Shown here: piece by piece, positions 1 to 64,000 of the stretch
How positions within the stretch are numbered: position 1 is the stretch's first letter
Layout: the number at the start of each line of letters is the position of its first letter
Translations under genes and position numbers: made by a program
Origin: Synaphobranchus kaupii
Lineage: Eukaryota > Chordata > Actinopteri > Anguilliformes > Synaphobranchidae
Assembly: GCA_029718625.1 (NCBI GenBank)
Contig: CM056380.1
Coordinates: forward strand, 19,595,923 to 19,659,922
DNA length: 64,000 bases
Direction of reading: 5' to 3'
Notes under the pieces: model-generated
The model's input: only the letters and a program-made list of their open reading frames with translations
Database searches by the model: none
What the model was told of the DNA's origin: nothing

Positions 1-195
1 TGTTCGCCGAGGTAAAAGGTGGAAACTATCACTGTATTATTCACAATGATGATAATTAAACGTATCCTAATTATGCAGTCGATAATATGCACTCTCGTAA
101 TTGTGCTCCTTTGACCGCGTTGATAAACAGAATTAAGCGGAACCGGCGTTTGAAATTTAGAAACAATTTAACCCGGGTCAGCTCATTTCACCTTT
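1..195. other. Left-edge spacer before first 5S fragment
   Basis: This is the tail of the spacer that follows a 5S gene lying outside the window, matching 1592-1786 of the next unit. It ends in the conserved ~120-bp block found upstream of every 5S copy, including the TATA-like AATTTAA. No gene is seen. Confidence 0.9.
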
Positions 196-232
196 GCTCA
201 CGGCCATCCCACACTGAAAAGGCCCGAACCCG
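196..232 (+). pseudogene. Truncated 5S rRNA, 5' 37 nt (left partial unit)
   Basis: It matches 5S nt 1-37 with three changes (A13C, T26G, T35C). It has the normal 5S upstream block but stops before box A and box C, so it cannot bind TFIIIA or make 5S. The rest of the gene is replaced by the 700-bp block. Confidence 0.88.
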
Positions 233-257
233 AGCTGTATTGTGATAGCGCATTTTC

Positions 258-395
258 AAAACTCAAGTGTCATCGATTGCAGTGCGCATTAGGTGTAAAC
301 GACAATTCGGCAGCTCAGAGCACCTGTCCTCAAGCGATCCGCTAGCCTCAGCCTTTCAGTAGCTTGGATGACAGGCTCACGCCACCGCGCCCAGC
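258..395 (-). ncRNA. SRP Alu-domain-like RNA (left partial unit)
   Basis: First copy in the window of the minus-strand 7SL-like element, described in full at 1849-1986. It has the same sequence, with its CRE at 440-447. Confidence 0.7.
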
Positions 396-518
396 GAAAG
401 CCGAATGGCATTTTATTGCTTTTCTAGAAAGCAGTGTTGTGACGTCAAATAGGCATCAGTCTGATTCTCTGCGCAACGTTCCCTAGAGTGGTAGGCTATA
501 AATAGGCAGAGGAAACAA

Positions 519-536
519 GGTCAACAAGGTCAACAA
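519..536 (+). repeat. GGTCAACAA tandem pair (left partial unit)
   Basis: Two copies of the 9-bp motif, as against one in most units. Confidence 0.9.
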
Positions 537-1038
537 GAAAACAGCAAACATTAGGTCAATCGTTAGCCGACAGCAACGTGAAGTGAAATAAAAATAATAA
601 TAACGGGAGATTTTGCAAAAACAAAGCAGAAACTAAATAAGCCCCTCTTCAGTCTGACCGAAGCTAAACGAAAATCGAAATAAAAATAGAAAAGTAAGTA
701 AAAGCAAACCTACTTAAAATTCAAAGTTATTCTGACAGGTTCGTTAATTTAGCTAAACCAGCAGCCAATCTATGCCTATAAATGAACATTTTGTTGTTAA
801 TATGAGTTCTGTAACTTATTAAATTGAGTTTGCAGGAAAAGATAATTCTGAATAGAAACCGCTTGACGTGCCTTTACGCATGAATCCAAAAACACATAGA
901 TTTTGATTGTACCAAAGAACAAATTCAGATAAGGAAAATGACTAATTATGCAGTCGACAATATGCACTCTCGTTATTGTGCTCCTTTGACCGCGTTGATA
1001 AGCAAAATAAAGCGGAACCGGCGGTTGAAGTTTAGAAA

Positions 1039-1046
1039 TAATTTAA
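1039..1046 (+). promoter_or_regulatory. TATA-like box upstream of 5S (representative)
   Basis: TAATTTAA lies 25-32 bp before the 5S start, inside a block shared by all 5S copies and by the truncated one. Many animal 5S genes have a TATA-like element near -30 that aids TFIIIB placement. The role is inferred; the position and repetition are seen directly. Confidence 0.6.
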
Positions 1047-1070
1047 CCCGGGTCAGCTCCGGTCACCTTC

Positions 1071-1188
1071 GCTCACGGCCATACCACACTGAAAATGCCC
1101 GAACTCGTCTGATCTCGGAAGCCAAGCTGTGTAGGGCTTGGTTAGTACTTGGATGGGAGACCGCCTGGGAATACTAGGTGCTGTAAGC
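1071..1188 (+). rRNA. 5S rRNA, type A (unit 1)
   Basis: 5S ribosomal RNA, part of the large ribosomal subunit and made by Pol III. The ends GCTCACGGC and GCTGTAAGC pair as helix I, with a C4-A115 mismatch. ACACTG (16-21) pairs with CAGTGT (57-62) as helix II. The internal control region is clear: box A at 50-64, intermediate element near 67-72, and box C TGGATGGGAGACCGCCTG at 80-97, matching animal 5S. A TATA-like TAATTTAA lies at -32 to -25. A T-run follows at once; the mature 3' end may extend 1-3 nt into it. Type A is marked by A25, T26, T40, G56 and T68. This copy has A58T, which breaks the T20-A58 pair of helix II, and a T4 rather than T5 stop run, so its activity is less certain. Confidence 0.95.
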
Positions 1189-1431
1189 ATTTTAAAAAGT
1201 TTTGTTTTCCGTTTTCGCACGCGATGGGGCTGTTCGCCGAGGTAAAAGGTGGAAACTATCACTGTATTATTCACAATGATGAAAATTAAACGTCTTCGTA
1301 TCCTAATTATGCAGTGGACAATATTCACTCTCGTAATTTTGCTCCTTTGACCGCGTTGATAAGCAAAATTAAACGGAACCGGCGGTTGACGTTTAGAAAC
1401 AATTTAACCCGGGTCAGCTCAGAGCAACTTC
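1189..1431. other. Spacer between type A and type B 5S (representative)
   Basis: This 243-bp spacer starts with the stop T-run and more T-rich runs and holds a GC-rich CGCACGCGATGGGGCTG stretch. It ends in the ~120-bp block shared upstream of all 5S copies. It differs from the B-to-fragment spacer by an extra 6 bp (CTTCGT) and GTGGACAATATTC in place of GTCGATAATATGC. No gene is seen. Confidence 0.85.
1190..1193 (+). terminator. Pol III stop T-run after 5S (representative, short form)
   Basis: The usual copy has AT5 directly after the 5S end. This one (also units 6 and 11, type A) has T4. Further TTTT runs follow within about 25 bp and could act as back-up stops. Confidence 0.7.
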
Positions 1432-1549
1432 GCTCACGGCCATACCACACTGAAAGAGCCCGAACTCGTCCGATCTCGGAAGCCAAACAGTGTAGGGCCT
1501 GGTTAGTACTTGGATGGAAGACCGCCTGGGAATACTAGGTGCTGTAAGC
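1432..1549 (+). rRNA. 5S rRNA, type B (unit 1)
   Basis: Second 5S rRNA gene of the long unit, 243 bp after type A and on the same strand. It differs from type A at five positions: A25G, T26A, T40C, G56A (inside box A) and T68C. The helices, the TATA-like box at -31 and the stop T-run are as in type A. T40C and T68C bring it closer to common animal 5S (CGTCCGAT, GGGCCTGG), while A56 departs from the usual AAGCAG. This copy also has G87A in box C (position 1518), and a G instead of A right after the gene; both are shared with unit 11. Confidence 0.95.
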
Positions 1550-1786
1550 GTTTTTAAAAGTTTTGTTTTCCGTTTTCGCACGCGATGGGGCTGTTCGCCG
1601 AGGTAAAAGGTGGAAACTATCACTGTATTATTCACAATGATGATAATTAAACGTATCCTAATTATGCAGTCGATAATATGCACTCTCGTAATTGTGCTCC
1701 TTTGACCGCGTTGATAAACAGAATTAAGCGGAACCGGCGTTTGAAATTTAGAAACAATTTAACCCGGGTCAGCTCATTTCACCTTT
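1550..1786. other. Spacer between type B 5S and the truncated 5S (representative)
   Basis: This 237-bp spacer is closely similar to the A-B spacer. It holds the stop T-run, the GC-rich stretch and the conserved 5S upstream block with AATTTAA. No gene is seen. Confidence 0.85.
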
Positions 1787-1823
1787 GCTCACGGCCATCC
1801 CACACTGAAAAGGCCCGAACCCG
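1787..1823 (+). pseudogene. Truncated 5S rRNA, 5' 37 nt (unit 1)
   Basis: The start GCTCACGGCCATCCCACACT and the following CCCGAAC match 5S nt 1-37, with A13C, T26G and T35C. Similarity ends at 1823. The gene's remaining 81 nt and about 114 bp of 3' spacer are replaced by unrelated sequence until 2523, where 5S upstream sequence resumes. All control elements are lost. Every unit carries this break, so it predates the spread of the array. Confidence 0.9.
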
Positions 1824-1848
1824 AGCTGTATTGTGATAGCGCATTTTC

Positions 1849-1986
1849 AAAACTCAAGTGTCATCGATTGCAGTGCGCATTAGGTGTAAACGACAATTCG
1901 GCAGCTCAGAGCACCTGTCCTCAAGCGATCCGCTAGCCTCAGCCTTTCAGTAGCTTGGATGACAGGCTCACGCCACCGCGCCCAGC
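1849..1986 (-). ncRNA. SRP (7SL) Alu-domain-like RNA gene (unit 1)
   Basis: Read on the minus strand from 1986, the first ~50 nt follow the 5' Alu domain of animal SRP RNA: GGGCGCGGTGGCG (helix 3 loop), UGUCA at nt 23-27 (fits UGUNR, the SRP9/14 contact in known SRP RNAs), an AGCU/GGCU hairpin at 32-46, then GGCTGAGG and GGATCGCTTGAG. Nt 107-121 (AATGCGCACTGCAATC) resemble the 3' Alu strand; AUCG (58-61) and UUG can pair with CGAU and CAA (118-124) as helix 5. Only about 25 nt join the two strands, so the S domain is absent. It ends in TTTT (nt 135-138). A good Pol III B box is lacking, as in 7SL genes. It should bind SRP9/14 but not recognise signal peptides. It could instead be a homogenised 7SL-derived SINE. 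Expression is unknown. Confidence 0.72.
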
Positions 1987-2012
1987 GAAAGCCGAATGGC
2001 ATTTTATTGCTT

Positions 2013-2020
2013 TTCTAGAA
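2013..2020 (-). promoter_or_regulatory. Palindromic TTCTAGAA site, 27-34 bp upstream of Alu-domain RNA
   Basis: TTC-TA-GAA is a two-unit heat-shock-element core, and it also sits where a TATA-like element would be expected for a 7SL-type gene. Minus-strand AATAAAAT (2001-2008) is a second TATA-like candidate, rather close at -15 to -22. Which one, if any, is used cannot be told from sequence. Confidence 0.35.
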
Positions 2021-2030
2021 AGCAGTGTTG

Positions 2031-2038
2031 TGACGTCA
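2031..2038 (-). promoter_or_regulatory. CRE palindrome upstream of Alu-domain RNA (representative)
   Basis: TGACGTCA, a perfect ATF/CREB site, lies 45-52 bp upstream of the RNA's inferred 5' end. Vertebrate 7SL genes carry an ATF/CREB-type site at about this distance, needed with internal elements for Pol III transcription. In every copy it starts 45 bp past the RNA's listed end coordinate. Confidence 0.65.
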
Positions 2039-2087
2039 AATAGGCATCAGTCTGATTCTCTGCGCAACGTTCCCTAGAGTGGTAGGC

Positions 2088-2095
2088 TATAAATA
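2088..2095 (+). promoter_or_regulatory. TATAAATA box, plus strand (representative)
   Basis: GGCTATAAATAGGC is a strong TATA match present in every unit, about 100 bp upstream of the Alu-domain RNA start on the opposite strand. Downstream on the plus strand is an A-rich leader-like stretch with no open frame, then the next unit's 5S. It could be a Pol II core promoter remnant, possibly from a heat-shock-type promoter given TTCTAGAA and the CRE nearby, or chance. No product is identified. Confidence 0.35.
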
Positions 2096-2109
2096 GGCAG
2101 AGGAAACAA

Positions 2110-2118
2110 GGTCAACAA
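2110..2118 (+). repeat. GGTCAACAA 9-bp motif, single-copy form
   Basis: This 9-bp motif is present once in most units and twice in tandem at 519-536, 8077-8094, 12832-12849, 16005-16022 and 25140-25157. The tandem form gives the 1591-bp period. It is probably replication slippage spread by unequal exchange. Confidence 0.8.
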
Positions 2119-2652
2119 GAAAACAGCAAACATTAGGTCAATCGTTAGCCGACAGCAACGTGAAGTGAAATAAAAATAATAATAACGGGAGATTTTGCAA
2201 AAACAAAGCAGAAACTAAATAAGCCCCTCCTCAGTCTGACCGAAGCTAAACGAAAATCGAAATAAAAATAGAAAAGTAAGTAAAAGCAAACCTACTTAAA
2301 TTTCAAAGTTATTCTGACAGGTTCGTTAATTTAGCTAAACCAGCAGCCAATCTATGCCTATAAATGAACATTTTGTTGTTAATATGAGTTCTGTAACTTA
2401 TTAAATTGAGTTTGCAGGAAAAGATAATTCTGAATAGAAACCGCTTCACGTGCCTTTACGCATGAATCCAAACACACATAGATTTTGATTGTACCAAAGA
2501 ACAAATTCAGATAAGGAAAATGACTAATTATGCAGTCGACAATATGCACTCTCGTTATTGTGCTCCTTTGACCGCGTTGATAAGCAAAATAAAGCGGAAC
2601 CGGCGGTTGAAGTGTAGAAATAATTTAACCCGGGTCAGCTCCGGTCACCTTC

Positions 2653-2770
2653 GCTCACGGCCATACCACACTGAAAATGCCCGAACTCGTCTGATCTCGG
2701 AAGCCAAGCAGTGTAGGGCTTGGTTAGTACTTGGATGGGAGACCGCCTGGGAATACTAGGTGCTGTAAGC
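2653..2770 (+). rRNA. 5S rRNA, type A (unit 2, short)
   Basis: Consensus type A with a T5 stop. Only 5S gene of a 1221-bp short unit; the type B gene and its spacer are absent. Confidence 0.95.
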
Positions 2771-3007
2771 ATTTTTAAAAGTTTTGTTTTCCGTTTTCGC
2801 ACGCGATGGGGCTGTTCGCCGAGGTAAATGGTGGAAACTATCGCTGTATTATTCACAATGATGATAATTAAACGTATCCTAATTATGCAGTCGATAATAT
2901 GCACTCTCGTAATTGTGCTCCTTTGACCGCGTTGATAAACAGAATTAAGCGGAACCGGCGTTTGAAATTTAGAAACAATTTAACCCGGGTCAGCTCATTT
3001 CACCTTT

Positions 3008-3044
3008 GCTCACGGCCATCCCACACTGAAAAGGCCCGAACCCG
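3008..3044 (+). pseudogene. Truncated 5S rRNA (unit 2)
   Basis: Same 37-nt 5' fragment; here it follows type A directly. The preceding spacer carries two changes (TAAATGG, ATCGCTG) shared only with unit 12. Confidence 0.88.
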
Positions 3045-3069
3045 AGCTGTATTGTGATAGCGCATTTTC

Positions 3070-3207
3070 AAAACTCAAGTGTCATCGATTGCAGTGCGCA
3101 TTAGGTGTAAACGACAATTCGGCAGCTCAGAGCACCTGTCCTCAAGCGATCCGCTAGCCTCAGCCTTTCAGTAGCTTGGATGACAGGCTCACGCCACCGC
3201 GCCCAGC
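3070..3207 (-). ncRNA. SRP Alu-domain-like RNA (unit 2)
   Basis: Consensus copy; CRE at 3252-3259. Confidence 0.7.
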
Positions 3208-3873
3208 GAAAGCCGAATGGCATTTTATTGCTTTTCTAGAAAGCAGTGTTGTGACGTCAAATAGGCATCAGTCTGATTCTCTGCGCAACGTTCCCTAGAG
3301 TGGTAGGCTATAAATAGGCAGAGGAAACAAGGTCAACAAGAAAACAGCAAACATTAGGTCAATCGTTAGCCGACAGCAACGTGAAGTGAAATAAAAATAA
3401 TAATAACGGGAGATTTTGCAAAAACAAAGCAGAAACTAAATAAGCCCCTCTTCAGTCTGACCGAAGCTAAACGAAAATCGAAATAAAAATAGAAAAGTAA
3501 GTAAAAGCAAACCTACTTAAAATTCAAAGTTATTCTGACAGGTTCGTTAATTTAGCTAAACCAGCAGCCAATCTATGCCTATAAATGAACATTTTGTTGT
3601 TAATATGAGTTCTGTAACTTATTAAATTGAGTTTGCAGGAAAAGATAATTCTGAATAGAAACCGCTTGACGTGCCTTTACGCATGAATCCAAAAACACAT
3701 AGATTTTGATTGTACCAAAGAACAAATTCAGATAAGGAAAATGACTAATTATGCAGTCGACAATATGCACTCTCGTTATTGTGCTCCTTTGACCGCGTTG
3801 ATAAGCAAAATAAAGCGGAACCGGCGGTTGAAGTTTAGAAATAATTTAACCCGGGTCAGCTCCGGTCACCTTC

Positions 3874-3991
3874 GCTCACGGCCATACCACACTGAAAATG
3901 CCCGAACTCGTCTGATCTCGGAAGCCAAGCAGTGTAGGGCTTGGTTAGTACTTGGATGGGAGACCGCCTGGGAATACTAGGTGCTGTAAGC
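3874..3991 (+). rRNA. 5S rRNA, type A (unit 3)
   Basis: Consensus type A, T5 stop. Confidence 0.95.
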
Positions 3992-4234
3992 ATTTTTAAA
4001 AGTTTTGTTTTCCGTTTTCGCACGCGATGGGGCTGTTCGCCGAGGTAAAAGGTGGAAACTATCACTGTATTATTCACAATGATGAAAATTAAACGTCTTC
4101 GTATCCTAATTATGCAGTGGACAATATTCACTCTCGTAATTTTGCTCCTTTGACCGCGTTGATAAGCAAAATTAAACGGAACCGGCGGTTGACGTTTAGA
4201 AACAATTTAACCCGGGTCAGCTCAGAGCAACTTC

Positions 4235-4352
4235 GCTCACGGCCATACCACACTGAAAGAGCCCGAACTCGTCCGATCTCGGAAGCCAAACAGTGTAGGG
4301 CCTGGTTAGTACTTGGATGGGAGACCGCCTGGGAATACTAGGTGCTGTAAGC
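4235..4352 (+). rRNA. 5S rRNA, type B (unit 3)
   Basis: Consensus type B with intact box C and T5 stop; a good reference copy for this type. Confidence 0.95.
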
Positions 4353-4589
4353 ATTTTTAAAAGTTTTGTTTTCCGTTTTCGCACGCGATGGGGCTGTTCG
4401 CCGAGGTAAAAGGTGGAAACTATCACTGTATTATTCACAATGATGATAATTAAACGTATCCTAATTATGCAGTCGATAATATGCACTCTCGTAATTGTGC
4501 TCCTTTGACCGCGTTGATAAACAGAATTAAGCGGAACCGGCGTTTGAAATTTAGAAACAATTTAACCCGGGTCAGCTCATTTCACCTTT

Positions 4590-4626
4590 GCTCACGGCCA
4601 TCCCACACTGAAAAGGCCCGAACCCG
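4590..4626 (+). pseudogene. Truncated 5S rRNA (unit 3)
   Basis: Consensus 37-nt fragment. Confidence 0.88.
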
Positions 4627-4651
4627 AGCTGTATTGTGATAGCGCATTTTC

Positions 4652-4789
4652 AAAACTCAAGTGTCATCGATTGCAGTGCGCATTAGGTGTAAACGACAAT
4701 TCGGCAGCTCAGAGCACCTGTCCTCAAGCGATCCGCTAGCCTCAGCCTTTCAGTAGCTTGGATGACAGGCTCACGCCACCGCGCCCAGC
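4652..4789 (-). ncRNA. SRP Alu-domain-like RNA (unit 3)
   Basis: Consensus copy; CRE at 4834-4841. Confidence 0.7.
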
Positions 4790-5455
4790 GAAAGCCGAAT
4801 GGCATTTTATTGCTTTTCTAGAAAGCAGTGTTGTGACGTCAAATAGGCATCAGTCTGATTCTCTGCGCAACGTTCCCTAGAGTGGTAGGCTATAAATAGG
4901 CAGAGGAAACAAGGTCAACAAGAAAACAGCAAACATTAGGTCAATCGTTAGCCGACAGCAACGTGAAGTGAAATAAAAATAATAATAACGGGAGATTTTG
5001 CAAAAACAAAGCAGAAACTAAATAAGCCCCTCTTCAGTCTGACCGAAGCTAAACGAAAATCGAAATAAAAATAGAAAAGTAAGTAAAAGCAAACCTACTT
5101 AAAATTCAAAGTTATTCTGACAGGTTCGTTAATTTAGCTAAACCAGCAGCCAATCTATGCCTATAAATGAACATTTTGTTGTTAATATGAGTTCTGTAAC
5201 TTATTAAATTGAGTTTGCAGGAAAAGATAATTCTGAATAGAAACCGCTTGACGTGCCTTTACGCATGAATCCAAAAACACATAGATTTTGATTGTACCAA
5301 AGAACAAATTCAGATAAGGAAAATGACTAATTATGCAGTCGACAATATGCACTCTCGTTATTGTGCTCCTTTGACCGCGTTGATAAGCAAAATAAAGCGG
5401 AACCGGCGGTTGAAGTGTAGAAATAATTTAACCCGGGTCAGCTCCGGTCACCTTC

Positions 5456-5573
5456 GCTCACGGCCATACCACACTGAAAATGCCCGAACTCGTCTGATCT
5501 CGGAAGCCAAGCAGTGTAGGGCTTGGTTAGTACTTGGATGGGAGACCGCCTGGGAATACTAGGTGCTGTAAGC
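5456..5573 (+). rRNA. 5S rRNA, type A (unit 4)
   Basis: Consensus type A. Position 5496 inside it is where the match to the 15.5-kb-distant duplicate first breaks. Confidence 0.95.
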
Positions 5574-5816
5574 ATTTTTAAAAGTTTTGTTTTCCGTTTT
5601 CGCACGCGATGGGGCTGTTCGCCGAGGTAAAAGGTGGAAACTATCACTGTATTATTCACAATGATGATAATTAAACGTCTTCGTATCCTAATTATGCAGT
5701 GGACAATATTCACTCTCGTAATTTTGCTCCTTTGACCGCGTTGATAAGCAAAATTAAACGGAACCGGCGGTTGACGTTTAGAAACAATTTAACCCGGGTC
5801 AGCTCAGAGCAACTTC

Positions 5817-5934
5817 GCTCACGGCCATACCACACTGAAAGAGCCCGAACTCGTCCGATCTCGGAAGCCAAACAGTGTAGGGCCTGGTTAGTCCTTGGAT
5901 GGGAGACCGCCTGGGAATACTAGGTGCTGTACGC
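5817..5934 (+). rRNA. 5S rRNA, type B (unit 4)
   Basis: Type B with A77C (5893) just before box C and A116C (5932), which disturbs the T3-A116 pair of helix I next to the existing C4-A115 mismatch. It may be a weaker or defective copy. Confidence 0.9.
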
Positions 5935-6171
5935 ATTTTTAAAAGTTTTGTTTTCCGTTTTCGCACGCGATGGGGCTGTTCGCCGAGGTAAAAGGTGGAA
6001 ACTATCACTGTATTATTCACAATGATGATAATTAAACGTATCCTAATTATGCAGTCGATAATATGCACTCTCGTAATTGTGCTCCTTTGACCGCGTTGAT
6101 AAACAGAATTAAGCGGAACCGGCGTTTGAAATTTAGAAACAATTTAACCCGGGTCAGCTCATTTCACCTTT

Positions 6172-6208
6172 GCTCACGGCCATCCCACACTGAAAAGGCC
6201 CGAACCCG
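6172..6208 (+). pseudogene. Truncated 5S rRNA (unit 4)
   Basis: Consensus 37-nt fragment. Confidence 0.88.
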
Positions 6209-6233
6209 AGCTGTATTGTGATAGCGCATTTTC

Positions 6234-6371
6234 AAAACTCAAGTGTCATCGATTGCAGTGCGCATTAGGTGTAAACGACAATTCGGCAGCTCAGAGCACC
6301 TGTCCTCAAGCGATCCGCTAGCCTCAGCCTTTCAGTAGCTTGGATGACAGGCTCACGCCACCGCGCCCAGC
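6234..6371 (-). ncRNA. SRP Alu-domain-like RNA (unit 4)
   Basis: Consensus copy; CRE at 6416-6423. Confidence 0.7.
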
Positions 6372-7037
6372 GAAAGCCGAATGGCATTTTATTGCTTTTC
6401 TAGAAAGCAGTGTTGTGACGTCAAATAGGCATCAGTCTGATTCTCTGCGCAACGTTCCCTAGAGTGGTAGGCTATAAATAGGCAGAGGAAACAAGGTCAA
6501 CAAGAAAACAGCAAACATTAGGTCAATCGTTAGCCGACAGCAACGTGAAGTGAAATAAAAATAATAATAACGGGAGATTTTGCAAAAACAAAGCAGAAAC
6601 TAAATAAGCCCCTCTTCAGTCTGACCGAAGCTAAACGAAAATCGAAATAAAAATAGAAAAGTAAGTAAAAGCAAACCTACTTAAAATTCAAAGTTATTCT
6701 GACAGGTTCGTTAATTTAGCTAAACCAGCAGCCAATCTATGCCTATAAATGAACATTTTGTTGTTAATATGAGTTCTGTAACTTATTAAATTGAGTTTGC
6801 AGGAAAAGATAATTCTGAATAGAAACCGCTTGACGTGCCTTTACGCATGAATCCAAAAACACATAGATTTTGATTGTACCAAAGAACAAATTCAGATAAG
6901 GAAAATGACTAATTATGCAGTCGACAATATGCACTCTCGTTATTGTGCTCCTTTGACCGCGTTGATAAGCAAAATAAAGCGGAACCGGCGGTTGAAGTGT
7001 AGAAATAATTTAACCCGGGTCAGCTCCGGTCACCTTC

Positions 7038-7155
7038 GCTCACGGCCATACCACACTGAAAATGCCCGAACTCGTCTGATCTCGGAAGCCAAGCAGTGTA
7101 GGGCTTGGTTAGTACTTGGATGGGAGACCGCCTGGGAATACTAGGTGCTGTAAGC
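7038..7155 (+). rRNA. 5S rRNA, type A (unit 5)
   Basis: Consensus type A. Confidence 0.95.
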
Positions 7156-7398
7156 ATTTTTAAAAGTTTTGTTTTCCGTTTTCGCACGCGATGGGGCTGT
7201 TCGCCGAGGTAAAAGGTGGAAACTATCACTGTATTATTCACAATGATGATAATTAAACGTCTTCGTATCCTAATTATGCAGTGGACAATATTCACTCTCG
7301 TAATTTTGCTCCTTTGACCGCGTTGATAAGCAAAATTAAACGGAACCGGCGGTTGACGTTTAGAAACAATTTAACCCGGGTCAGCTCAGAGCAACTTC

Positions 7399-7516
7399 GC
7401 TCACGGCCATACCACACTGAAAGAGCCCGAACTCGTCCGATCTCGGAAGCCAAACAGTGTAGGGCCTGGTTAGTACTTGGGTGGGAGACCGCCTGGGAAT
7501 ACTAGGTGCTGTAAGC
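7399..7516 (+). rRNA. 5S rRNA, type B (unit 5)
   Basis: Type B with A83G in box C (7481), shared with units 8 and 10. Confidence 0.93.
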
Positions 7517-7753
7517 ATTTTTAAAAGTTTTGTTTTCCGTTTTCGCACGCGATGGGGCTGTTCGCCGAGGTAAAAGGTGGAAACTATCACTGTATTATTC
7601 ACAATGATGATAATTAAACGTATCCTAATTATGCAGTCGATAATATGCACTCTCGTAATTGTGCTCCTTTGACCGCGTTGATAAACAGAATTAAGCGGAA
7701 CCGGCGTTTGAAATTTAGAAACAATTTAACCCGGGTCAGCTCATTTCACCTTT

Positions 7754-7790
7754 GCTCACGGCCATCCCACACTGAAAAGGCCCGAACCCG
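7754..7790 (+). pseudogene. Truncated 5S rRNA (unit 5)
   Basis: Consensus 37-nt fragment. Confidence 0.88.
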
Positions 7791-7815
7791 AGCTGTATTG
7801 TGATAGCGCATTTTC

Positions 7816-7953
7816 AAAACTCAAGTGTCATCGATTGCAGTGCGCATTAGGTGTAAACGACAATTCGGCAGCTCAGAGCACCTGTCCTCAAGCGATCCGC
7901 TAGCCTCAGCCTTTCAGTAGCTTGGATGACAGGCTCACGCCACCGCGCCCAGC
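7816..7953 (-). ncRNA. SRP Alu-domain-like RNA (unit 5)
   Basis: Consensus copy; CRE at 7998-8005. Confidence 0.7.
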
Positions 7954-8076
7954 GAAAGCCGAATGGCATTTTATTGCTTTTCTAGAAAGCAGTGTTGTGA
8001 CGTCAAATAGGCATCAGTCTGATTCTCTGCGCAACGTTCCCTAGAGTGGTAGGCTATAAATAGGCAGAGGAAACAA

Positions 8077-8094
8077 GGTCAACAAGGTCAACAA
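8077..8094 (+). repeat. GGTCAACAA tandem pair (unit 5)
   Basis: Two copies of the 9-bp motif, giving a 1591-bp unit. Confidence 0.9.
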
Positions 8095-8628
8095 GAAAAC
8101 AGCAAACATTAGGTCAATCGTTAGCCGACAGCAACGTGAAGTGAAATAAAAATAATAATAACGGGAGATTTTGCAAAAACAAAGCAGAAACTAAATAAGC
8201 CCCTCTTCAGTCTGACCGAAGCTAAACGAAAATCGAAATAAAAATAGAAAAGTAAGTAAAAGCAAACCTACTTAAAATTCAAAGTTATTCTGACAGGTTC
8301 GTTAATTTAGCTAAACCAGCAGCCAATCTATGCCTATAAATGAACATTTTGTTGTTAATATGAGTTCTGTAACTTATTAAATTGAGTTTGCAGGAAAAGA
8401 TAATTCTGAATAGAAACCGCTTGACGTGCCTTTACGCATGAATCCAAAAACACATAGATTTTGATTGTACCAAAGAACAAATTCAGATAAGGAAAATGAC
8501 TAATTATGCAGTCGACAATATGCACTCTCGTTATTGTGCTCCTTTGACCGCGTTGATAAGCAAAATAAAGCGGAACCGGCGGTTGAAGTTTAGAAATAAT
8601 TTAACCCGGGTCAGCTCCGGTCACCTTC

Positions 8629-8746
8629 GCTCACGGCCATACCACACTGAAAATGCCCGAACTCGTCTGATCTCGGAAGCCAAGCTGTGTAGGGCTTGGT
8701 TAGTACTTGGATGGGAGACCGCCTGGGAATACTAGGTGCTGTAAGC
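8629..8746 (+). rRNA. 5S rRNA, type A (unit 6)
   Basis: Type A with A58T (8686) in helix II and a T4 stop, as in units 1 and 11. Confidence 0.93.
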
Positions 8747-8989
8747 ATTTTAAAAAGTTTTGTTTTCCGTTTTCGCACGCGATGGGGCTGTTCGCCGAGG
8801 TAAAAGGTGGAAACTATCACTGTATTATTCACAATGATGAAAATTAAACGTCTTCGTATCCTAATTATGCAGTGGACAATATTCACTCTCGTAATTTTGC
8901 TCCTTTGACCGCGTTGATAAGCAAAATTAAACGGAACCGGCGGTTGACGTTTAGAAACAATTTAACCCGGGTCAGCTCAGAGCAACTTC

Positions 8990-9107
8990 GCTCACGGCCA
9001 TACCACACTGAAAGAGCCCGAACTCGTCCGATCTCGGAAGCCAAACAGTGTAGGGCCTGGTTAGTCCTTGGATGGGAGACCGCCTGGGAATACTAGGTGC
9101 TGTAAGC
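8990..9107 (+). rRNA. 5S rRNA, type B (unit 6)
   Basis: Type B with A77C (9066) just before box C; the base after the gene is G. Confidence 0.93.
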
Positions 9108-9344
9108 GTTTTTAAAAGTTTTGTTTTCCGTTTTCGCACGCGATGGGGCTGTTCGCCGAGGTAAAAGGTGGAAACTATCACTGTATTATTCACAATGATG
9201 ATAATTAAACGTATCCTAATTATGCAGTCGATAATATGCACTCTCGTAATTGTGCTCCTTTGACCGCGTTGATAAACAGAATTAAGCGGAACCGGCGTTT
9301 GAAATTTAGAAACAATTTAACCCGGGTCAGCTCATTTCACCTTT

Positions 9345-9381
9345 GCTCACGGCCATCCCACACTGAAAAGGCCCGAACCCG
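9345..9381 (+). pseudogene. Truncated 5S rRNA (unit 6)
   Basis: Consensus 37-nt fragment. Confidence 0.88.
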
Positions 9382-9406
9382 AGCTGTATTGTGATAGCGC
9401 ATTTTC

Positions 9407-9544
9407 AAAACTCAAGTGTCATCGATTGCAGTGCGCATTAGGTGTAAACGACAATTCGGCAGCTCAGAGCACCTGTCCTCAAGCGATCCGCTAGCCTCAG
9501 CCTTTCAGTAGCTTGGATGACAGGCTCACGCCACCGCGCCCAGC
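9407..9544 (-). ncRNA. SRP Alu-domain-like RNA (unit 6)
   Basis: Consensus copy; CRE at 9589-9596. Confidence 0.7.
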
Positions 9545-10210
9545 GAAAGCCGAATGGCATTTTATTGCTTTTCTAGAAAGCAGTGTTGTGACGTCAAATA
9601 GGCATCAGTCTGATTCTCTGCGCAACGTTCCCTAGAGTGGTAGGCTATAAATAGGCAGAGGAAACAAGGTCAACAAGAAAACAGCAAACATTAGGTCAAT
9701 CGTTAGCCGACAGCAACGTGAAGTGAAATAAAAATAATAATAACGGGAGATTTTGCAAAAACAAAGCAGAAACTAAATAAGCCCCTCCTCAGTCTGACCG
9801 AAGCTAAACGAAAATCGAAATAAAAATAGAAAAGTAAGTAAAAGCAAACCTACTTAAATTTCAAAGTTATTCTGACAGGTTCGTTAATTTAGCTAAACCA
9901 GCAGCCAATCTATGCCTATAAATGAACATTTTGTTGTTAATATGAGTTCTGTAACTTATTAAATTGAGTTTGCAGGAAAAGATAATTCTGAATAGAAACC
10001 GCTTCACGTGCCTTTACGCATGAATCCAAACACACATAGATTTTGATTGTACCAAAGAACAAATTCAGATAAGGAAAATGACTAATTATGCAGTCGACAA
10101 TATGCACTCTCGTTATTGTGCTCCTTTGACCGCGTTGATAAGCAAAATAAAGCGGAACCGGCGGTTGAAGTGTAGAAATAATTTAACCCGGGTCAGCTCC
10201 GGTCACCTTC

Positions 10211-10328
10211 GCTCACGGCCATACCACACTGAAAATGCCCGAACTCGTCTGATCTCGGAAGCCAAGCAGTGTAGGGCTTGGTTAGTACTTGGATGGGAGA
10301 CCGCCTGGGAATACTAGGTGCTGTAAGC
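10211..10328 (+). rRNA. 5S rRNA, type A (unit 7)
   Basis: Consensus type A; the spacer before it carries the CACGTG form. Confidence 0.95.
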
Positions 10329-10571
10329 ATTTTTAAAAGTTTTGTTTTCCGTTTTCGCACGCGATGGGGCTGTTCGCCGAGGTAAAAGGTGGAAACTATC
10401 ACTGTATTATTCACAATGATGATAATTAAACGTCTTCGTATCCTAATTATGCAGTGGACAATATTCACTCTCGTAATTTTGCTCCTTTGACCGCGTTGAT
10501 AAGCAAAATTAAACGGAACCGGCGGTTGACGTTTAGAAACAATTTAACCCGGGTCAGCTCAGAGCAACTTC

Positions 10572-10689
10572 GCTCACGGCCATACCACACTGAAAGAGCC
10601 CGAACTCGTCCGATCTCGGAAGCCAAACAGTGTAGGGCCTGGTTAGTACTTGGATGGGAGACCGCCTGGGAATACTAGGTGCTGTAAGC
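10572..10689 (+). rRNA. 5S rRNA, type B (unit 7)
   Basis: Consensus type B. Confidence 0.95.
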
Positions 10690-10926
10690 ATTTTTAAAAG
10701 TTTTGTTTTCCGTTTTCGCACGCGATGGGGCTGTTCGCCGAGGTAAAAGGTGGAAACTATCACTGTATTATTCACAATGATGATAATTAAACGTATCCTA
10801 ATTATGCAGTCGATAATATGCACTCTCGTAATTGTGCTCCTTTGACCGCGTTGATAAACAGAATTAAGCGGAACCGGCGTTTGAAATTTAGAAACAATTT
10901 AACCCGGGTCAGCTCATTTCACCTTT

Positions 10927-10963
10927 GCTCACGGCCATCCCACACTGAAAAGGCCCGAACCCG
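10927..10963 (+). pseudogene. Truncated 5S rRNA (unit 7)
   Basis: Consensus 37-nt fragment. Confidence 0.88.
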
Positions 10964-10988
10964 AGCTGTATTGTGATAGCGCATTTTC

Positions 10989-11126
10989 AAAACTCAAGTG
11001 TCATCGATTGCAGTGCGCATTAGGTGTAAACGACAATTCGGCAGCTCAGAGCACCTGTCCTCAAGCGATCCGCTAGCCTCAGCCTTTCAGTAGCTTGGAT
11101 GACAGGCTCACGCCACCGCGCCCAGC
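10989..11126 (-). ncRNA. SRP Alu-domain-like RNA (unit 7)
   Basis: Consensus copy; CRE at 11171-11178. Confidence 0.7.
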
Positions 11127-11792
11127 GAAAGCCGAATGGCATTTTATTGCTTTTCTAGAAAGCAGTGTTGTGACGTCAAATAGGCATCAGTCTGATTCTC
11201 TGCGCAACGTTCCCTAGAGTGGTAGGCTATAAATAGGCAGAGGAAACAAGGTCAACAAGAAAACAGCAAACATTAGGTCAATCGTTAGCCGACAGCAACG
11301 TGAAGTGAAATAAAAATAATAATAACGGGAGATTTTGCAAAAACAAAGCAGAAACTAAATAAGCCCCTCTTCAGTCTGACCGAAGCTAAACGAAAATCGA
11401 AATAAAAATAGAAAAGTAAGTAAAAGCAAACCTACTTAAAATTCAAAGTTATTCTGACAGGTTCGTTAATTTAGCTAAACCAGCAGCCAATCTATGCCTA
11501 TAAATGAACATTTTGTTGTTAATATGAGTTCTGTAACTTATTAAATTGAGTTTGCAGGAAAAGATAATTCTGAATAGAAACCGCTTGACGTGCCTTTACG
11601 CATGAATCCAAAAACACATAGATTTTGATTGTACCAAAGAACAAATTCAGATAAGGAAAATGACTAATTATGCAGTCGACAATATGCACTCTCGTTATTG
11701 TGCTCCTTTGACCGCGTTGATAAGCAAAATAAAGCGGAACCGGCGGTTGAAGTGTAGAAATAATTTAACCCGGGTCAGCTCCGGTCACCTTC

Positions 11793-11910
11793 GCTCACGG
11801 CCATACCACACTGAAAATGCCCGAACTCGTCTGATCTCGGAAGCCAAGCAGTGTAGGGCTTGGTTAGTACTTGGATGGGAGACCGCCTGGGAATACTAGG
11901 TGCTGTAAGC
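11793..11910 (+). rRNA. 5S rRNA, type A (unit 8)
   Basis: Consensus type A. Confidence 0.95.
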
Positions 11911-12153
11911 ATTTTTAAAAGTTTTGTTTTCCGTTTTCGCACGCGATGGGGCTGTTCGCCGAGGTAAAAGGTGGAAACTATCACTGTATTATTCACAATG
12001 ATGATAATTAAACGTCTTCGTATCCTAATTATGCAGTGGACAATATTCACTCTCGTAATTTTGCTCCTTTGACCGCGTTGATAAGCAAAATTAAACGGAA
12101 CCGGCGGTTGACGTTTAGAAACAATTTAACCCGGGTCAGCTCAGAGCAACTTC

Positions 12154-12271
12154 GCTCACGGCCATACCACACTGAAAGAGCCCGAACTCGTCCGATCTCG
12201 GAAGCCAAACAGTGTAGGGCCTGGTTAGTACTTGGGTGGGAGACCGCCTGGGAATACTAGGTGCTGTAAGC
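12154..12271 (+). rRNA. 5S rRNA, type B (unit 8)
   Basis: Type B with A83G in box C (12236), as in units 5 and 10. Confidence 0.93.
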
Positions 12272-12508
12272 ATTTTTAAAAGTTTTGTTTTCCGTTTTCG
12301 CACGCGATGGGGCTGTTCGCCGAGGTAAAAGGTGGAAACTATCACTGTATTATTCACAATGATGATAATTAAACGTATCCTAATTATGCAGTCGATAATA
12401 TGCACTCTCGTAATTGTGCTCCTTTGACCGCGTTGATAAACAGAATTAAGCGGAACCGGCGTTTGAAATTTAGAAACAATTTAACCCGGGTCAGCTCATT
12501 TCACCTTT

Positions 12509-12545
12509 GCTCACGGCCATCCCACACTGAAAAGGCCCGAACCCG
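12509..12545 (+). pseudogene. Truncated 5S rRNA (unit 8)
   Basis: Consensus 37-nt fragment. Confidence 0.88.
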
Positions 12546-12570
12546 AGCTGTATTGTGATAGCGCATTTTC

Positions 12571-12708
12571 AAAACTCAAGTGTCATCGATTGCAGTGCGC
12601 ATTAGGTGTAAACGACAATTCGGCAGCTCAGAGCACCTGTCCTCAAGCGATCCGCTAGCCTCAGCCTTTCAGTAGCTTGGATGACAGGCTCACGCCACCG
12701 CGCCCAGC
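12571..12708 (-). ncRNA. SRP Alu-domain-like RNA (unit 8)
   Basis: Consensus copy; CRE at 12753-12760. Confidence 0.7.
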
Positions 12709-12831
12709 GAAAGCCGAATGGCATTTTATTGCTTTTCTAGAAAGCAGTGTTGTGACGTCAAATAGGCATCAGTCTGATTCTCTGCGCAACGTTCCCTAGA
12801 GTGGTAGGCTATAAATAGGCAGAGGAAACAA

Positions 12832-12849
12832 GGTCAACAAGGTCAACAA
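12832..12849 (+). repeat. GGTCAACAA tandem pair (unit 8)
   Basis: Two copies of the 9-bp motif, again downstream of an A83G type B gene. Confidence 0.9.
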
Positions 12850-13383
12850 GAAAACAGCAAACATTAGGTCAATCGTTAGCCGACAGCAACGTGAAGTGAA
12901 ATAAAAATAATAATAACGGGAGATTTTGCAAAAACAAAGCAGAAACTAAATAAGCCCCTCTTCAGTCTGACCGAAGCTAAACGAAAATCGAAATAAAAAT
13001 AGAAAAGTAAGTAAAAGCAAACCTACTTAAAATTCAAAGTTATTCTGACAGGTTCGTTAATTTAGCTAAACCAGCAGCCAATCTATGCCTATAAATGAAC
13101 ATTTTGTTGTTAATATGAGTTCTGTAACTTATTAAATTGAGTTTGCAGGAAAAGATAATTCTGAATAGAAACCGCTTGACGTGCCTTTACGCATGAATCC
13201 AAAAACACATAGATTTTGATTGTACCAAAGAACAAATTCAGATAAGGAAAATGACTAATTATGCAGTCGACAATATGCACTCTCGTTATTGTGCTCCTTT
13301 GACCGCGTTGATAAGCAAAATAAAGCGGAACCGGCGGTTGAAGTTTAGAAATAATTTAACCCGGGTCAGCTCCGGTCACCTTC

Positions 13384-13501
13384 GCTCACGGCCATACCAC
13401 ACTGAAAATGCCCGAACTCGTCTGATCTCGGAAGCCAAGCTGTGTAGGGCTTGGTTAGTACTTGGATGGGAGACCGCCTGGGAATACTAGGTGCTGTAAG
13501 C
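13384..13501 (+). rRNA. 5S rRNA, type A (unit 9)
   Basis: Type A with A58T (13441), but with the normal T5 stop, unlike units 1, 6 and 11. Confidence 0.93.
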
Positions 13502-13744
13502 ATTTTTAAAAGTTTTGTTTTCCGTTTTCGCACGCGATGGGGCTGTTCGCCGAGGTAAAAGGTGGAAACTATCACTGTATTATTCACAATGATGATAATT
13601 AAACGTCTTCGTATCCTAATTATGCAGTGGACAATATTCACTCTCGTAATTTTGCTCCTTTGACCGCGTTGATAAGCAAAATTAAACGGAACCGGCGGTT
13701 GACGTTTAGAAACAATTTAACCCGGGTCAGCTCAGAGCAACTTC

Positions 13745-13862
13745 GCTCACGGCCATACCACACTGAAAGAGCCCGAACTCGTCCGATCTCGGAAGCCAAA
13801 CAGTGTAGGGCCTGGTTAGTCCTTGGATGGGAGACCGCCTGGGAATACTAGGTGCTGTAAGC
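13745..13862 (+). rRNA. 5S rRNA, type B (unit 9)
   Basis: Type B with A77C (13821). Confidence 0.93.
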
Positions 13863-14099
13863 ATTTTTAAAAGTTTTGTTTTCCGTTTTCGCACGCGATG
13901 GGGCTGTTCGCCGAGGTAAAAGGTGGAAACTATCACTGTATTATTCACAATGATGATAATTAAACGTATCCTAATTATGCAGTCGATAATATGCACTCTC
14001 GTAATTGTGCTCCTTTGACCGCGTTGATAAACAGAATTAAGCGGAACCGGCGTTTGAAATTTAGAAACAATTTAACCCGGGTCAGCTCATTTCACCTTT

Positions 14100-14136
14100 G
14101 CTCACGGCCATCCCACACTGAAAAGGCCCGAACCCG
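14100..14136 (+). pseudogene. Truncated 5S rRNA (unit 9)
   Basis: Consensus 37-nt fragment. Confidence 0.88.
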
Positions 14137-14161
14137 AGCTGTATTGTGATAGCGCATTTTC

Positions 14162-14299
14162 AAAACTCAAGTGTCATCGATTGCAGTGCGCATTAGGTGT
14201 AAACGACAATTCGGCAGCTCAGAGCACCTGTCCTCAAGCGATCCGCTAGCCTCAGCCTTTCAGTAGCTTGGATGACAGGCTCACGCCACCGCGCCCAGC
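14162..14299 (-). ncRNA. SRP Alu-domain-like RNA (unit 9)
   Basis: Consensus copy; CRE at 14344-14351. Confidence 0.7.
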
Positions 14300-14965
14300 G
14301 AAAGCCGAATGGCATTTTATTGCTTTTCTAGAAAGCAGTGTTGTGACGTCAAATAGGCATCAGTCTGATTCTCTGCGCAACGTTCCCTAGAGTGGTAGGC
14401 TATAAATAGGCAGAGGAAACAAGGTCAACAAGAAAACAGCAAACATTAGGTCAATCGTTAGCCGACAGCAACGTGAAGTGAAATAAAAATAATAATAACG
14501 GGAGATTTTGCAAAAACAAAGCAGAAACTAAATAAGCCCCTCTTCAGTCTGACCGAAGCTAAACGAAAATCGAAATAAAAATAGAAAAGTAAGTAAAAGC
14601 AAACCTACTTAAAATTCAAAGTTATTCTGACAGGTTCGTTAATTTAGCTAAACCAGCAGCCAATCTATGCCTATAAATGAACATTTTGTTGTTAATATGA
14701 GTTCTGTAACTTATTAAATTGAGTTTGCAGGAAAAGATAATTCTGAATAGAAACCGCTTGACGTGCCTTTACGCATGAATCCAAAAACACATAGATTTTG
14801 ATTGTACCAAAGAACAAATTCAGATAAGGAAAATGACTAATTATGCAGTCGACAATATGCACTCTCGTTATTGTGCTCCTTTGACCGCGTTGATAAGCAA
14901 AATAAAGCGGAACCGGCGGTTGAAGTGTAGAAATAATTTAACCCGGGTCAGCTCCGGTCACCTTC

Positions 14966-15083
14966 GCTCACGGCCATACCACACTGAAAATGCCCGAACT
15001 CGTCTGATCTCGGAAGCCAAGCAGTGTAGGGCTTGGTTAGTACTTGGATGGGAGACCGCCTGGGAATACTAGGTGCTGTAAGC
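14966..15083 (+). rRNA. 5S rRNA, type A (unit 10)
   Basis: Consensus type A. Confidence 0.95.
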
Positions 15084-15326
15084 ATTTTTAAAAGTTTTGT
15101 TTTCCGTTTTCGCACGCGATGGGGCTGTTCGCCGAGGTAAAAGGTGGAAACTATCACTGTATTATTCACAATGATGATAATTAAACGTCTTCGTATCCTA
15201 ATTATGCAGTGGACAATATTCACTCTCGTAATTTTGCTCCTTTGACCGCGTTGATAAGCAAAATTAAACGGAACCGGCGGTTGACGTTTAGAAACAATTT
15301 AACCCGGGTCAGCTCAGAGCAACTTC

Positions 15327-15444
15327 GCTCACGGCCATACCACACTGAAAGAGCCCGAACTCGTCCGATCTCGGAAGCCAAACAGTGTAGGGCCTGGTTA
15401 GTACTTGGGTGGGAGACCGCCTGGGAATACTAGGTGCTGTAAGC
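15327..15444 (+). rRNA. 5S rRNA, type B (unit 10)
   Basis: Type B with A83G in box C (15409). Confidence 0.93.
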
Positions 15445-15681
15445 ATTTTTAAAAGTTTTGTTTTCCGTTTTCGCACGCGATGGGGCTGTTCGCCGAGGTA
15501 AAAGGTGGAAACTATCACTGTATTATTCACAATGATGATAATTAAACGTATCCTAATTATGCAGTCGATAATATGCACTCTCGTAATTGTGCTCCTTTGA
15601 CCGCGTTGATAAACAGAATTAAGCGGAACCGGCGTTTGAAATTTAGAAACAATTTAACCCGGGTCAGCTCATTTCACCTTT

Positions 15682-15718
15682 GCTCACGGCCATCCCACAC
15701 TGAAAAGGCCCGAACCCG
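15682..15718 (+). pseudogene. Truncated 5S rRNA (unit 10)
   Basis: Consensus 37-nt fragment. Confidence 0.88.
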
Positions 15719-15743
15719 AGCTGTATTGTGATAGCGCATTTTC

Positions 15744-15881
15744 AAAACTCAAGTGTCATCGATTGCAGTGCGCATTAGGTGTAAACGACAATTCGGCAGC
15801 TCAGAGCACCTGTCCTCAAGCGATCCGCTAGCCTCAGCCTTTCAGTAGCTTGGATGACAGGCTCACGCCACCGCGCCCAGC
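15744..15881 (-). ncRNA. SRP Alu-domain-like RNA (unit 10)
   Basis: Consensus copy; CRE at 15926-15933. Confidence 0.7.
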
Positions 15882-16004
15882 GAAAGCCGAATGGCATTTT
15901 ATTGCTTTTCTAGAAAGCAGTGTTGTGACGTCAAATAGGCATCAGTCTGATTCTCTGCGCAACGTTCCCTAGAGTGGTAGGCTATAAATAGGCAGAGGAA
16001 ACAA

Positions 16005-16022
16005 GGTCAACAAGGTCAACAA
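16005..16022 (+). repeat. GGTCAACAA tandem pair (unit 10)
   Basis: Two copies; counterpart of 519-536 in the long duplicate. Confidence 0.9.
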
Positions 16023-16556
16023 GAAAACAGCAAACATTAGGTCAATCGTTAGCCGACAGCAACGTGAAGTGAAATAAAAATAATAATAACGGGAGATTTT
16101 GCAAAAACAAAGCAGAAACTAAATAAGCCCCTCTTCAGTCTGACCGAAGCTAAACGAAAATCGAAATAAAAATAGAAAAGTAAGTAAAAGCAAACCTACT
16201 TAAAATTCAAAGTTATTCTGACAGGTTCGTTAATTTAGCTAAACCAGCAGCCAATCTATGCCTATAAATGAACATTTTGTTGTTAATATGAGTTCTGTAA
16301 CTTATTAAATTGAGTTTGCAGGAAAAGATAATTCTGAATAGAAACCGCTTGACGTGCCTTTACGCATGAATCCAAAAACACATAGATTTTGATTGTACCA
16401 AAGAACAAATTCAGATAAGGAAAATGACTAATTATGCAGTCGACAATATGCACTCTCGTTATTGTGCTCCTTTGACCGCGTTGATAAGCAAAATAAAGCG
16501 GAACCGGCGGTTGAAGTTTAGAAATAATTTAACCCGGGTCAGCTCCGGTCACCTTC

Positions 16557-16674
16557 GCTCACGGCCATACCACACTGAAAATGCCCGAACTCGTCTGATC
16601 TCGGAAGCCAAGCTGTGTAGGGCTTGGTTAGTACTTGGATGGGAGACCGCCTGGGAATACTAGGTGCTGTAAGC
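16557..16674 (+). rRNA. 5S rRNA, type A (unit 11)
   Basis: Type A with A58T (16614) and T4 stop; duplicate of unit 1. Confidence 0.93.
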
Positions 16675-16917
16675 ATTTTAAAAAGTTTTGTTTTCCGTTT
16701 TCGCACGCGATGGGGCTGTTCGCCGAGGTAAAAGGTGGAAACTATCACTGTATTATTCACAATGATGAAAATTAAACGTCTTCGTATCCTAATTATGCAG
16801 TGGACAATATTCACTCTCGTAATTTTGCTCCTTTGACCGCGTTGATAAGCAAAATTAAACGGAACCGGCGGTTGACGTTTAGAAACAATTTAACCCGGGT
16901 CAGCTCAGAGCAACTTC

Positions 16918-17035
16918 GCTCACGGCCATACCACACTGAAAGAGCCCGAACTCGTCCGATCTCGGAAGCCAAACAGTGTAGGGCCTGGTTAGTACTTGGA
17001 TGGAAGACCGCCTGGGAATACTAGGTGCTGTAAGC
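16918..17035 (+). rRNA. 5S rRNA, type B (unit 11)
   Basis: Type B with G87A in box C (17004); duplicate of unit 1. Confidence 0.93.
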
Positions 17036-17272
17036 GTTTTTAAAAGTTTTGTTTTCCGTTTTCGCACGCGATGGGGCTGTTCGCCGAGGTAAAAGGTGGA
17101 AACTATCACTGTATTATTCACAATGATGATAATTAAACGTATCCTAATTATGCAGTCGATAATATGCACTCTCGTAATTGTGCTCCTTTGACCGCGTTGA
17201 TAAACAGAATTAAGCGGAACCGGCGTTTGAAATTTAGAAACAATTTAACCCGGGTCAGCTCATTTCACCTTT

Positions 17273-17309
17273 GCTCACGGCCATCCCACACTGAAAAGGC
17301 CCGAACCCG
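17273..17309 (+). pseudogene. Truncated 5S rRNA (unit 11)
   Basis: Consensus 37-nt fragment. Confidence 0.88.
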
Positions 17310-17334
17310 AGCTGTATTGTGATAGCGCATTTTC

Positions 17335-17472
17335 AAAACTCAAGTGTCATCGATTGCAGTGCGCATTAGGTGTAAACGACAATTCGGCAGCTCAGAGCAC
17401 CTGTCCTCAAGCGATCCGCTAGCCTCAGCCTTTCAGTAGCTTGGATGACAGGCTCACGCCACCGCGCCCAGC
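17335..17472 (-). ncRNA. SRP Alu-domain-like RNA (unit 11)
   Basis: Consensus copy; CRE at 17517-17524. Confidence 0.7.
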
Positions 17473-18138
17473 GAAAGCCGAATGGCATTTTATTGCTTTT
17501 CTAGAAAGCAGTGTTGTGACGTCAAATAGGCATCAGTCTGATTCTCTGCGCAACGTTCCCTAGAGTGGTAGGCTATAAATAGGCAGAGGAAACAAGGTCA
17601 ACAAGAAAACAGCAAACATTAGGTCAATCGTTAGCCGACAGCAACGTGAAGTGAAATAAAAATAATAATAACGGGAGATTTTGCAAAAACAAAGCAGAAA
17701 CTAAATAAGCCCCTCCTCAGTCTGACCGAAGCTAAACGAAAATCGAAATAAAAATAGAAAAGTAAGTAAAAGCAAACCTACTTAAATTTCAAAGTTATTC
17801 TGACAGGTTCGTTAATTTAGCTAAACCAGCAGCCAATCTATGCCTATAAATGAACATTTTGTTGTTAATATGAGTTCTGTAACTTATTAAATTGAGTTTG
17901 CAGGAAAAGATAATTCTGAATAGAAACCGCTTCACGTGCCTTTACGCATGAATCCAAACACACATAGATTTTGATTGTACCAAAGAACAAATTCAGATAA
18001 GGAAAATGACTAATTATGCAGTCGACAATATGCACTCTCGTTATTGTGCTCCTTTGACCGCGTTGATAAGCAAAATAAAGCGGAACCGGCGGTTGAAGTG
18101 TAGAAATAATTTAACCCGGGTCAGCTCCGGTCACCTTC

Positions 18139-18256
18139 GCTCACGGCCATACCACACTGAAAATGCCCGAACTCGTCTGATCTCGGAAGCCAAGCAGTGT
18201 AGGGCTTGGTTAGTACTTGGATGGGAGACCGCCTGGGAATACTAGGTGCTGTAAGC
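18139..18256 (+). rRNA. 5S rRNA, type A (unit 12, short)
   Basis: Consensus type A and sole 5S of a short unit; duplicate of unit 2. Confidence 0.95.
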
Positions 18257-18493
18257 ATTTTTAAAAGTTTTGTTTTCCGTTTTCGCACGCGATGGGGCTG
18301 TTCGCCGAGGTAAATGGTGGAAACTATCGCTGTATTATTCACAATGATGATAATTAAACGTATCCTAATTATGCAGTCGATAATATGCACTCTCGTAATT
18401 GTGCTCCTTTGACCGCGTTGATAAACAGAATTAAGCGGAACCGGCGTTTGAAATTTAGAAACAATTTAACCCGGGTCAGCTCATTTCACCTTT

Positions 18494-18530
18494 GCTCACG
18501 GCCATCCCACACTGAAAAGGCCCGAACCCG
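18494..18530 (+). pseudogene. Truncated 5S rRNA (unit 12)
   Basis: Consensus 37-nt fragment, directly after type A. Confidence 0.88.
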
Positions 18531-18555
18531 AGCTGTATTGTGATAGCGCATTTTC

Positions 18556-18693
18556 AAAACTCAAGTGTCATCGATTGCAGTGCGCATTAGGTGTAAACGA
18601 CAATTCGGCAGCTCAGAGCACCTGTCCTCAAGCGATCCGCTAGCCTCAGCCTTTCAGTAGCTTGGATGACAGGCTCACGCCACCGCGCCCAGC
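18556..18693 (-). ncRNA. SRP Alu-domain-like RNA (unit 12)
   Basis: Consensus copy; CRE at 18738-18745. Confidence 0.7.
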
Positions 18694-19359
18694 GAAAGCC
18701 GAATGGCATTTTATTGCTTTTCTAGAAAGCAGTGTTGTGACGTCAAATAGGCATCAGTCTGATTCTCTGCGCAACGTTCCCTAGAGTGGTAGGCTATAAA
18801 TAGGCAGAGGAAACAAGGTCAACAAGAAAACAGCAAACATTAGGTCAATCGTTAGCCGACAGCAACGTGAAGTGAAATAAAAATAATAATAACGGGAGAT
18901 TTTGCAAAAACAAAGCAGAAACTAAATAAGCCCCTCTTCAGTCTGACCGAAGCTAAACGAAAATCGAAATAAAAATAGAAAAGTAAGTAAAAGCAAACCT
19001 ACTTAAAATTCAAAGTTATTCTGACAGGTTCGTTAATTTAGCTAAACCAGCAGCCAATCTATGCCTATAAATGAACATTTTGTTGTTAATATGAGTTCTG
19101 TAACTTATTAAATTGAGTTTGCAGGAAAAGATAATTCTGAATAGAAACCGCTTGACGTGCCTTTACGCATGAATCCAAAAACACATAGATTTTGATTGTA
19201 CCAAAGAACAAATTCAGATAAGGAAAATGACTAATTATGCAGTCGACAATATGCACTCTCGTTATTGTGCTCCTTTGACCGCGTTGATAAGCAAAATAAA
19301 GCGGAACCGGCGGTTGAAGTTTAGAAATAATTTAACCCGGGTCAGCTCCGGTCACCTTC

Positions 19360-19477
19360 GCTCACGGCCATACCACACTGAAAATGCCCGAACTCGTCTG
19401 ATCTCGGAAGCCAAGCAGTGTAGGGCTTGGTTAGTACTTGGATGGGAGACCGCCTGGGAATACTAGGTGCTGTAAGC
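19360..19477 (+). rRNA. 5S rRNA, type A (unit 13)
   Basis: Consensus type A. Confidence 0.95.
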
Positions 19478-19720
19478 ATTTTTAAAAGTTTTGTTTTCCG
19501 TTTTCGCACGCGATGGGGCTGTTCGCCGAGGTAAAAGGTGGAAACTATCACTGTATTATTCACAATGATGAAAATTAAACGTCTTCGTATCCTAATTATG
19601 CAGTGGACAATATTCACTCTCGTAATTTTGCTCCTTTGACCGCGTTGATAAGCAAAATTAAACGGAACCGGCGGTTGACGTTTAGAAACAATTTAACCCG
19701 GGTCAGCTCAGAGCAACTTC

Positions 19721-19838
19721 GCTCACGGCCATACCACACTGAAAGAGCCCGAACTCGTCCGATCTCGGAAGCCAAACAGTGTAGGGCCTGGTTAGTACTT
19801 GGATGGGAGACCGCCTGGGAATACTAGGTGCTGTAAGC
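19721..19838 (+). rRNA. 5S rRNA, type B (unit 13)
   Basis: Consensus type B. Confidence 0.95.
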
Positions 19839-20075
19839 ATTTTTAAAAGTTTTGTTTTCCGTTTTCGCACGCGATGGGGCTGTTCGCCGAGGTAAAAGGT
19901 GGAAACTATCACTGTATTATTCACAATGATGATAATTAAACGTATCCTAATTATGCAGTCGATAATATGCACTCTCGTAATTGTGCTCCTTTGACCGCGT
20001 TGATAAACAGAATTAAGCGGAACCGGCGTTTGAAATTTAGAAACAATTTAACCCGGGTCAGCTCATTTCACCTTT

Positions 20076-20112
20076 GCTCACGGCCATCCCACACTGAAAA
20101 GGCCCGAACCCG
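20076..20112 (+). pseudogene. Truncated 5S rRNA (unit 13)
   Basis: Consensus 37-nt fragment. Confidence 0.88.
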
Positions 20113-20137
20113 AGCTGTATTGTGATAGCGCATTTTC

Positions 20138-20275
20138 AAAACTCAAGTGTCATCGATTGCAGTGCGCATTAGGTGTAAACGACAATTCGGCAGCTCAGAG
20201 CACCTGTCCTCAAGCGATCCGCTAGCCTCAGCCTTTCAGTAGCTTGGATGACAGGCTCACGCCACCGCGCCCAGC
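20138..20275 (-). ncRNA. SRP Alu-domain-like RNA (unit 13)
   Basis: Consensus copy; CRE at 20320-20327. Confidence 0.7.
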
Positions 20276-20941
20276 GAAAGCCGAATGGCATTTTATTGCT
20301 TTTCTAGAAAGCAGTGTTGTGACGTCAAATAGGCATCAGTCTGATTCTCTGCGCAACGTTCCCTAGAGTGGTAGGCTATAAATAGGCAGAGGAAACAAGG
20401 TCAACAAGAAAACAGCAAACATTAGGTCAATCGTTAGCCGACAGCAACGTGAAGTGAAATAAAAATAATAATAACGGGAGATTTTGCAAAAACAAAGCAG
20501 AAACTAAATAAGCCCCTCTTCAGTCTGACCGAAGCTAAACGAAAATCGAAATAAAAATAGAAAAGTAAGTAAAAGCAAACCTACTTAAAATTCAAAGTTA
20601 TTCTGACAGGTTCGTTAATTTAGCTAAACCAGCAGCCAATCTATGCCTATAAATGAACATTTTGTTGTTAATATGAGTTCTGTAACTTATTAAATTGAGT
20701 TTGCAGGAAAAGATAATTCTGAATAGAAACCGCTTGACGTGCCTTTACGCATGAATCCAAAAACACATAGATTTTGATTGTACCAAAGAACAAATTCAGA
20801 TAAGGAAAATGACTAATTATGCAGTCGACAATATGCACTCTCGTTATTGTGCTCCTTTGACCGCGTTGATAAGCAAAATAAAGCGGAACCGGCGGTTGAA
20901 GTGTAGAAATAATTTAACCCGGGTCAGCTCCGGTCACCTTC

Positions 20942-21059
20942 GCTCACGGCCATACCACACTGAAAATGCCCGAACTCGTCTCATCTCGGAAGCCAAGCAG
21001 TGTAGGGCTTGGTTAGTACTTGGATGGGAGACCGCCTGGGAATACTAGGTGCTGTAAGC
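20942..21059 (+). rRNA. 5S rRNA, type A (unit 14)
   Basis: Type A with G41C (20982) in the normally invariant GATC of the loop C/helix III region; seen only here. Confidence 0.92.
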
Positions 21060-21302
21060 ATTTTTAAAAGTTTTGTTTTCCGTTTTCGCACGCGATGGGG
21101 CTGTTCGCCGAGGTAAAAGGTGGAAACTATCACTGTATTATTCACAATGATGATAATTAAACGTCTTCGTATCCTAATTATGCAGTGGACAATATTCACT
21201 CTCGTAATTTTGCTCCTTTGACCGCGTTGATAAGCAAAATTAAACGGAACCGGCGGTTGACGTTTAGAAACAATTTAACCCGGGTCTGCTCAGGGCAACT
21301 TC

Positions 21303-21420
21303 GCTCACGGCCATACCACACTGAAAGAGCCCGAACTCGTCCGATCTCGGAAGCCAAACAGTGTAGGGCCTGGTTAGTACTTGGATGGGAGACCGCCTGG
21401 GAATACTAGGTGCTGTAAGC
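21303..21420 (+). rRNA. 5S rRNA, type B (unit 14)
   Basis: Consensus type B. Its upstream flank reads TCTGCTCAGGGC instead of TCAGCTCAGAGC, as in units 15 and 16. Confidence 0.95.
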
Positions 21421-21657
21421 ATTTTTAAAAGTTTTGTTTTCCGTTTTCGCACGCGATGGGGCTGTTCGCCGAGGTAAAAGGTGGAAACTATCACTGTATT
21501 ATTCACAATGATGATAATTAAACGTATCCTAATTATGCAGTCGATAATATGCACTCTCGTAATTGTGCTCCTTTGACCGCGTTGATAAACAGAATTAAGC
21601 GGAACCGGCGTTTGAAATTTAGAAACAATTTAACCCGGGTCAGCTCATTTCACCTTT

Positions 21658-21694
21658 GCTCACGGCCATCCCACACTGAAAAGGCCCGAACCCG
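21658..21694 (+). pseudogene. Truncated 5S rRNA (unit 14)
   Basis: Consensus 37-nt fragment. Confidence 0.88.
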
Positions 21695-21719
21695 AGCTGT
21701 ATTGTGATAGCGCATTTTC

Positions 21720-21857
21720 AAAACTCAAGTGTCATCGATTGCAGTGCGCATTAGGTGTAAACGACAATTCGGCAGCTCAGAGCACCTGTCCTCAAGCGAT
21801 CCGCTAGCCTCAGCCTTTCAGTAGCTTGGATGACAGGCTCACGCCACCGCGCCCAGC
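21720..21857 (-). ncRNA. SRP Alu-domain-like RNA (unit 14)
   Basis: Consensus copy; CRE at 21902-21909. Confidence 0.7.
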
Positions 21858-22523
21858 GAAAGCCGAATGGCATTTTATTGCTTTTCTAGAAAGCAGTGTT
21901 GTGACGTCAAATAGGCATCAGTCTGATTCTCTGCGCAACGTTCCCTAGAGTGGTAGGCTATAAATAGGCAGAGGAAACAAGGTCAACAAGAAAACAGCAA
22001 ACATTAGGTCAATCGTTAGCCGACAGCAACGTGAAGTGAAATAAAAATAATAATAACGGGAGATTTTGCAAAAACAAAGCAGAAACTAAATAAGCCCCTC
22101 TTCAGTCTGACCGAAGCTAAACGAAAATCGAAATAAAAATAGAAAAGTAAGTAAAAGCAAACCTACTTAAAATTCAAAGTTATTCTGACAGGTTCGTTAA
22201 TTTAGCTAAACCAGCAGCCATTCTATGCCTATAAATGAACATTTTGTTGTTAATATGAGTTATGTAACTTATTAAATTGAGTTTGCAGGAAAAGATAATT
22301 CTGAATAGAAACCGCTTCACGTGCCTTTACGCATGAATCCAAACACACATAGATTTTGATTGTACCAAAGAACAAATTCAGATAAGGAAAATGACTAATT
22401 ATGCAGTCGACAATATGCACTCTCGTTATTGTGCTCCTTTGACCGCGTTGATAAGCAAAATAAAGCGGAACCGGCGGTTGAAGTGTAGAAATAATTTAAC
22501 CCGGGTCAGCTCCGGTCACCTTC

Positions 22524-22641
22524 GCTCACGGCCATACCACACTGAAAATGCCCGAACTCGTCTGATCTCGGAAGCCAAGCAGTGTAGGGCTTGGTTAGTA
22601 CTTGGATGGGAGACCGCCTGGGAATACTAGGTGCTGTAAGC
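22524..22641 (+). rRNA. 5S rRNA, type A (unit 15)
   Basis: Consensus type A. Confidence 0.95.
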
Positions 22642-22884
22642 ATTTTTAAAAGTTTTGTTTTCCGTTTTCGCACGCGATGGGGCTGTTCGCCGAGGTAAAA
22701 GGTGGAAACTATCACTGTATTATTCACAATGATGATAATTAAACGTCTTCGTATCCTAATTATGCAGTGGACAATATTCACTCTCGTAATTTTGCTCCTT
22801 TGACCGCGTTGATAAGCAAAATTAAACGGAACCGGCGGTTGACGTTTAGAAACAATTTAACCCGGGTCTGCTCAGGGCAACTTC

Positions 22885-23002
22885 GCTCACGGCCATACCA
22901 CACTGAAAGAGCCCGAACTCGTCCGATCTCGGAAGCCAAACAGTGTAGGGCCTGGTTAGTACTTGGATGGGAGACCGCCTGGGAATACTAGGTGCTGTAA
23001 GC
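22885..23002 (+). rRNA. 5S rRNA, type B (unit 15)
   Basis: Consensus type B with the TCTGCTCAGGGC flank. Confidence 0.95.
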
Positions 23003-23239
23003 ATTTTTAAAAGTTTTGTTTTCCGTTTTCGCACGCGATGGGGCTGTTCGCCGAGGTAAAAGGTGGAAACTATCACTGTATTATTCACAATGATGATAAT
23101 TAAACGTATCCTAATTATGCAGTCGATAATATGCACTCTCGTAATTGTGCTCCTTTGACCGCGTTGATAAACAGAATTAAGCGGAACCGGCGTTTGAAAT
23201 TTAGAAACAATTTAACCCGGGTCAGCTCATTTCACCTTT

Positions 23240-23276
23240 GCTCACGGCCATCCCACACTGAAAAGGCCCGAACCCG
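23240..23276 (+). pseudogene. Truncated 5S rRNA (unit 15)
   Basis: Consensus 37-nt fragment. Confidence 0.88.
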
Positions 23277-23301
23277 AGCTGTATTGTGATAGCGCATTTT
23301 C

Positions 23302-23439
23302 AAAACTCAAGTGTCATCGATTGCAGTGCGCATTAGGTGTAAACGACAATTCGGCAGCTCAGAGCACCTGTCCTCAAGCGATCCGCTAGCCTCAGCCTTT
23401 CAGTAGCTTGGATGACAGGCTCACGCCACCGCGCCCAGC
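23302..23439 (-). ncRNA. SRP Alu-domain-like RNA (unit 15)
   Basis: Consensus copy; CRE at 23484-23491. Confidence 0.7.
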
Positions 23440-24105
23440 GAAAGCCGAATGGCATTTTATTGCTTTTCTAGAAAGCAGTGTTGTGACGTCAAATAGGCAT
23501 CAGTCTGATTCTCTGCGCAACGTTCCCTAGAGTGGTAGGCTATAAATAGGCAGAGGAAACAAGGTCAACAAGAAAACAGCAAACATTAGGTCAATCGTTA
23601 GCCGACAGCAACGTGAAGTGAAATAAAAATAATAATAACGGGAGATTTTGCAAAAACAAAGCAGAAACTAAATAAGCCCCTCTTCAGTCTGACCGAAGCT
23701 AAACGAAAATCGAAATAAAAATAGAAAAGTAAGTAAAAGCAAACCTACTTAAAATTCAAAGTTATTCTGACAGGTTCGTTAATTTAGCTAAACCAGCAGC
23801 CATTCTATGCCTATAAATGAACATTTTGTTGTTAATATGAGTTATGTAACTTATTAAATTGAGTTTGCAGGAAAAGATAATTCTGAATAGAAACCGCTTC
23901 ACGTGCCTTTACGCATGAATCCAAACACACATAGATTTTGATTGTACCAAAGAACAAATTCAGATAAGGAAAATGACTAATTATGCAGTCGACAATATGC
24001 ACTCTCGTTATTGTGCTCCTTTGACCGCGTTGATAAGCAAAATAAAGCGGAACCGGCGGTTGAAGTTTAGAAATAATTTAACCCGGGTCAGCTCCGGTCA
24101 CCTTC

Positions 24106-24223
24106 GCTCACGGCCATACCACACTGAAAATGCCCGAACTCGTCTGATCTCGGAAGCCAAGCAGTGTAGGGCTTGGTTAGTACTTGGATGGGAGACCGCC
24201 TGGGAATACTAGGTGCGGTAAGC
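24106..24223 (+). rRNA. 5S rRNA, type A (unit 16)
   Basis: Type A with T112G (24217), which turns the G7-U112 wobble of helix I into G-G. Confidence 0.92.
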
Positions 24224-24464
24224 ATTTTTAAAAGTTTTGTTTTCCGTTTTCGCACGCGATGGGGCTGTTCGCCGAGGTAAAAGGTGGAAACTATCACTGT
24301 ATTATTCACAATGATGATAATTAAACGTCTTCGTATCCTAACTATGCAGTGGACAATATTCACTCGTAATTTTGCTCCTTTGACCGCGTTGATAAGCAAA
24401 ATTAAACGGAACCGGCGGTTGACGTTTAGAAACAATTTAACCCGGGTCTGCTCAGGGCAACTTC

Positions 24465-24582
24465 GCTCACGGCCATACCACACTGAAAGAGCCCGAACTC
24501 GTCCGATCTCGGAAGCCAAACAGTGTAGGGCCTGGTTAGTACTTGGATGGGAGACCGCCTGGGAATACTAGGTGCTGTAAGC
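24465..24582 (+). rRNA. 5S rRNA, type B (unit 16)
   Basis: The type B body is normal, but the stop run is lost: GCATTAAAAG replaces GCAT5AAAAG. The next TTTT is 9 nt after the gene, so a slightly longer transcript is expected. A 2-bp deletion (CTC to C in CACTCTCG) lies about 100 bp upstream. Confidence 0.92.
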
Positions 24583-24816
24583 ATTAAAAGTTTTGTTTTC
24601 CGTTTTCGCACGCGATGGGGCTGTTCGCCGAGGTAAAAGGTGGAAACTATCACTGTATTATTCACAATGATGATAATTAAACGTATCCTAATTATGCAGT
24701 CGATAATATGCACTCTCGTAATTGTGCTCCTTTGACCGCGTTGATAAACAGAATTAAGCGGAACCGGCGTTTGAAATTTAGAAACAATTTAACCCGGGTC
24801 AGCTCATTTCACCTTT

Positions 24817-24853
24817 GCTCACGGCCATCCCACACTGAAAAGGCCCGAACCCG
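24817..24853 (+). pseudogene. Truncated 5S rRNA (unit 16)
   Basis: Consensus 37-nt fragment. Confidence 0.88.
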
Positions 24854-24878
24854 AGCTGTATTGTGATAGCGCATTTTC

Positions 24879-25016
24879 AAAACTCAAGTGTCATCGATTG
24901 CAGTGCGCATTAGGTGTAAACGACAATTCGGCAGCTCAGAGCACCTGTCCTCAAGCGATCCGCTAGCCTCAGCCTTTCAGTAGCTTGGATGACAGGCTCA
25001 CGCCACCGCGCCCAGC
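24879..25016 (-). ncRNA. SRP Alu-domain-like RNA (unit 16)
   Basis: Consensus copy; CRE at 25061-25068. Confidence 0.7.
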
Positions 25017-25139
25017 GAAAGCCGAATGGCATTTTATTGCTTTTCTAGAAAGCAGTGTTGTGACGTCAAATAGGCATCAGTCTGATTCTCTGCGCAACGT
25101 TCCCTAGAGTGGTAGGCTATAAATAGGCAGAGGAAACAA

Positions 25140-25157
25140 GGTCAACAAGGTCAACAA
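25140..25157 (+). repeat. GGTCAACAA tandem pair (unit 16)
   Basis: Two copies of the 9-bp motif; last such pair in the window. Confidence 0.9.
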
Positions 25158-25691
25158 GAAAACAGCAAACATTAGGTCAATCGTTAGCCGACAGCAACGT
25201 GAAGTGAAATAAAAATAATAATAACGGGAGATTTTGCAAAAACAAAGCAGAAACTAAATAAGCCCCTCTTCAGTCTGACCGAAGCTAAACGAAAATCGAA
25301 ATAAAAATAGAAAAGTAAGTAAAAGCAAACCTACTTAAAATTCAAAGTTATTCTGACAGGTTCGTTAATTTAGCTAAACCAGCAGCCAATCTATGCCTAT
25401 AAATGAACATTTTGTTGTTAATATGAGTTCTGTAACTTATTAAATTGAGTTTGCAGGAAAAGATAATTCTGAATAGAAACCGCTTGACGTGCCTTTACGC
25501 ATGAATCCAAAAACACATAGATTTTGATTGTACCAAAGAACAAATTCAGATAAGGAAAATGACTAATTATGCAGTCGACAATATGCACTCTCGTTATTGT
25601 GCTCCTTTGACCGCGTTGATAAGCAAAATAAAGCGGAACCGGCGGTTGAAGTGTAGAAATAATTTAACCCGGGTCAGCTCCGGTCACCTTC

Positions 25692-25809
25692 GCTCACGGC
25701 CATACCACACTGAAAATGCCCGAACTCGTCTGATCTCGGAAGCCAAGCAGTGTAGAGCTTGGTTAGTACTTGGATGGGAGACCGCCTGGGAATACTAGGT
25801 GCTGTAAGC
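25692..25809 (+). rRNA. 5S rRNA, type A (unit 17)
   Basis: Type A with G65A (25756) at the base of helix II, shared with unit 19. Confidence 0.93.
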
Positions 25810-26052
25810 ATTTTTAAAAGTTTTGTTTTCCGTTTTCGCACGCGATGGGGCTGTTCGCCGAGGTAAAAGGTGGAAACTATCACTGTATTATTCACAATGA
25901 TGATAATTAAACGTCTTCGTATCCTAATTATGCAGTGGACAATATTCACTCTCGTAATTTTGCTCCTTTGACCGCGTTGATAAGCAAAATTAAACGGAAC
26001 CGGCGGTTGACGTTTAGAAACAATTTAACCCGGGTCAGCTCAGAGCAACTTA

Positions 26053-26170
26053 GCTCACGGCCATACCACACTGAAAGAGCCCGAACTCGTCCGATCTCGG
26101 AAGCCAAACAGTGTAGGGCCTGGTTAGTACTTGGATGGGAGACCGCCTGGGAATACTAGGTGCTGTAAGC
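26053..26170 (+). rRNA. 5S rRNA, type B (unit 17)
   Basis: Consensus body; the base at -1 is A instead of C (26052). Confidence 0.95.
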
Positions 26171-26407
26171 ATTTTTAAAAGTTTTGTTTTCCGTTTTCGC
26201 ACGCGATGGGGCTGTTCGCCGAGGTAAAAGGTGGAAACTATCACTGTATTATTCACAATGATGATAATTAAACGTATCCTAATTATGCAGTCGATAATAT
26301 GCACTCTCGTAATTGTGCTCCTTTGACCGCGTTGATAAACAGAATTAAGCGGAACCGGCGTTTGAAATTTAGAAACAATTTAACCCGGGTCAGCTCATTT
26401 CACCTTT

Positions 26408-26444
26408 GCTCACGGCCATCCCACACTGAAAAGGCCCGAACCCG
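26408..26444 (+). pseudogene. Truncated 5S rRNA (unit 17)
   Basis: Consensus 37-nt fragment. Confidence 0.88.
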
Positions 26445-26469
26445 AGCTGTATTGTGATAGCGCATTTTC

Positions 26470-26607
26470 AAAACTCAAGTGTCATCGATTGCAGTGCGCA
26501 TTAGGTGTAAACGACAATTCGGCAGCTCAGAGCACCTGTCCTCAAGCGATCCGCTAGCCTCAGCCTTTCAGTAGCTTGGATGACAGGCTCACGCCACCGC
26601 GCCCAGC
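26470..26607 (-). ncRNA. SRP Alu-domain-like RNA (unit 17)
   Basis: Consensus copy; CRE at 26652-26659. Confidence 0.7.
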
Positions 26608-27273
26608 GAAAGCCGAATGGCATTTTATTGCTTTTCTAGAAAGCAGTGTTGTGACGTCAAATAGGCATCAGTCTGATTCTCTGCGCAACGTTCCCTAGAG
26701 TGGTAGGCTATAAATAGGCAGAGGAAACAAGGTCAACAAGAAAACAGCAAACATTAGGTCAATCGTTAGCCGACAGCAACGTGAAGTGAAATAAAAATAA
26801 TAATAACGGGAGATTTTGCAAAAACAAAGCAGAAACTAAATAAGCCCCTCTTCAGTCTGACCGAAGCTAAACGAAAATCGAAATAAAAATAGAAAAGTAA
26901 GTAAAAGCAAACCTACTTAAAATTCAAAGTTATTCTGACAGGTTCGTTAATTTAGCTAAACCAGCAGCCAATCTATGCCTATAAATTAACATTTTGTTGT
27001 TAATATGAGTTCTGTAACTTATTAAATTGAGTTTGCAGGAAAAGATAATTCTGAATAGAAACCGCTTGACGTGCCTTTACGCATGAATCCAAAAACACAT
27101 AGATTTTGATTGTACCAAAGAACAAATTCAGATAAGGAAAATGACTAATTATGCAGTCGACAATATGCACTCTCGTTATTGTGCTCCTTTGACCGCGTTG
27201 ATAAGCAAAATAAAGCGGAACCGGCGGTTGAAGTGTAGAAATAATTTAACCCGGGTCAGCTCCGGTCACCTTC

Positions 27274-27391
27274 GCTCACGGCCATACCACACTGAAAATG
27301 CCCGAACTCGTCTGATCTCGGAAGCTAAGCAGTGTAGGGCTTGGTTAGTACTTGGATGGGAGACCGCCTGGGAATACTAGGTGCTGTAAGC
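27274..27391 (+). rRNA. 5S rRNA, type A (unit 18)
   Basis: Type A with C53T (27326), giving AGCTAAGCAG, the form usual in vertebrate box A. The stop run is T6. Confidence 0.94.
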
Positions 27392-27635
27392 ATTTTTTAA
27401 AAGTTTTGTTTTCCGTTTTCGCACGCGATGGGGCTGTTCGCCGAGGTAAAAGGTGGAAACTATCACTGTATTATTCACAATGATGATAATTAAACGTCTT
27501 CGTATCCTAATTATGCAGTGGACAATATCCACTCTCGTAATTTTGCTCCTTTGACCGCGTTGATAAGCAAAATTAAACGGAACCGGCGGTTGACGTTTAG
27601 AAACAATTTAACCCGGGTCAGCTCAAAGCAACTTT

Positions 27636-27753
27636 GCTCACGGCCATACCACACTGAAAGAGCCCGAACTCGTCCGATCTCGGAAGCCAAACAGTGTAGG
27701 GCCTGGTTAGTACTTGGATGGGAGACCGCCTGGGAATACTAGGTGCTGTAAGC
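27636..27753 (+). rRNA. 5S rRNA, type B (unit 18)
   Basis: Consensus body; the flank reads CTCAAAGCAACTTT, as in unit 20. Confidence 0.95.
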
Positions 27754-27990
27754 ATTTTTAAAAGTTTTGTTTTCCGTTTTCGCACGCGATGGGGCTGTTC
27801 GCCGAGGTAAAAGGTGGAAACTATCACTGTATTATTCACAATGATGATAATTAAACGTATCCTAATTATGCAGTCGATAATATGCACTCTCGTAATTGTG
27901 CTCCTTTGACCGCGTTGATAAACAGAATTAAGCGGAACCGGCGTTTGAAATTTAGAAACAATTTAACCCGGGTCAGCTCATTTCACCTTT

Positions 27991-28027
27991 GCTCACGGCC
28001 ATCCCACACTGAAAAGGCCCGAACCCG
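27991..28027 (+). pseudogene. Truncated 5S rRNA (unit 18)
   Basis: Consensus 37-nt fragment. Confidence 0.88.
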
Positions 28028-28052
28028 AGCTGTATTGTGATAGCGCATTTTC

Positions 28053-28190
28053 AAAACTCAAGTGTCATCGATTGCAGTGCGCATTAGGTGTAAACGACAA
28101 TTCGGCAGCTCAGAGCACCTGTCCTCAAGCGATCCGCTAGCCTCAGCCTTTCAGTAGCTTGGATGACAGGCTCACGCCACCGCGCCCAGC
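28053..28190 (-). ncRNA. SRP Alu-domain-like RNA (unit 18)
   Basis: Consensus copy; CRE at 28235-28242. Confidence 0.7.
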
Positions 28191-28856
28191 GAAAGCCGAA
28201 TGGCATTTTATTGCTTTTCTAGAAAGCAGTGTTGTGACGTCAAATAGGCATCAGTCTGATTCTCTGCGCAACGTTCCCTAGAGTGGTAGGCTATAAATAG
28301 GCAGAGGAAACAAGGTCAACAAGAAAACAGCAAACATTAGGTCAATCGTTAGCCGACAGCAACGTGAAGTGAAATAAAAATAATAATAACGGGAGATTTT
28401 GCAAAAACAAAGCAGAAACTAAATAAGCCCCTCTTCAGTCTGACCGAAGCTAAACGAAAATCGAAATAAAAATAGAAAAGTAAGTAAAAGCAAACCTACT
28501 TAAAATTCAAAGTTATTCTGACAGGTTCGTTAATTTAGCTAAACCAGCAGCCAATCTATGCCTATAAATGAACATTTTGTTGTTAATATGAGTTCTGTAA
28601 CTTATTAAATTGAGTTTGCAGGAAAAGATAATTCTGAATAGAAACCGCTTGACGTGCCTTTACGCATGAATCCAAAAACACATAGATTTTGATTGTACCA
28701 AAGAACAAATTCAGATAAGGAAAATGACTAATTATGCAGTCGACAATATGCACTCTCGTTATTGTGCTCCTTTGACCGCGTTGATAAGCAAAATAAAGCG
28801 GAACCGGCGGTTGAAGTGTAGAAATAATTTAACCCGGGTCAGCTCCGGTCACCTTC

Positions 28857-28974
28857 GCTCACGGCCATACCACACTGAAAATGCCCGAACTCGTCTGATC
28901 TCGGAAGCCAAGCAGTGTAGAGCTTGGTTAGTACTTGGATGGGAGACCGCCTGGGAATACTAGGTGCTGTAAGC
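28857..28974 (+). rRNA. 5S rRNA, type A (unit 19)
   Basis: Type A with G65A (28921). Confidence 0.93.
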
Positions 28975-29217
28975 ATTTTTAAAAGTTTTGTTTTCCGTTT
29001 TCGCACGCGATGGGGCTGTTCGCCGAGGTAAAAGGTGGAAACTATCACTGTATTATTCACAATGATGATAATTAAACGTCTTCGTATCCTAATTATGCAG
29101 TGGACAATATTCACTCTCGTAATTTTGCTCCTTTGACCGCGTTGATAAGCAAAATTAAACGGAACCGGCGGTTGACGTTTAGAAACAATTTAACCCGGGT
29201 CAGCTCAGAGCAACTTC

Positions 29218-29335
29218 GCTCACGGCCATACCACACTGAAAGAGCCCGAACTCGTCCGATCTCGGAAGCCAAACAGTGTAGGGCCTGGTTAGTACTTGGA
29301 TGGGAGACCGCCTGGGAATACTAGGTGCTGTAAGC
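29218..29335 (+). rRNA. 5S rRNA, type B (unit 19)
   Basis: Consensus type B. Confidence 0.95.
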
Positions 29336-29572
29336 ATTTTTAAAAGTTTTGTTTTCCGTTTTCGCACGCGATGGGGCTGTTCGCCGAGGTAAAAGGTGGA
29401 AACTATCACTGTATTATTCACAATGATGATAATTAAACGTATCCTAATTATGCAGTCGATAATATGCACTCTCGTAATTGTGCTCCTTTGACCGCGTTGA
29501 TAAACAGAATTAAGCGGAACCGGCGTTTGAAATTTAGAAACAATTTAACCCGGGTCAGCTCATTTCACCTTT

Positions 29573-29609
29573 GCTCACGGCCATCCCACACTGAAAAGGC
29601 CCGAACCCG
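29573..29609 (+). pseudogene. Truncated 5S rRNA (unit 19)
   Basis: Consensus 37-nt fragment. Confidence 0.88.
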
Positions 29610-29634
29610 AGCTGTATTGTGATAGCGCATTTTC

Positions 29635-29772
29635 AAAACTCAAGTGTCATCGATTGCAGTGCGCATTAGGTGTAAACGACAATTCGGCAGCTCAGAGCAC
29701 CTGTCCTCAAGCGATCCGCTAGCCTCAGCCTTTCAGTAGCTTGGATGACAGGCTCACGCCACCGCGCCCAGC
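29635..29772 (-). ncRNA. SRP Alu-domain-like RNA (unit 19)
   Basis: Consensus copy; CRE at 29817-29824. Confidence 0.7.
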
Positions 29773-30438
29773 GAAAGCCGAATGGCATTTTATTGCTTTT
29801 CTAGAAAGCAGTGTTGTGACGTCAAATAGGCATCAGTCTGATTCTCTGCGCAACGTTCCCTAGAGTGGTAGGCTATAAATAGGCAGAGGAAACAAGGTCA
29901 ACAAGAAAACAGCAAACATTAGGTCAATCGTTAGCCGACAGCAACGTGAAGTGAAATAAAAATAATAATAACGGGAGATTTTGCAAAAACAAAGCAGAAA
30001 CTAAATAAGCCCCTCTTCAGTCTGACCGAAGCTAAACGAAAATCGAAATAAAAATAGAAAAGTAAGTAAAAGCAAACCTACTTAAAATTCAAAGTTATTC
30101 TGACAGGTTCGTTAATTTAGCTAAACCAGCAGCCAATCTATGCCTATAAATTAACATTTTGTTGTTAATATGAGTTCTGTAACTTATTAAATTGAGTTTG
30201 CAGGAAAAGATAATTCTGAATAGAAACCGCTTGACGTGCCTTTACGCATGAATCCAAAAACACATAGATTTTGATTGTACCAAAGAACAAATTCAGATAA
30301 GGAAAATGACTAATTATGCAGTCGACAATATGCACTCTCGTTATTGTGCTCCTTTGACCGCGTTGATAAGCAAAATAAAGCGGAACCGGCGGTTGAAGTG
30401 TAGAAATAATTTAACCCGGGTCAGCTCCGGTCACCTTC

Positions 30439-30556
30439 GCTCACGGCCATACCACACTGAAAATGCCCGAACTCGTCTGATCTCGGAAGCTAAGCAGTGT
30501 AGGGCTTGGTTAGTACTTGGATGGGAGACCGCCTGGGAATACTAGGTGCTGTAAGC
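30439..30556 (+). rRNA. 5S rRNA, type A (unit 20)
   Basis: Type A with C53T (30491), T5 stop. Confidence 0.94.
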
Positions 30557-30799
30557 ATTTTTAAAAGTTTTGTTTTCCGTTTTCGCACGCGATGGGGCTG
30601 TTCGCCGAGGTAAAAGGTGGAAACTATCACTGTATTATTCACAATGATGATAATTAAACGTCTTCGTATCCTAATTATGCAGTGGACAATATCCACTCTC
30701 GTAATTTTGCTCCTTTGACCGCGTTGATAAGCAAAATTAAACGGAACCGGCGGTTGACGTTTAGAAACAATTTAACCCGGGTCAGCTCAAAGCAACTTT

Positions 30800-30917
30800 G
30801 CTCACGGCCATACCACACTGAAAGAGCCCGAACTCGTCCGATCTCGGAAGCCAAACAGTGTAGGGCCTGGTTAGTACTTGGATGGGAGACCGCCTGGGAA
30901 TACTAGGTGCTGTAAGC
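30800..30917 (+). rRNA. 5S rRNA, type B (unit 20)
   Basis: Consensus body with the CTCAAAGCAACTTT flank. Confidence 0.95.
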
Positions 30918-31154
30918 ATTTTTAAAAGTTTTGTTTTCCGTTTTCGCACGCGATGGGGCTGTTCGCCGAGGTAAAAGGTGGAAACTATCACTGTATTATT
31001 CACAATGATGATAATTAAACGTATCCTAATTATGCAGTCGATAATATGCACTCTCGTAATTGTGCTCCTTTGACCGCGTTGATAAACAGAATTAAGCGGA
31101 ACCGGCGTTTGAAATTTAGAAACAATTTAACCCGGGTCAGCTCATTTCACCTTT

Positions 31155-31191
31155 GCTCACGGCCATCCCACACTGAAAAGGCCCGAACCCG
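31155..31191 (+). pseudogene. Truncated 5S rRNA (unit 20)
   Basis: Consensus 37-nt fragment. Confidence 0.88.
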
Positions 31192-31216
31192 AGCTGTATT
31201 GTGATAGCGCATTTTC

Positions 31217-31354
31217 AAAACTCAAGTGTCATCGATTGCAGTGCGCATTAGGTGTAAACGACAATTCGGCAGCTCAGAGCACCTGTCCTCAAGCGATCCG
31301 CTAGCCTCAGCCTTTCAGTAGCTTGGATGACAGGCTCACGCCACCGCGCCCAGC
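31217..31354 (-). ncRNA. SRP Alu-domain-like RNA (unit 20)
   Basis: Consensus copy; CRE at 31399-31406. Confidence 0.7.
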
Positions 31355-32020
31355 GAAAGCCGAATGGCATTTTATTGCTTTTCTAGAAAGCAGTGTTGTG
31401 ACGTCAAATAGGCATCAGTCTGATTCTCTGCGCAACGTTCCCTAGAGTGGTAGGCTATAAATAGGCAGAGGAAACAAGGTCAACAAGAAAACAGCAAACA
31501 TTAGGTCAATCGTTAGCCGACAGCAACGTGAAGTGAAATAAAAATAATAATAACGGGAGATTTTGCAAAAACAAAGCAGAAACTAAATAAGCCCCTCTTC
31601 AGTCTGACCGAAGCTAAACGAAAATCGAAATAAAAATAGAAAAGTAAGTAAAAGCAAACCTACTTAAAATTCAAAGTTATTCTGACAGGTTCGTTAATTT
31701 AGCTAAACCAGCAGCCAATCTATGCCTATAAATGAACATTTTGTTGTTAATATGAGTTCTGTAACTTATTAAATTGAGTTTGCAGGAAAAGATAATTCTG
31801 AATAGAAACCGCTTGACGTGCCTTTACGCATGAATCCAAAAACACATAGATTTTGATTGTACCAAAGAACAAATTCAGATAAGGAAAATGACTAATTATG
31901 CAGTCGACAATATGCACTCTCGTTATTGTGCTCCTTTGACCGCGTTGATAAGCAAAATAAAGCGGAACCGGCGGTTGAAGTGTAGAAATAATTTAACCCG
32001 GGTCAGCTCCGGTCACCTTC

Positions 32021-32138
32021 GCTCACGGCCATACCACACTGAAAATGCCCGAACTCGTCTGATATCGGAAGCCAAGCAGTGTAGGGCTTGGTTAGTACTT
32101 GGATGGGAGACCGCCTGGGAATACTAGGTGCTGTAAGC
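32021..32138 (+). rRNA. 5S rRNA, type A (unit 21)
   Basis: Type A with C44A (32064), changing GATCTCGG to GATATCGG; private to this unit. Confidence 0.92.
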
Positions 32139-32381
32139 ATTTTTAAAAGTTTTGTTTTCCGTTTTCGCACGCGATGGGGCTGTTCGCCGAGGTAAAAGGT
32201 GGAAACTATCACTGTATTATTCACAATGATGATAATTAAACGTCTTCGTATCCTAATTATGCAGTGGACAATATTCACTCTCGTAATTTTGCTCCTTTGA
32301 CCGCGTTGATAAGCAAAATTAAACGGAACCGGCGGTTGACGTTTAGAAACAATTTAACCCGGGTCAGCTCAAAGCAACTTC

Positions 32382-32499
32382 GCTCACGGCCATACCACAC
32401 TGAAAGAGCCCGAACTCGTCCGATCTCGGAAGCCAAACAGTGTAGGGCCTGGTTAGTACTTGGATGGGAGACCGCCTGGGAATACTAGGTGCTGTAAGC
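32382..32499 (+). rRNA. 5S rRNA, type B (unit 21)
   Basis: Consensus body with the CTCAAAGCAACTTC flank. Confidence 0.95.
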
Positions 32500-32736
32500 A
32501 TTTTTAAAAGTTTTGTTTTCCGTTTTCGCACGCGATGGGGCTGTTCGCCGAGGTAAAAGGTGGAAACTATCACTGTATTATTCACAATGATGATAATTAA
32601 ACGTATCCTAATTATGCAGTCGATAATATGCACTCTCGTAATTGTGCTCCTTTGACCGCGTTGATAAACAGAATTAAGCGGAACCGGCGTTTGAAATTTA
32701 GAAACAATTTAACCCGGGTCAGCTCATTTCACCTTT

Positions 32737-32773
32737 GCTCACGGCCATCCCACACTGAAAAGGCCCGAACCCG
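32737..32773 (+). pseudogene. Truncated 5S rRNA (unit 21)
   Basis: Consensus 37-nt fragment. Confidence 0.88.
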
Positions 32774-32798
32774 AGCTGTATTGTGATAGCGCATTTTC

Positions 32799-32936
32799 AA
32801 AACTCAAGTGTCATCGATTGCAGTGCGCATTAGGTGTAAACGACAATTCGGCAGCTCAGAGCACCTGTCCTCAAGCGATCCGCTAGCCTCAGCCTTTCAG
32901 TAGCTTGGATGACAGGCTCACGCCACCGCGCCCAGC
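32799..32936 (-). ncRNA. SRP Alu-domain-like RNA (unit 21)
   Basis: Consensus copy; CRE at 32981-32988. Confidence 0.7.
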
Positions 32937-33602
32937 GAAAGCCGAATGGCATTTTATTGCTTTTCTAGAAAGCAGTGTTGTGACGTCAAATAGGCATCAG
33001 TCTGATTCTCTGCGCAACGTTCCCTAGAGTGGTAGGCTATAAATAGGCAGAGGAAACAAGGTCAACAAGAAAACAGCAAACATTAGGTCAATCGTTAGCC
33101 GACAGCAACGTGAAGTGAAATAAAAATAATAATAACGGGAGATTTTGCAAAAACAAAGCAGAAACTAAATAAGCCCCTCTTCAGTCTGACCGAAGCTAAA
33201 CGAAAATCGAAATAAAAATAGAAAAGTAAGTAAAAGCAAACCTACTTAAAATTCAAAGTTATTCTGACAGGTTCGTTAATTTAGCTAAACCAGCAGCCAA
33301 TCTATGCCTATAAATGAACATTTTGTTGTTAATATGAGTTCTGTAACTTATTAAATTGAGTTTGCAGGAAAAGATAATTCTGAATAGAAACCGCTTGACG
33401 TGCCTTTACGCATGAATCCAAAAACACATAGATTTTGATTGTACCAAAGAACAAATTCAGATAAGGAAAATGACTAATTATGCAGTCGACAATATGCACT
33501 CTCGTTATTGTGCTCCTTTGACCGCGTTGATAAGCAAAATAAAGCGGAACCGGCGGTTGAAGTGTAGAAATAATTTAACCCGGGTCAGCTCCGGTCACCT
33601 TC

Positions 33603-33720
33603 GCTCACGGCCATACCACACTGAAAATGCCCGAACTCGTCTGATCTCGGAAGCCAAGCAGTGTAGGGCTTGGTTAGTACTTGGATGGGAGACCGCCTGG
33701 GAATACTAGGTGCTGTAAGC
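33603..33720 (+). rRNA. 5S rRNA, type A (unit 22)
   Basis: Consensus type A. Confidence 0.95.
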
Positions 33721-33963
33721 ATTTTTAAAAGTTTTGTTTTCCGTTTTCGCACGCGATGGGGCTGTTCGCCGAGGTAAAAGGTGGAAACTATCACTGTATT
33801 ATTCACAATGATGATAATTAAACGTCTTCGTATCCTAATTATGCAGTGGACAATATTCACTCTCGTAATTTTGCTCCTTTGACCGCGTTGATAAGCAAAA
33901 TTAAACGGAACCGGCGGTTGACGTTTAGAAACAATTTAACCCGGGTCAGCTCAGAGCAACTTC

Positions 33964-34081
33964 GCTCACGGCCATACCACACTGAAAGAGCCCGAACTCG
34001 TCCGATCTCGGAAGCCAAACAGTGTAGGGCCTGGTTAGTACTTGGATGGGAGACCGCCTGGGAATACTAGGTGCTGTAAGC
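33964..34081 (+). rRNA. 5S rRNA, type B (unit 22)
   Basis: Consensus type B. Confidence 0.95.
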
Positions 34082-34318
34082 ATTTTTAAAAGTTTTGTTT
34101 TCCGTTTTCGCACGCGATGGGGCTGTTCGCCGAGGTAAAAGGTGGAAACTATCACTGTATTATTCACAATGATGATAATTAAACGTATCCTAATTATGCA
34201 GTCGATAATATGCACTCTCGTAATTGTGCTCCTTTGACCGCGTTGATAAACAGAATTAAGCGGAACCGGCGTTTGAAATTTAGAAACAATTTAACCCGGG
34301 TCAGCTCATTTCACCTTT

Positions 34319-34355
34319 GCTCACGGCCATCCCACACTGAAAAGGCCCGAACCCG
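34319..34355 (+). pseudogene. Truncated 5S rRNA (unit 22)
   Basis: Consensus 37-nt fragment. Confidence 0.88.
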
Positions 34356-34380
34356 AGCTGTATTGTGATAGCGCATTTTC

Positions 34381-34518
34381 AAAACTCAAGTGTCATCGAT
34401 TGCAGTGCGCATTAGGTGTAAACGACAATTCGGCAGCTCAGAGCACCTGTCCTCAAGCGATCCGCTAGCCTCAGCCTTTCAGTAGCTTGGATGACAGGCT
34501 CACGCCACCGCGCCCAGC
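34381..34518 (-). ncRNA. SRP Alu-domain-like RNA (unit 22)
   Basis: Consensus copy; CRE at 34563-34570. Confidence 0.7.
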
Positions 34519-35184
34519 GAAAGCCGAATGGCATTTTATTGCTTTTCTAGAAAGCAGTGTTGTGACGTCAAATAGGCATCAGTCTGATTCTCTGCGCAAC
34601 GTTCCCTAGAGTGGTAGGCTATAAATAGGCAGAGGAAACAAGGTCAACAAGAAAACAGCAAACATTAGGTCAATCGTTAGCCGACAGCAACGTGAAGTGA
34701 AATAAAAATAATAATAACGGGAGATTTTGCAAAAACAAAGCAGAAACTAAATAAGCCCCTCTTCAGTCTGACCGAAGCTAAACGAAAATCGAAATAAAAA
34801 TAGAAAAGTAAGTAAAAGCAAACCTACTTAAAATTCAAAGTTATTCTGACAGGTTCGTTAATTTAGCTAAACCAGCAGCCAATCTATGCCTATAAATGAA
34901 CATTTTGTTGTTAATATGAGTTCTGTAACTTATTAAATTGAGTTTGCAGGAAAAGATAATTCTGAATAGAAACCGCTTGACGTGCCTTTACGCATGAATC
35001 CAAAAACACATAGATTTTGATTGTACCAAAGAACAAATTCAGATAAGGAAAATGACTAATTATGCAGTCGACAATATGCACTCTCGTTATTGTGCTCCTT
35101 TGACCGCGTTGATAAGCAAAATAAAGCGGAACCGGCGGTTGAAGTGTAGAAATAATTTAACCCGGGTCAGCTCCGGTCACCTTC

Positions 35185-35302
35185 GCTCACGGCCATACCA
35201 CACTGAAAATGCCCGAACTCGTCTGATCTCGGAAGCCAAGCAGTGTAGGGCTTGGTTAGTACTTGGATGGGAGACCGCCTGGGAATACTAGGTGCTGTAA
35301 GC
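35185..35302 (+). rRNA. 5S rRNA, type A (unit 23)
   Basis: Consensus type A. Confidence 0.95.
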
Positions 35303-35545
35303 ATTTTTAAAAGTTTTGTTTTCCGTTTTCGCACGCGATGGGGCTGTTCGCCGAGGTAAAAGGTGGAAACTATCACTGTATTATTCACAATGATGATAAT
35401 TAAACGTCTTCGTATCCTAATTATGCAGTGGACAATATTCACTCTCGTAATTTTGCTCCTTTGACCGCGTTGATAAGCAAAATTAAACGGAACCGGCGGT
35501 TGACGTTTAGAAACAATTTAACCCGGGTCAGCTCAGAGCAACTTC

Positions 35546-35663
35546 GCTCACGGCCATACCACACTGAAAGAGCCCGAACTCGTCCGATCTCGGAAGCCAA
35601 ACAGTGTAGGGCCTGGTTAGTACTTGGATGGGAGACCGCCTGGGAATACTAGGTGCTGTAAGC
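35546..35663 (+). rRNA. 5S rRNA, type B (unit 23)
   Basis: Consensus type B. Confidence 0.95.
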
Positions 35664-35900
35664 ATTTTTAAAAGTTTTGTTTTCCGTTTTCGCACGCGAT
35701 GGGGCTGTTCGCCGAGGTAAAAGGTGGAAACTATCACTGTATTATTCACAATGATGATAATTAAACGTATCCTAATTATGCAGTCGATAATATGCACTCT
35801 CGTAATTGTGCTCCTTTGACCGCGTTGATAAACAGAATTAAGCGGAACCGGCGTTTGAAATTTAGAAACAATTTAACCCGGGTCAGCTCATTTCACCTTT

Positions 35901-35937
35901 GCTCACGGCCATCCCACACTGAAAAGGCCCGAACCCG
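35901..35937 (+). pseudogene. Truncated 5S rRNA (unit 23)
   Basis: Consensus 37-nt fragment. Confidence 0.88.
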
Positions 35938-35962
35938 AGCTGTATTGTGATAGCGCATTTTC

Positions 35963-36100
35963 AAAACTCAAGTGTCATCGATTGCAGTGCGCATTAGGTG
36001 TAAACGACAATTCGGCAGCTCAGAGCACCTGTCCTCAAGCGATCCGCTAGCCTCAGCCTTTCAGTAGCTTGGATGACAGGCTCACGCCACCGCGCCCAGC
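35963..36100 (-). ncRNA. SRP Alu-domain-like RNA (unit 23)
   Basis: Consensus copy; CRE at 36145-36152. The spacer beyond it has the TAAATTAAC form. Confidence 0.7.
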
Positions 36101-36766
36101 GAAAGCCGAATGGCATTTTATTGCTTTTCTAGAAAGCAGTGTTGTGACGTCAAATAGGCATCAGTCTGATTCTCTGCGCAACGTTCCCTAGAGTGGTAGG
36201 CTATAAATAGGCAGAGGAAACAAGGTCAACAAGAAAACAGCAAACATTAGGTCAATCGTTAGCCGACAGCAACGTGAAGTGAAATAAAAATAATAATAAC
36301 GGGAGATTTTGCAAAAACAAAGCAGAAACTAAATAAGCCCCTCTTCAGTCTGACCGAAGCTAAACGAAAATCGAAATAAAAATAGAAAAGTAAGTAAAAG
36401 CAAACCTACTTAAAATTCAAAGTTATTCTGACAGGTTCGTTAATTTAGCTAAACCAGCAGCCAATCTATGCCTATAAATTAACATTTTGTTGTTAATATG
36501 AGTTCTGTAACTTATTAAATTGAGTTTGCAGGAAAAGATAATTCTGAATAGAAACCGCTTGACGTGCCTTTACGCATGAATCCAAAAACACATAGATTTT
36601 GATTGTACCAAAGAACAAATTCAGATAAGGAAAATGACTAATTATGCAGTCGACAATATGCACTCTCGTTATTGTGCTCCTTTGACCGCGTTGATAAGCA
36701 AAATAAAGCGGAACCGGCGGTTGAAGTGTAGAAATAATTTAACCCGGGTCAGCTCCGGTCACCTTC

Positions 36767-36884
36767 GCTCACGGCCATACCACACTGAAAATGCCCGAAC
36801 TCGTCTGATCTCGGAAGCCAAGCAGTGTAGGGCTTGGTTAGTACTTGGATGGGAGACCGCCTGGGAATACTAGGTGCTGTAAGC
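36767..36884 (+). rRNA. 5S rRNA, type A (unit 24)
   Basis: Consensus type A. Confidence 0.95.
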
Positions 36885-37127
36885 ATTTTTAAAAGTTTTG
36901 TTTTCCGTTTTCGCACGCGATGGGGCTGTTCGCCGAGGTAAAAGGTGGAAACTATCACTGTATTATTCACAATGATGATAATTAAACGTCTTCGTATCCT
37001 AATTATGCAGTGGACAATATTCACTCTCGTAATTTTGCTCCTTTGACCGCGTTGATAAGCAAAATTAAACGGAACCGGCGGTTGACGTTTAGAAACAATT
37101 TAACCCGGGTCAGCTCAGAGCAACTTC

Positions 37128-37245
37128 GCTCACGGCCATACCACACTGAAAGAGCCCGAACTCGTCCGATCTCGGAAGCCAAACAGTGTAGGGCCTGGTT
37201 AGTACTTGGATGGGAGACCGCCTGGGAATACTAGGTGCTGTAAGC
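37128..37245 (+). rRNA. 5S rRNA, type B (unit 24)
   Basis: Consensus type B. Confidence 0.95.
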
Positions 37246-37482
37246 ATTTTTAAAAGTTTTGTTTTCCGTTTTCGCACGCGATGGGGCTGTTCGCCGAGGT
37301 AAAAGGTGGAAACTATCACTGTATTATTCACAATGATGATAATTAAACGTATCCTAATTATGCAGTCGATAATATGCACTCTCGTAATTGTGCTCCTTTG
37401 ACCGCGTTGATAAACAGAATTAAGCGGAACCGGCGTTTGAAATTTAGAAACAATTTAACCCGGGTCAGCTCATTTCACCTTT

Positions 37483-37519
37483 GCTCACGGCCATCCCACA
37501 CTGAAAAGGCCCGAACCCG
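37483..37519 (+). pseudogene. Truncated 5S rRNA (unit 24)
   Basis: Consensus 37-nt fragment. Confidence 0.88.
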
Positions 37520-37544
37520 AGCTGTATTGTGATAGCGCATTTTC

Positions 37545-37682
37545 AAAACTCAAGTGTCATCGATTGCAGTGCGCATTAGGTGTAAACGACAATTCGGCAG
37601 CTCAGAGCACCTGTCCTCAAGCGATCCGCTAGCCTCAGCCTTTCAGTAGCTTGGATGACAGGCTCACGCCACCGCGCCCAGC
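37545..37682 (-). ncRNA. SRP Alu-domain-like RNA (unit 24)
   Basis: Consensus copy; CRE at 37727-37734. The spacer beyond it has the TAAATTAAC form. Confidence 0.7.
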
Positions 37683-38348
37683 GAAAGCCGAATGGCATTT
37701 TATTGCTTTTCTAGAAAGCAGTGTTGTGACGTCAAATAGGCATCAGTCTGATTCTCTGCGCAACGTTCCCTAGAGTGGTAGGCTATAAATAGGCAGAGGA
37801 AACAAGGTCAACAAGAAAACAGCAAACATTAGGTCAATCGTTAGCCGACAGCAACGTGAAGTGAAATAAAAATAATAATAACGGGAGATTTTGCAAAAAC
37901 AAAGCAGAAACTAAATAAGCCCCTCTTCAGTCTGACCGAAGCTAAACGAAAATCGAAATAAAAATAGAAAAGTAAGTAAAAGCAAACCTACTTAAAATTC
38001 AAAGTTATTCTGACAGGTTCGTTAATTTAGCTAAACCAGCAGCCAATCTATGCCTATAAATTAACATTTTGTTGTTAATATGAGTTCTGTAACTTATTAA
38101 ATTGAGTTTGCAGGAAAAGATAATTCTGAATAGAAACCGCTTGACGTGCCTTTACGCATGAATCCAAAAACACATAGATTTTGATTGTACCAAAGAACAA
38201 ATTCAGATAAGGAAAATGACTAATTATGCAGTCGACAATATGCACTCTCGTTATTGTGCTCCTTTGACCGCGTTGATAAGCAAAATAAAGCGGAACCGGC
38301 GGTTGAAGTGTAGAAATAATTTAACCCGGGTCAGCTCCGGTCACCTTC

Positions 38349-38466
38349 GCTCACGGCCATACCACACTGAAAATGCCCGAACTCGTCTGATCTCGGAAGC
38401 CAAGCAGTGTAGGGCTTGGTTAGTACTTGGATGGGAGACCGCCTGGGAATACTAGGTGCTGTAAGC
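38349..38466 (+). rRNA. 5S rRNA, type A (unit 25)
   Basis: Consensus type A. Confidence 0.95.
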
Positions 38467-38709
38467 ATTTTTAAAAGTTTTGTTTTCCGTTTTCGCACGC
38501 GATGGGGCTGTTCGCCGAGGTAAAAGGTGGAAACTATCACTGTATTATTCACAATGATGATAATTAAACGTCTTCGTATCCTAATTATGCAGTGGACAAT
38601 ATTCACTCTCGTAATTTTGCTCCTTTGACCGCGTTGATGAGCAAAATTAAACGGAACCGGCGGTTGACGTTTAGAAACAATTTAACCCGGGTCAGCTCAG
38701 AGCAACTTC

Positions 38710-38827
38710 GCTCACGGCCATACCACACTGAAAGAGCCCGAACTCGTCCGATCTCGGAAGCCAAACAGTGTAGGGCCTGGTTAGTACTTGGATGGGAGAC
38801 CGCCTGGGAATACTAGGTGCTGTAAGC
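38710..38827 (+). rRNA. 5S rRNA, type B (unit 25)
   Basis: Consensus body; the upstream block has GATGAGCA in place of GATAAGCA, about 72 bp before the gene. Confidence 0.95.
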
Positions 38828-39064
38828 ATTTTTAAAAGTTTTGTTTTCCGTTTTCGCACGCGATGGGGCTGTTCGCCGAGGTAAAAGGTGGAAACTATCA
38901 CTGTATTATTCACAATGATGATAATTAAACGTATCCTAATTATGCAGTCGATAATATGCACTCTCGTAATTGTGCTCCTTTGACCGCGTTGATAAACAGA
39001 ATTAAGCGGAACCGGCGTTTGAAATTTAGAAACAATTTAACCCGGGTCAGCTCATTTCACCTTT

Positions 39065-39101
39065 GCTCACGGCCATCCCACACTGAAAAGGCCCGAACCC
39101 G
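39065..39101 (+). pseudogene. Truncated 5S rRNA (unit 25)
   Basis: Consensus 37-nt fragment. Confidence 0.88.
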
Positions 39102-39126
39102 AGCTGTATTGTGATAGCGCATTTTC

Positions 39127-39264
39127 AAAACTCAAGTGTCATCGATTGCAGTGCGCATTAGGTGTAAACGACAATTCGGCAGCTCAGAACACCTGTCCTC
39201 AAGCGATCCGCTAGCCTCAGCCTTTCAGTAGCTTGGATGACAGGCTCACGCCACCGCGCCCAGC
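39127..39264 (-). ncRNA. SRP Alu-domain-like RNA (unit 25)
   Basis: One of only two copies in which I saw a change within the RNA: plus-strand G to A at 39189, RNA nt 76 C to U, in the helix 5 region. CRE at 39309-39316. Confidence 0.7.
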
Positions 39265-39930
39265 GAAAGCCGAATGGCATTTTATTGCTTTTCTAGAAAG
39301 CAGTGTTGTGACGTCAAATAGGCATCAGTCTGATTCTCTGCGCAACGTTCCCTAGAGTGGTAGGCTATAAATAGGCAGAGGAAACAAGGTCAACAAGAAA
39401 ACAGCAAACATTAGGTCAATCGTTAGCCGACAGCAACGTGAAGTGAAATAAAAATAATAATAACGGGAGATTTTGCAAAAACAAAGCAGAAACTAAATAA
39501 GCCCCTCTTCAGTCTGACCGAAGCTAAACGAAAATCGAAATAAAAATAGAAAAGTAAGTAAAAGCAAACCTACTTAAAATTCAAAGTTATTCTGACAGGT
39601 TCGTTAATTTAGCTAAACCAGCAGCCAATCTATGCCTATAAATGAACATTTTGTTGTTAATATGAGTTCTGTAACTTATTAAATTGAGTTTGCAGGAAAA
39701 GATAATTCTGAATAGAAACCGCTTGACGTGCCTTTACGCATGAATCCAAAAACACATAGATTTTGATTGTACCAAAGAACAAATTCAGATAAGGAAAATG
39801 ACTAATTATGCAGTCGACAATATGCACTCTCGTTATTGTGCTCCTTTGACCGCGTTGATAAGCAAAATAAAGCGGAACCGGCGGTTGAAGTTTAGAAATA
39901 ATTTAACCCGGGTCAGCTCCGGTCACCTTC

Positions 39931-40048
39931 GCTCACGGCCATACCACACTGAAAATGCCCGAACTCGTCTGATCTCGGAAGCCAAGCAGTGTAGGGCTTG
40001 GTTAGTACTTGGATGGGAGACCGCCTGGGAATACTAGGTGCTGTAAGC
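39931..40048 (+). rRNA. 5S rRNA, type A (unit 26, short)
   Basis: Consensus type A, sole 5S of a short unit. Confidence 0.95.
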
Positions 40049-40285
40049 ATTTTTAAAAGTTTTGTTTTCCGTTTTCGCACGCGATGGGGCGGTTCGCCGA
40101 GGTAAAAGGTGGAAACTATCACTGTATTATTCACAATGATGATAATTAAACGTATCCTAATTATGCAGTCGATAATATGCACTCTCGTAATTGTGCTCCT
40201 TTGACCGCGTTGATAAACAGAATTAAGCGGAACCGGCGTTTGAAATTTAGAAACAATTTAACCCGGGTCAGCTCATTTCACCTTT

Positions 40286-40322
40286 GCTCACGGCCATCCC
40301 ACACTGAAAAGGCCCGAACCCG
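40286..40322 (+). pseudogene. Truncated 5S rRNA (unit 26)
   Basis: Consensus 37-nt fragment. Confidence 0.88.
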
Positions 40323-40347
40323 AGCTGTATTGTGATAGCGCATTTTC

Positions 40348-40485
40348 AAAACTCAAGTGTCATCGATTGCAGTGCGCATTAGGTGTAAACGACAATTCGG
40401 CAGCTCAGAGCACCTGTCCTCAAGCGATCCGCTAGCCTCAGCCTTTCAGTAGCTTGGATGACAGGCTCACGCCACCGCGCCCAGC
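40348..40485 (-). ncRNA. SRP Alu-domain-like RNA (unit 26)
   Basis: Consensus copy; CRE at 40530-40537. Confidence 0.7.
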
Positions 40486-41151
40486 GAAAGCCGAATGGCA
40501 TTTTATTGCTTTTCTAGAAAGCAGTGTTGTGACGTCAAATAGGCATCAGTCTGATTCTCTGCGCAACGTTCCCTAGAGTGGTAGGCTATAAATAGGCAGA
40601 GGAAACAAGGTCAACAAGAAAACAGCAAACATTAGGTCAATCGTTAGCCGACAGCAACGTGAAGTGAAATAAAAATAATAATAACGGGAGATTTTGCAAA
40701 AACAAAGCAGAAACTAAATAAGCCCCTCTTCAGTCTGACCGAAGCTAAACGAAAATCGAAATAAAAATAGAAAAGTAAGTAAAAGCAAACCTACTTAAAA
40801 TTCAAAGTTATTCTGACAGGTTCGTTAATTTAGCTAAACCAGCAGCCAATCTATGCCTATAAATGAACATTTTGTTGTTAATATGAGTTCTGTAACTTAT
40901 TAAATTGAGTTTGCAGGAAAAGATAATTCTGAATAGAAACCGCTTGACGTGCCTTTACGCATGAATCCAAAAACACATAGATTTTGATTGTACCAAAGAA
41001 CAAATTCAGATAAGGAAAATGACTAATTATGCAGTCGACAATATGCACTCTCGTTATTGTGCTCCTTTGACCGCGTTGATAAGCAAAATAAAGCGGAACC
41101 GGCGGTTGAAGTTTAGAAATAATTTAACCCGGGTCAGCTCCGGTCACCTTC

Positions 41152-41269
41152 GCTCACGGCCATACCACACTGAAAATGCCCGAACTCGTCTGATCTCGGA
41201 AGCCAAGCAGTGTAGGGCTTGGTTAGTACTTGGATGGGAGACCGCCTGGGAATACTAGGTGCTGTAAGC
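41152..41269 (+). rRNA. 5S rRNA, type A (unit 27, short)
   Basis: Consensus type A, sole 5S of a short unit. Confidence 0.95.
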
Positions 41270-41506
41270 ATTTTTAAAAGTTTTGTTTTCCGTTTTCGCA
41301 CGCGATGGGGCTGTTCGCCGAGGTAAAAGGTGGAAACTATCACTGTATTATTCACAATGATGATAATTAAACGTATCCTAATTATGCAGTCGATAATATG
41401 CACTCTCGTAATTGTGCTCCTTTGACCGCGTTGATAAACAGAATTAAGCGGAACCGGCGTTTGAAATTTAGAAACAATTTAACCCGGGTCAGCTCATTTC
41501 ACCTTT

Positions 41507-41543
41507 GCTCACGGCCATCCCACACTGAAAAGGCCCGAACCCG
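41507..41543 (+). pseudogene. Truncated 5S rRNA (unit 27)
   Basis: Consensus 37-nt fragment. Confidence 0.88.
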
Positions 41544-41568
41544 AGCTGTATTGTGATAGCGCATTTTC

Positions 41569-41706
41569 AAAACTCAAGTGTCATCGATTGCAGTGCGCAT
41601 TAGGTGTAAACGACAATTCGGCAGCTCAGAGCACCTGTCCTCAAGCGATCCGCTAGCCTCAGCCTTTCAGTAGCTTGGATGACAGGCTCACGCCACCGCG
41701 CCCAGC
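41569..41706 (-). ncRNA. SRP Alu-domain-like RNA (unit 27)
   Basis: Consensus copy; CRE at 41751-41758. Confidence 0.7.
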
Positions 41707-42374
41707 GAAAGCCGAATGGCATTTTATTGCTTTTCTAGAAAGCAGTGTTGTGACGTCAAATAGGCATCAGTCTGATTCTCTGCGCAACGTTCCCTAGAGT
41801 GGTAGGCTATAAATAGGCAGAGGAAACAAGGTCAACAAGAAAACAGCAAACATTAGGTCAATCGTTAGCCGACAGCAACGTGAAGTGAAATAAAAATAAT
41901 AATAACGGGAGATTTTGCAAAAACAAAGCAGAAACTAAATAAGCCCCTCTTCAGTCTGACCGAAGCTAAACGAAAATCGAAATAAAAATAGAAAAGTAAG
42001 TAAAAGCAAACCTACTTAAAATTCAAAGTTATTCTGACAGGTTCGTTAATTTAGCTAAAACCAGCAGCCAATCTATGCCTATAAATGAACATTTTGTTGT
42101 TAATATGAGTTCTGTAACTTATTAAATTGAGTTTGCAGGAAAAGATAATTCTGAATAGAAACCGCTTGACGTGCCTTTACGCATGAATCCAAAAACACAT
42201 AGATTTTGATTGTACCAAAGAACAAATTCAGATAAGGAAAATGACTAATTATGCAGTCGACAATATGCACTCTCGTTATTGTGCTCCTTTGACCGCGTTG
42301 ATAAGCAAAATAAAGCGGAACCCGGCGGTTGAAGTGTAGAAATAATTTAACCCGGGTCAGCTCCGGTCACCTTC

Positions 42375-42492
42375 GCTCACGGCCATACCACACTGAAAAT
42401 GCCCGAACTCGTCTGATCTCGGAAGCCAAGCAGTGTAGGGCTTGGTTAGTACTTGGATGGGAGACCGCCTGGGAATACTAGGTGCTGTAAGC
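42375..42492 (+). rRNA. 5S rRNA, type A (unit 28)
   Basis: Consensus body. One extra base lies in a C-run about 55 bp upstream, and an extra A follows the stop T-run. Confidence 0.94.
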
Positions 42493-42736
42493 ATTTTTAA
42501 AAAGTTTTGTTTTCCGTTTTCGCACGCGATGGGGCTGTTCGCCGAGGTAAAAGGTGGAAACTATCACTGTATTATTCACAATGATGATAATTAAACGTCT
42601 TCGTATCCTAATTATGCAGTGGACAATATTCACTCTCGTAATTTTGCTCCTTTGACCGCGTTGATAAGCAAAATTAAACGGAGCCGGCGGTTGACGTTTA
42701 GAAACAATTTAACCCGGGTCAGCTCAGAGCAACTTC

Positions 42737-42854
42737 GCTCACGGCCATACCACACTGAAAGAGCCCGAACTCGTCCGATCTCGGAAGCCAAACAGTGTAG
42801 GGCCTGGTTAGTACTTGGATGGGAGACCGCCTGGGAATACTAGGTGCTGTAAGC
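42737..42854 (+). rRNA. 5S rRNA, type B (unit 28)
   Basis: Consensus body; the upstream block reads GGAGCCGG instead of GGAACCGG, as in units 31 and 33. Confidence 0.95.
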
Positions 42855-43092
42855 ATTTTTAAAAGTTTTGTTTTCCGTTTTCGCACGCGATGGGGCTGTT
42901 CGCCGAGGTAAAAGGTGGAAACTATCACTGTATTATTCACAATGATGATAATTAAACGTATCCTAATTATGCAGTCGATAATATGCACTCTCGTAATTGT
43001 GCTCCTTTGACCGCGTTGATAAACAGAATTAAGCGGAACCGGCGTTTGAAATTTTAGAAACAATTTAACCCGGGTCAGCTCATTTCACCTTT

Positions 43093-43129
43093 GCTCACGG
43101 CCATCCCACACTGAAAAGGCCCGAACCCG
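43093..43129 (+). pseudogene. Truncated 5S rRNA (unit 28)
   Basis: Consensus fragment; an extra T lies in the upstream AATTTTAG run near 43054. Confidence 0.88.
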
Positions 43130-43154
43130 AGCTGTATTGTGATAGCGCATTTTC

Positions 43155-43292
43155 AAAACTCAAGTGTCATCGATTGCAGTGCGCATTAGGTGTAAACGAC
43201 AATTCGGCAGCTCAGAGCACCTGTCCTCAAGCGATCCGCTAGCCTCAGCCTTTCAGTAGCTTGGATGACAGGCTCACGCCACCGCGCCCAGC
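43155..43292 (-). ncRNA. SRP Alu-domain-like RNA (unit 28)
   Basis: Consensus copy; CRE at 43337-43344. Confidence 0.7.
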
Positions 43293-43958
43293 GAAAGCCG
43301 AATGGCATTTTATTGCTTTTCTAGAAAGCAGTGTTGTGACGTCAAATAGGCATCAGTCTGATTCTCTGCGCAACGTTCCCTAGAGTGGTAGGCTATAAAT
43401 AGGCAGAGGAAACAAGGTCAACAAGAAAACAGCAAACATTAGGTCAATCGTTAGCCGACAGCAACGTGAAGTGAAATAAAAATAATAATAACGGGAGATT
43501 TTGCAAAAACAAAGCAGAAACTAAATAAGCCCCTCTTCAGTCTGACCGAAGCTAAACGAAAATCGAAATAAAAATAGAAAAGTAAGTAAAAGCAAACCTA
43601 CTTAAAATTCAAAGTTATTCTGACAGGTTCGTTAATTTAGCTAAACCAGCAGCCAATCTATGCCTATAAATGAACATTTTGTTGTTAATATGAGTTCTGT
43701 AACTTATTAAATTGAGTTTGCAGGAAAAGATAATTCTGAATAGAAACCGCTTGACGTGCCTTTACGCATGAATCCAAAAACACATAGATTTTGATTGTAC
43801 CAAAGAACAAATTCAGATAAGGAAAATGACTAATTATGCAGTCGACAATATGCACTCTCGTTATTGTGCTCCTTTGACCGCGTTGATAAGCAAAATAAAG
43901 CGGAACCGGCGGTTGAAGTTTAGAAATAATTTAACCCGGGTCAGCTCCGGTCACCTTC

Positions 43959-44080
43959 GCTCACGGCCATACCACACTGAAAATGCCCGAACTCGTCTGA
44001 TCTCGGAAGCCAAGCAGTGTAGGGCTTGGTTAGTACTTGGATGGGAGACCGCCTGGGAATAGCTACTAGGTGCTGTAAGC
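43959..44080 (+). rRNA. 5S rRNA, type A with 4-bp insertion (unit 29, short)
   Basis: Type A body interrupted by 4 bp (TAGC or GCTA, near 44060-44064) between box C and helix I, making it 122 nt. The insertion falls in the helix V region and would misfold the RNA. Either a dead copy or a sequence error, since other odd insertions cluster nearby. Confidence 0.82.
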
Positions 44081-44317
44081 ATTTTTAAAAGTTTTGTTTT
44101 CCGTTTTCGCACGCGATGGGGCTGTTCGCCGAGGTAAAAGGTGGAAACTATCACTGTATTATTCACAATGATGATAATTAAACGTATCCTAATTATGCAG
44201 TCGATAATATGCACTCTCGTAATTGTGCTCCTTTGACCGCGTTGATAAACAGAATTAAGCGGAACCGGCGTTTGAAATTTAGAAACAATTTAACCCGGGT
44301 CAGCTCATTTCACCTTT

Positions 44318-44354
44318 GCTCACGGCCATCCCACACTGAAAAGGCCCGAACCCG
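44318..44354 (+). pseudogene. Truncated 5S rRNA (unit 29)
   Basis: Consensus 37-nt fragment. Confidence 0.88.
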
Positions 44355-44379
44355 AGCTGTATTGTGATAGCGCATTTTC

Positions 44380-44517
44380 AAAACTCAAGTGTCATCGATT
44401 GCAGTGCACATTAGGTGTAAACGACAATTCGGCAGCTCAGAGCACCTGTCCTCAAGCGATCCGCTAGCCTCAGCCTTTCAGTAGCTTGGATGACAGGCTC
44501 ACGCCACCGCGCCCAGC
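44380..44517 (-). ncRNA. SRP Alu-domain-like RNA (unit 29)
   Basis: Carries plus-strand G to A within GTGCGCATT (44408), i.e. C to U in the AATGCGCACTGC 3' Alu strand. CRE at 44562-44569. Confidence 0.68.
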
Positions 44518-45183
44518 GAAAGCCGAATGGCATTTTATTGCTTTTCTAGAAAGCAGTGTTGTGACGTCAAATAGGCATCAGTCTGATTCTCTGCGCAACG
44601 TTCCCTAGAGTGGTAGGCTATAAATAGGCAGAGGAAACAAGGTCAACAAGAAAACAGCAAACATTAGGTCAATCGTTAGCCGACAGCAACGTGAAGTGAA
44701 ATAAAAATAATAATAACGGGAGATTTTGCAAAAACAAAGCAGAAACTAAATAAGCCCCTCTTCAGTCTGACCGAAGCTAAACGAAAATCGAAATAAAAAT
44801 AGAAAAGTAAGTAAAAGCAAACCTACTTAAAATTCAAAGTTATTCTGACAGGTTCGTTAATTTAGCTAAACCAGCAGCCAATCTATGCCTATAAATGAAC
44901 ATTTTGTTGTTAATATGAGTTCTGTAACTTATTAAATTGAGTTTGCAGGAAAAGATAATTCTGAATAGAAACCGCTTGACGTGCCTTTACGCATGAATCC
45001 AAAAACACATAGATTTTGATTGTACCAAAGAACAAATTCAGATAAGGAAAATGACTAATTATGCAGTCGACAATATGCACTCTCGTTATTGTGCTCCTTT
45101 GACCGCGTTGATAAGCAAAATAAAGCGGAACCGGCGGTTGAAGTTTAGAAATAATTTAACCCGGGTCAGCTCCGGTCACCTTC

Positions 45184-45301
45184 GCTCACGGCCATACCAC
45201 ACTGAAAATGCCCGAACTCGTCTGATCTCGGAAGCCAAGCAGTGTAGGGCTTGGTTAGTACTTGGATGGGAGACCGCCTGGGAATACTAGGTGCTGTAAG
45301 C
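45184..45301 (+). rRNA. 5S rRNA, type A (unit 30, short)
   Basis: Consensus type A, sole 5S of a short unit. Confidence 0.95.
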
Positions 45302-45538
45302 ATTTTTAAAAGTTTTGTTTTCCGTTTTCGCACGCGATGGGGCTGTTCGCCGAGGTAAAAGGTGGAAACTATCACTGTATTATTCACAATGATGATAATT
45401 AAACGTATCCTAATTATGCAGTCGATAATATGCACTCTCGTAATTGTGCTCCTTTGACCGCGTTGATAAACAGAATTAAGCGGAACCGGCGTTTGAAATT
45501 TAGAAACAATTTAACCCGGGTCAGCTCATTTCACCTTT

Positions 45539-45575
45539 GCTCACGGCCATCCCACACTGAAAAGGCCCGAACCCG
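45539..45575 (+). pseudogene. Truncated 5S rRNA (unit 30)
   Basis: Consensus 37-nt fragment. Confidence 0.88.
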
Positions 45576-45600
45576 AGCTGTATTGTGATAGCGCATTTTC

Positions 45601-45738
45601 AAAACTCAAGTGTCATCGATTGCAGTGCGCATTAGGTGTAAACGACAATTCGGCAGCTCAGAGCACCTGTCCTCAAGCGATCCGCTAGCCTCAGCCTTTC
45701 AGTAGCTTGGATGACAGGCTCACGCCACCGCGCCCAGC
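45601..45738 (-). ncRNA. SRP Alu-domain-like RNA (unit 30)
   Basis: Consensus copy; CRE at 45783-45790. Confidence 0.7.
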
Positions 45739-46404
45739 GAAAGCCGAATGGCATTTTATTGCTTTTCTAGAAAGCAGTGTTGTGACGTCAAATAGGCATC
45801 AGTCTGATTCTCTGCGCAACGTTCCCTAGAGTGGTAGGCTATAAATAGGCAGAGGAAACAAGGTCAACAAGAAAACAGCAAACATTAGGTCAATCGTTAG
45901 CCGACAGCAACGTGAAGTGAAATAAAAATAATAATAACGGGAGATTTTGCAAAAACAAAGCAGAAACTAAATAAGCCCCTCTTCAGTCTGACCGAAGCTA
46001 AACGAAAATCGAAATAAAAATAGAAAAGTAAGTAAAAGCAAACCTACTTAAAATTCAAAGTTATTCTGACAGGTTCGTTAATTTAGCTAAACCAGCAGCC
46101 AATCTATGCCTATAAATGAACATTTTGTTGTTAATATGAGTTCTGTAACTTATTAAATTGAGTTTGCAGGAAAAGATAATTCTGAATAGAAACCGCTTGA
46201 CGTGCCTTTACGCATGAATCCAAAAACACATAGATTTTGATTGTACCAAAGAACAAATTCAGATAAGGAAAATGACTAATTATGCAGTCGACAATATGCA
46301 CTCTCGTTATTGTGCTCCTTTGACCGCGTTGATAAGCAAAATAAAGCGGAACCGGCGGTTGAAGTGTAGAAATAATTTAACCCGGGTCAGCTCCGGTCAC
46401 CTTC

Positions 46405-46522
46405 GCTCACGGCCATACCACACTGAAAATGCCCGAACTCGTCTGATCTCGGAAGCCAAGCAGTGTAGGGCTTGGTTAGTACTTGGATGGGAGACCGCCT
46501 GGGAATACTAGGTGCTGTAAGC
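46405..46522 (+). rRNA. 5S rRNA, type A (unit 31)
   Basis: Consensus type A. Confidence 0.95.
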
Positions 46523-46765
46523 ATTTTTAAAAGTTTTGTTTTCCGTTTTCGCACGCGATGGGGCTGTTCGCCGAGGTAAAAGGTGGAAACTATCACTGTA
46601 TTATTCACAATGATGATAATTAAACGTCTTCGTATCCTAATTATGCAGTGGACAATATTCACTCTCGTAATTTTGCTCCTTTGACCGCGTTGATAAGCAA
46701 AATTAAACGGAGCCGGCGGTTGACGTTTAGAAACAATTTAACCCGGGTCAGCTCAGAGCAACTTC

Positions 46766-46883
46766 GCTCACGGCCATACCACACTGAAAGAGCCCGAACT
46801 CGTCCGATCTCGGAAGCCAAACAGTGTAGGGCCTGGTTAGTACTTGGATGGGAGACCGCCTGGGAATACTAGGTGCTGTAAGC
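46766..46883 (+). rRNA. 5S rRNA, type B (unit 31)
   Basis: Consensus body with the GGAGCCGG upstream form. Confidence 0.95.
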
Positions 46884-47120
46884 ATTTTTAAAAGTTTTGT
46901 TTTCCGTTTTCGCACGCGATGGGGCTGTTCGCCGAGGTAAAAGGTGGAAACTATCACTGTATTATTCACAATGATGATAATTAAACGTATCCTAATTATG
47001 CAGTCGATAATATGCACTCTCGTAATTGTGCTCCTTTGACCGCGTTGATAAACAGAATTAAGCGGAACCGGCGTTTGAAATTTAGAAACAATTTAACCCG
47101 GGTCAGCTCATTTCACCTTT

Positions 47121-47157
47121 GCTCACGGCCATCCCACACTGAAAAGGCCCGAACCCG
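47121..47157 (+). pseudogene. Truncated 5S rRNA (unit 31)
   Basis: Consensus 37-nt fragment. Confidence 0.88.
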
Positions 47158-47182
47158 AGCTGTATTGTGATAGCGCATTTTC

Positions 47183-47320
47183 AAAACTCAAGTGTCATCG
47201 ATTGCAGTGCGCATTAGGTGTAAACGACAATTCGGCAGCTCAGAGCACCTGTCCTCAAGCGATCCGCTAGCCTCAGCCTTTCAGTAGCTTGGATGACAGG
47301 CTCACGCCACCGCGCCCAGC
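47183..47320 (-). ncRNA. SRP Alu-domain-like RNA (unit 31)
   Basis: Consensus copy; CRE at 47365-47372. Confidence 0.7.
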
Positions 47321-47986
47321 GAAAGCCGAATGGCATTTTATTGCTTTTCTAGAAAGCAGTGTTGTGACGTCAAATAGGCATCAGTCTGATTCTCTGCGCA
47401 ACGTTCCCTAGAGTGGTAGGCTATAAATAGGCAGAGGAAACAAGGTCAACAAGAAAACAGCAAACATTAGGTCAATCGTTAGCCGACAGCAACGTGAAGT
47501 GAAATAAAAATAATAATAACGGGAGATTTTGCAAAAACAAAGCAGAAACTAAATAAGCCCCTCTTCAGTCTGACCGAAGCTAAACGAAAATCGAAATAAA
47601 AATAGAAAAGTAAGTAAAAGCAAACCTACTTAAAATTCAAAGTTATTCTGACAGGTTCGTTAATTTAGCTAAACCAGCAGCCAATCTATGCCTATAAATG
47701 AACATTTTGTTGTTAATATGAGTTCTGTAACTTATTAAATTGAGTTTGCAGGAAAAGATAATTCTGAATAGAAACCGCTTGACGTGCCTTTACGCATGAA
47801 TCCAAAAACACATAGATTTTGATTGTACCAAAGAACAAATTCAGATAAGGAAAATGACTAATTATGCAGTCGACAATATGCACTCTCGTTATTGTGCTCC
47901 TTTGACCGCGTTGATAAGCAAAATAAAGCGGAACCGGCGGTTGAAGTTTAGAAATAATTTAACCCGGGTCAGCTCCGGTCACCTTC

Positions 47987-48104
47987 GCTCACGGCCATAC
48001 CACACTGAAAATGCCCGAACTCGTCTGATCTCGGAAGCCAAGCAGTGTAGGGCTTGGTTAGTACTTGGATGGGAGACCGCCTGGGAATACTAGGTGCTGT
48101 AAGC
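47987..48104 (+). rRNA. 5S rRNA, type A (unit 32, short)
   Basis: Consensus type A, last short unit in the window. Confidence 0.95.
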
Positions 48105-48341
48105 ATTTTTAAAAGTTTTGTTTTCCGTTTTCGCACGCGATGGGGCTGTTCGCCGAGGTAAAAGGTGGAAACTATCACTGTATTATTCACAATGATGATA
48201 ATTAAACGTATCCTAATTATGCAGTCGATAATATGCACTCTCGTAATTGTGCTCCTTTGACCGCGTTGATAAACAGAATTAAGCGGAACCGGCGTTTGAA
48301 ATTTAGAAACAATTTAACCCGGGTCAGCTCATTTCACCTTT

Positions 48342-48378
48342 GCTCACGGCCATCCCACACTGAAAAGGCCCGAACCCG
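48342..48378 (+). pseudogene. Truncated 5S rRNA (unit 32)
   Basis: Consensus 37-nt fragment. Confidence 0.88.
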
Positions 48379-48403
48379 AGCTGTATTGTGATAGCGCATT
48401 TTC

Positions 48404-48541
48404 AAAACTCAAGTGTCATCGATTGCAGTGCGCATTAGGTGTAAACGACAATTCGGCAGCTCAGAGCACCTGTCCTCAAGCGATCCGCTAGCCTCAGCCT
48501 TTCAGTAGCTTGGATGACAGGCTCACGCCACCGCGCCCAGC
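48404..48541 (-). ncRNA. SRP Alu-domain-like RNA (unit 32)
   Basis: Consensus copy; CRE at 48586-48593. The spacer beyond it has GCAGATGAAAC and the TAAATTAAC form. Confidence 0.7.
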
Positions 48542-49207
48542 GAAAGCCGAATGGCATTTTATTGCTTTTCTAGAAAGCAGTGTTGTGACGTCAAATAGGC
48601 ATCAGTCTGATTCTCTGCGCAACGTTCCCTAGAGTGGTAGGCTATAAATAGGCAGATGAAACAAGGTCAACAAGAAAACAGCAAACATTAGGTCAATCGT
48701 TAGCCGACAGCAACGTGAAGTGAAATAAAAATAATAATAACGGGAGATTTTGCAAAAACAAAGCAGAAACTAAATAAGCCCCTCTTCAGTCTGACCGAAG
48801 CTAAACGAAAATCGAAATAAAAATAGAAAAGTAAGTAAAAGCAAACCTACTTAAAATTCAAAGTTATTCTGACAGGTTCGTTAATTTAGCTAAACCAGCA
48901 GCCAATCTATGCCTATAAATTAACATTTTGTTGTTAATATGAGTTCTGTAACTTATTAAATTGAGTTTGCAGGAAAAGATAATTCTGAATAGAAACCGCT
49001 TGACGTGCCTTTACGCATGAATCCAAAAACACATAGATTTTGATTGTACCAAAGAACAAATTCAGATAAGGAAAATGACTAATTATGCAGTCGACAATAT
49101 GCACTCTCGTTATTGTGCTCCTTTGACCGCGTTGATAAGCAAAATAAAGCGGAACCGGCGGTTGAAGTGTAGAAATAATTTAACCCGGGTCAGCTCCGGT
49201 CACCTTC

Positions 49208-49325
49208 GCTCACGGCCATACCACACTGAAAATGCCCGAACTCGTCTGATCTCGGAAGCCAAGCAGTGTAGGGCTTGGTTAGTACTTGGATGGGAGACCG
49301 CCTGGGAATACTAGGTGCTGTAAGC
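49208..49325 (+). rRNA. 5S rRNA, type A (unit 33)
   Basis: Consensus type A. Confidence 0.95.
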
Positions 49326-49568
49326 ATTTTTAAAAGTTTTGTTTTCCGTTTTCGCACGCGATGGGGCTGTTCGCCGAGGTAAAAGGTGGAAACTATCACT
49401 GTATTATTCACAATGATGATAATTAAACGTCTTCGTATCCTAATTATGCAGTGGACAATATTCACTCTCGTAATTTTGCTCCTTTGACCGCGTTGATAAG
49501 CAAAATTAAACGGAGCCGGCGGTTGACGTTTAGAAACAATTTAACCCGGGTCAGCTCAGAGCAACTTC

Positions 49569-49686
49569 GCTCACGGCCATACCACACTGAAAGAGCCCGA
49601 ACTCGTCCGATCTCGGAAGCCAAACAGTGTAGGGCCTGGTTAGTACTTGGATGGGAGACCGCCTGGGAATACTAGGTGCTGTAAGC
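49569..49686 (+). rRNA. 5S rRNA, type B (unit 33)
   Basis: Consensus body with the GGAGCCGG upstream form. Confidence 0.95.
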
Positions 49687-49923
49687 ATTTTTAAAAGTTT
49701 TGTTTTCCGTTTTCGCACGCGATGGGGCTGTTCGCCGAGGTAAAAGGTGGAAACTATCACTGTATTATTCACAATGATGATAATTAAACGTATCCTAATT
49801 ATGCAGTCGATAATATGCACTCTCGTAATTGTGCTCCTTTGACCGCGTTGATAAACAGAATTAAGCGGAACCGGCGTTTGAAATTTAGAAACAATTTAAC
49901 CCGGGTCAGCTCATTTCACCTTT

Positions 49924-49960
49924 GCTCACGGCCATCCCACACTGAAAAGGCCCGAACCCG
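49924..49960 (+). pseudogene. Truncated 5S rRNA (unit 33)
   Basis: Consensus 37-nt fragment. Confidence 0.88.
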
Positions 49961-49985
49961 AGCTGTATTGTGATAGCGCATTTTC

Positions 49986-50123
49986 AAAACTCAAGTGTCA
50001 TCGATTGCAGTGCGCATTAGGTGTAAACGACAATTCGGCAGCTCAGAGCACCTGTCCTCAAGCGATCCGCTAGCCTCAGCCTTTCAGTAGCTTGGATGAC
50101 AGGCTCACGCCACCGCGCCCAGC
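49986..50123 (-). ncRNA. SRP Alu-domain-like RNA (unit 33)
   Basis: Consensus copy; CRE at 50168-50175. Confidence 0.7.
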
Positions 50124-50789
50124 GAAAGCCGAATGGCATTTTATTGCTTTTCTAGAAAGCAGTGTTGTGACGTCAAATAGGCATCAGTCTGATTCTCTGC
50201 GCAACGTTCCCTAGAGTGGTAGGCTATAAATAGGCAGAGGAAACAAGGTCAACAAGAAAACAGCAAACATTAGGTCAATCGTTAGCCGACAGCAACGTGA
50301 AGTGAAATAAAAATAATAATAACGGGAGATTTTGCAAAAACAAAGCAGAAACTAAATAAGCCCCTCTTCAGTCTGACCGAAGCTAAACGAAAATCGAAAT
50401 AAAAATAGAAAAGTAAGTAAAAGCAAACCTACTTAAAATTCAAAGTTATTCTGACAGGTTCGTTAATTTAGCTAAACCAGCAGCCAATCTATGCCTATAA
50501 ATGAACATTTTGTTGTTAATATGAGTTCTGTAACTTATTAAATTGAGTTTGCAGGAAAAGATAATTCTGAATAGAAACCGCTTGACGTGCCTTTACGCAT
50601 GAATCCAAAAACACATAGATTTTGATTGTACCAAAGTACAAATTCAGATAAGGAAAATGACTAATTATGCAGTCGACAATATGCACTCTCGTTATTGTGC
50701 TCCTTTGACCGCGTTGATAAGCAAAATAAAGCGGAACCGGCGGTTGAAGTGTAGAAATAATTTAACCCGGGTCAGCTCCGGTCACCTTC

Positions 50790-50907
50790 GCTCACGGCCA
50801 TACCACACTGAAAATGCCCGAACTCGTCTGATCTCGGAAGCCAAGCAGTGTAGGGCTTGGTTAGTACTTGGATGGGAGACCGCCTGGGAATACTAGGTGC
50901 TGTAAGC
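50790..50907 (+). rRNA. 5S rRNA, type A (unit 34)
   Basis: Consensus type A. Confidence 0.95.
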
Positions 50908-51150
50908 ATTTTTAAAAGTTTTGTTTTCCGTTTTCGCACGCGATGGGGCTGTTCGCCGAGGTAAAAGGTGGAAACTATCACTGTATTATTCACAATGATG
51001 AAAATTAAACGTCTTCGTATCCTAATTATGCAGTGGACAATATTCACTCTCGTAATTTTGCTCCTTTGACCGCGTTGATAAGCAAAATTAAACGGAACCG
51101 GCGGTTGACGTTTAGAAACAATTTAACCCGGGTCAGCTCAGAGCAACTTC

Positions 51151-51268
51151 GCTCACGGCCATACCACACTGAAAGAGCCCGAACTCGTCCGATCTCGGAA
51201 GCCAAACAGTGTAGGGCCTGGTTAGTACTTGGATGGGAGACCGCCTGGGAATACTAGGTGCTGTAAGC
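51151..51268 (+). rRNA. 5S rRNA, type B (unit 34)
   Basis: Consensus type B. Confidence 0.95.
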
Positions 51269-51505
51269 ATTTTTAAAAGTTTTGTTTTCCGTTTTCGCAC
51301 GCGATGGGGCTGTTCGCCGAGGTAAAAGGTGGAAACTATCACTGTATTATTCACAATGATGATAATTAAACGTATCCTAATTATGCAGTCGATAATATGC
51401 ACTCTCGTAATTGTGCTCCTTTGACCGCGTTGATAAACAGAATTAAGCGGAACCGGCGTTTGAAATTTAGAAACAATTTAACCCGGGTCAGCTAATTTCA
51501 CCTTT

Positions 51506-51542
51506 GCTCACGGCCATCCCACACTGAAAAGGCCCGAACCCG
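51506..51542 (+). pseudogene. Truncated 5S rRNA (unit 34)
   Basis: Consensus fragment; the flank reads AGCTAATTTC instead of AGCTCATTTC. Confidence 0.88.
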
Positions 51543-51567
51543 AGCTGTATTGTGATAGCGCATTTTC

Positions 51568-51705
51568 AAAACTCAAGTGTCATCGATTGCAGTGCGCATT
51601 AGGTGTAAACGACAATTCGGCAGCTCAGAGCACCTGTCCTCAAGCGATCCGCTAGCCTCAGCCTTTCAGTAGCTTGGATGACAGGCTCACGCCACCGCGC
51701 CCAGC
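51568..51705 (-). ncRNA. SRP Alu-domain-like RNA (unit 34)
   Basis: Consensus RNA with two changes just upstream of its 5' end (AGCTGAATGCCA on the plus strand, 51710-51721). CRE at 51750-51757. Confidence 0.7.
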
Positions 51706-52371
51706 GAAAGCTGAATGCCATTTTATTGCTTTTCTAGAAAGCAGTGTTGTGACGTCAAATAGGCATCAGTCTGATTCTCTGCGCAACGTTCCCTAGAGTG
51801 GTAGGCTATAAATAGGCAGAGGAAACAAGGTCAACAAGAAAACAGCAAACATTAGGTCAATCGTTAGCCGACAGCAACGTGAAGTGAAATAAAAATAATA
51901 ATAACGGGAGATTTTGCAAAAACAAAGCAGAAACTAAATAAGCCCCTCTTCAGTCTGACCGAAGCTAAACGAAAATCGAAATAAAAATAGAAAAGTAAGT
52001 AAAAGCAAACCTACTTAAAATTCAAAGTTATTCTGACAGGTTCGTTAATTTAGCTAAACCAGCAGCCAATCTATGCCTATAAATGAACATTTTGTTGTTA
52101 ATATGAGTTCTGTAACTTATTAAATTGAGTTTGCAGGAAAAGATAATTCTGAATAGAAACCGCTTCACGTGCCTTTACGCATGAATCCAAACACACATAG
52201 ATTTTGATTGTACCAAAGAACAAATTCAGATAAGGAAAATGACTAATTATGCAGTCGACAATATGCACTCTCGTTATTGTGCTCCTTTGACCGCGTTGAT
52301 AAGCAAAATAAAGCGGAACCGGCGGTTGAAGTTTAGAAATAATTTAACCCGGGTCAGCTCCGGTCACCTTC

Positions 52372-52489
52372 GCTCACGGCCATACCACACTGAAAATGCC
52401 CGAACTCGTCTGATCTCGGAAGCCAAGCAGTGTAGGGCTTGGTTAGTACTTGGATGGGAGACCGCCTGGGAATACTAGGTGCTGTAAGC
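52372..52489 (+). rRNA. 5S rRNA, type A (unit 35)
   Basis: Consensus type A; the spacer before it has the CACGTG form. Confidence 0.95.
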
Positions 52490-52732
52490 ATTTTTAAAAG
52501 TTTTGTTTTCCGTTTTCGCACGCGATGGGGCTGTTCGCCGAGGTAAAAGGTGGAAACTATCACTGTATTATTCACAATGATGATAATTAAACGTCTTCGT
52601 ATCCTAATTATGCAGTGGACAATATTCACTCTCGTAATTTTGCTCCTTTGACCGCGTTGATAAGCAAAATTAAACGGAACCGGCGGTTGACGTTTAGAAA
52701 CAATTTAACCCGGGTCAGCTCAGAGCAACTTC

Positions 52733-52850
52733 GCTCACGGCCATACCACACTGAAAGAGCCCGAACTCGTCCGATCTCGGAAGCCAAACAGTGTAGGGCC
52801 TGGTTAGTACTTGGATGGGAGACCGCCTGGGAATACTAGGTGCTGTAAGC
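52733..52850 (+). rRNA. 5S rRNA, type B (unit 35)
   Basis: Consensus type B. Confidence 0.95.
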
Positions 52851-53087
52851 ATTTTTAAAAGTTTTGTTTTCCGTTTTCGCACGCGATGGGGCTGTTCGCC
52901 GAGGTAAAAGGTGGAAACTATCACTGTATTATTCACAATGATGATAATTAAACGTATCCTAATTATGCAGTCGATAATATGCACTCTCGTAATTGTGCTC
53001 CTTTGACCGCGTTGATAAACAGAATTAAGCGGAACCGGCGTTTGAAATTTAGAAACAATTTAACCCGGGTCAGCTCATTTCACCTTT

Positions 53088-53117
53088 GCTCACGGCCATC
53101 CCACAGGCCCGAACCCG
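53088..53117 (+). pseudogene. Truncated 5S rRNA with 7-bp deletion (unit 35)
   Basis: The fragment has lost 7 bp (CTGAAAA) and measures 30 nt. The loss gives a longer chance open frame here that has no other support. Confidence 0.85.
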
Positions 53118-53142
53118 AGCTGTATTGTGATAGCGCATTTTC

Positions 53143-53280
53143 AAAACTCAAGTGTCATCGATTGCAGTGCGCATTAGGTGTAAACGACAATTCGGCAGCT
53201 CAGAGCACCTGTCCTCAAGCGATCCGCTAGCCTCAGCCTTTCAGTAGCTTGGATGACAGGCTCACGCCACCGCGCCCAGC
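53143..53280 (-). ncRNA. SRP Alu-domain-like RNA (unit 35)
   Basis: Consensus copy; CRE at 53325-53332. Confidence 0.7.
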
Positions 53281-53946
53281 GAAAGCCGAATGGCATTTTA
53301 TTGCTTTTCTAGAAAGCAGTGTTGTGACGTCAAATAGGCATCAGTCTGATTCTCTGCGCAACGTTCCCTAGAGTGGTAGGCTATAAATAGGCAGAGGAAA
53401 CAAGGTCAACAAGAAAACAGCAAACATTAGGTCAATCGTTAGCCGACAGCAACGTGAAGTGAAATAAAAATAATAATAACGGGAGATTTTGCAAAAACAA
53501 AGCAGAAACTAAATAAGCCCCTCTTCAGTCTGACCGAAGCTAAACGAAAATCGAAATAAAAATAGAAAAGTAAGTAAAAGCAAACCTACTTAAAATTCAA
53601 AGTTATTCTGACAGGTTCGTTAATTTAGCTAAACCAGCAGCCAATCTATGCCTATAAATGAACATTTTGTTGTTAATATGAGTTCTGTAACTTATTAAAT
53701 TGAGTTTGCAGGAAAAGATAATTCTGAATAGAAACCGCTTGACGTGCCTTTACGCATGAATCCAAAAACACATAGATTTTGATTGTACCAAAGAACAAAT
53801 TCAGATAAGGAAAATGACTAATTATGCAGTGGACAATATGCACTCTCGTTATTGTGCTCCTTTGACCGCGTTGATAAGCAAAATAAAGCGGAACCGGCGG
53901 TTGAAGTTTAGAAATAATTTAACCCGGGTCAGCTCCGGTCACCTTC

Positions 53947-54064
53947 GCTCACGGCCATACCACACTGAAAATGCCCGAACTCGTCTGATCTCGGAAGCCA
54001 AGCAGTGTAGGGCTTGGTTAGTACTTGGATGGGAGACCGCCTGGGAATACTAGGTGCTGTAAGC
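53947..54064 (+). rRNA. 5S rRNA, type A (unit 36)
   Basis: Consensus body; upstream GCAGTGGAC replaces GCAGTCGAC at 53826-53834. Confidence 0.95.
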
Positions 54065-54307
54065 ATTTTTAAAAGTTTTGTTTTCCGTTTTCGCACGCGA
54101 TGGGGCTGTTCGCCGAGGTAAAAGGTGGAAACTATCACTGTATTATTCACAATGATGATAATTAAACGTCTTCGTATCCTAACTATGCAGTGGACAATAT
54201 TCACTCTCGTAATTTTGCTCCTTTGACCGCGTTGATAAGCAAAATTAAACGGAACCGGCGGTTGACGTTTAGAAACAATTTAACCCGGGTCAGCTCAGGG
54301 CAACTTC

Positions 54308-54425
54308 GCTCACGGCCATACCACACTGAAAGAGCCCGAACTCGTCCGATCTCGGAAGCCAAACAGTGTAGGGCCTGCTTAGTACTTGGATGGGAGACCG
54401 CCTGGGAATACTAGGTGCTGTAAGC
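54308..54425 (+). rRNA. 5S rRNA, type B (unit 36)
   Basis: Type B with G71C (54378) in the intermediate element region, shared with unit 40. Confidence 0.92.
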
Positions 54426-54662
54426 ATTTTTAAAAGTTTTGTTTTCCGTTTTCGCACGCGATGGGGCTGTTCGCCGAGGTAAAAGGTGGAAACTATCACT
54501 GTATTATTCACAATGATGATAATTAAACGTATCCTAATTATGCAGTCGATAATATGCACTCTCGTAATTGTGCTCCTTTGACCGCGTTGATAAACAGAAT
54601 TAAGCGGAACCGGCGTTTGAAATTTAGAAACAATTTAACCCGGGTCAGCTCATTTCACCTTT

Positions 54663-54699
54663 GCTCACGGCCATCCCACACTGAAAAGGCCCGAACCCG
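54663..54699 (+). pseudogene. Truncated 5S rRNA (unit 36)
   Basis: Consensus 37-nt fragment. Confidence 0.88.
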
Positions 54700-54724
54700 A
54701 GCTGTATTGTGATAGCGCATTTTC

Positions 54725-54862
54725 AAAACTCAAGTGTCATCGATTGCAGTGCGCATTAGGTGTAAACGACAATTCGGCAGCTCAGAGCACCTGTCCTCAA
54801 GCGATCCGCTAGCCTCAGCCTTTCAGTAGCTTGGATGACAGGCTCACGCCACCGCGCCCAGC
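54725..54862 (-). ncRNA. SRP Alu-domain-like RNA (unit 36)
   Basis: Consensus RNA; plus-strand TTTATTTC replaces TTTATTGC about 23 bp upstream. CRE at 54907-54914. Confidence 0.7.
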
Positions 54863-55528
54863 GAAAGCCGAATGGCATTTTATTTCTTTTCTAGAAAGCA
54901 GTGTTGTGACGTCAAATAGGCATCAGTCTGATTCTCTGCGCAACGTTCCCTAGAGTGGTAGGCTATAAATAGGCAGAGGAAACAAGGTCAACAAGAAAAC
55001 AGCAAACATTAGGTCAATCGTTAGCCGACAGCAACGTGAAGTGAAATAAAAATAATAATAACGGGAGATTTTGCAAAAACAAAGCAGAAACTAAATAAGC
55101 CCATCTTCAGTCTGACCGAAGCTAAACGAAAATCGAAATAAAAATAGAAAAGTAAGTAAAAGCAAACCTACTTAAAATTCAAAGTTATTCTGACAGGTTC
55201 GTTAATTTAGCTAAACCAGCAGCCAATCTATGCCTATAAATGAACATTTTGTTGTTAATATGAGTTCTGTAACTTATTAAATTGAGTTTGCAGGAAAAGA
55301 TAATTCTGAATAGAAACCGCTTGACGTGCCTTTACGCATGAATCCAAAAACACATAGATTTTGATTGTACCAAAGAACAAATTCAGATAAGGAAAATGAC
55401 TAATTATGCAGTCGACAATATGCACTCTCGTTATTGTGCTCCTTTGACCGCGTTGATAAGCAAAATAAAGCGGAACCGGCGGTTGAAGTGTAGAAATAAT
55501 TTAACCCGGGTCAGCTCCGGTCACCTTC

Positions 55529-55646
55529 GCTCACGGCCATACCACACTGAAAATGCCCGAACTCGTCTGATCTCGGAAGCCAAGCAGTGTAGGGCTTGGT
55601 TAGTACTTGGATGGGAGACCGCCTGGGAATACTAGGTGCTGTAAGC
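55529..55646 (+). rRNA. 5S rRNA, type A (unit 37)
   Basis: Consensus type A; CCATCTTC in the preceding spacer. Confidence 0.95.
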
Positions 55647-55889
55647 ATTTTTAAAAGTTTTGTTTTCCGTTTTCGCACGCGATGGGGCTGTTCGCCGAGG
55701 TAAAAGGTGGAAACTATCACTGTATTATTCACAATGATGAAAATTAAACGTCTTCGTATCCTAATTATGCAGTGGACAATATTCACTCTCGTAATTTTGC
55801 TCCTTTGACCGCGTTGATAAGCAAAATTAAACGGAACCGGCGGTTGACGTTTAGAAACAATTTAACCCGGGTCAGCTCAAAGCAACTTC

Positions 55890-56007
55890 GCTCACGGCCA
55901 TACCACACTGAAAGAGCCCGAACTCGTCCGATCTCGGAAGCCAAACAGTGTAGGGCCTGGTTAGTACTTGGATGGGAGACCGCCTGGGAATACTAGGTGC
56001 TGTAAGC
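55890..56007 (+). rRNA. 5S rRNA, type B (unit 37)
   Basis: Consensus body with the CTCAAAGCAACTTC flank. Confidence 0.95.
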
Positions 56008-56244
56008 ATTTTTAAAAGTTTTGTTTTCCGTTTTCGCACGCGATGGGGCTGTTCGCCGAGGTAAAAGGTGGAAACTATCACTGTATTATTCACAATGATG
56101 ATAATTAAACGTATCCTAATTATGCAGTCGATAATATGCACTCTCGTAATTGTGCTCCTTTGACCGCGTTGATAAACAGAATTAAGCGGAACCGGCGTTT
56201 GAAATTTAGAAACAATTTAACCCGGGTCAGCTCATTTCACCTTT

Positions 56245-56281
56245 GCTCACGGCCATCCCACACTGAAAAGGCCCGAACCCG
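56245..56281 (+). pseudogene. Truncated 5S rRNA (unit 37)
   Basis: Consensus 37-nt fragment. Confidence 0.88.
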
Positions 56282-56306
56282 AGCTGTATTGTGATAGCGC
56301 ATTTTC

Positions 56307-56444
56307 AAAACTCAAGTGTCATCGATTGCAGTGCGCATTAGGTGTAAACGACAATTCGGCAGCTCAGAGCACCTGTCCTCAAGCGATCCGCTAGCCTCAG
56401 CCTTTCAGTAGCTTGGATGACAGGCTCACGCCACCGCGCCCAGC
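56307..56444 (-). ncRNA. SRP Alu-domain-like RNA (unit 37)
   Basis: Consensus RNA; the upstream AATAAAAT (minus) is changed to AATACAAT here and in unit 41. CRE at 56489-56496. Confidence 0.7.
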
Positions 56445-57100
56445 GAAAGCCGAATGGCATTGTATTGCTTTTCTAGAAAGCAGTGTTGTGACGTCAAATA
56501 GGCATCAGTCTGATTCTCTGCGCAACGTTCCCTAGAGTGGTAGGCTATAAATAGGCAGAGGAAACAAGGTCAACAAGAAAACAGCAAACATTAGGTCAAT
56601 CGTTAGCCGACAGCAACGTGAAGTGAAATAAAAATAATAATAACGGGAGATTTTGCAAAAACAAAGCAGAAACTAAATAAGCCCCTCTTCAGTCTGACCG
56701 AAGCTAAACGAAAATCGAAATAAAAATAGAAAAGTAAGTAAAAGCAAACCTACTTAAAATTCAAAGTTATTCTGACAGGTTCGTTAATTTAGCTAAACCA
56801 GCAGCCAATCTATGCCTATAAATGAACATTTTGTTGTTAATATGAGTTCTGTAACTTATTAAATTGAGTTTGCAGGAAAAGATAATTCTGAATAGAAACC
56901 GCTTGACGTGCCTTTACGCATGAATCCAAAAACACATAGATTTTGATTGTACCAAAGAACAAATTCAGATAAGGAAAATGACTAATTATGCAGTCGACAA
57001 TATGCACTCTCGTTATTGTGCTCCTTTGACCGCGTTGATAAGCAAAATAAAGCGGAACCGGCGGTTGAAGTTTAGAAATAATTTAACCCGGGTCAGCTCC

Positions 57101-57120
57101 GGTCACCTTCGGTCACCTTC
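57101..57120 (+). repeat. GGTCACCTTC 10-bp tandem pair before 5S (unit 38)
   Basis: The 10 bp directly before the type A gene are doubled, moving the TATA-like box from about -30 to about -40. The same occurs in units 39 and 42. Confidence 0.9.
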
Positions 57121-57238
57121 GCTCACGGCCATACCACACTGAAAATGCCCGAACTCGTCTGATCTCGGAAGCCAAGCAGTGTAGGGCTTGGTTAGTACTT
57201 GGATGGGAGACCGCCTGGGAATACTAGGTGCTGTAAGA
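57121..57238 (+). rRNA. 5S rRNA, type A (unit 38)
   Basis: Type A with C118A at the last helix I base (GTAAGAAT) and a 10-bp longer distance to the TATA-like box. Confidence 0.92.
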
Positions 57239-57481
57239 ATTTTTAAAAGTTTTGTTTTCCGTTTTCGCACGCGATGGGGCTGTTCGCCGAGGTAAAAGGT
57301 GGAAACTATCACTGTATTATTCACAATGATGAAAATTAAACGTCTTCGTATCCTAATTATGCAGTGGACAATATTCACTCTCGTAATTTTGCTCCTTTGA
57401 CCGCGTTGATAAGCAAAATTAAACGGAACCGGCGGTTGACGTTTAGAAACAATTTAACCCGGGTCAGCTCAGAGTAACTTC

Positions 57482-57599
57482 GCTCACGGCCATACCACAC
57501 TGAAAGAGCCCGAACTCGTCCGATCTCGGAAGCCAAACAGTGTAGGGCCTGGTTAGTACTTGGATGGGAAACCGCCTGGGAATACTAGGTGCTGTAAGA
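57482..57599 (+). rRNA. 5S rRNA, type B (unit 38)
   Basis: Type B with G89A in box C (57570) and C118A; the flank reads AGAGTAAC. Confidence 0.91.
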
Positions 57600-57836
57600 A
57601 TTTTTAAAAGTTTTGTTTTCCGTTTTTGCACGCGATGGGGCTGTTCGCCGAGGTAAAAGGTGGAAACTATCACTGTATTATTCACAATGATGATAATTAA
57701 ACGTATCCTAATTATGCAGTCGATAATATGCACTCTCGTAATTGTGCTCCTTTGACCGCGTTGATAAACAGAATTAAGCGGAACCGGCGTTTGAAATTTA
57801 GAAACAATTTAACCCGGGTCAGCTCATTTCACCTTT

Positions 57837-57873
57837 GCTCACGGCCATCCCACACTGAAAAGGCCCGAACCCG
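57837..57873 (+). pseudogene. Truncated 5S rRNA (unit 38)
   Basis: Consensus 37-nt fragment. Confidence 0.88.
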
Positions 57874-57898
57874 AGCTGTATTGTGATAGCGCATTTTC

Positions 57899-58036
57899 AA
57901 AACTCAAGTGTCATCGATTGCAGTGCGCATTAGGTGTAAACGACAATTCGGCAGCTCAGAGCACCTGTCCTCAAGCGATCCGCTAGCCTCAGCCTTTCAG
58001 TAGCTTGGATGACAGGCTCACGCCACCGCGCCCAGC
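57899..58036 (-). ncRNA. SRP Alu-domain-like RNA (unit 38)
   Basis: Consensus copy; CRE at 58081-58088. Confidence 0.7.
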
Positions 58037-58692
58037 GAAAGCCGAATGGCATTTTATTGCTTTTCTAGAAAGCAGTGTTGTGACGTCAAATAGGCATCAG
58101 TCTGATTCTCTGCGCAACGTTCCCTAGAGTGGTAGGCTATAAATAGGCAGAGGAAACAAGGTCAACAAGAAAACAGCAAACATTAGGTCAATCGTTAGCC
58201 GACAGCAACGTGAAGTGAAATAAAAATAATAATAACGGGAGATTTTGCAAAAACAAAGCAGAAACTAAATAAGCCCCTCTTCAGTCTGACCGAAGCTAAA
58301 CGAAAATCGAAATAAAAATAGAAAAGTAAGTAAAAGCAAACCTACTTAAAATTCAAAGTTATTCTGACAGGTTCGTTAATTTAGCTAAACCAGCAGCCAA
58401 TCTATGCCTATAAATGAACATTTTGTTGTTAATATGAGTTCTGTAACTTATTAAATTGAGTTTGCAGGAAAAGATAATTCTGAATAGAAACCGCTTGACG
58501 TGCCTTTACGCATGAATCCAAAAACACATAGATTTTGATTGTACCAAAGAACAAATTCAGATAAGGAAAATGACTAATTATGCAGTCGACAATATGCACT
58601 CTCGTTATTGTGCTCCTTTGACCGCGTTGATAAGCAAAATAAAGCGGAACCGGCGGTTGAAGTTTAGAAATAATTTAACCCGGGTCAGCTCC

Positions 58693-58712
58693 GGTCACCT
58701 TCGGTCACCTTC
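58693..58712 (+). repeat. GGTCACCTTC 10-bp tandem pair before 5S (unit 39)
   Basis: Doubled 10-bp motif as in unit 38. Confidence 0.9.
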
Positions 58713-58830
58713 GCTCACGGCCATACCACACTGAAAATGCCCGAACTCGTCTGATCTCGGAAGCCAAGCAGTGTAGGGCTTGGTTAGTACTTGGATGGGA
58801 GACCGCCTGGGAATACTAGGTGCTGTAAGA
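58713..58830 (+). rRNA. 5S rRNA, type A (unit 39)
   Basis: Type A with C118A and the 10-bp longer TATA spacing. Confidence 0.92.
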
Positions 58831-59073
58831 ATTTTTAAAAGTTTTGTTTTCCGTTTTCGCACGCGATGGGGCTGTTCGCCGAGGTAAAAGGTGGAAACTA
58901 TCACTGTATTATTCACAATGATGAAAATTAAACGTCTTCGTATCCTAATTATGCAGTGGACAATATTCACTCTCGTAATTTTGCTCCTTTGACCGCGTTG
59001 ATAAGCAAAATTAAACGGAACCGGCGGTTGACGTTTAGAAACAATTTAACCCGGGTCAGCTCAGAGTAACTTC

Positions 59074-59191
59074 GCTCACGGCCATACCACACTGAAAGAG
59101 CCCGAACTCGTCCGATCTCGGAAGCCAAACAGTGTAGGGCCTGGTTAGTACTTGGATGGGAAACCGCCTGGGAATACTAGGTGCTGTAAGC
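59074..59191 (+). rRNA. 5S rRNA, type B (unit 39)
   Basis: Type B with G89A in box C (59162) but a normal C118, so the two changes of unit 38 have come apart here. Confidence 0.91.
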
Positions 59192-59428
59192 ATTTTTAAA
59201 AGTTTTGTTTTCCGTTTTTGCACGCGATGGGGCTGTTCGCCGAGGTAAAAGGTGGAAACTATCACTGTATTATTCACAATGATGATAATTAAACGTATCC
59301 TAATTATGCAGTCGATAATATGCACTCTCGTAATTGTGCTCCTTTGACCGCGTTGATAAACAGAATTAAGCGGAACCGGCGTTTGAAATTTAGAAACAAT
59401 TTAACCCGGGTCAGCTCATTTCACCTTT

Positions 59429-59465
59429 GCTCACGGCCATCCCACACTGAAAAGGCCCGAACCCG
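59429..59465 (+). pseudogene. Truncated 5S rRNA (unit 39)
   Basis: Consensus 37-nt fragment. Confidence 0.88.
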
Positions 59466-59490
59466 AGCTGTATTGTGATAGCGCATTTTC

Positions 59491-59628
59491 AAAACTCAAG
59501 TGTCATCGATTGCAGTGCGCATTAGGTGTAAACGACAATTCGGCAGCTCAGAGCACCTGTCCTCAAGCGATCCGCTAGCCTCAGCCTTTCAGTAGCTTGG
59601 ATGACAGGCTCACGCCACCGCGCCCAGC
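59491..59628 (-). ncRNA. SRP Alu-domain-like RNA (unit 39)
   Basis: Consensus copy; CRE at 59673-59680. Confidence 0.7.
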
Positions 59629-60294
59629 GAAAGCCGAATGGCATTTTATTGCTTTTCTAGAAAGCAGTGTTGTGACGTCAAATAGGCATCAGTCTGATTC
59701 TCTGCGCAACGTTCCCTAGAGTGGTAGGCTATAAATAGGCAGAGGAAACAAGGTCAACAAGAAAACAGCAAACATTAGGTCAATCGTTAGCCGACAGCAA
59801 CGTGAAGTGAAATAAAAATAATAATAACGGGAGATTTTGCAAAAACAAAGCAGAAACTAAATAAGCCCCTCTTCAGTCTGACCGAAGCTAAACGAAAATC
59901 GAAATAAAAATAGAAAAGTAAGTAAAAGCAAACCTACTTAAAATTCAAAGTTATTCTGACAGGTTCGTTAATTTAGCTAAACCAGCAGCCAATCTATGCC
60001 TATAAATGAACATTTTGTTGTTAATATGAGTTCTGTAACTTATTAAATTGAGTTTGCAGGAAAAGATAATTCTGAATAGAAACCGCTTGACGTGCCTTTA
60101 CGCATGAATCCAAAAACACATAGATTTTGATTGTACCAAAGAACAAATTCAGATAAGGAAAATGACTAATTATGCAGTCGACAATATGCACTCTCGTTAT
60201 TGTGCTCCTTTGACCGCGTTGATAAGCAAAATAAAGCGGAACCGGCGGTTGAAGTTTAGAAATAATTTAACCCGGGTCAGCTCCGGTCACCTTC

Positions 60295-60412
60295 GCTCAC
60301 GGCCATACCACACTGAAAATGCCCGAACTCGTCTGATCTCGGAAGCCAAGCAGTGTAGGGCTTGGTTAGTACTTGGATGGGAGACCGCCTGGGAATACTA
60401 GGTGCTGTAAGC
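60295..60412 (+). rRNA. 5S rRNA, type A (unit 40)
   Basis: Consensus type A. Confidence 0.95.
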
Positions 60413-60655
60413 ATTTTTAAAAGTTTTGTTTTCCGTTTTCGCACGCGATGGGGCTGTTCGCCGAGGTAAAAGGTGGAAACTATCACTGTATTATTCACAA
60501 TGATGATAATTAAACGTCTTCGTATCCTAACTATGCAGTGGACAATATTCACTCTCGTAATTTTGCTCCTTTGACCGCGTTGATAAGCAAAATTAAACGG
60601 AACCGGCGGTTGACGTTTAGAAACAATTTAACCCGGGTCAGCTCAGGGCAACTTC

Positions 60656-60773
60656 GCTCACGGCCATACCACACTGAAAGAGCCCGAACTCGTCCGATCT
60701 CGGAAGCCAAACAGTGTAGGGCCTGCTTAATACTTGGATGGGAGACCGCCTGGGAATACTAGGTGCTGTAAGC
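60656..60773 (+). rRNA. 5S rRNA, type B (unit 40)
   Basis: Type B with G71C (60726) and a further G75A (60730): two changes between the intermediate element and box C. Confidence 0.9.
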
Positions 60774-61010
60774 ATTTTTAAAAGTTTTGTTTTCCGTTTT
60801 CGCACGCGATGGGGCTGTTCGCCGAGGTAAAAGGTGGAAACTATCACTGTATTATTCACAATGATGATAATTAAACGTATCCTAATTATGCAGTCGATAA
60901 TATGCACTCTCGTAATTGTGCTCCTTTGACCGCGTTGATAAACAGAATTAAGCGGAACCGGCGTTTGAAATTTAGAAACAATTTAACCCGGGTCAGCTCA
61001 TTTCACCTTT

Positions 61011-61047
61011 GCTCACGGCCATCCCACACTGAAAAGGCCCGAACCCG
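61011..61047 (+). pseudogene. Truncated 5S rRNA (unit 40)
   Basis: Consensus 37-nt fragment. Confidence 0.88.
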
Positions 61048-61072
61048 AGCTGTATTGTGATAGCGCATTTTC

Positions 61073-61210
61073 AAAACTCAAGTGTCATCGATTGCAGTGC
61101 GCATTAGGTGTAAACGACAATTCGGCAGCTCAGAGCACCTGTCCTCAAGCGATCCGCTAGCCTCAGCCTTTCAGTAGCTTGGATGACAGGCTCACGCCAC
61201 CGCGCCCAGC
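61073..61210 (-). ncRNA. SRP Alu-domain-like RNA (unit 40)
   Basis: Consensus RNA with the TTTATTTC upstream change; CRE at 61255-61262. Confidence 0.7.
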
Positions 61211-61876
61211 GAAAGCCGAATGGCATTTTATTTCTTTTCTAGAAAGCAGTGTTGTGACGTCAAATAGGCATCAGTCTGATTCTCTGCGCAACGTTCCCTA
61301 GAGTGGTAGGCTATAAATAGGCAGAGGAAACAAGGTCAACAAGAAAACAGCAAACATTAGGTCAATCGTTAGCCGACAGCAACGTGAAGTGAAATAAAAA
61401 TAATAATAACGGGAGATTTTGCAAAAACAAAGCAGAAACTAAATAAGCCCATCTTCAGTCTGACCGAAGCTAAACGAAAATCGAAATAAAAATAGAAAAG
61501 TAAGTAAAAGCAAACCTACTTAAAATTCAAAGTTATTCTGACAGGTTCGTTAATTTAGCTAAACCAGCAGCCAATCTATGCCTATAAATGAACATTTTGT
61601 TGTTAATATGAGTTCTGTAACTTATTAAATTGAGTTTGCAGGAAAAGATAATTCTGAATAGAAACCGCTTGACGTGCCTTTACGCATGAATCCAAAAACA
61701 CATAGATTTTGATTGTACCAAAGAACAAATTCAGATAAGGAAAATGACTAATTATGCAGTCGACAATATGCACTCTCGTTATTGTGCTCCTTTGACCGCG
61801 TTGATAAGCAAAATAAAGCGGAACCGGCGGTTGAAGTGTAGAAATAATTTAACCCGGGTCAGCTCCGGTCACCTTC

Positions 61877-61994
61877 GCTCACGGCCATACCACACTGAAA
61901 ATGCCCGAACTCGTCTGATCTCGGAAGCCAAGCAGTGTAGGGCTTGGTTAGTACTTGGATGGGAGACCGCCTGGGAATACTAGGTGCTGTAAGC
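61877..61994 (+). rRNA. 5S rRNA, type A (unit 41)
   Basis: Consensus type A. Confidence 0.95.
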
Positions 61995-62237
61995 ATTTTT
62001 AAAAGTTTTGTTTTCCGTTTTCGCACGCGATGGGGCTGTTCGCCGAGGTAAAAGGTGGAAACTATCACTGTATTATTCACAATGATGAAAATTAAACGTC
62101 TTCGTATCCTAATTATGCAGTGGACAATATTCACTCTCGTAATTTTGCTCCTTTGACCGCGTTGATAAGCAAAATTAAACGGAACCGGCGGTTGACGTTT
62201 AGAAACAATTTAACCCGGGTCAGCTCAAAGCAACTTC

Positions 62238-62355
62238 GCTCACGGCCATACCACACTGAAAGAGCCCGAACTCGTCCGATCTCGGAAGCCAAACAGTGTA
62301 GGGCCTGGTTAGTACTTGGATGGGAGACCGCCTGGGAATACTAGGTGCTGTAAGC
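62238..62355 (+). rRNA. 5S rRNA, type B (unit 41)
   Basis: Consensus body with the CTCAAAGCAACTTC flank. Confidence 0.95.
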
Positions 62356-62592
62356 ATTTTTAAAAGTTTTGTTTTCCGTTTTCGCACGCGATGGGGCTGT
62401 TCGCCGAGGTAAAAGGTGGAAACTATCACTGTATTATTCACAATGATGATAATTAAACGTATCCTAATTATGCAGTCGATAATATGCACTCTCGTAATTG
62501 TGCTCCTTTGACCGCGTTGATAAACAGAATTAAGCGGAACCGGCGTTTGAAATTTAGAAACAATTTAACCCGGGTCAGCTCATTTCACCTTT

Positions 62593-62629
62593 GCTCACGG
62601 CCATCCCACACTGAAAAGGCCCGAACCCG
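62593..62629 (+). pseudogene. Truncated 5S rRNA (unit 41)
   Basis: Consensus 37-nt fragment; last one in the window. Confidence 0.88.
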
Positions 62630-62654
62630 AGCTGTATTGTGATAGCGCATTTTC

Positions 62655-62792
62655 AAAACTCAAGTGTCATCGATTGCAGTGCGCATTAGGTGTAAACGAC
62701 AATTCGGCAGCTCAGAGCACCTGTCCTCAAGCGATCCGCTAGCCTCAGCCTTTCAGTAGCTTGGATGACAGGCTCACGCCACCGCGCCCAGC
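62655..62792 (-). ncRNA. SRP Alu-domain-like RNA (unit 41)
   Basis: Consensus RNA with the AATACAAT upstream change; CRE at 62837-62844. Last copy in the window. Confidence 0.7.
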
Positions 62793-63448
62793 GAAAGCCG
62801 AATGGCATTGTATTGCTTTTCTAGAAAGCAGTGTTGTGACGTCAAATAGGCATCAGTCTGATTCTCTGCGCAACGTTCCCTAGAGTGGTAGGCTATAAAT
62901 AGGCAGAGGAAACAAGGTCAACAAGAAAACAGCAAACATTAGGTCAATCGTTAGCCGACAGCAACGTGAAGTGAAATAAAAATAATAATAACGGGAGATT
63001 TTGCAAAAACAAAGCAGAAACTAAATAAGCCCCTCTTCAGTCTGACCGAAGCTAAACGAAAATCGAAATAAAAATAGAAAAGTAAGTAAAAGCAAACCTA
63101 CTTAAAATTCAAAGTTATTCTGACAGGTTCGTTAATTTAGCTAAACCAGCAGCCAATCTATGCCTATAAATGAACATTTTGTTGTTAATATGAGTTCTGT
63201 AACTTATTAAATTGAGTTTGCAGGAAAAGATAATTCTGAATAGAAACCGCTTGACGTGCCTTTACGCATGAATCCAAAAACACATAGATTTTGATTGTAC
63301 CAAAGAACAAATTCAGATAAGGAAAATGACTAATTATGCAGTCGACAATATGCACTCTCGTTATTGTGCTCCTTTGACCGCGTTGATAAGCAAAATAAAG
63401 CGGAACCGGCGGTTGAAGTTTAGAAATAATTTAACCCGGGTCAGCTCC

Positions 63449-63468
63449 GGTCACCTTCGGTCACCTTC
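63449..63468 (+). repeat. GGTCACCTTC 10-bp tandem pair before 5S (unit 42)
   Basis: Doubled 10-bp motif as in units 38 and 39. Confidence 0.9.
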
Positions 63469-63586
63469 GCTCACGGCCATACCACACTGAAAATGCCCGA
63501 ACTCGTCTGATCTCGGAAGCCAAGCAGTGTAGGGCTTGGTTAGTACTTGGATGGGAGACCGCCTGGGAATACTAGGTGCTGTAAGA
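63469..63586 (+). rRNA. 5S rRNA, type A (unit 42)
   Basis: Type A with C118A and the 10-bp longer TATA spacing. Confidence 0.92.
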
Positions 63587-63829
63587 ATTTTTAAAAGTTT
63601 TGTTTTCCGTTTTCGCACGCGATGGGGCTGTTCGCCGAGGTAAAAGGTGGAAACTATCACTGTATTATTCACAATGATGAAAATTAAACGTCTTCGTATC
63701 CTAATTATGCAGTGGACAATATTCACTCTCGTAATTTTGCTCCTTTGACCGCGTTGATAAGCAAAATTAAACGGAACCGGCGGTTGACGTTTAGAAACAA
63801 TTTAACCCGGGTCAGCTCAGAGTAACTTC

Positions 63830-63947
63830 GCTCACGGCCATACCACACTGAAAGAGCCCGAACTCGTCCGATCTCGGAAGCCAAACAGTGTAGGGCCTGG
63901 TTAGTACTTGGATGGGAAACCGCCTGGGAATACTAGGTGCTGTAAGA
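63830..63947 (+). rRNA. 5S rRNA, type B (unit 42)
   Basis: Type B with G89A in box C (63918) and C118A; the window ends 53 bp further on, inside the spacer. Confidence 0.91.
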
Positions 63948-64000
63948 ATTTTTAAAAGTTTTGTTTTCCGTTTTTGCACGCGATGGGGCTGTTCGCCGAG

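Follow-up and report, generated by a model that had tools for sequence, protein, structure and literature searches.

A probable SRP RNA pseudogene with retained promoter elements inside the units of a 5S rDNA array

Genes for 5S rRNA occur in linkage with histone, snRNA and spliced-leader genes, and in 1995 Drouin and de Sa reportedly described linkage between 5S genes and further gene families organized in tandem. In the open-licence literature, as covered by titles and the beginnings of abstracts, we found no description of SRP RNA genes, whole or fragmentary, inside a 5S array. Among short RNA genes related to 7SL, rodent 4.5SH is described in PMC7279448 and PMC3440375 as 7SL-derived, with boxes A and B, a CRE at about −50, a TATA-like element at about −30 and hundreds of tandem copies. 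According to the same papers it probably arose via the SINE pB1d10, is expressed, and forms its own repeat of 4–5 kb. Mammalian 7SL genes carry TGACGTCA at −51/−44 and an CTCTAGTA consensus at −31/−24, and the human 7SL-1 gene has the TATA-like element TTCTAGTA at −29/−23 (PMC7279448 and its Table 1). BC200 and scAlu are kin to the SRP RNA Alu domain, and PMC8362101 and PMC8185352 describe BC200 as folding into an SRP9/14-binding Alu domain.

The window studied here, the whole stretch of 64,000 nt from Synaphobranchus kaupii that was analyzed, is included in a 5S rDNA array: an Rfam scan gave 77 plus-strand 5S matches over the gathering score. It contains 42 copies of a repeated block and, as the original prediction stated, every one (42/42) carries on the minus strand an SRP-like segment of 138 nt in antisense orientation to 5S. 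The segment, at 1849–1986 in the block used for coordinates below, is identical in 40 of the 42 blocks, and the remaining 2 differ by one change each. The interval from block to block was 1582 bp in 23 of 41 cases and 1221 bp in 6, the other 12 lying near one of these values. Two full 5S genes follow the block in 35/42 cases and one in 7/42 (the last interval ends at the window end). The gene next after the insert belongs to a first type (2653–2771, plus strand), and the second type of the unit is found at 1432–1550 on the same strand. At the insert junction a 5S gene is cut (1787–1826, plus strand), of which BLAST matches 34 nt and position allows at most 40 nt.

The two 5S types were seen in long units, for instance at 1071–1189 and 1432–1550, and in other units; their commonest forms (27/42 and 22/35) differ at nt 25, 26, 40, 56, and 68. 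A 9-bp duplication (about AAGGTCAAC) at 2104 marks a unit sub-family of 5/42 blocks. At 57091–57126, 58683–58718, and 63439–63474 a 10-bp tandem of GGTCACCTTC in 3.6 copies stands immediately 5′ of a 5S gene.

Matches to the insert and to 5S span contig C5 from 19374410 to 19745159, about 371 kb, with one outlying match of 44 bp at 19364639. From 19.40 to 19.73 Mb, each of 10 sampled stretches contained inserts together with 5S genes, and neither was present in the 6 C5 stretches sampled outside the array. The units at both array edges also carry the insert. Extrapolation from 1582 bp per unit, which is not a count, gives about 230 units. Near the right array edge about 5.7 kb (C5:19737784–19743500) is free of matches to the listed 5S, insert and SRP gene queries.

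Derivation of the segment from SRP RNA, also part of the original prediction, was borne out. The Rfam metazoan SRP model RF00017 matched 1901–1986 of the minus strand with 36.0 bits (E 1.7e−8), and the fragment comprises SRP RNA nt 1–88 (1899–1986, minus strand), collinear with SRP genes of the same genome. Depending on the stretch used, the element scored 31.2–36.0 bits, as compared with 263–276 bits for the native genes. The covariance-model match that was to be sought for 1849–1986 exists (36.0 bits, or 32.7 bits with the whole segment) but stays below the gathering score of 70 bits; by that score the element is not a member of RF00017, and a gathering-level Rfam scan of the window reports no SRP RNA at the segment. 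Agreement with human 7SL RNA covered 70 of 86 aligned columns. The interval 1830–1893 showed no similarity to human SRP RNA, 190 of 1000 shuffles doing as well. The predicted UGUCA, which we take to fit the UGUNR motif, is present, with both loop-loop pairs (2/2), and so is the TTTT, the first possible Pol III stop, at nt 135–138 (1849–1852, minus strand). The S domain of metazoan SRP RNA is absent, as predicted, and the loss is wider, since everything after nt 88 is gone, with nt 89–299 deleted. Matches to mir-1268, below the cut-off of that family, were set aside as what is presumably an Alu-related echo. Exact patterns of 30 and 37 bases gave 0 matches in viral contigs and in genome contigs, and a pattern of TTTGACGTCAC and TTCTAG in which a wrong spacing was used also gave 0 matches.

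The source genome (1.5 Gb, 94 contigs) was searched for full-length SRP RNA genes, as had been suggested, and holds at least 26. Scoring covered 26 of 25004 first-look candidates; all 26 were full length and over the Rfam cut-off at 263–276 bits, 15 on contig C6 and 11 on C15. The C6 genes are arranged in tandem, the repeat unit measuring about 2153 bp, and the C15 genes in clusters. The C6 donor array has a counterpart in the Hydractinia echinata assembly, from which SRP RNA in tandem is reported (PMC11067881), so such a donor is not new in kind. Stretches between 26.77 and 26.90 Mb showed the C6 array (L012–L020, L023, L024, L043, L044), whereas those at 26.740–26.7435 and 26.755–26.7585 Mb did not. 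Box A is altered in 5 of the 11 C15 genes (L006–L010), to GGCGCATTGG in 2 and to GGCGCGATGG in 3; these are possibly weaker or inactive copies.

Comparison with the C6 unit at L020 identified the insert as a piece of this repeat from which a single internal stretch of about 750 bp has been deleted; it measures 699 bp (1827–2525, minus strand) and recurs in the 42 window copies. Read on the minus strand from 2525 to 1899, the window is collinear with L020 at 90.6% identity over 628–629 bp; the match begins 538 bp 5′ of the SRP gene and reaches SRP nt 88, and the 5′ flank of the gene accounts for about 538 bp of this match (1987–2525). Window positions 1900–1827 then match L020 2338–2411 at 93.2% over 74 bp, about 750 bp further downstream. 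This part (1827–1898) is spacer of the C6 repeat, approximately +838 to +911, fused after the deletion. The deletion join has a CG common to both sides, as read by eye. Both matches were found in all 9 C6 loci compared (88–91% and 92–93%), and with the C15 genes the match to the insert spans at most −52 to +86. On the 5S side of the junctions, a 5S gene is cut after 34–40 nt and 5S spacer starts again at about 2526. Because the insert is a piece of the C6 repeat, an SRP RNA gene was copied at the DNA level, with its cut end lying past box B, and the element is something other than a SINE or an Alu RNA.

The sequence following nt 88 is therefore spacer DNA of the SRP RNA repeat and not SRP RNA, and the "matching 3′ strand" of the original prediction falls within this spacer. 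The claim of such a strand did not hold up. The duplex between the 5′ strand of H5 and the claimed 3′ segment has an energy of −17.3 kcal/mol, and 309 of 500 shuffles give an equally stable duplex or a better one; with human SRP RNA, 1 of 500 shuffles was as good, and the native C6 duplex has −42.0 kcal/mol (energy only, without shuffles). Extending the query with 1849–1900 lowered the RF00017 score from 36.0 to 32.7 bits, the model treating the 3′ end as cut. The fold of the 138-nt RNA has a z of +1.5 relative to shuffles, and 190 of 200 shuffles fold at least as well. A 3′ strand that pairs with nt 48–92 (H5), as in Alu-domain RNAs, is thus lacking. A full-length RF00017 alignment (31.2 bits) places a partly paired 3′ strand, with high posterior values, at 1791–1848, and this stretch pairs somewhat better than shuffles (55/500 as good). 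We rejected it as a candidate: it is mostly antisense of the cut 5S gene, lies beyond the TTTT and adds no score. In the 5′ domain the element retains 6/7 pairs of H3 and 1/4 of H4 besides the loop-loop pairs; the native genes checked (L020 and L005) have 3/4 in H4, so that two of three native pairs are lost. On its own this domain folds at −12.5 kcal/mol versus −19.6 for the human one, in a shape that is not Alu, and it does not keep the 5′ domain of Alu-domain RNAs. Of the proposed Alu domain the 5′ end, nt 1–88, stands, and the rest is absent, with H4 decayed relative to native genes. The proposed likeness to scAlu or BC200 fails for the same reasons, the missing 3′ half of the Alu domain and the decayed H4.

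The promoter elements of the donor gene came along with the insert. On the minus strand, a CRE/ATF site TGACGTCA lies at −52 to −45 (2031–2038) and a TATA-like element TTCTAGAA at −34 to −27 (2013–2020), both within one to three bases of the mammalian 7SL positions given in PMC7279448; the latter compares with the human 7SL-1 element in Table 1 of that source. Box A, GGCGCGGTGG (1973–1982, minus strand), is identical to the human box, and box B, TGCTCTGAGCT (1903–1913, minus strand), agrees by eye at 8/11 positions with human AGTTCTGGGCT, both as quoted in PMC7245038. A CRE within −54..−47 occurred in 12 of 200000 shuffles, and a CRE plus TTCTAG/CTCTAG within −35..−26 in 0 of 200000, with ranges chosen after seeing the sequence. 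Counted over 90 full-length inserts in the window and in further pieces of the array, intact elements numbered 88 for the CRE, 90 for the TATA-like element, 89 for box A, and 88 for box B. The combination of boxes A and B, a CRE near −50 and a TATA-like element near −30 that marks a 4.5SH-like gene is present. The C6 genes shown have TATAAAA near −22, and the insert has AATAAAA there. A reading of TTCTAGAA as a heat-shock element was given up in view of the 7SL TATA-like element described in PMC7279448. The motif TATAAATA at 2088–2095 (plus strand) lies inside the SRP upstream flank, and the C6 flank has the same; downstream of it no RNA family exceeded its cut-off. No tRNA was found in 1–6000 of the window, and 1820–2540 is free of overlap with any ORF longer than 79 aa.

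Since the promoter boxes survive, transcription is possible, and the insert may give rise to a Pol III RNA of about 135 nt. Such an RNA, if made, would probably be short-lived because its ends are unpaired, by comparison with 4.5SH, whose ends are likewise unpaired and whose half-life is about 18 min (PMC3440375). In transfected cells, certain fragments of 7SL interfere with SRP as dominant negatives (PMC3585229), and by this precedent an effect of the RNA is conceivable.

A working RNA should leave its gene part less diverged than the surroundings. Relative to L020 of C6, 10 of 88 positions (11.4%) differ in SRP nt 1–88, 6/52 (11.5%) in the promoter, 39/484 (8.1%) in the distal flank and 5/72 (6.9%) in the downstream spacer, all without a significance test. 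Because nt 1–88 diverge no less than the flank, the RNA part shows no extra conservation. Four of the 10 differences (nt 17, 77, 82, and 83) are positions where the window equals C15, so this share of the divergence belongs to the C6 branch. Six of the 88 SRP positions are private to the window as compared with C6 and the 11 C15 genes, and three of these six changes (window nt 19, 40, and 41) break H3/H4 pairs formed in L020 (C6) and L005 (C15). Within the array, 6 of 192 columns vary in 1849–2040 and 20 of 519 elsewhere, 10 of the latter being indel columns; this variation neither shows nor excludes selection.

We conclude, with a probability of roughly 0.87, that the element is a promoter-bearing SRP RNA pseudogene co-amplified with 5S as a passenger: it is a truncated copy, the whole gene is present in the same genome, and it shows no extra conservation. 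Counted against this are the promoter boxes, intact in nearly all copies, and the 4/10 differing positions that changed on the C6 branch. The same boxes are the main argument for a working short Pol III gene like rodent 4.5SH, making a short-lived RNA: they stand near the expected places and rarely do so in shuffles, within the ranges set post hoc; 88–90 of 90 inserts keep them intact over an array of some 371 kb; and PMC7279448 gives the same plan for 4.5SH. Yet any recent SRP gene copy with its flank would carry the boxes, conservation is not above that of the spacer, and array homogenization accounts for the near-identity of the copies, so such a gene would be an unlikely reading. A captured CRE-bearing SRP promoter that yields a 4.5SH-like RNA, or TFIIIC-binding sites, and thereby ties 5S output to SRP demand is a distinctly unlikely proposal; by extrapolation about 200 copies would create the tie, competing for either SRP proteins or Pol III factors.

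A stand-alone Alu-domain RNA binding SRP9/14 might draw on UGUCA with its loop-loop pairs and on the partly paired strand that RF00017 aligns to 1791–1848. Its claimed 3′ segment is spacer pairing no better than shuffles, however, the alternative strand lies beyond TTTT in what is largely antisense 5S, and the H4 counts and the weak, non-Alu fold of the 5′ domain speak against it as well, making such an RNA very improbable. The dispersed SINE that was named as a refutation of the original prediction fares no better. SINEs derived from 7SL are known in primates, rodents, and hagfish (PMC7245038), but retroposition is contradicted because an RNA copy would carry neither upstream flank nor far-downstream spacer, and the insert contains both, the former reaching 538 bp above the transcription start. 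A SINE1 would be an RNA copy from +1 with a target-site duplication; a duplication at +1 was looked for and not found, and the insert does not look like a SINE. We regard this origin as extremely improbable.

For the passenger pseudogene, we infer the following order of events and manner of spread. A piece of an SRP RNA repeat like those in the present C6 array was copied as DNA into a 5S rDNA repeat, bringing its promoter and about 538 bp of native 5′ flank. Loss of about 750 bp, either before or after insertion, removed SRP nt 89–299 and part of the downstream spacer, and the chimeric 5S unit would then have spread by the recombination that homogenizes rDNA, through unequal exchange or gene conversion. 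Near-identity of the copies follows from array homogenization and needs no selection on the RNA; we infer that the element lacks a function.

The locus offers a clean case in which one tandem RNA gene family gives a promoter-bearing fragment to another, found in all sampled parts of the array, and a natural test of whether many extra SRP RNA promoter copies affect Pol III transcription. It illustrates that array homogenization can make a dead gene appear conserved, and warns that a 5′ Alu-like match plus a TTTT stop does not by itself make an Alu RNA gene.

As in other linked 5S arrays, the unit contains a second gene type, in this case an SRP RNA gene in truncated form. The hagfish Eb-G-5S/EEEb3 repeats likewise have 5S fused to a foreign element and tandemly amplified, whereas their partner is a SINE2 and their 5S is a fragment only (PMC9734144); the window units keep one or two full 5S genes. 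With BC200 and scAlu the element shares kinship to the SRP Alu domain, but it has the 5′ strand only and a damaged H4. The native SRP RNA genes on C6 and C15 (RF00017) have the upstream flank and nt 1–88 in common with it (90.6% to L020 over 628 bp) and are whole, whereas the window copies lack nt 89–299 and run directly into spacer after nt 88. If the element works at all, it would work most like a 4.5SH gene, from which it differs as a direct DNA copy within 5S units. Set beside these systems it is best read as an ordinary passenger at an unusual address, an SRP RNA pseudogene inside 5S units.
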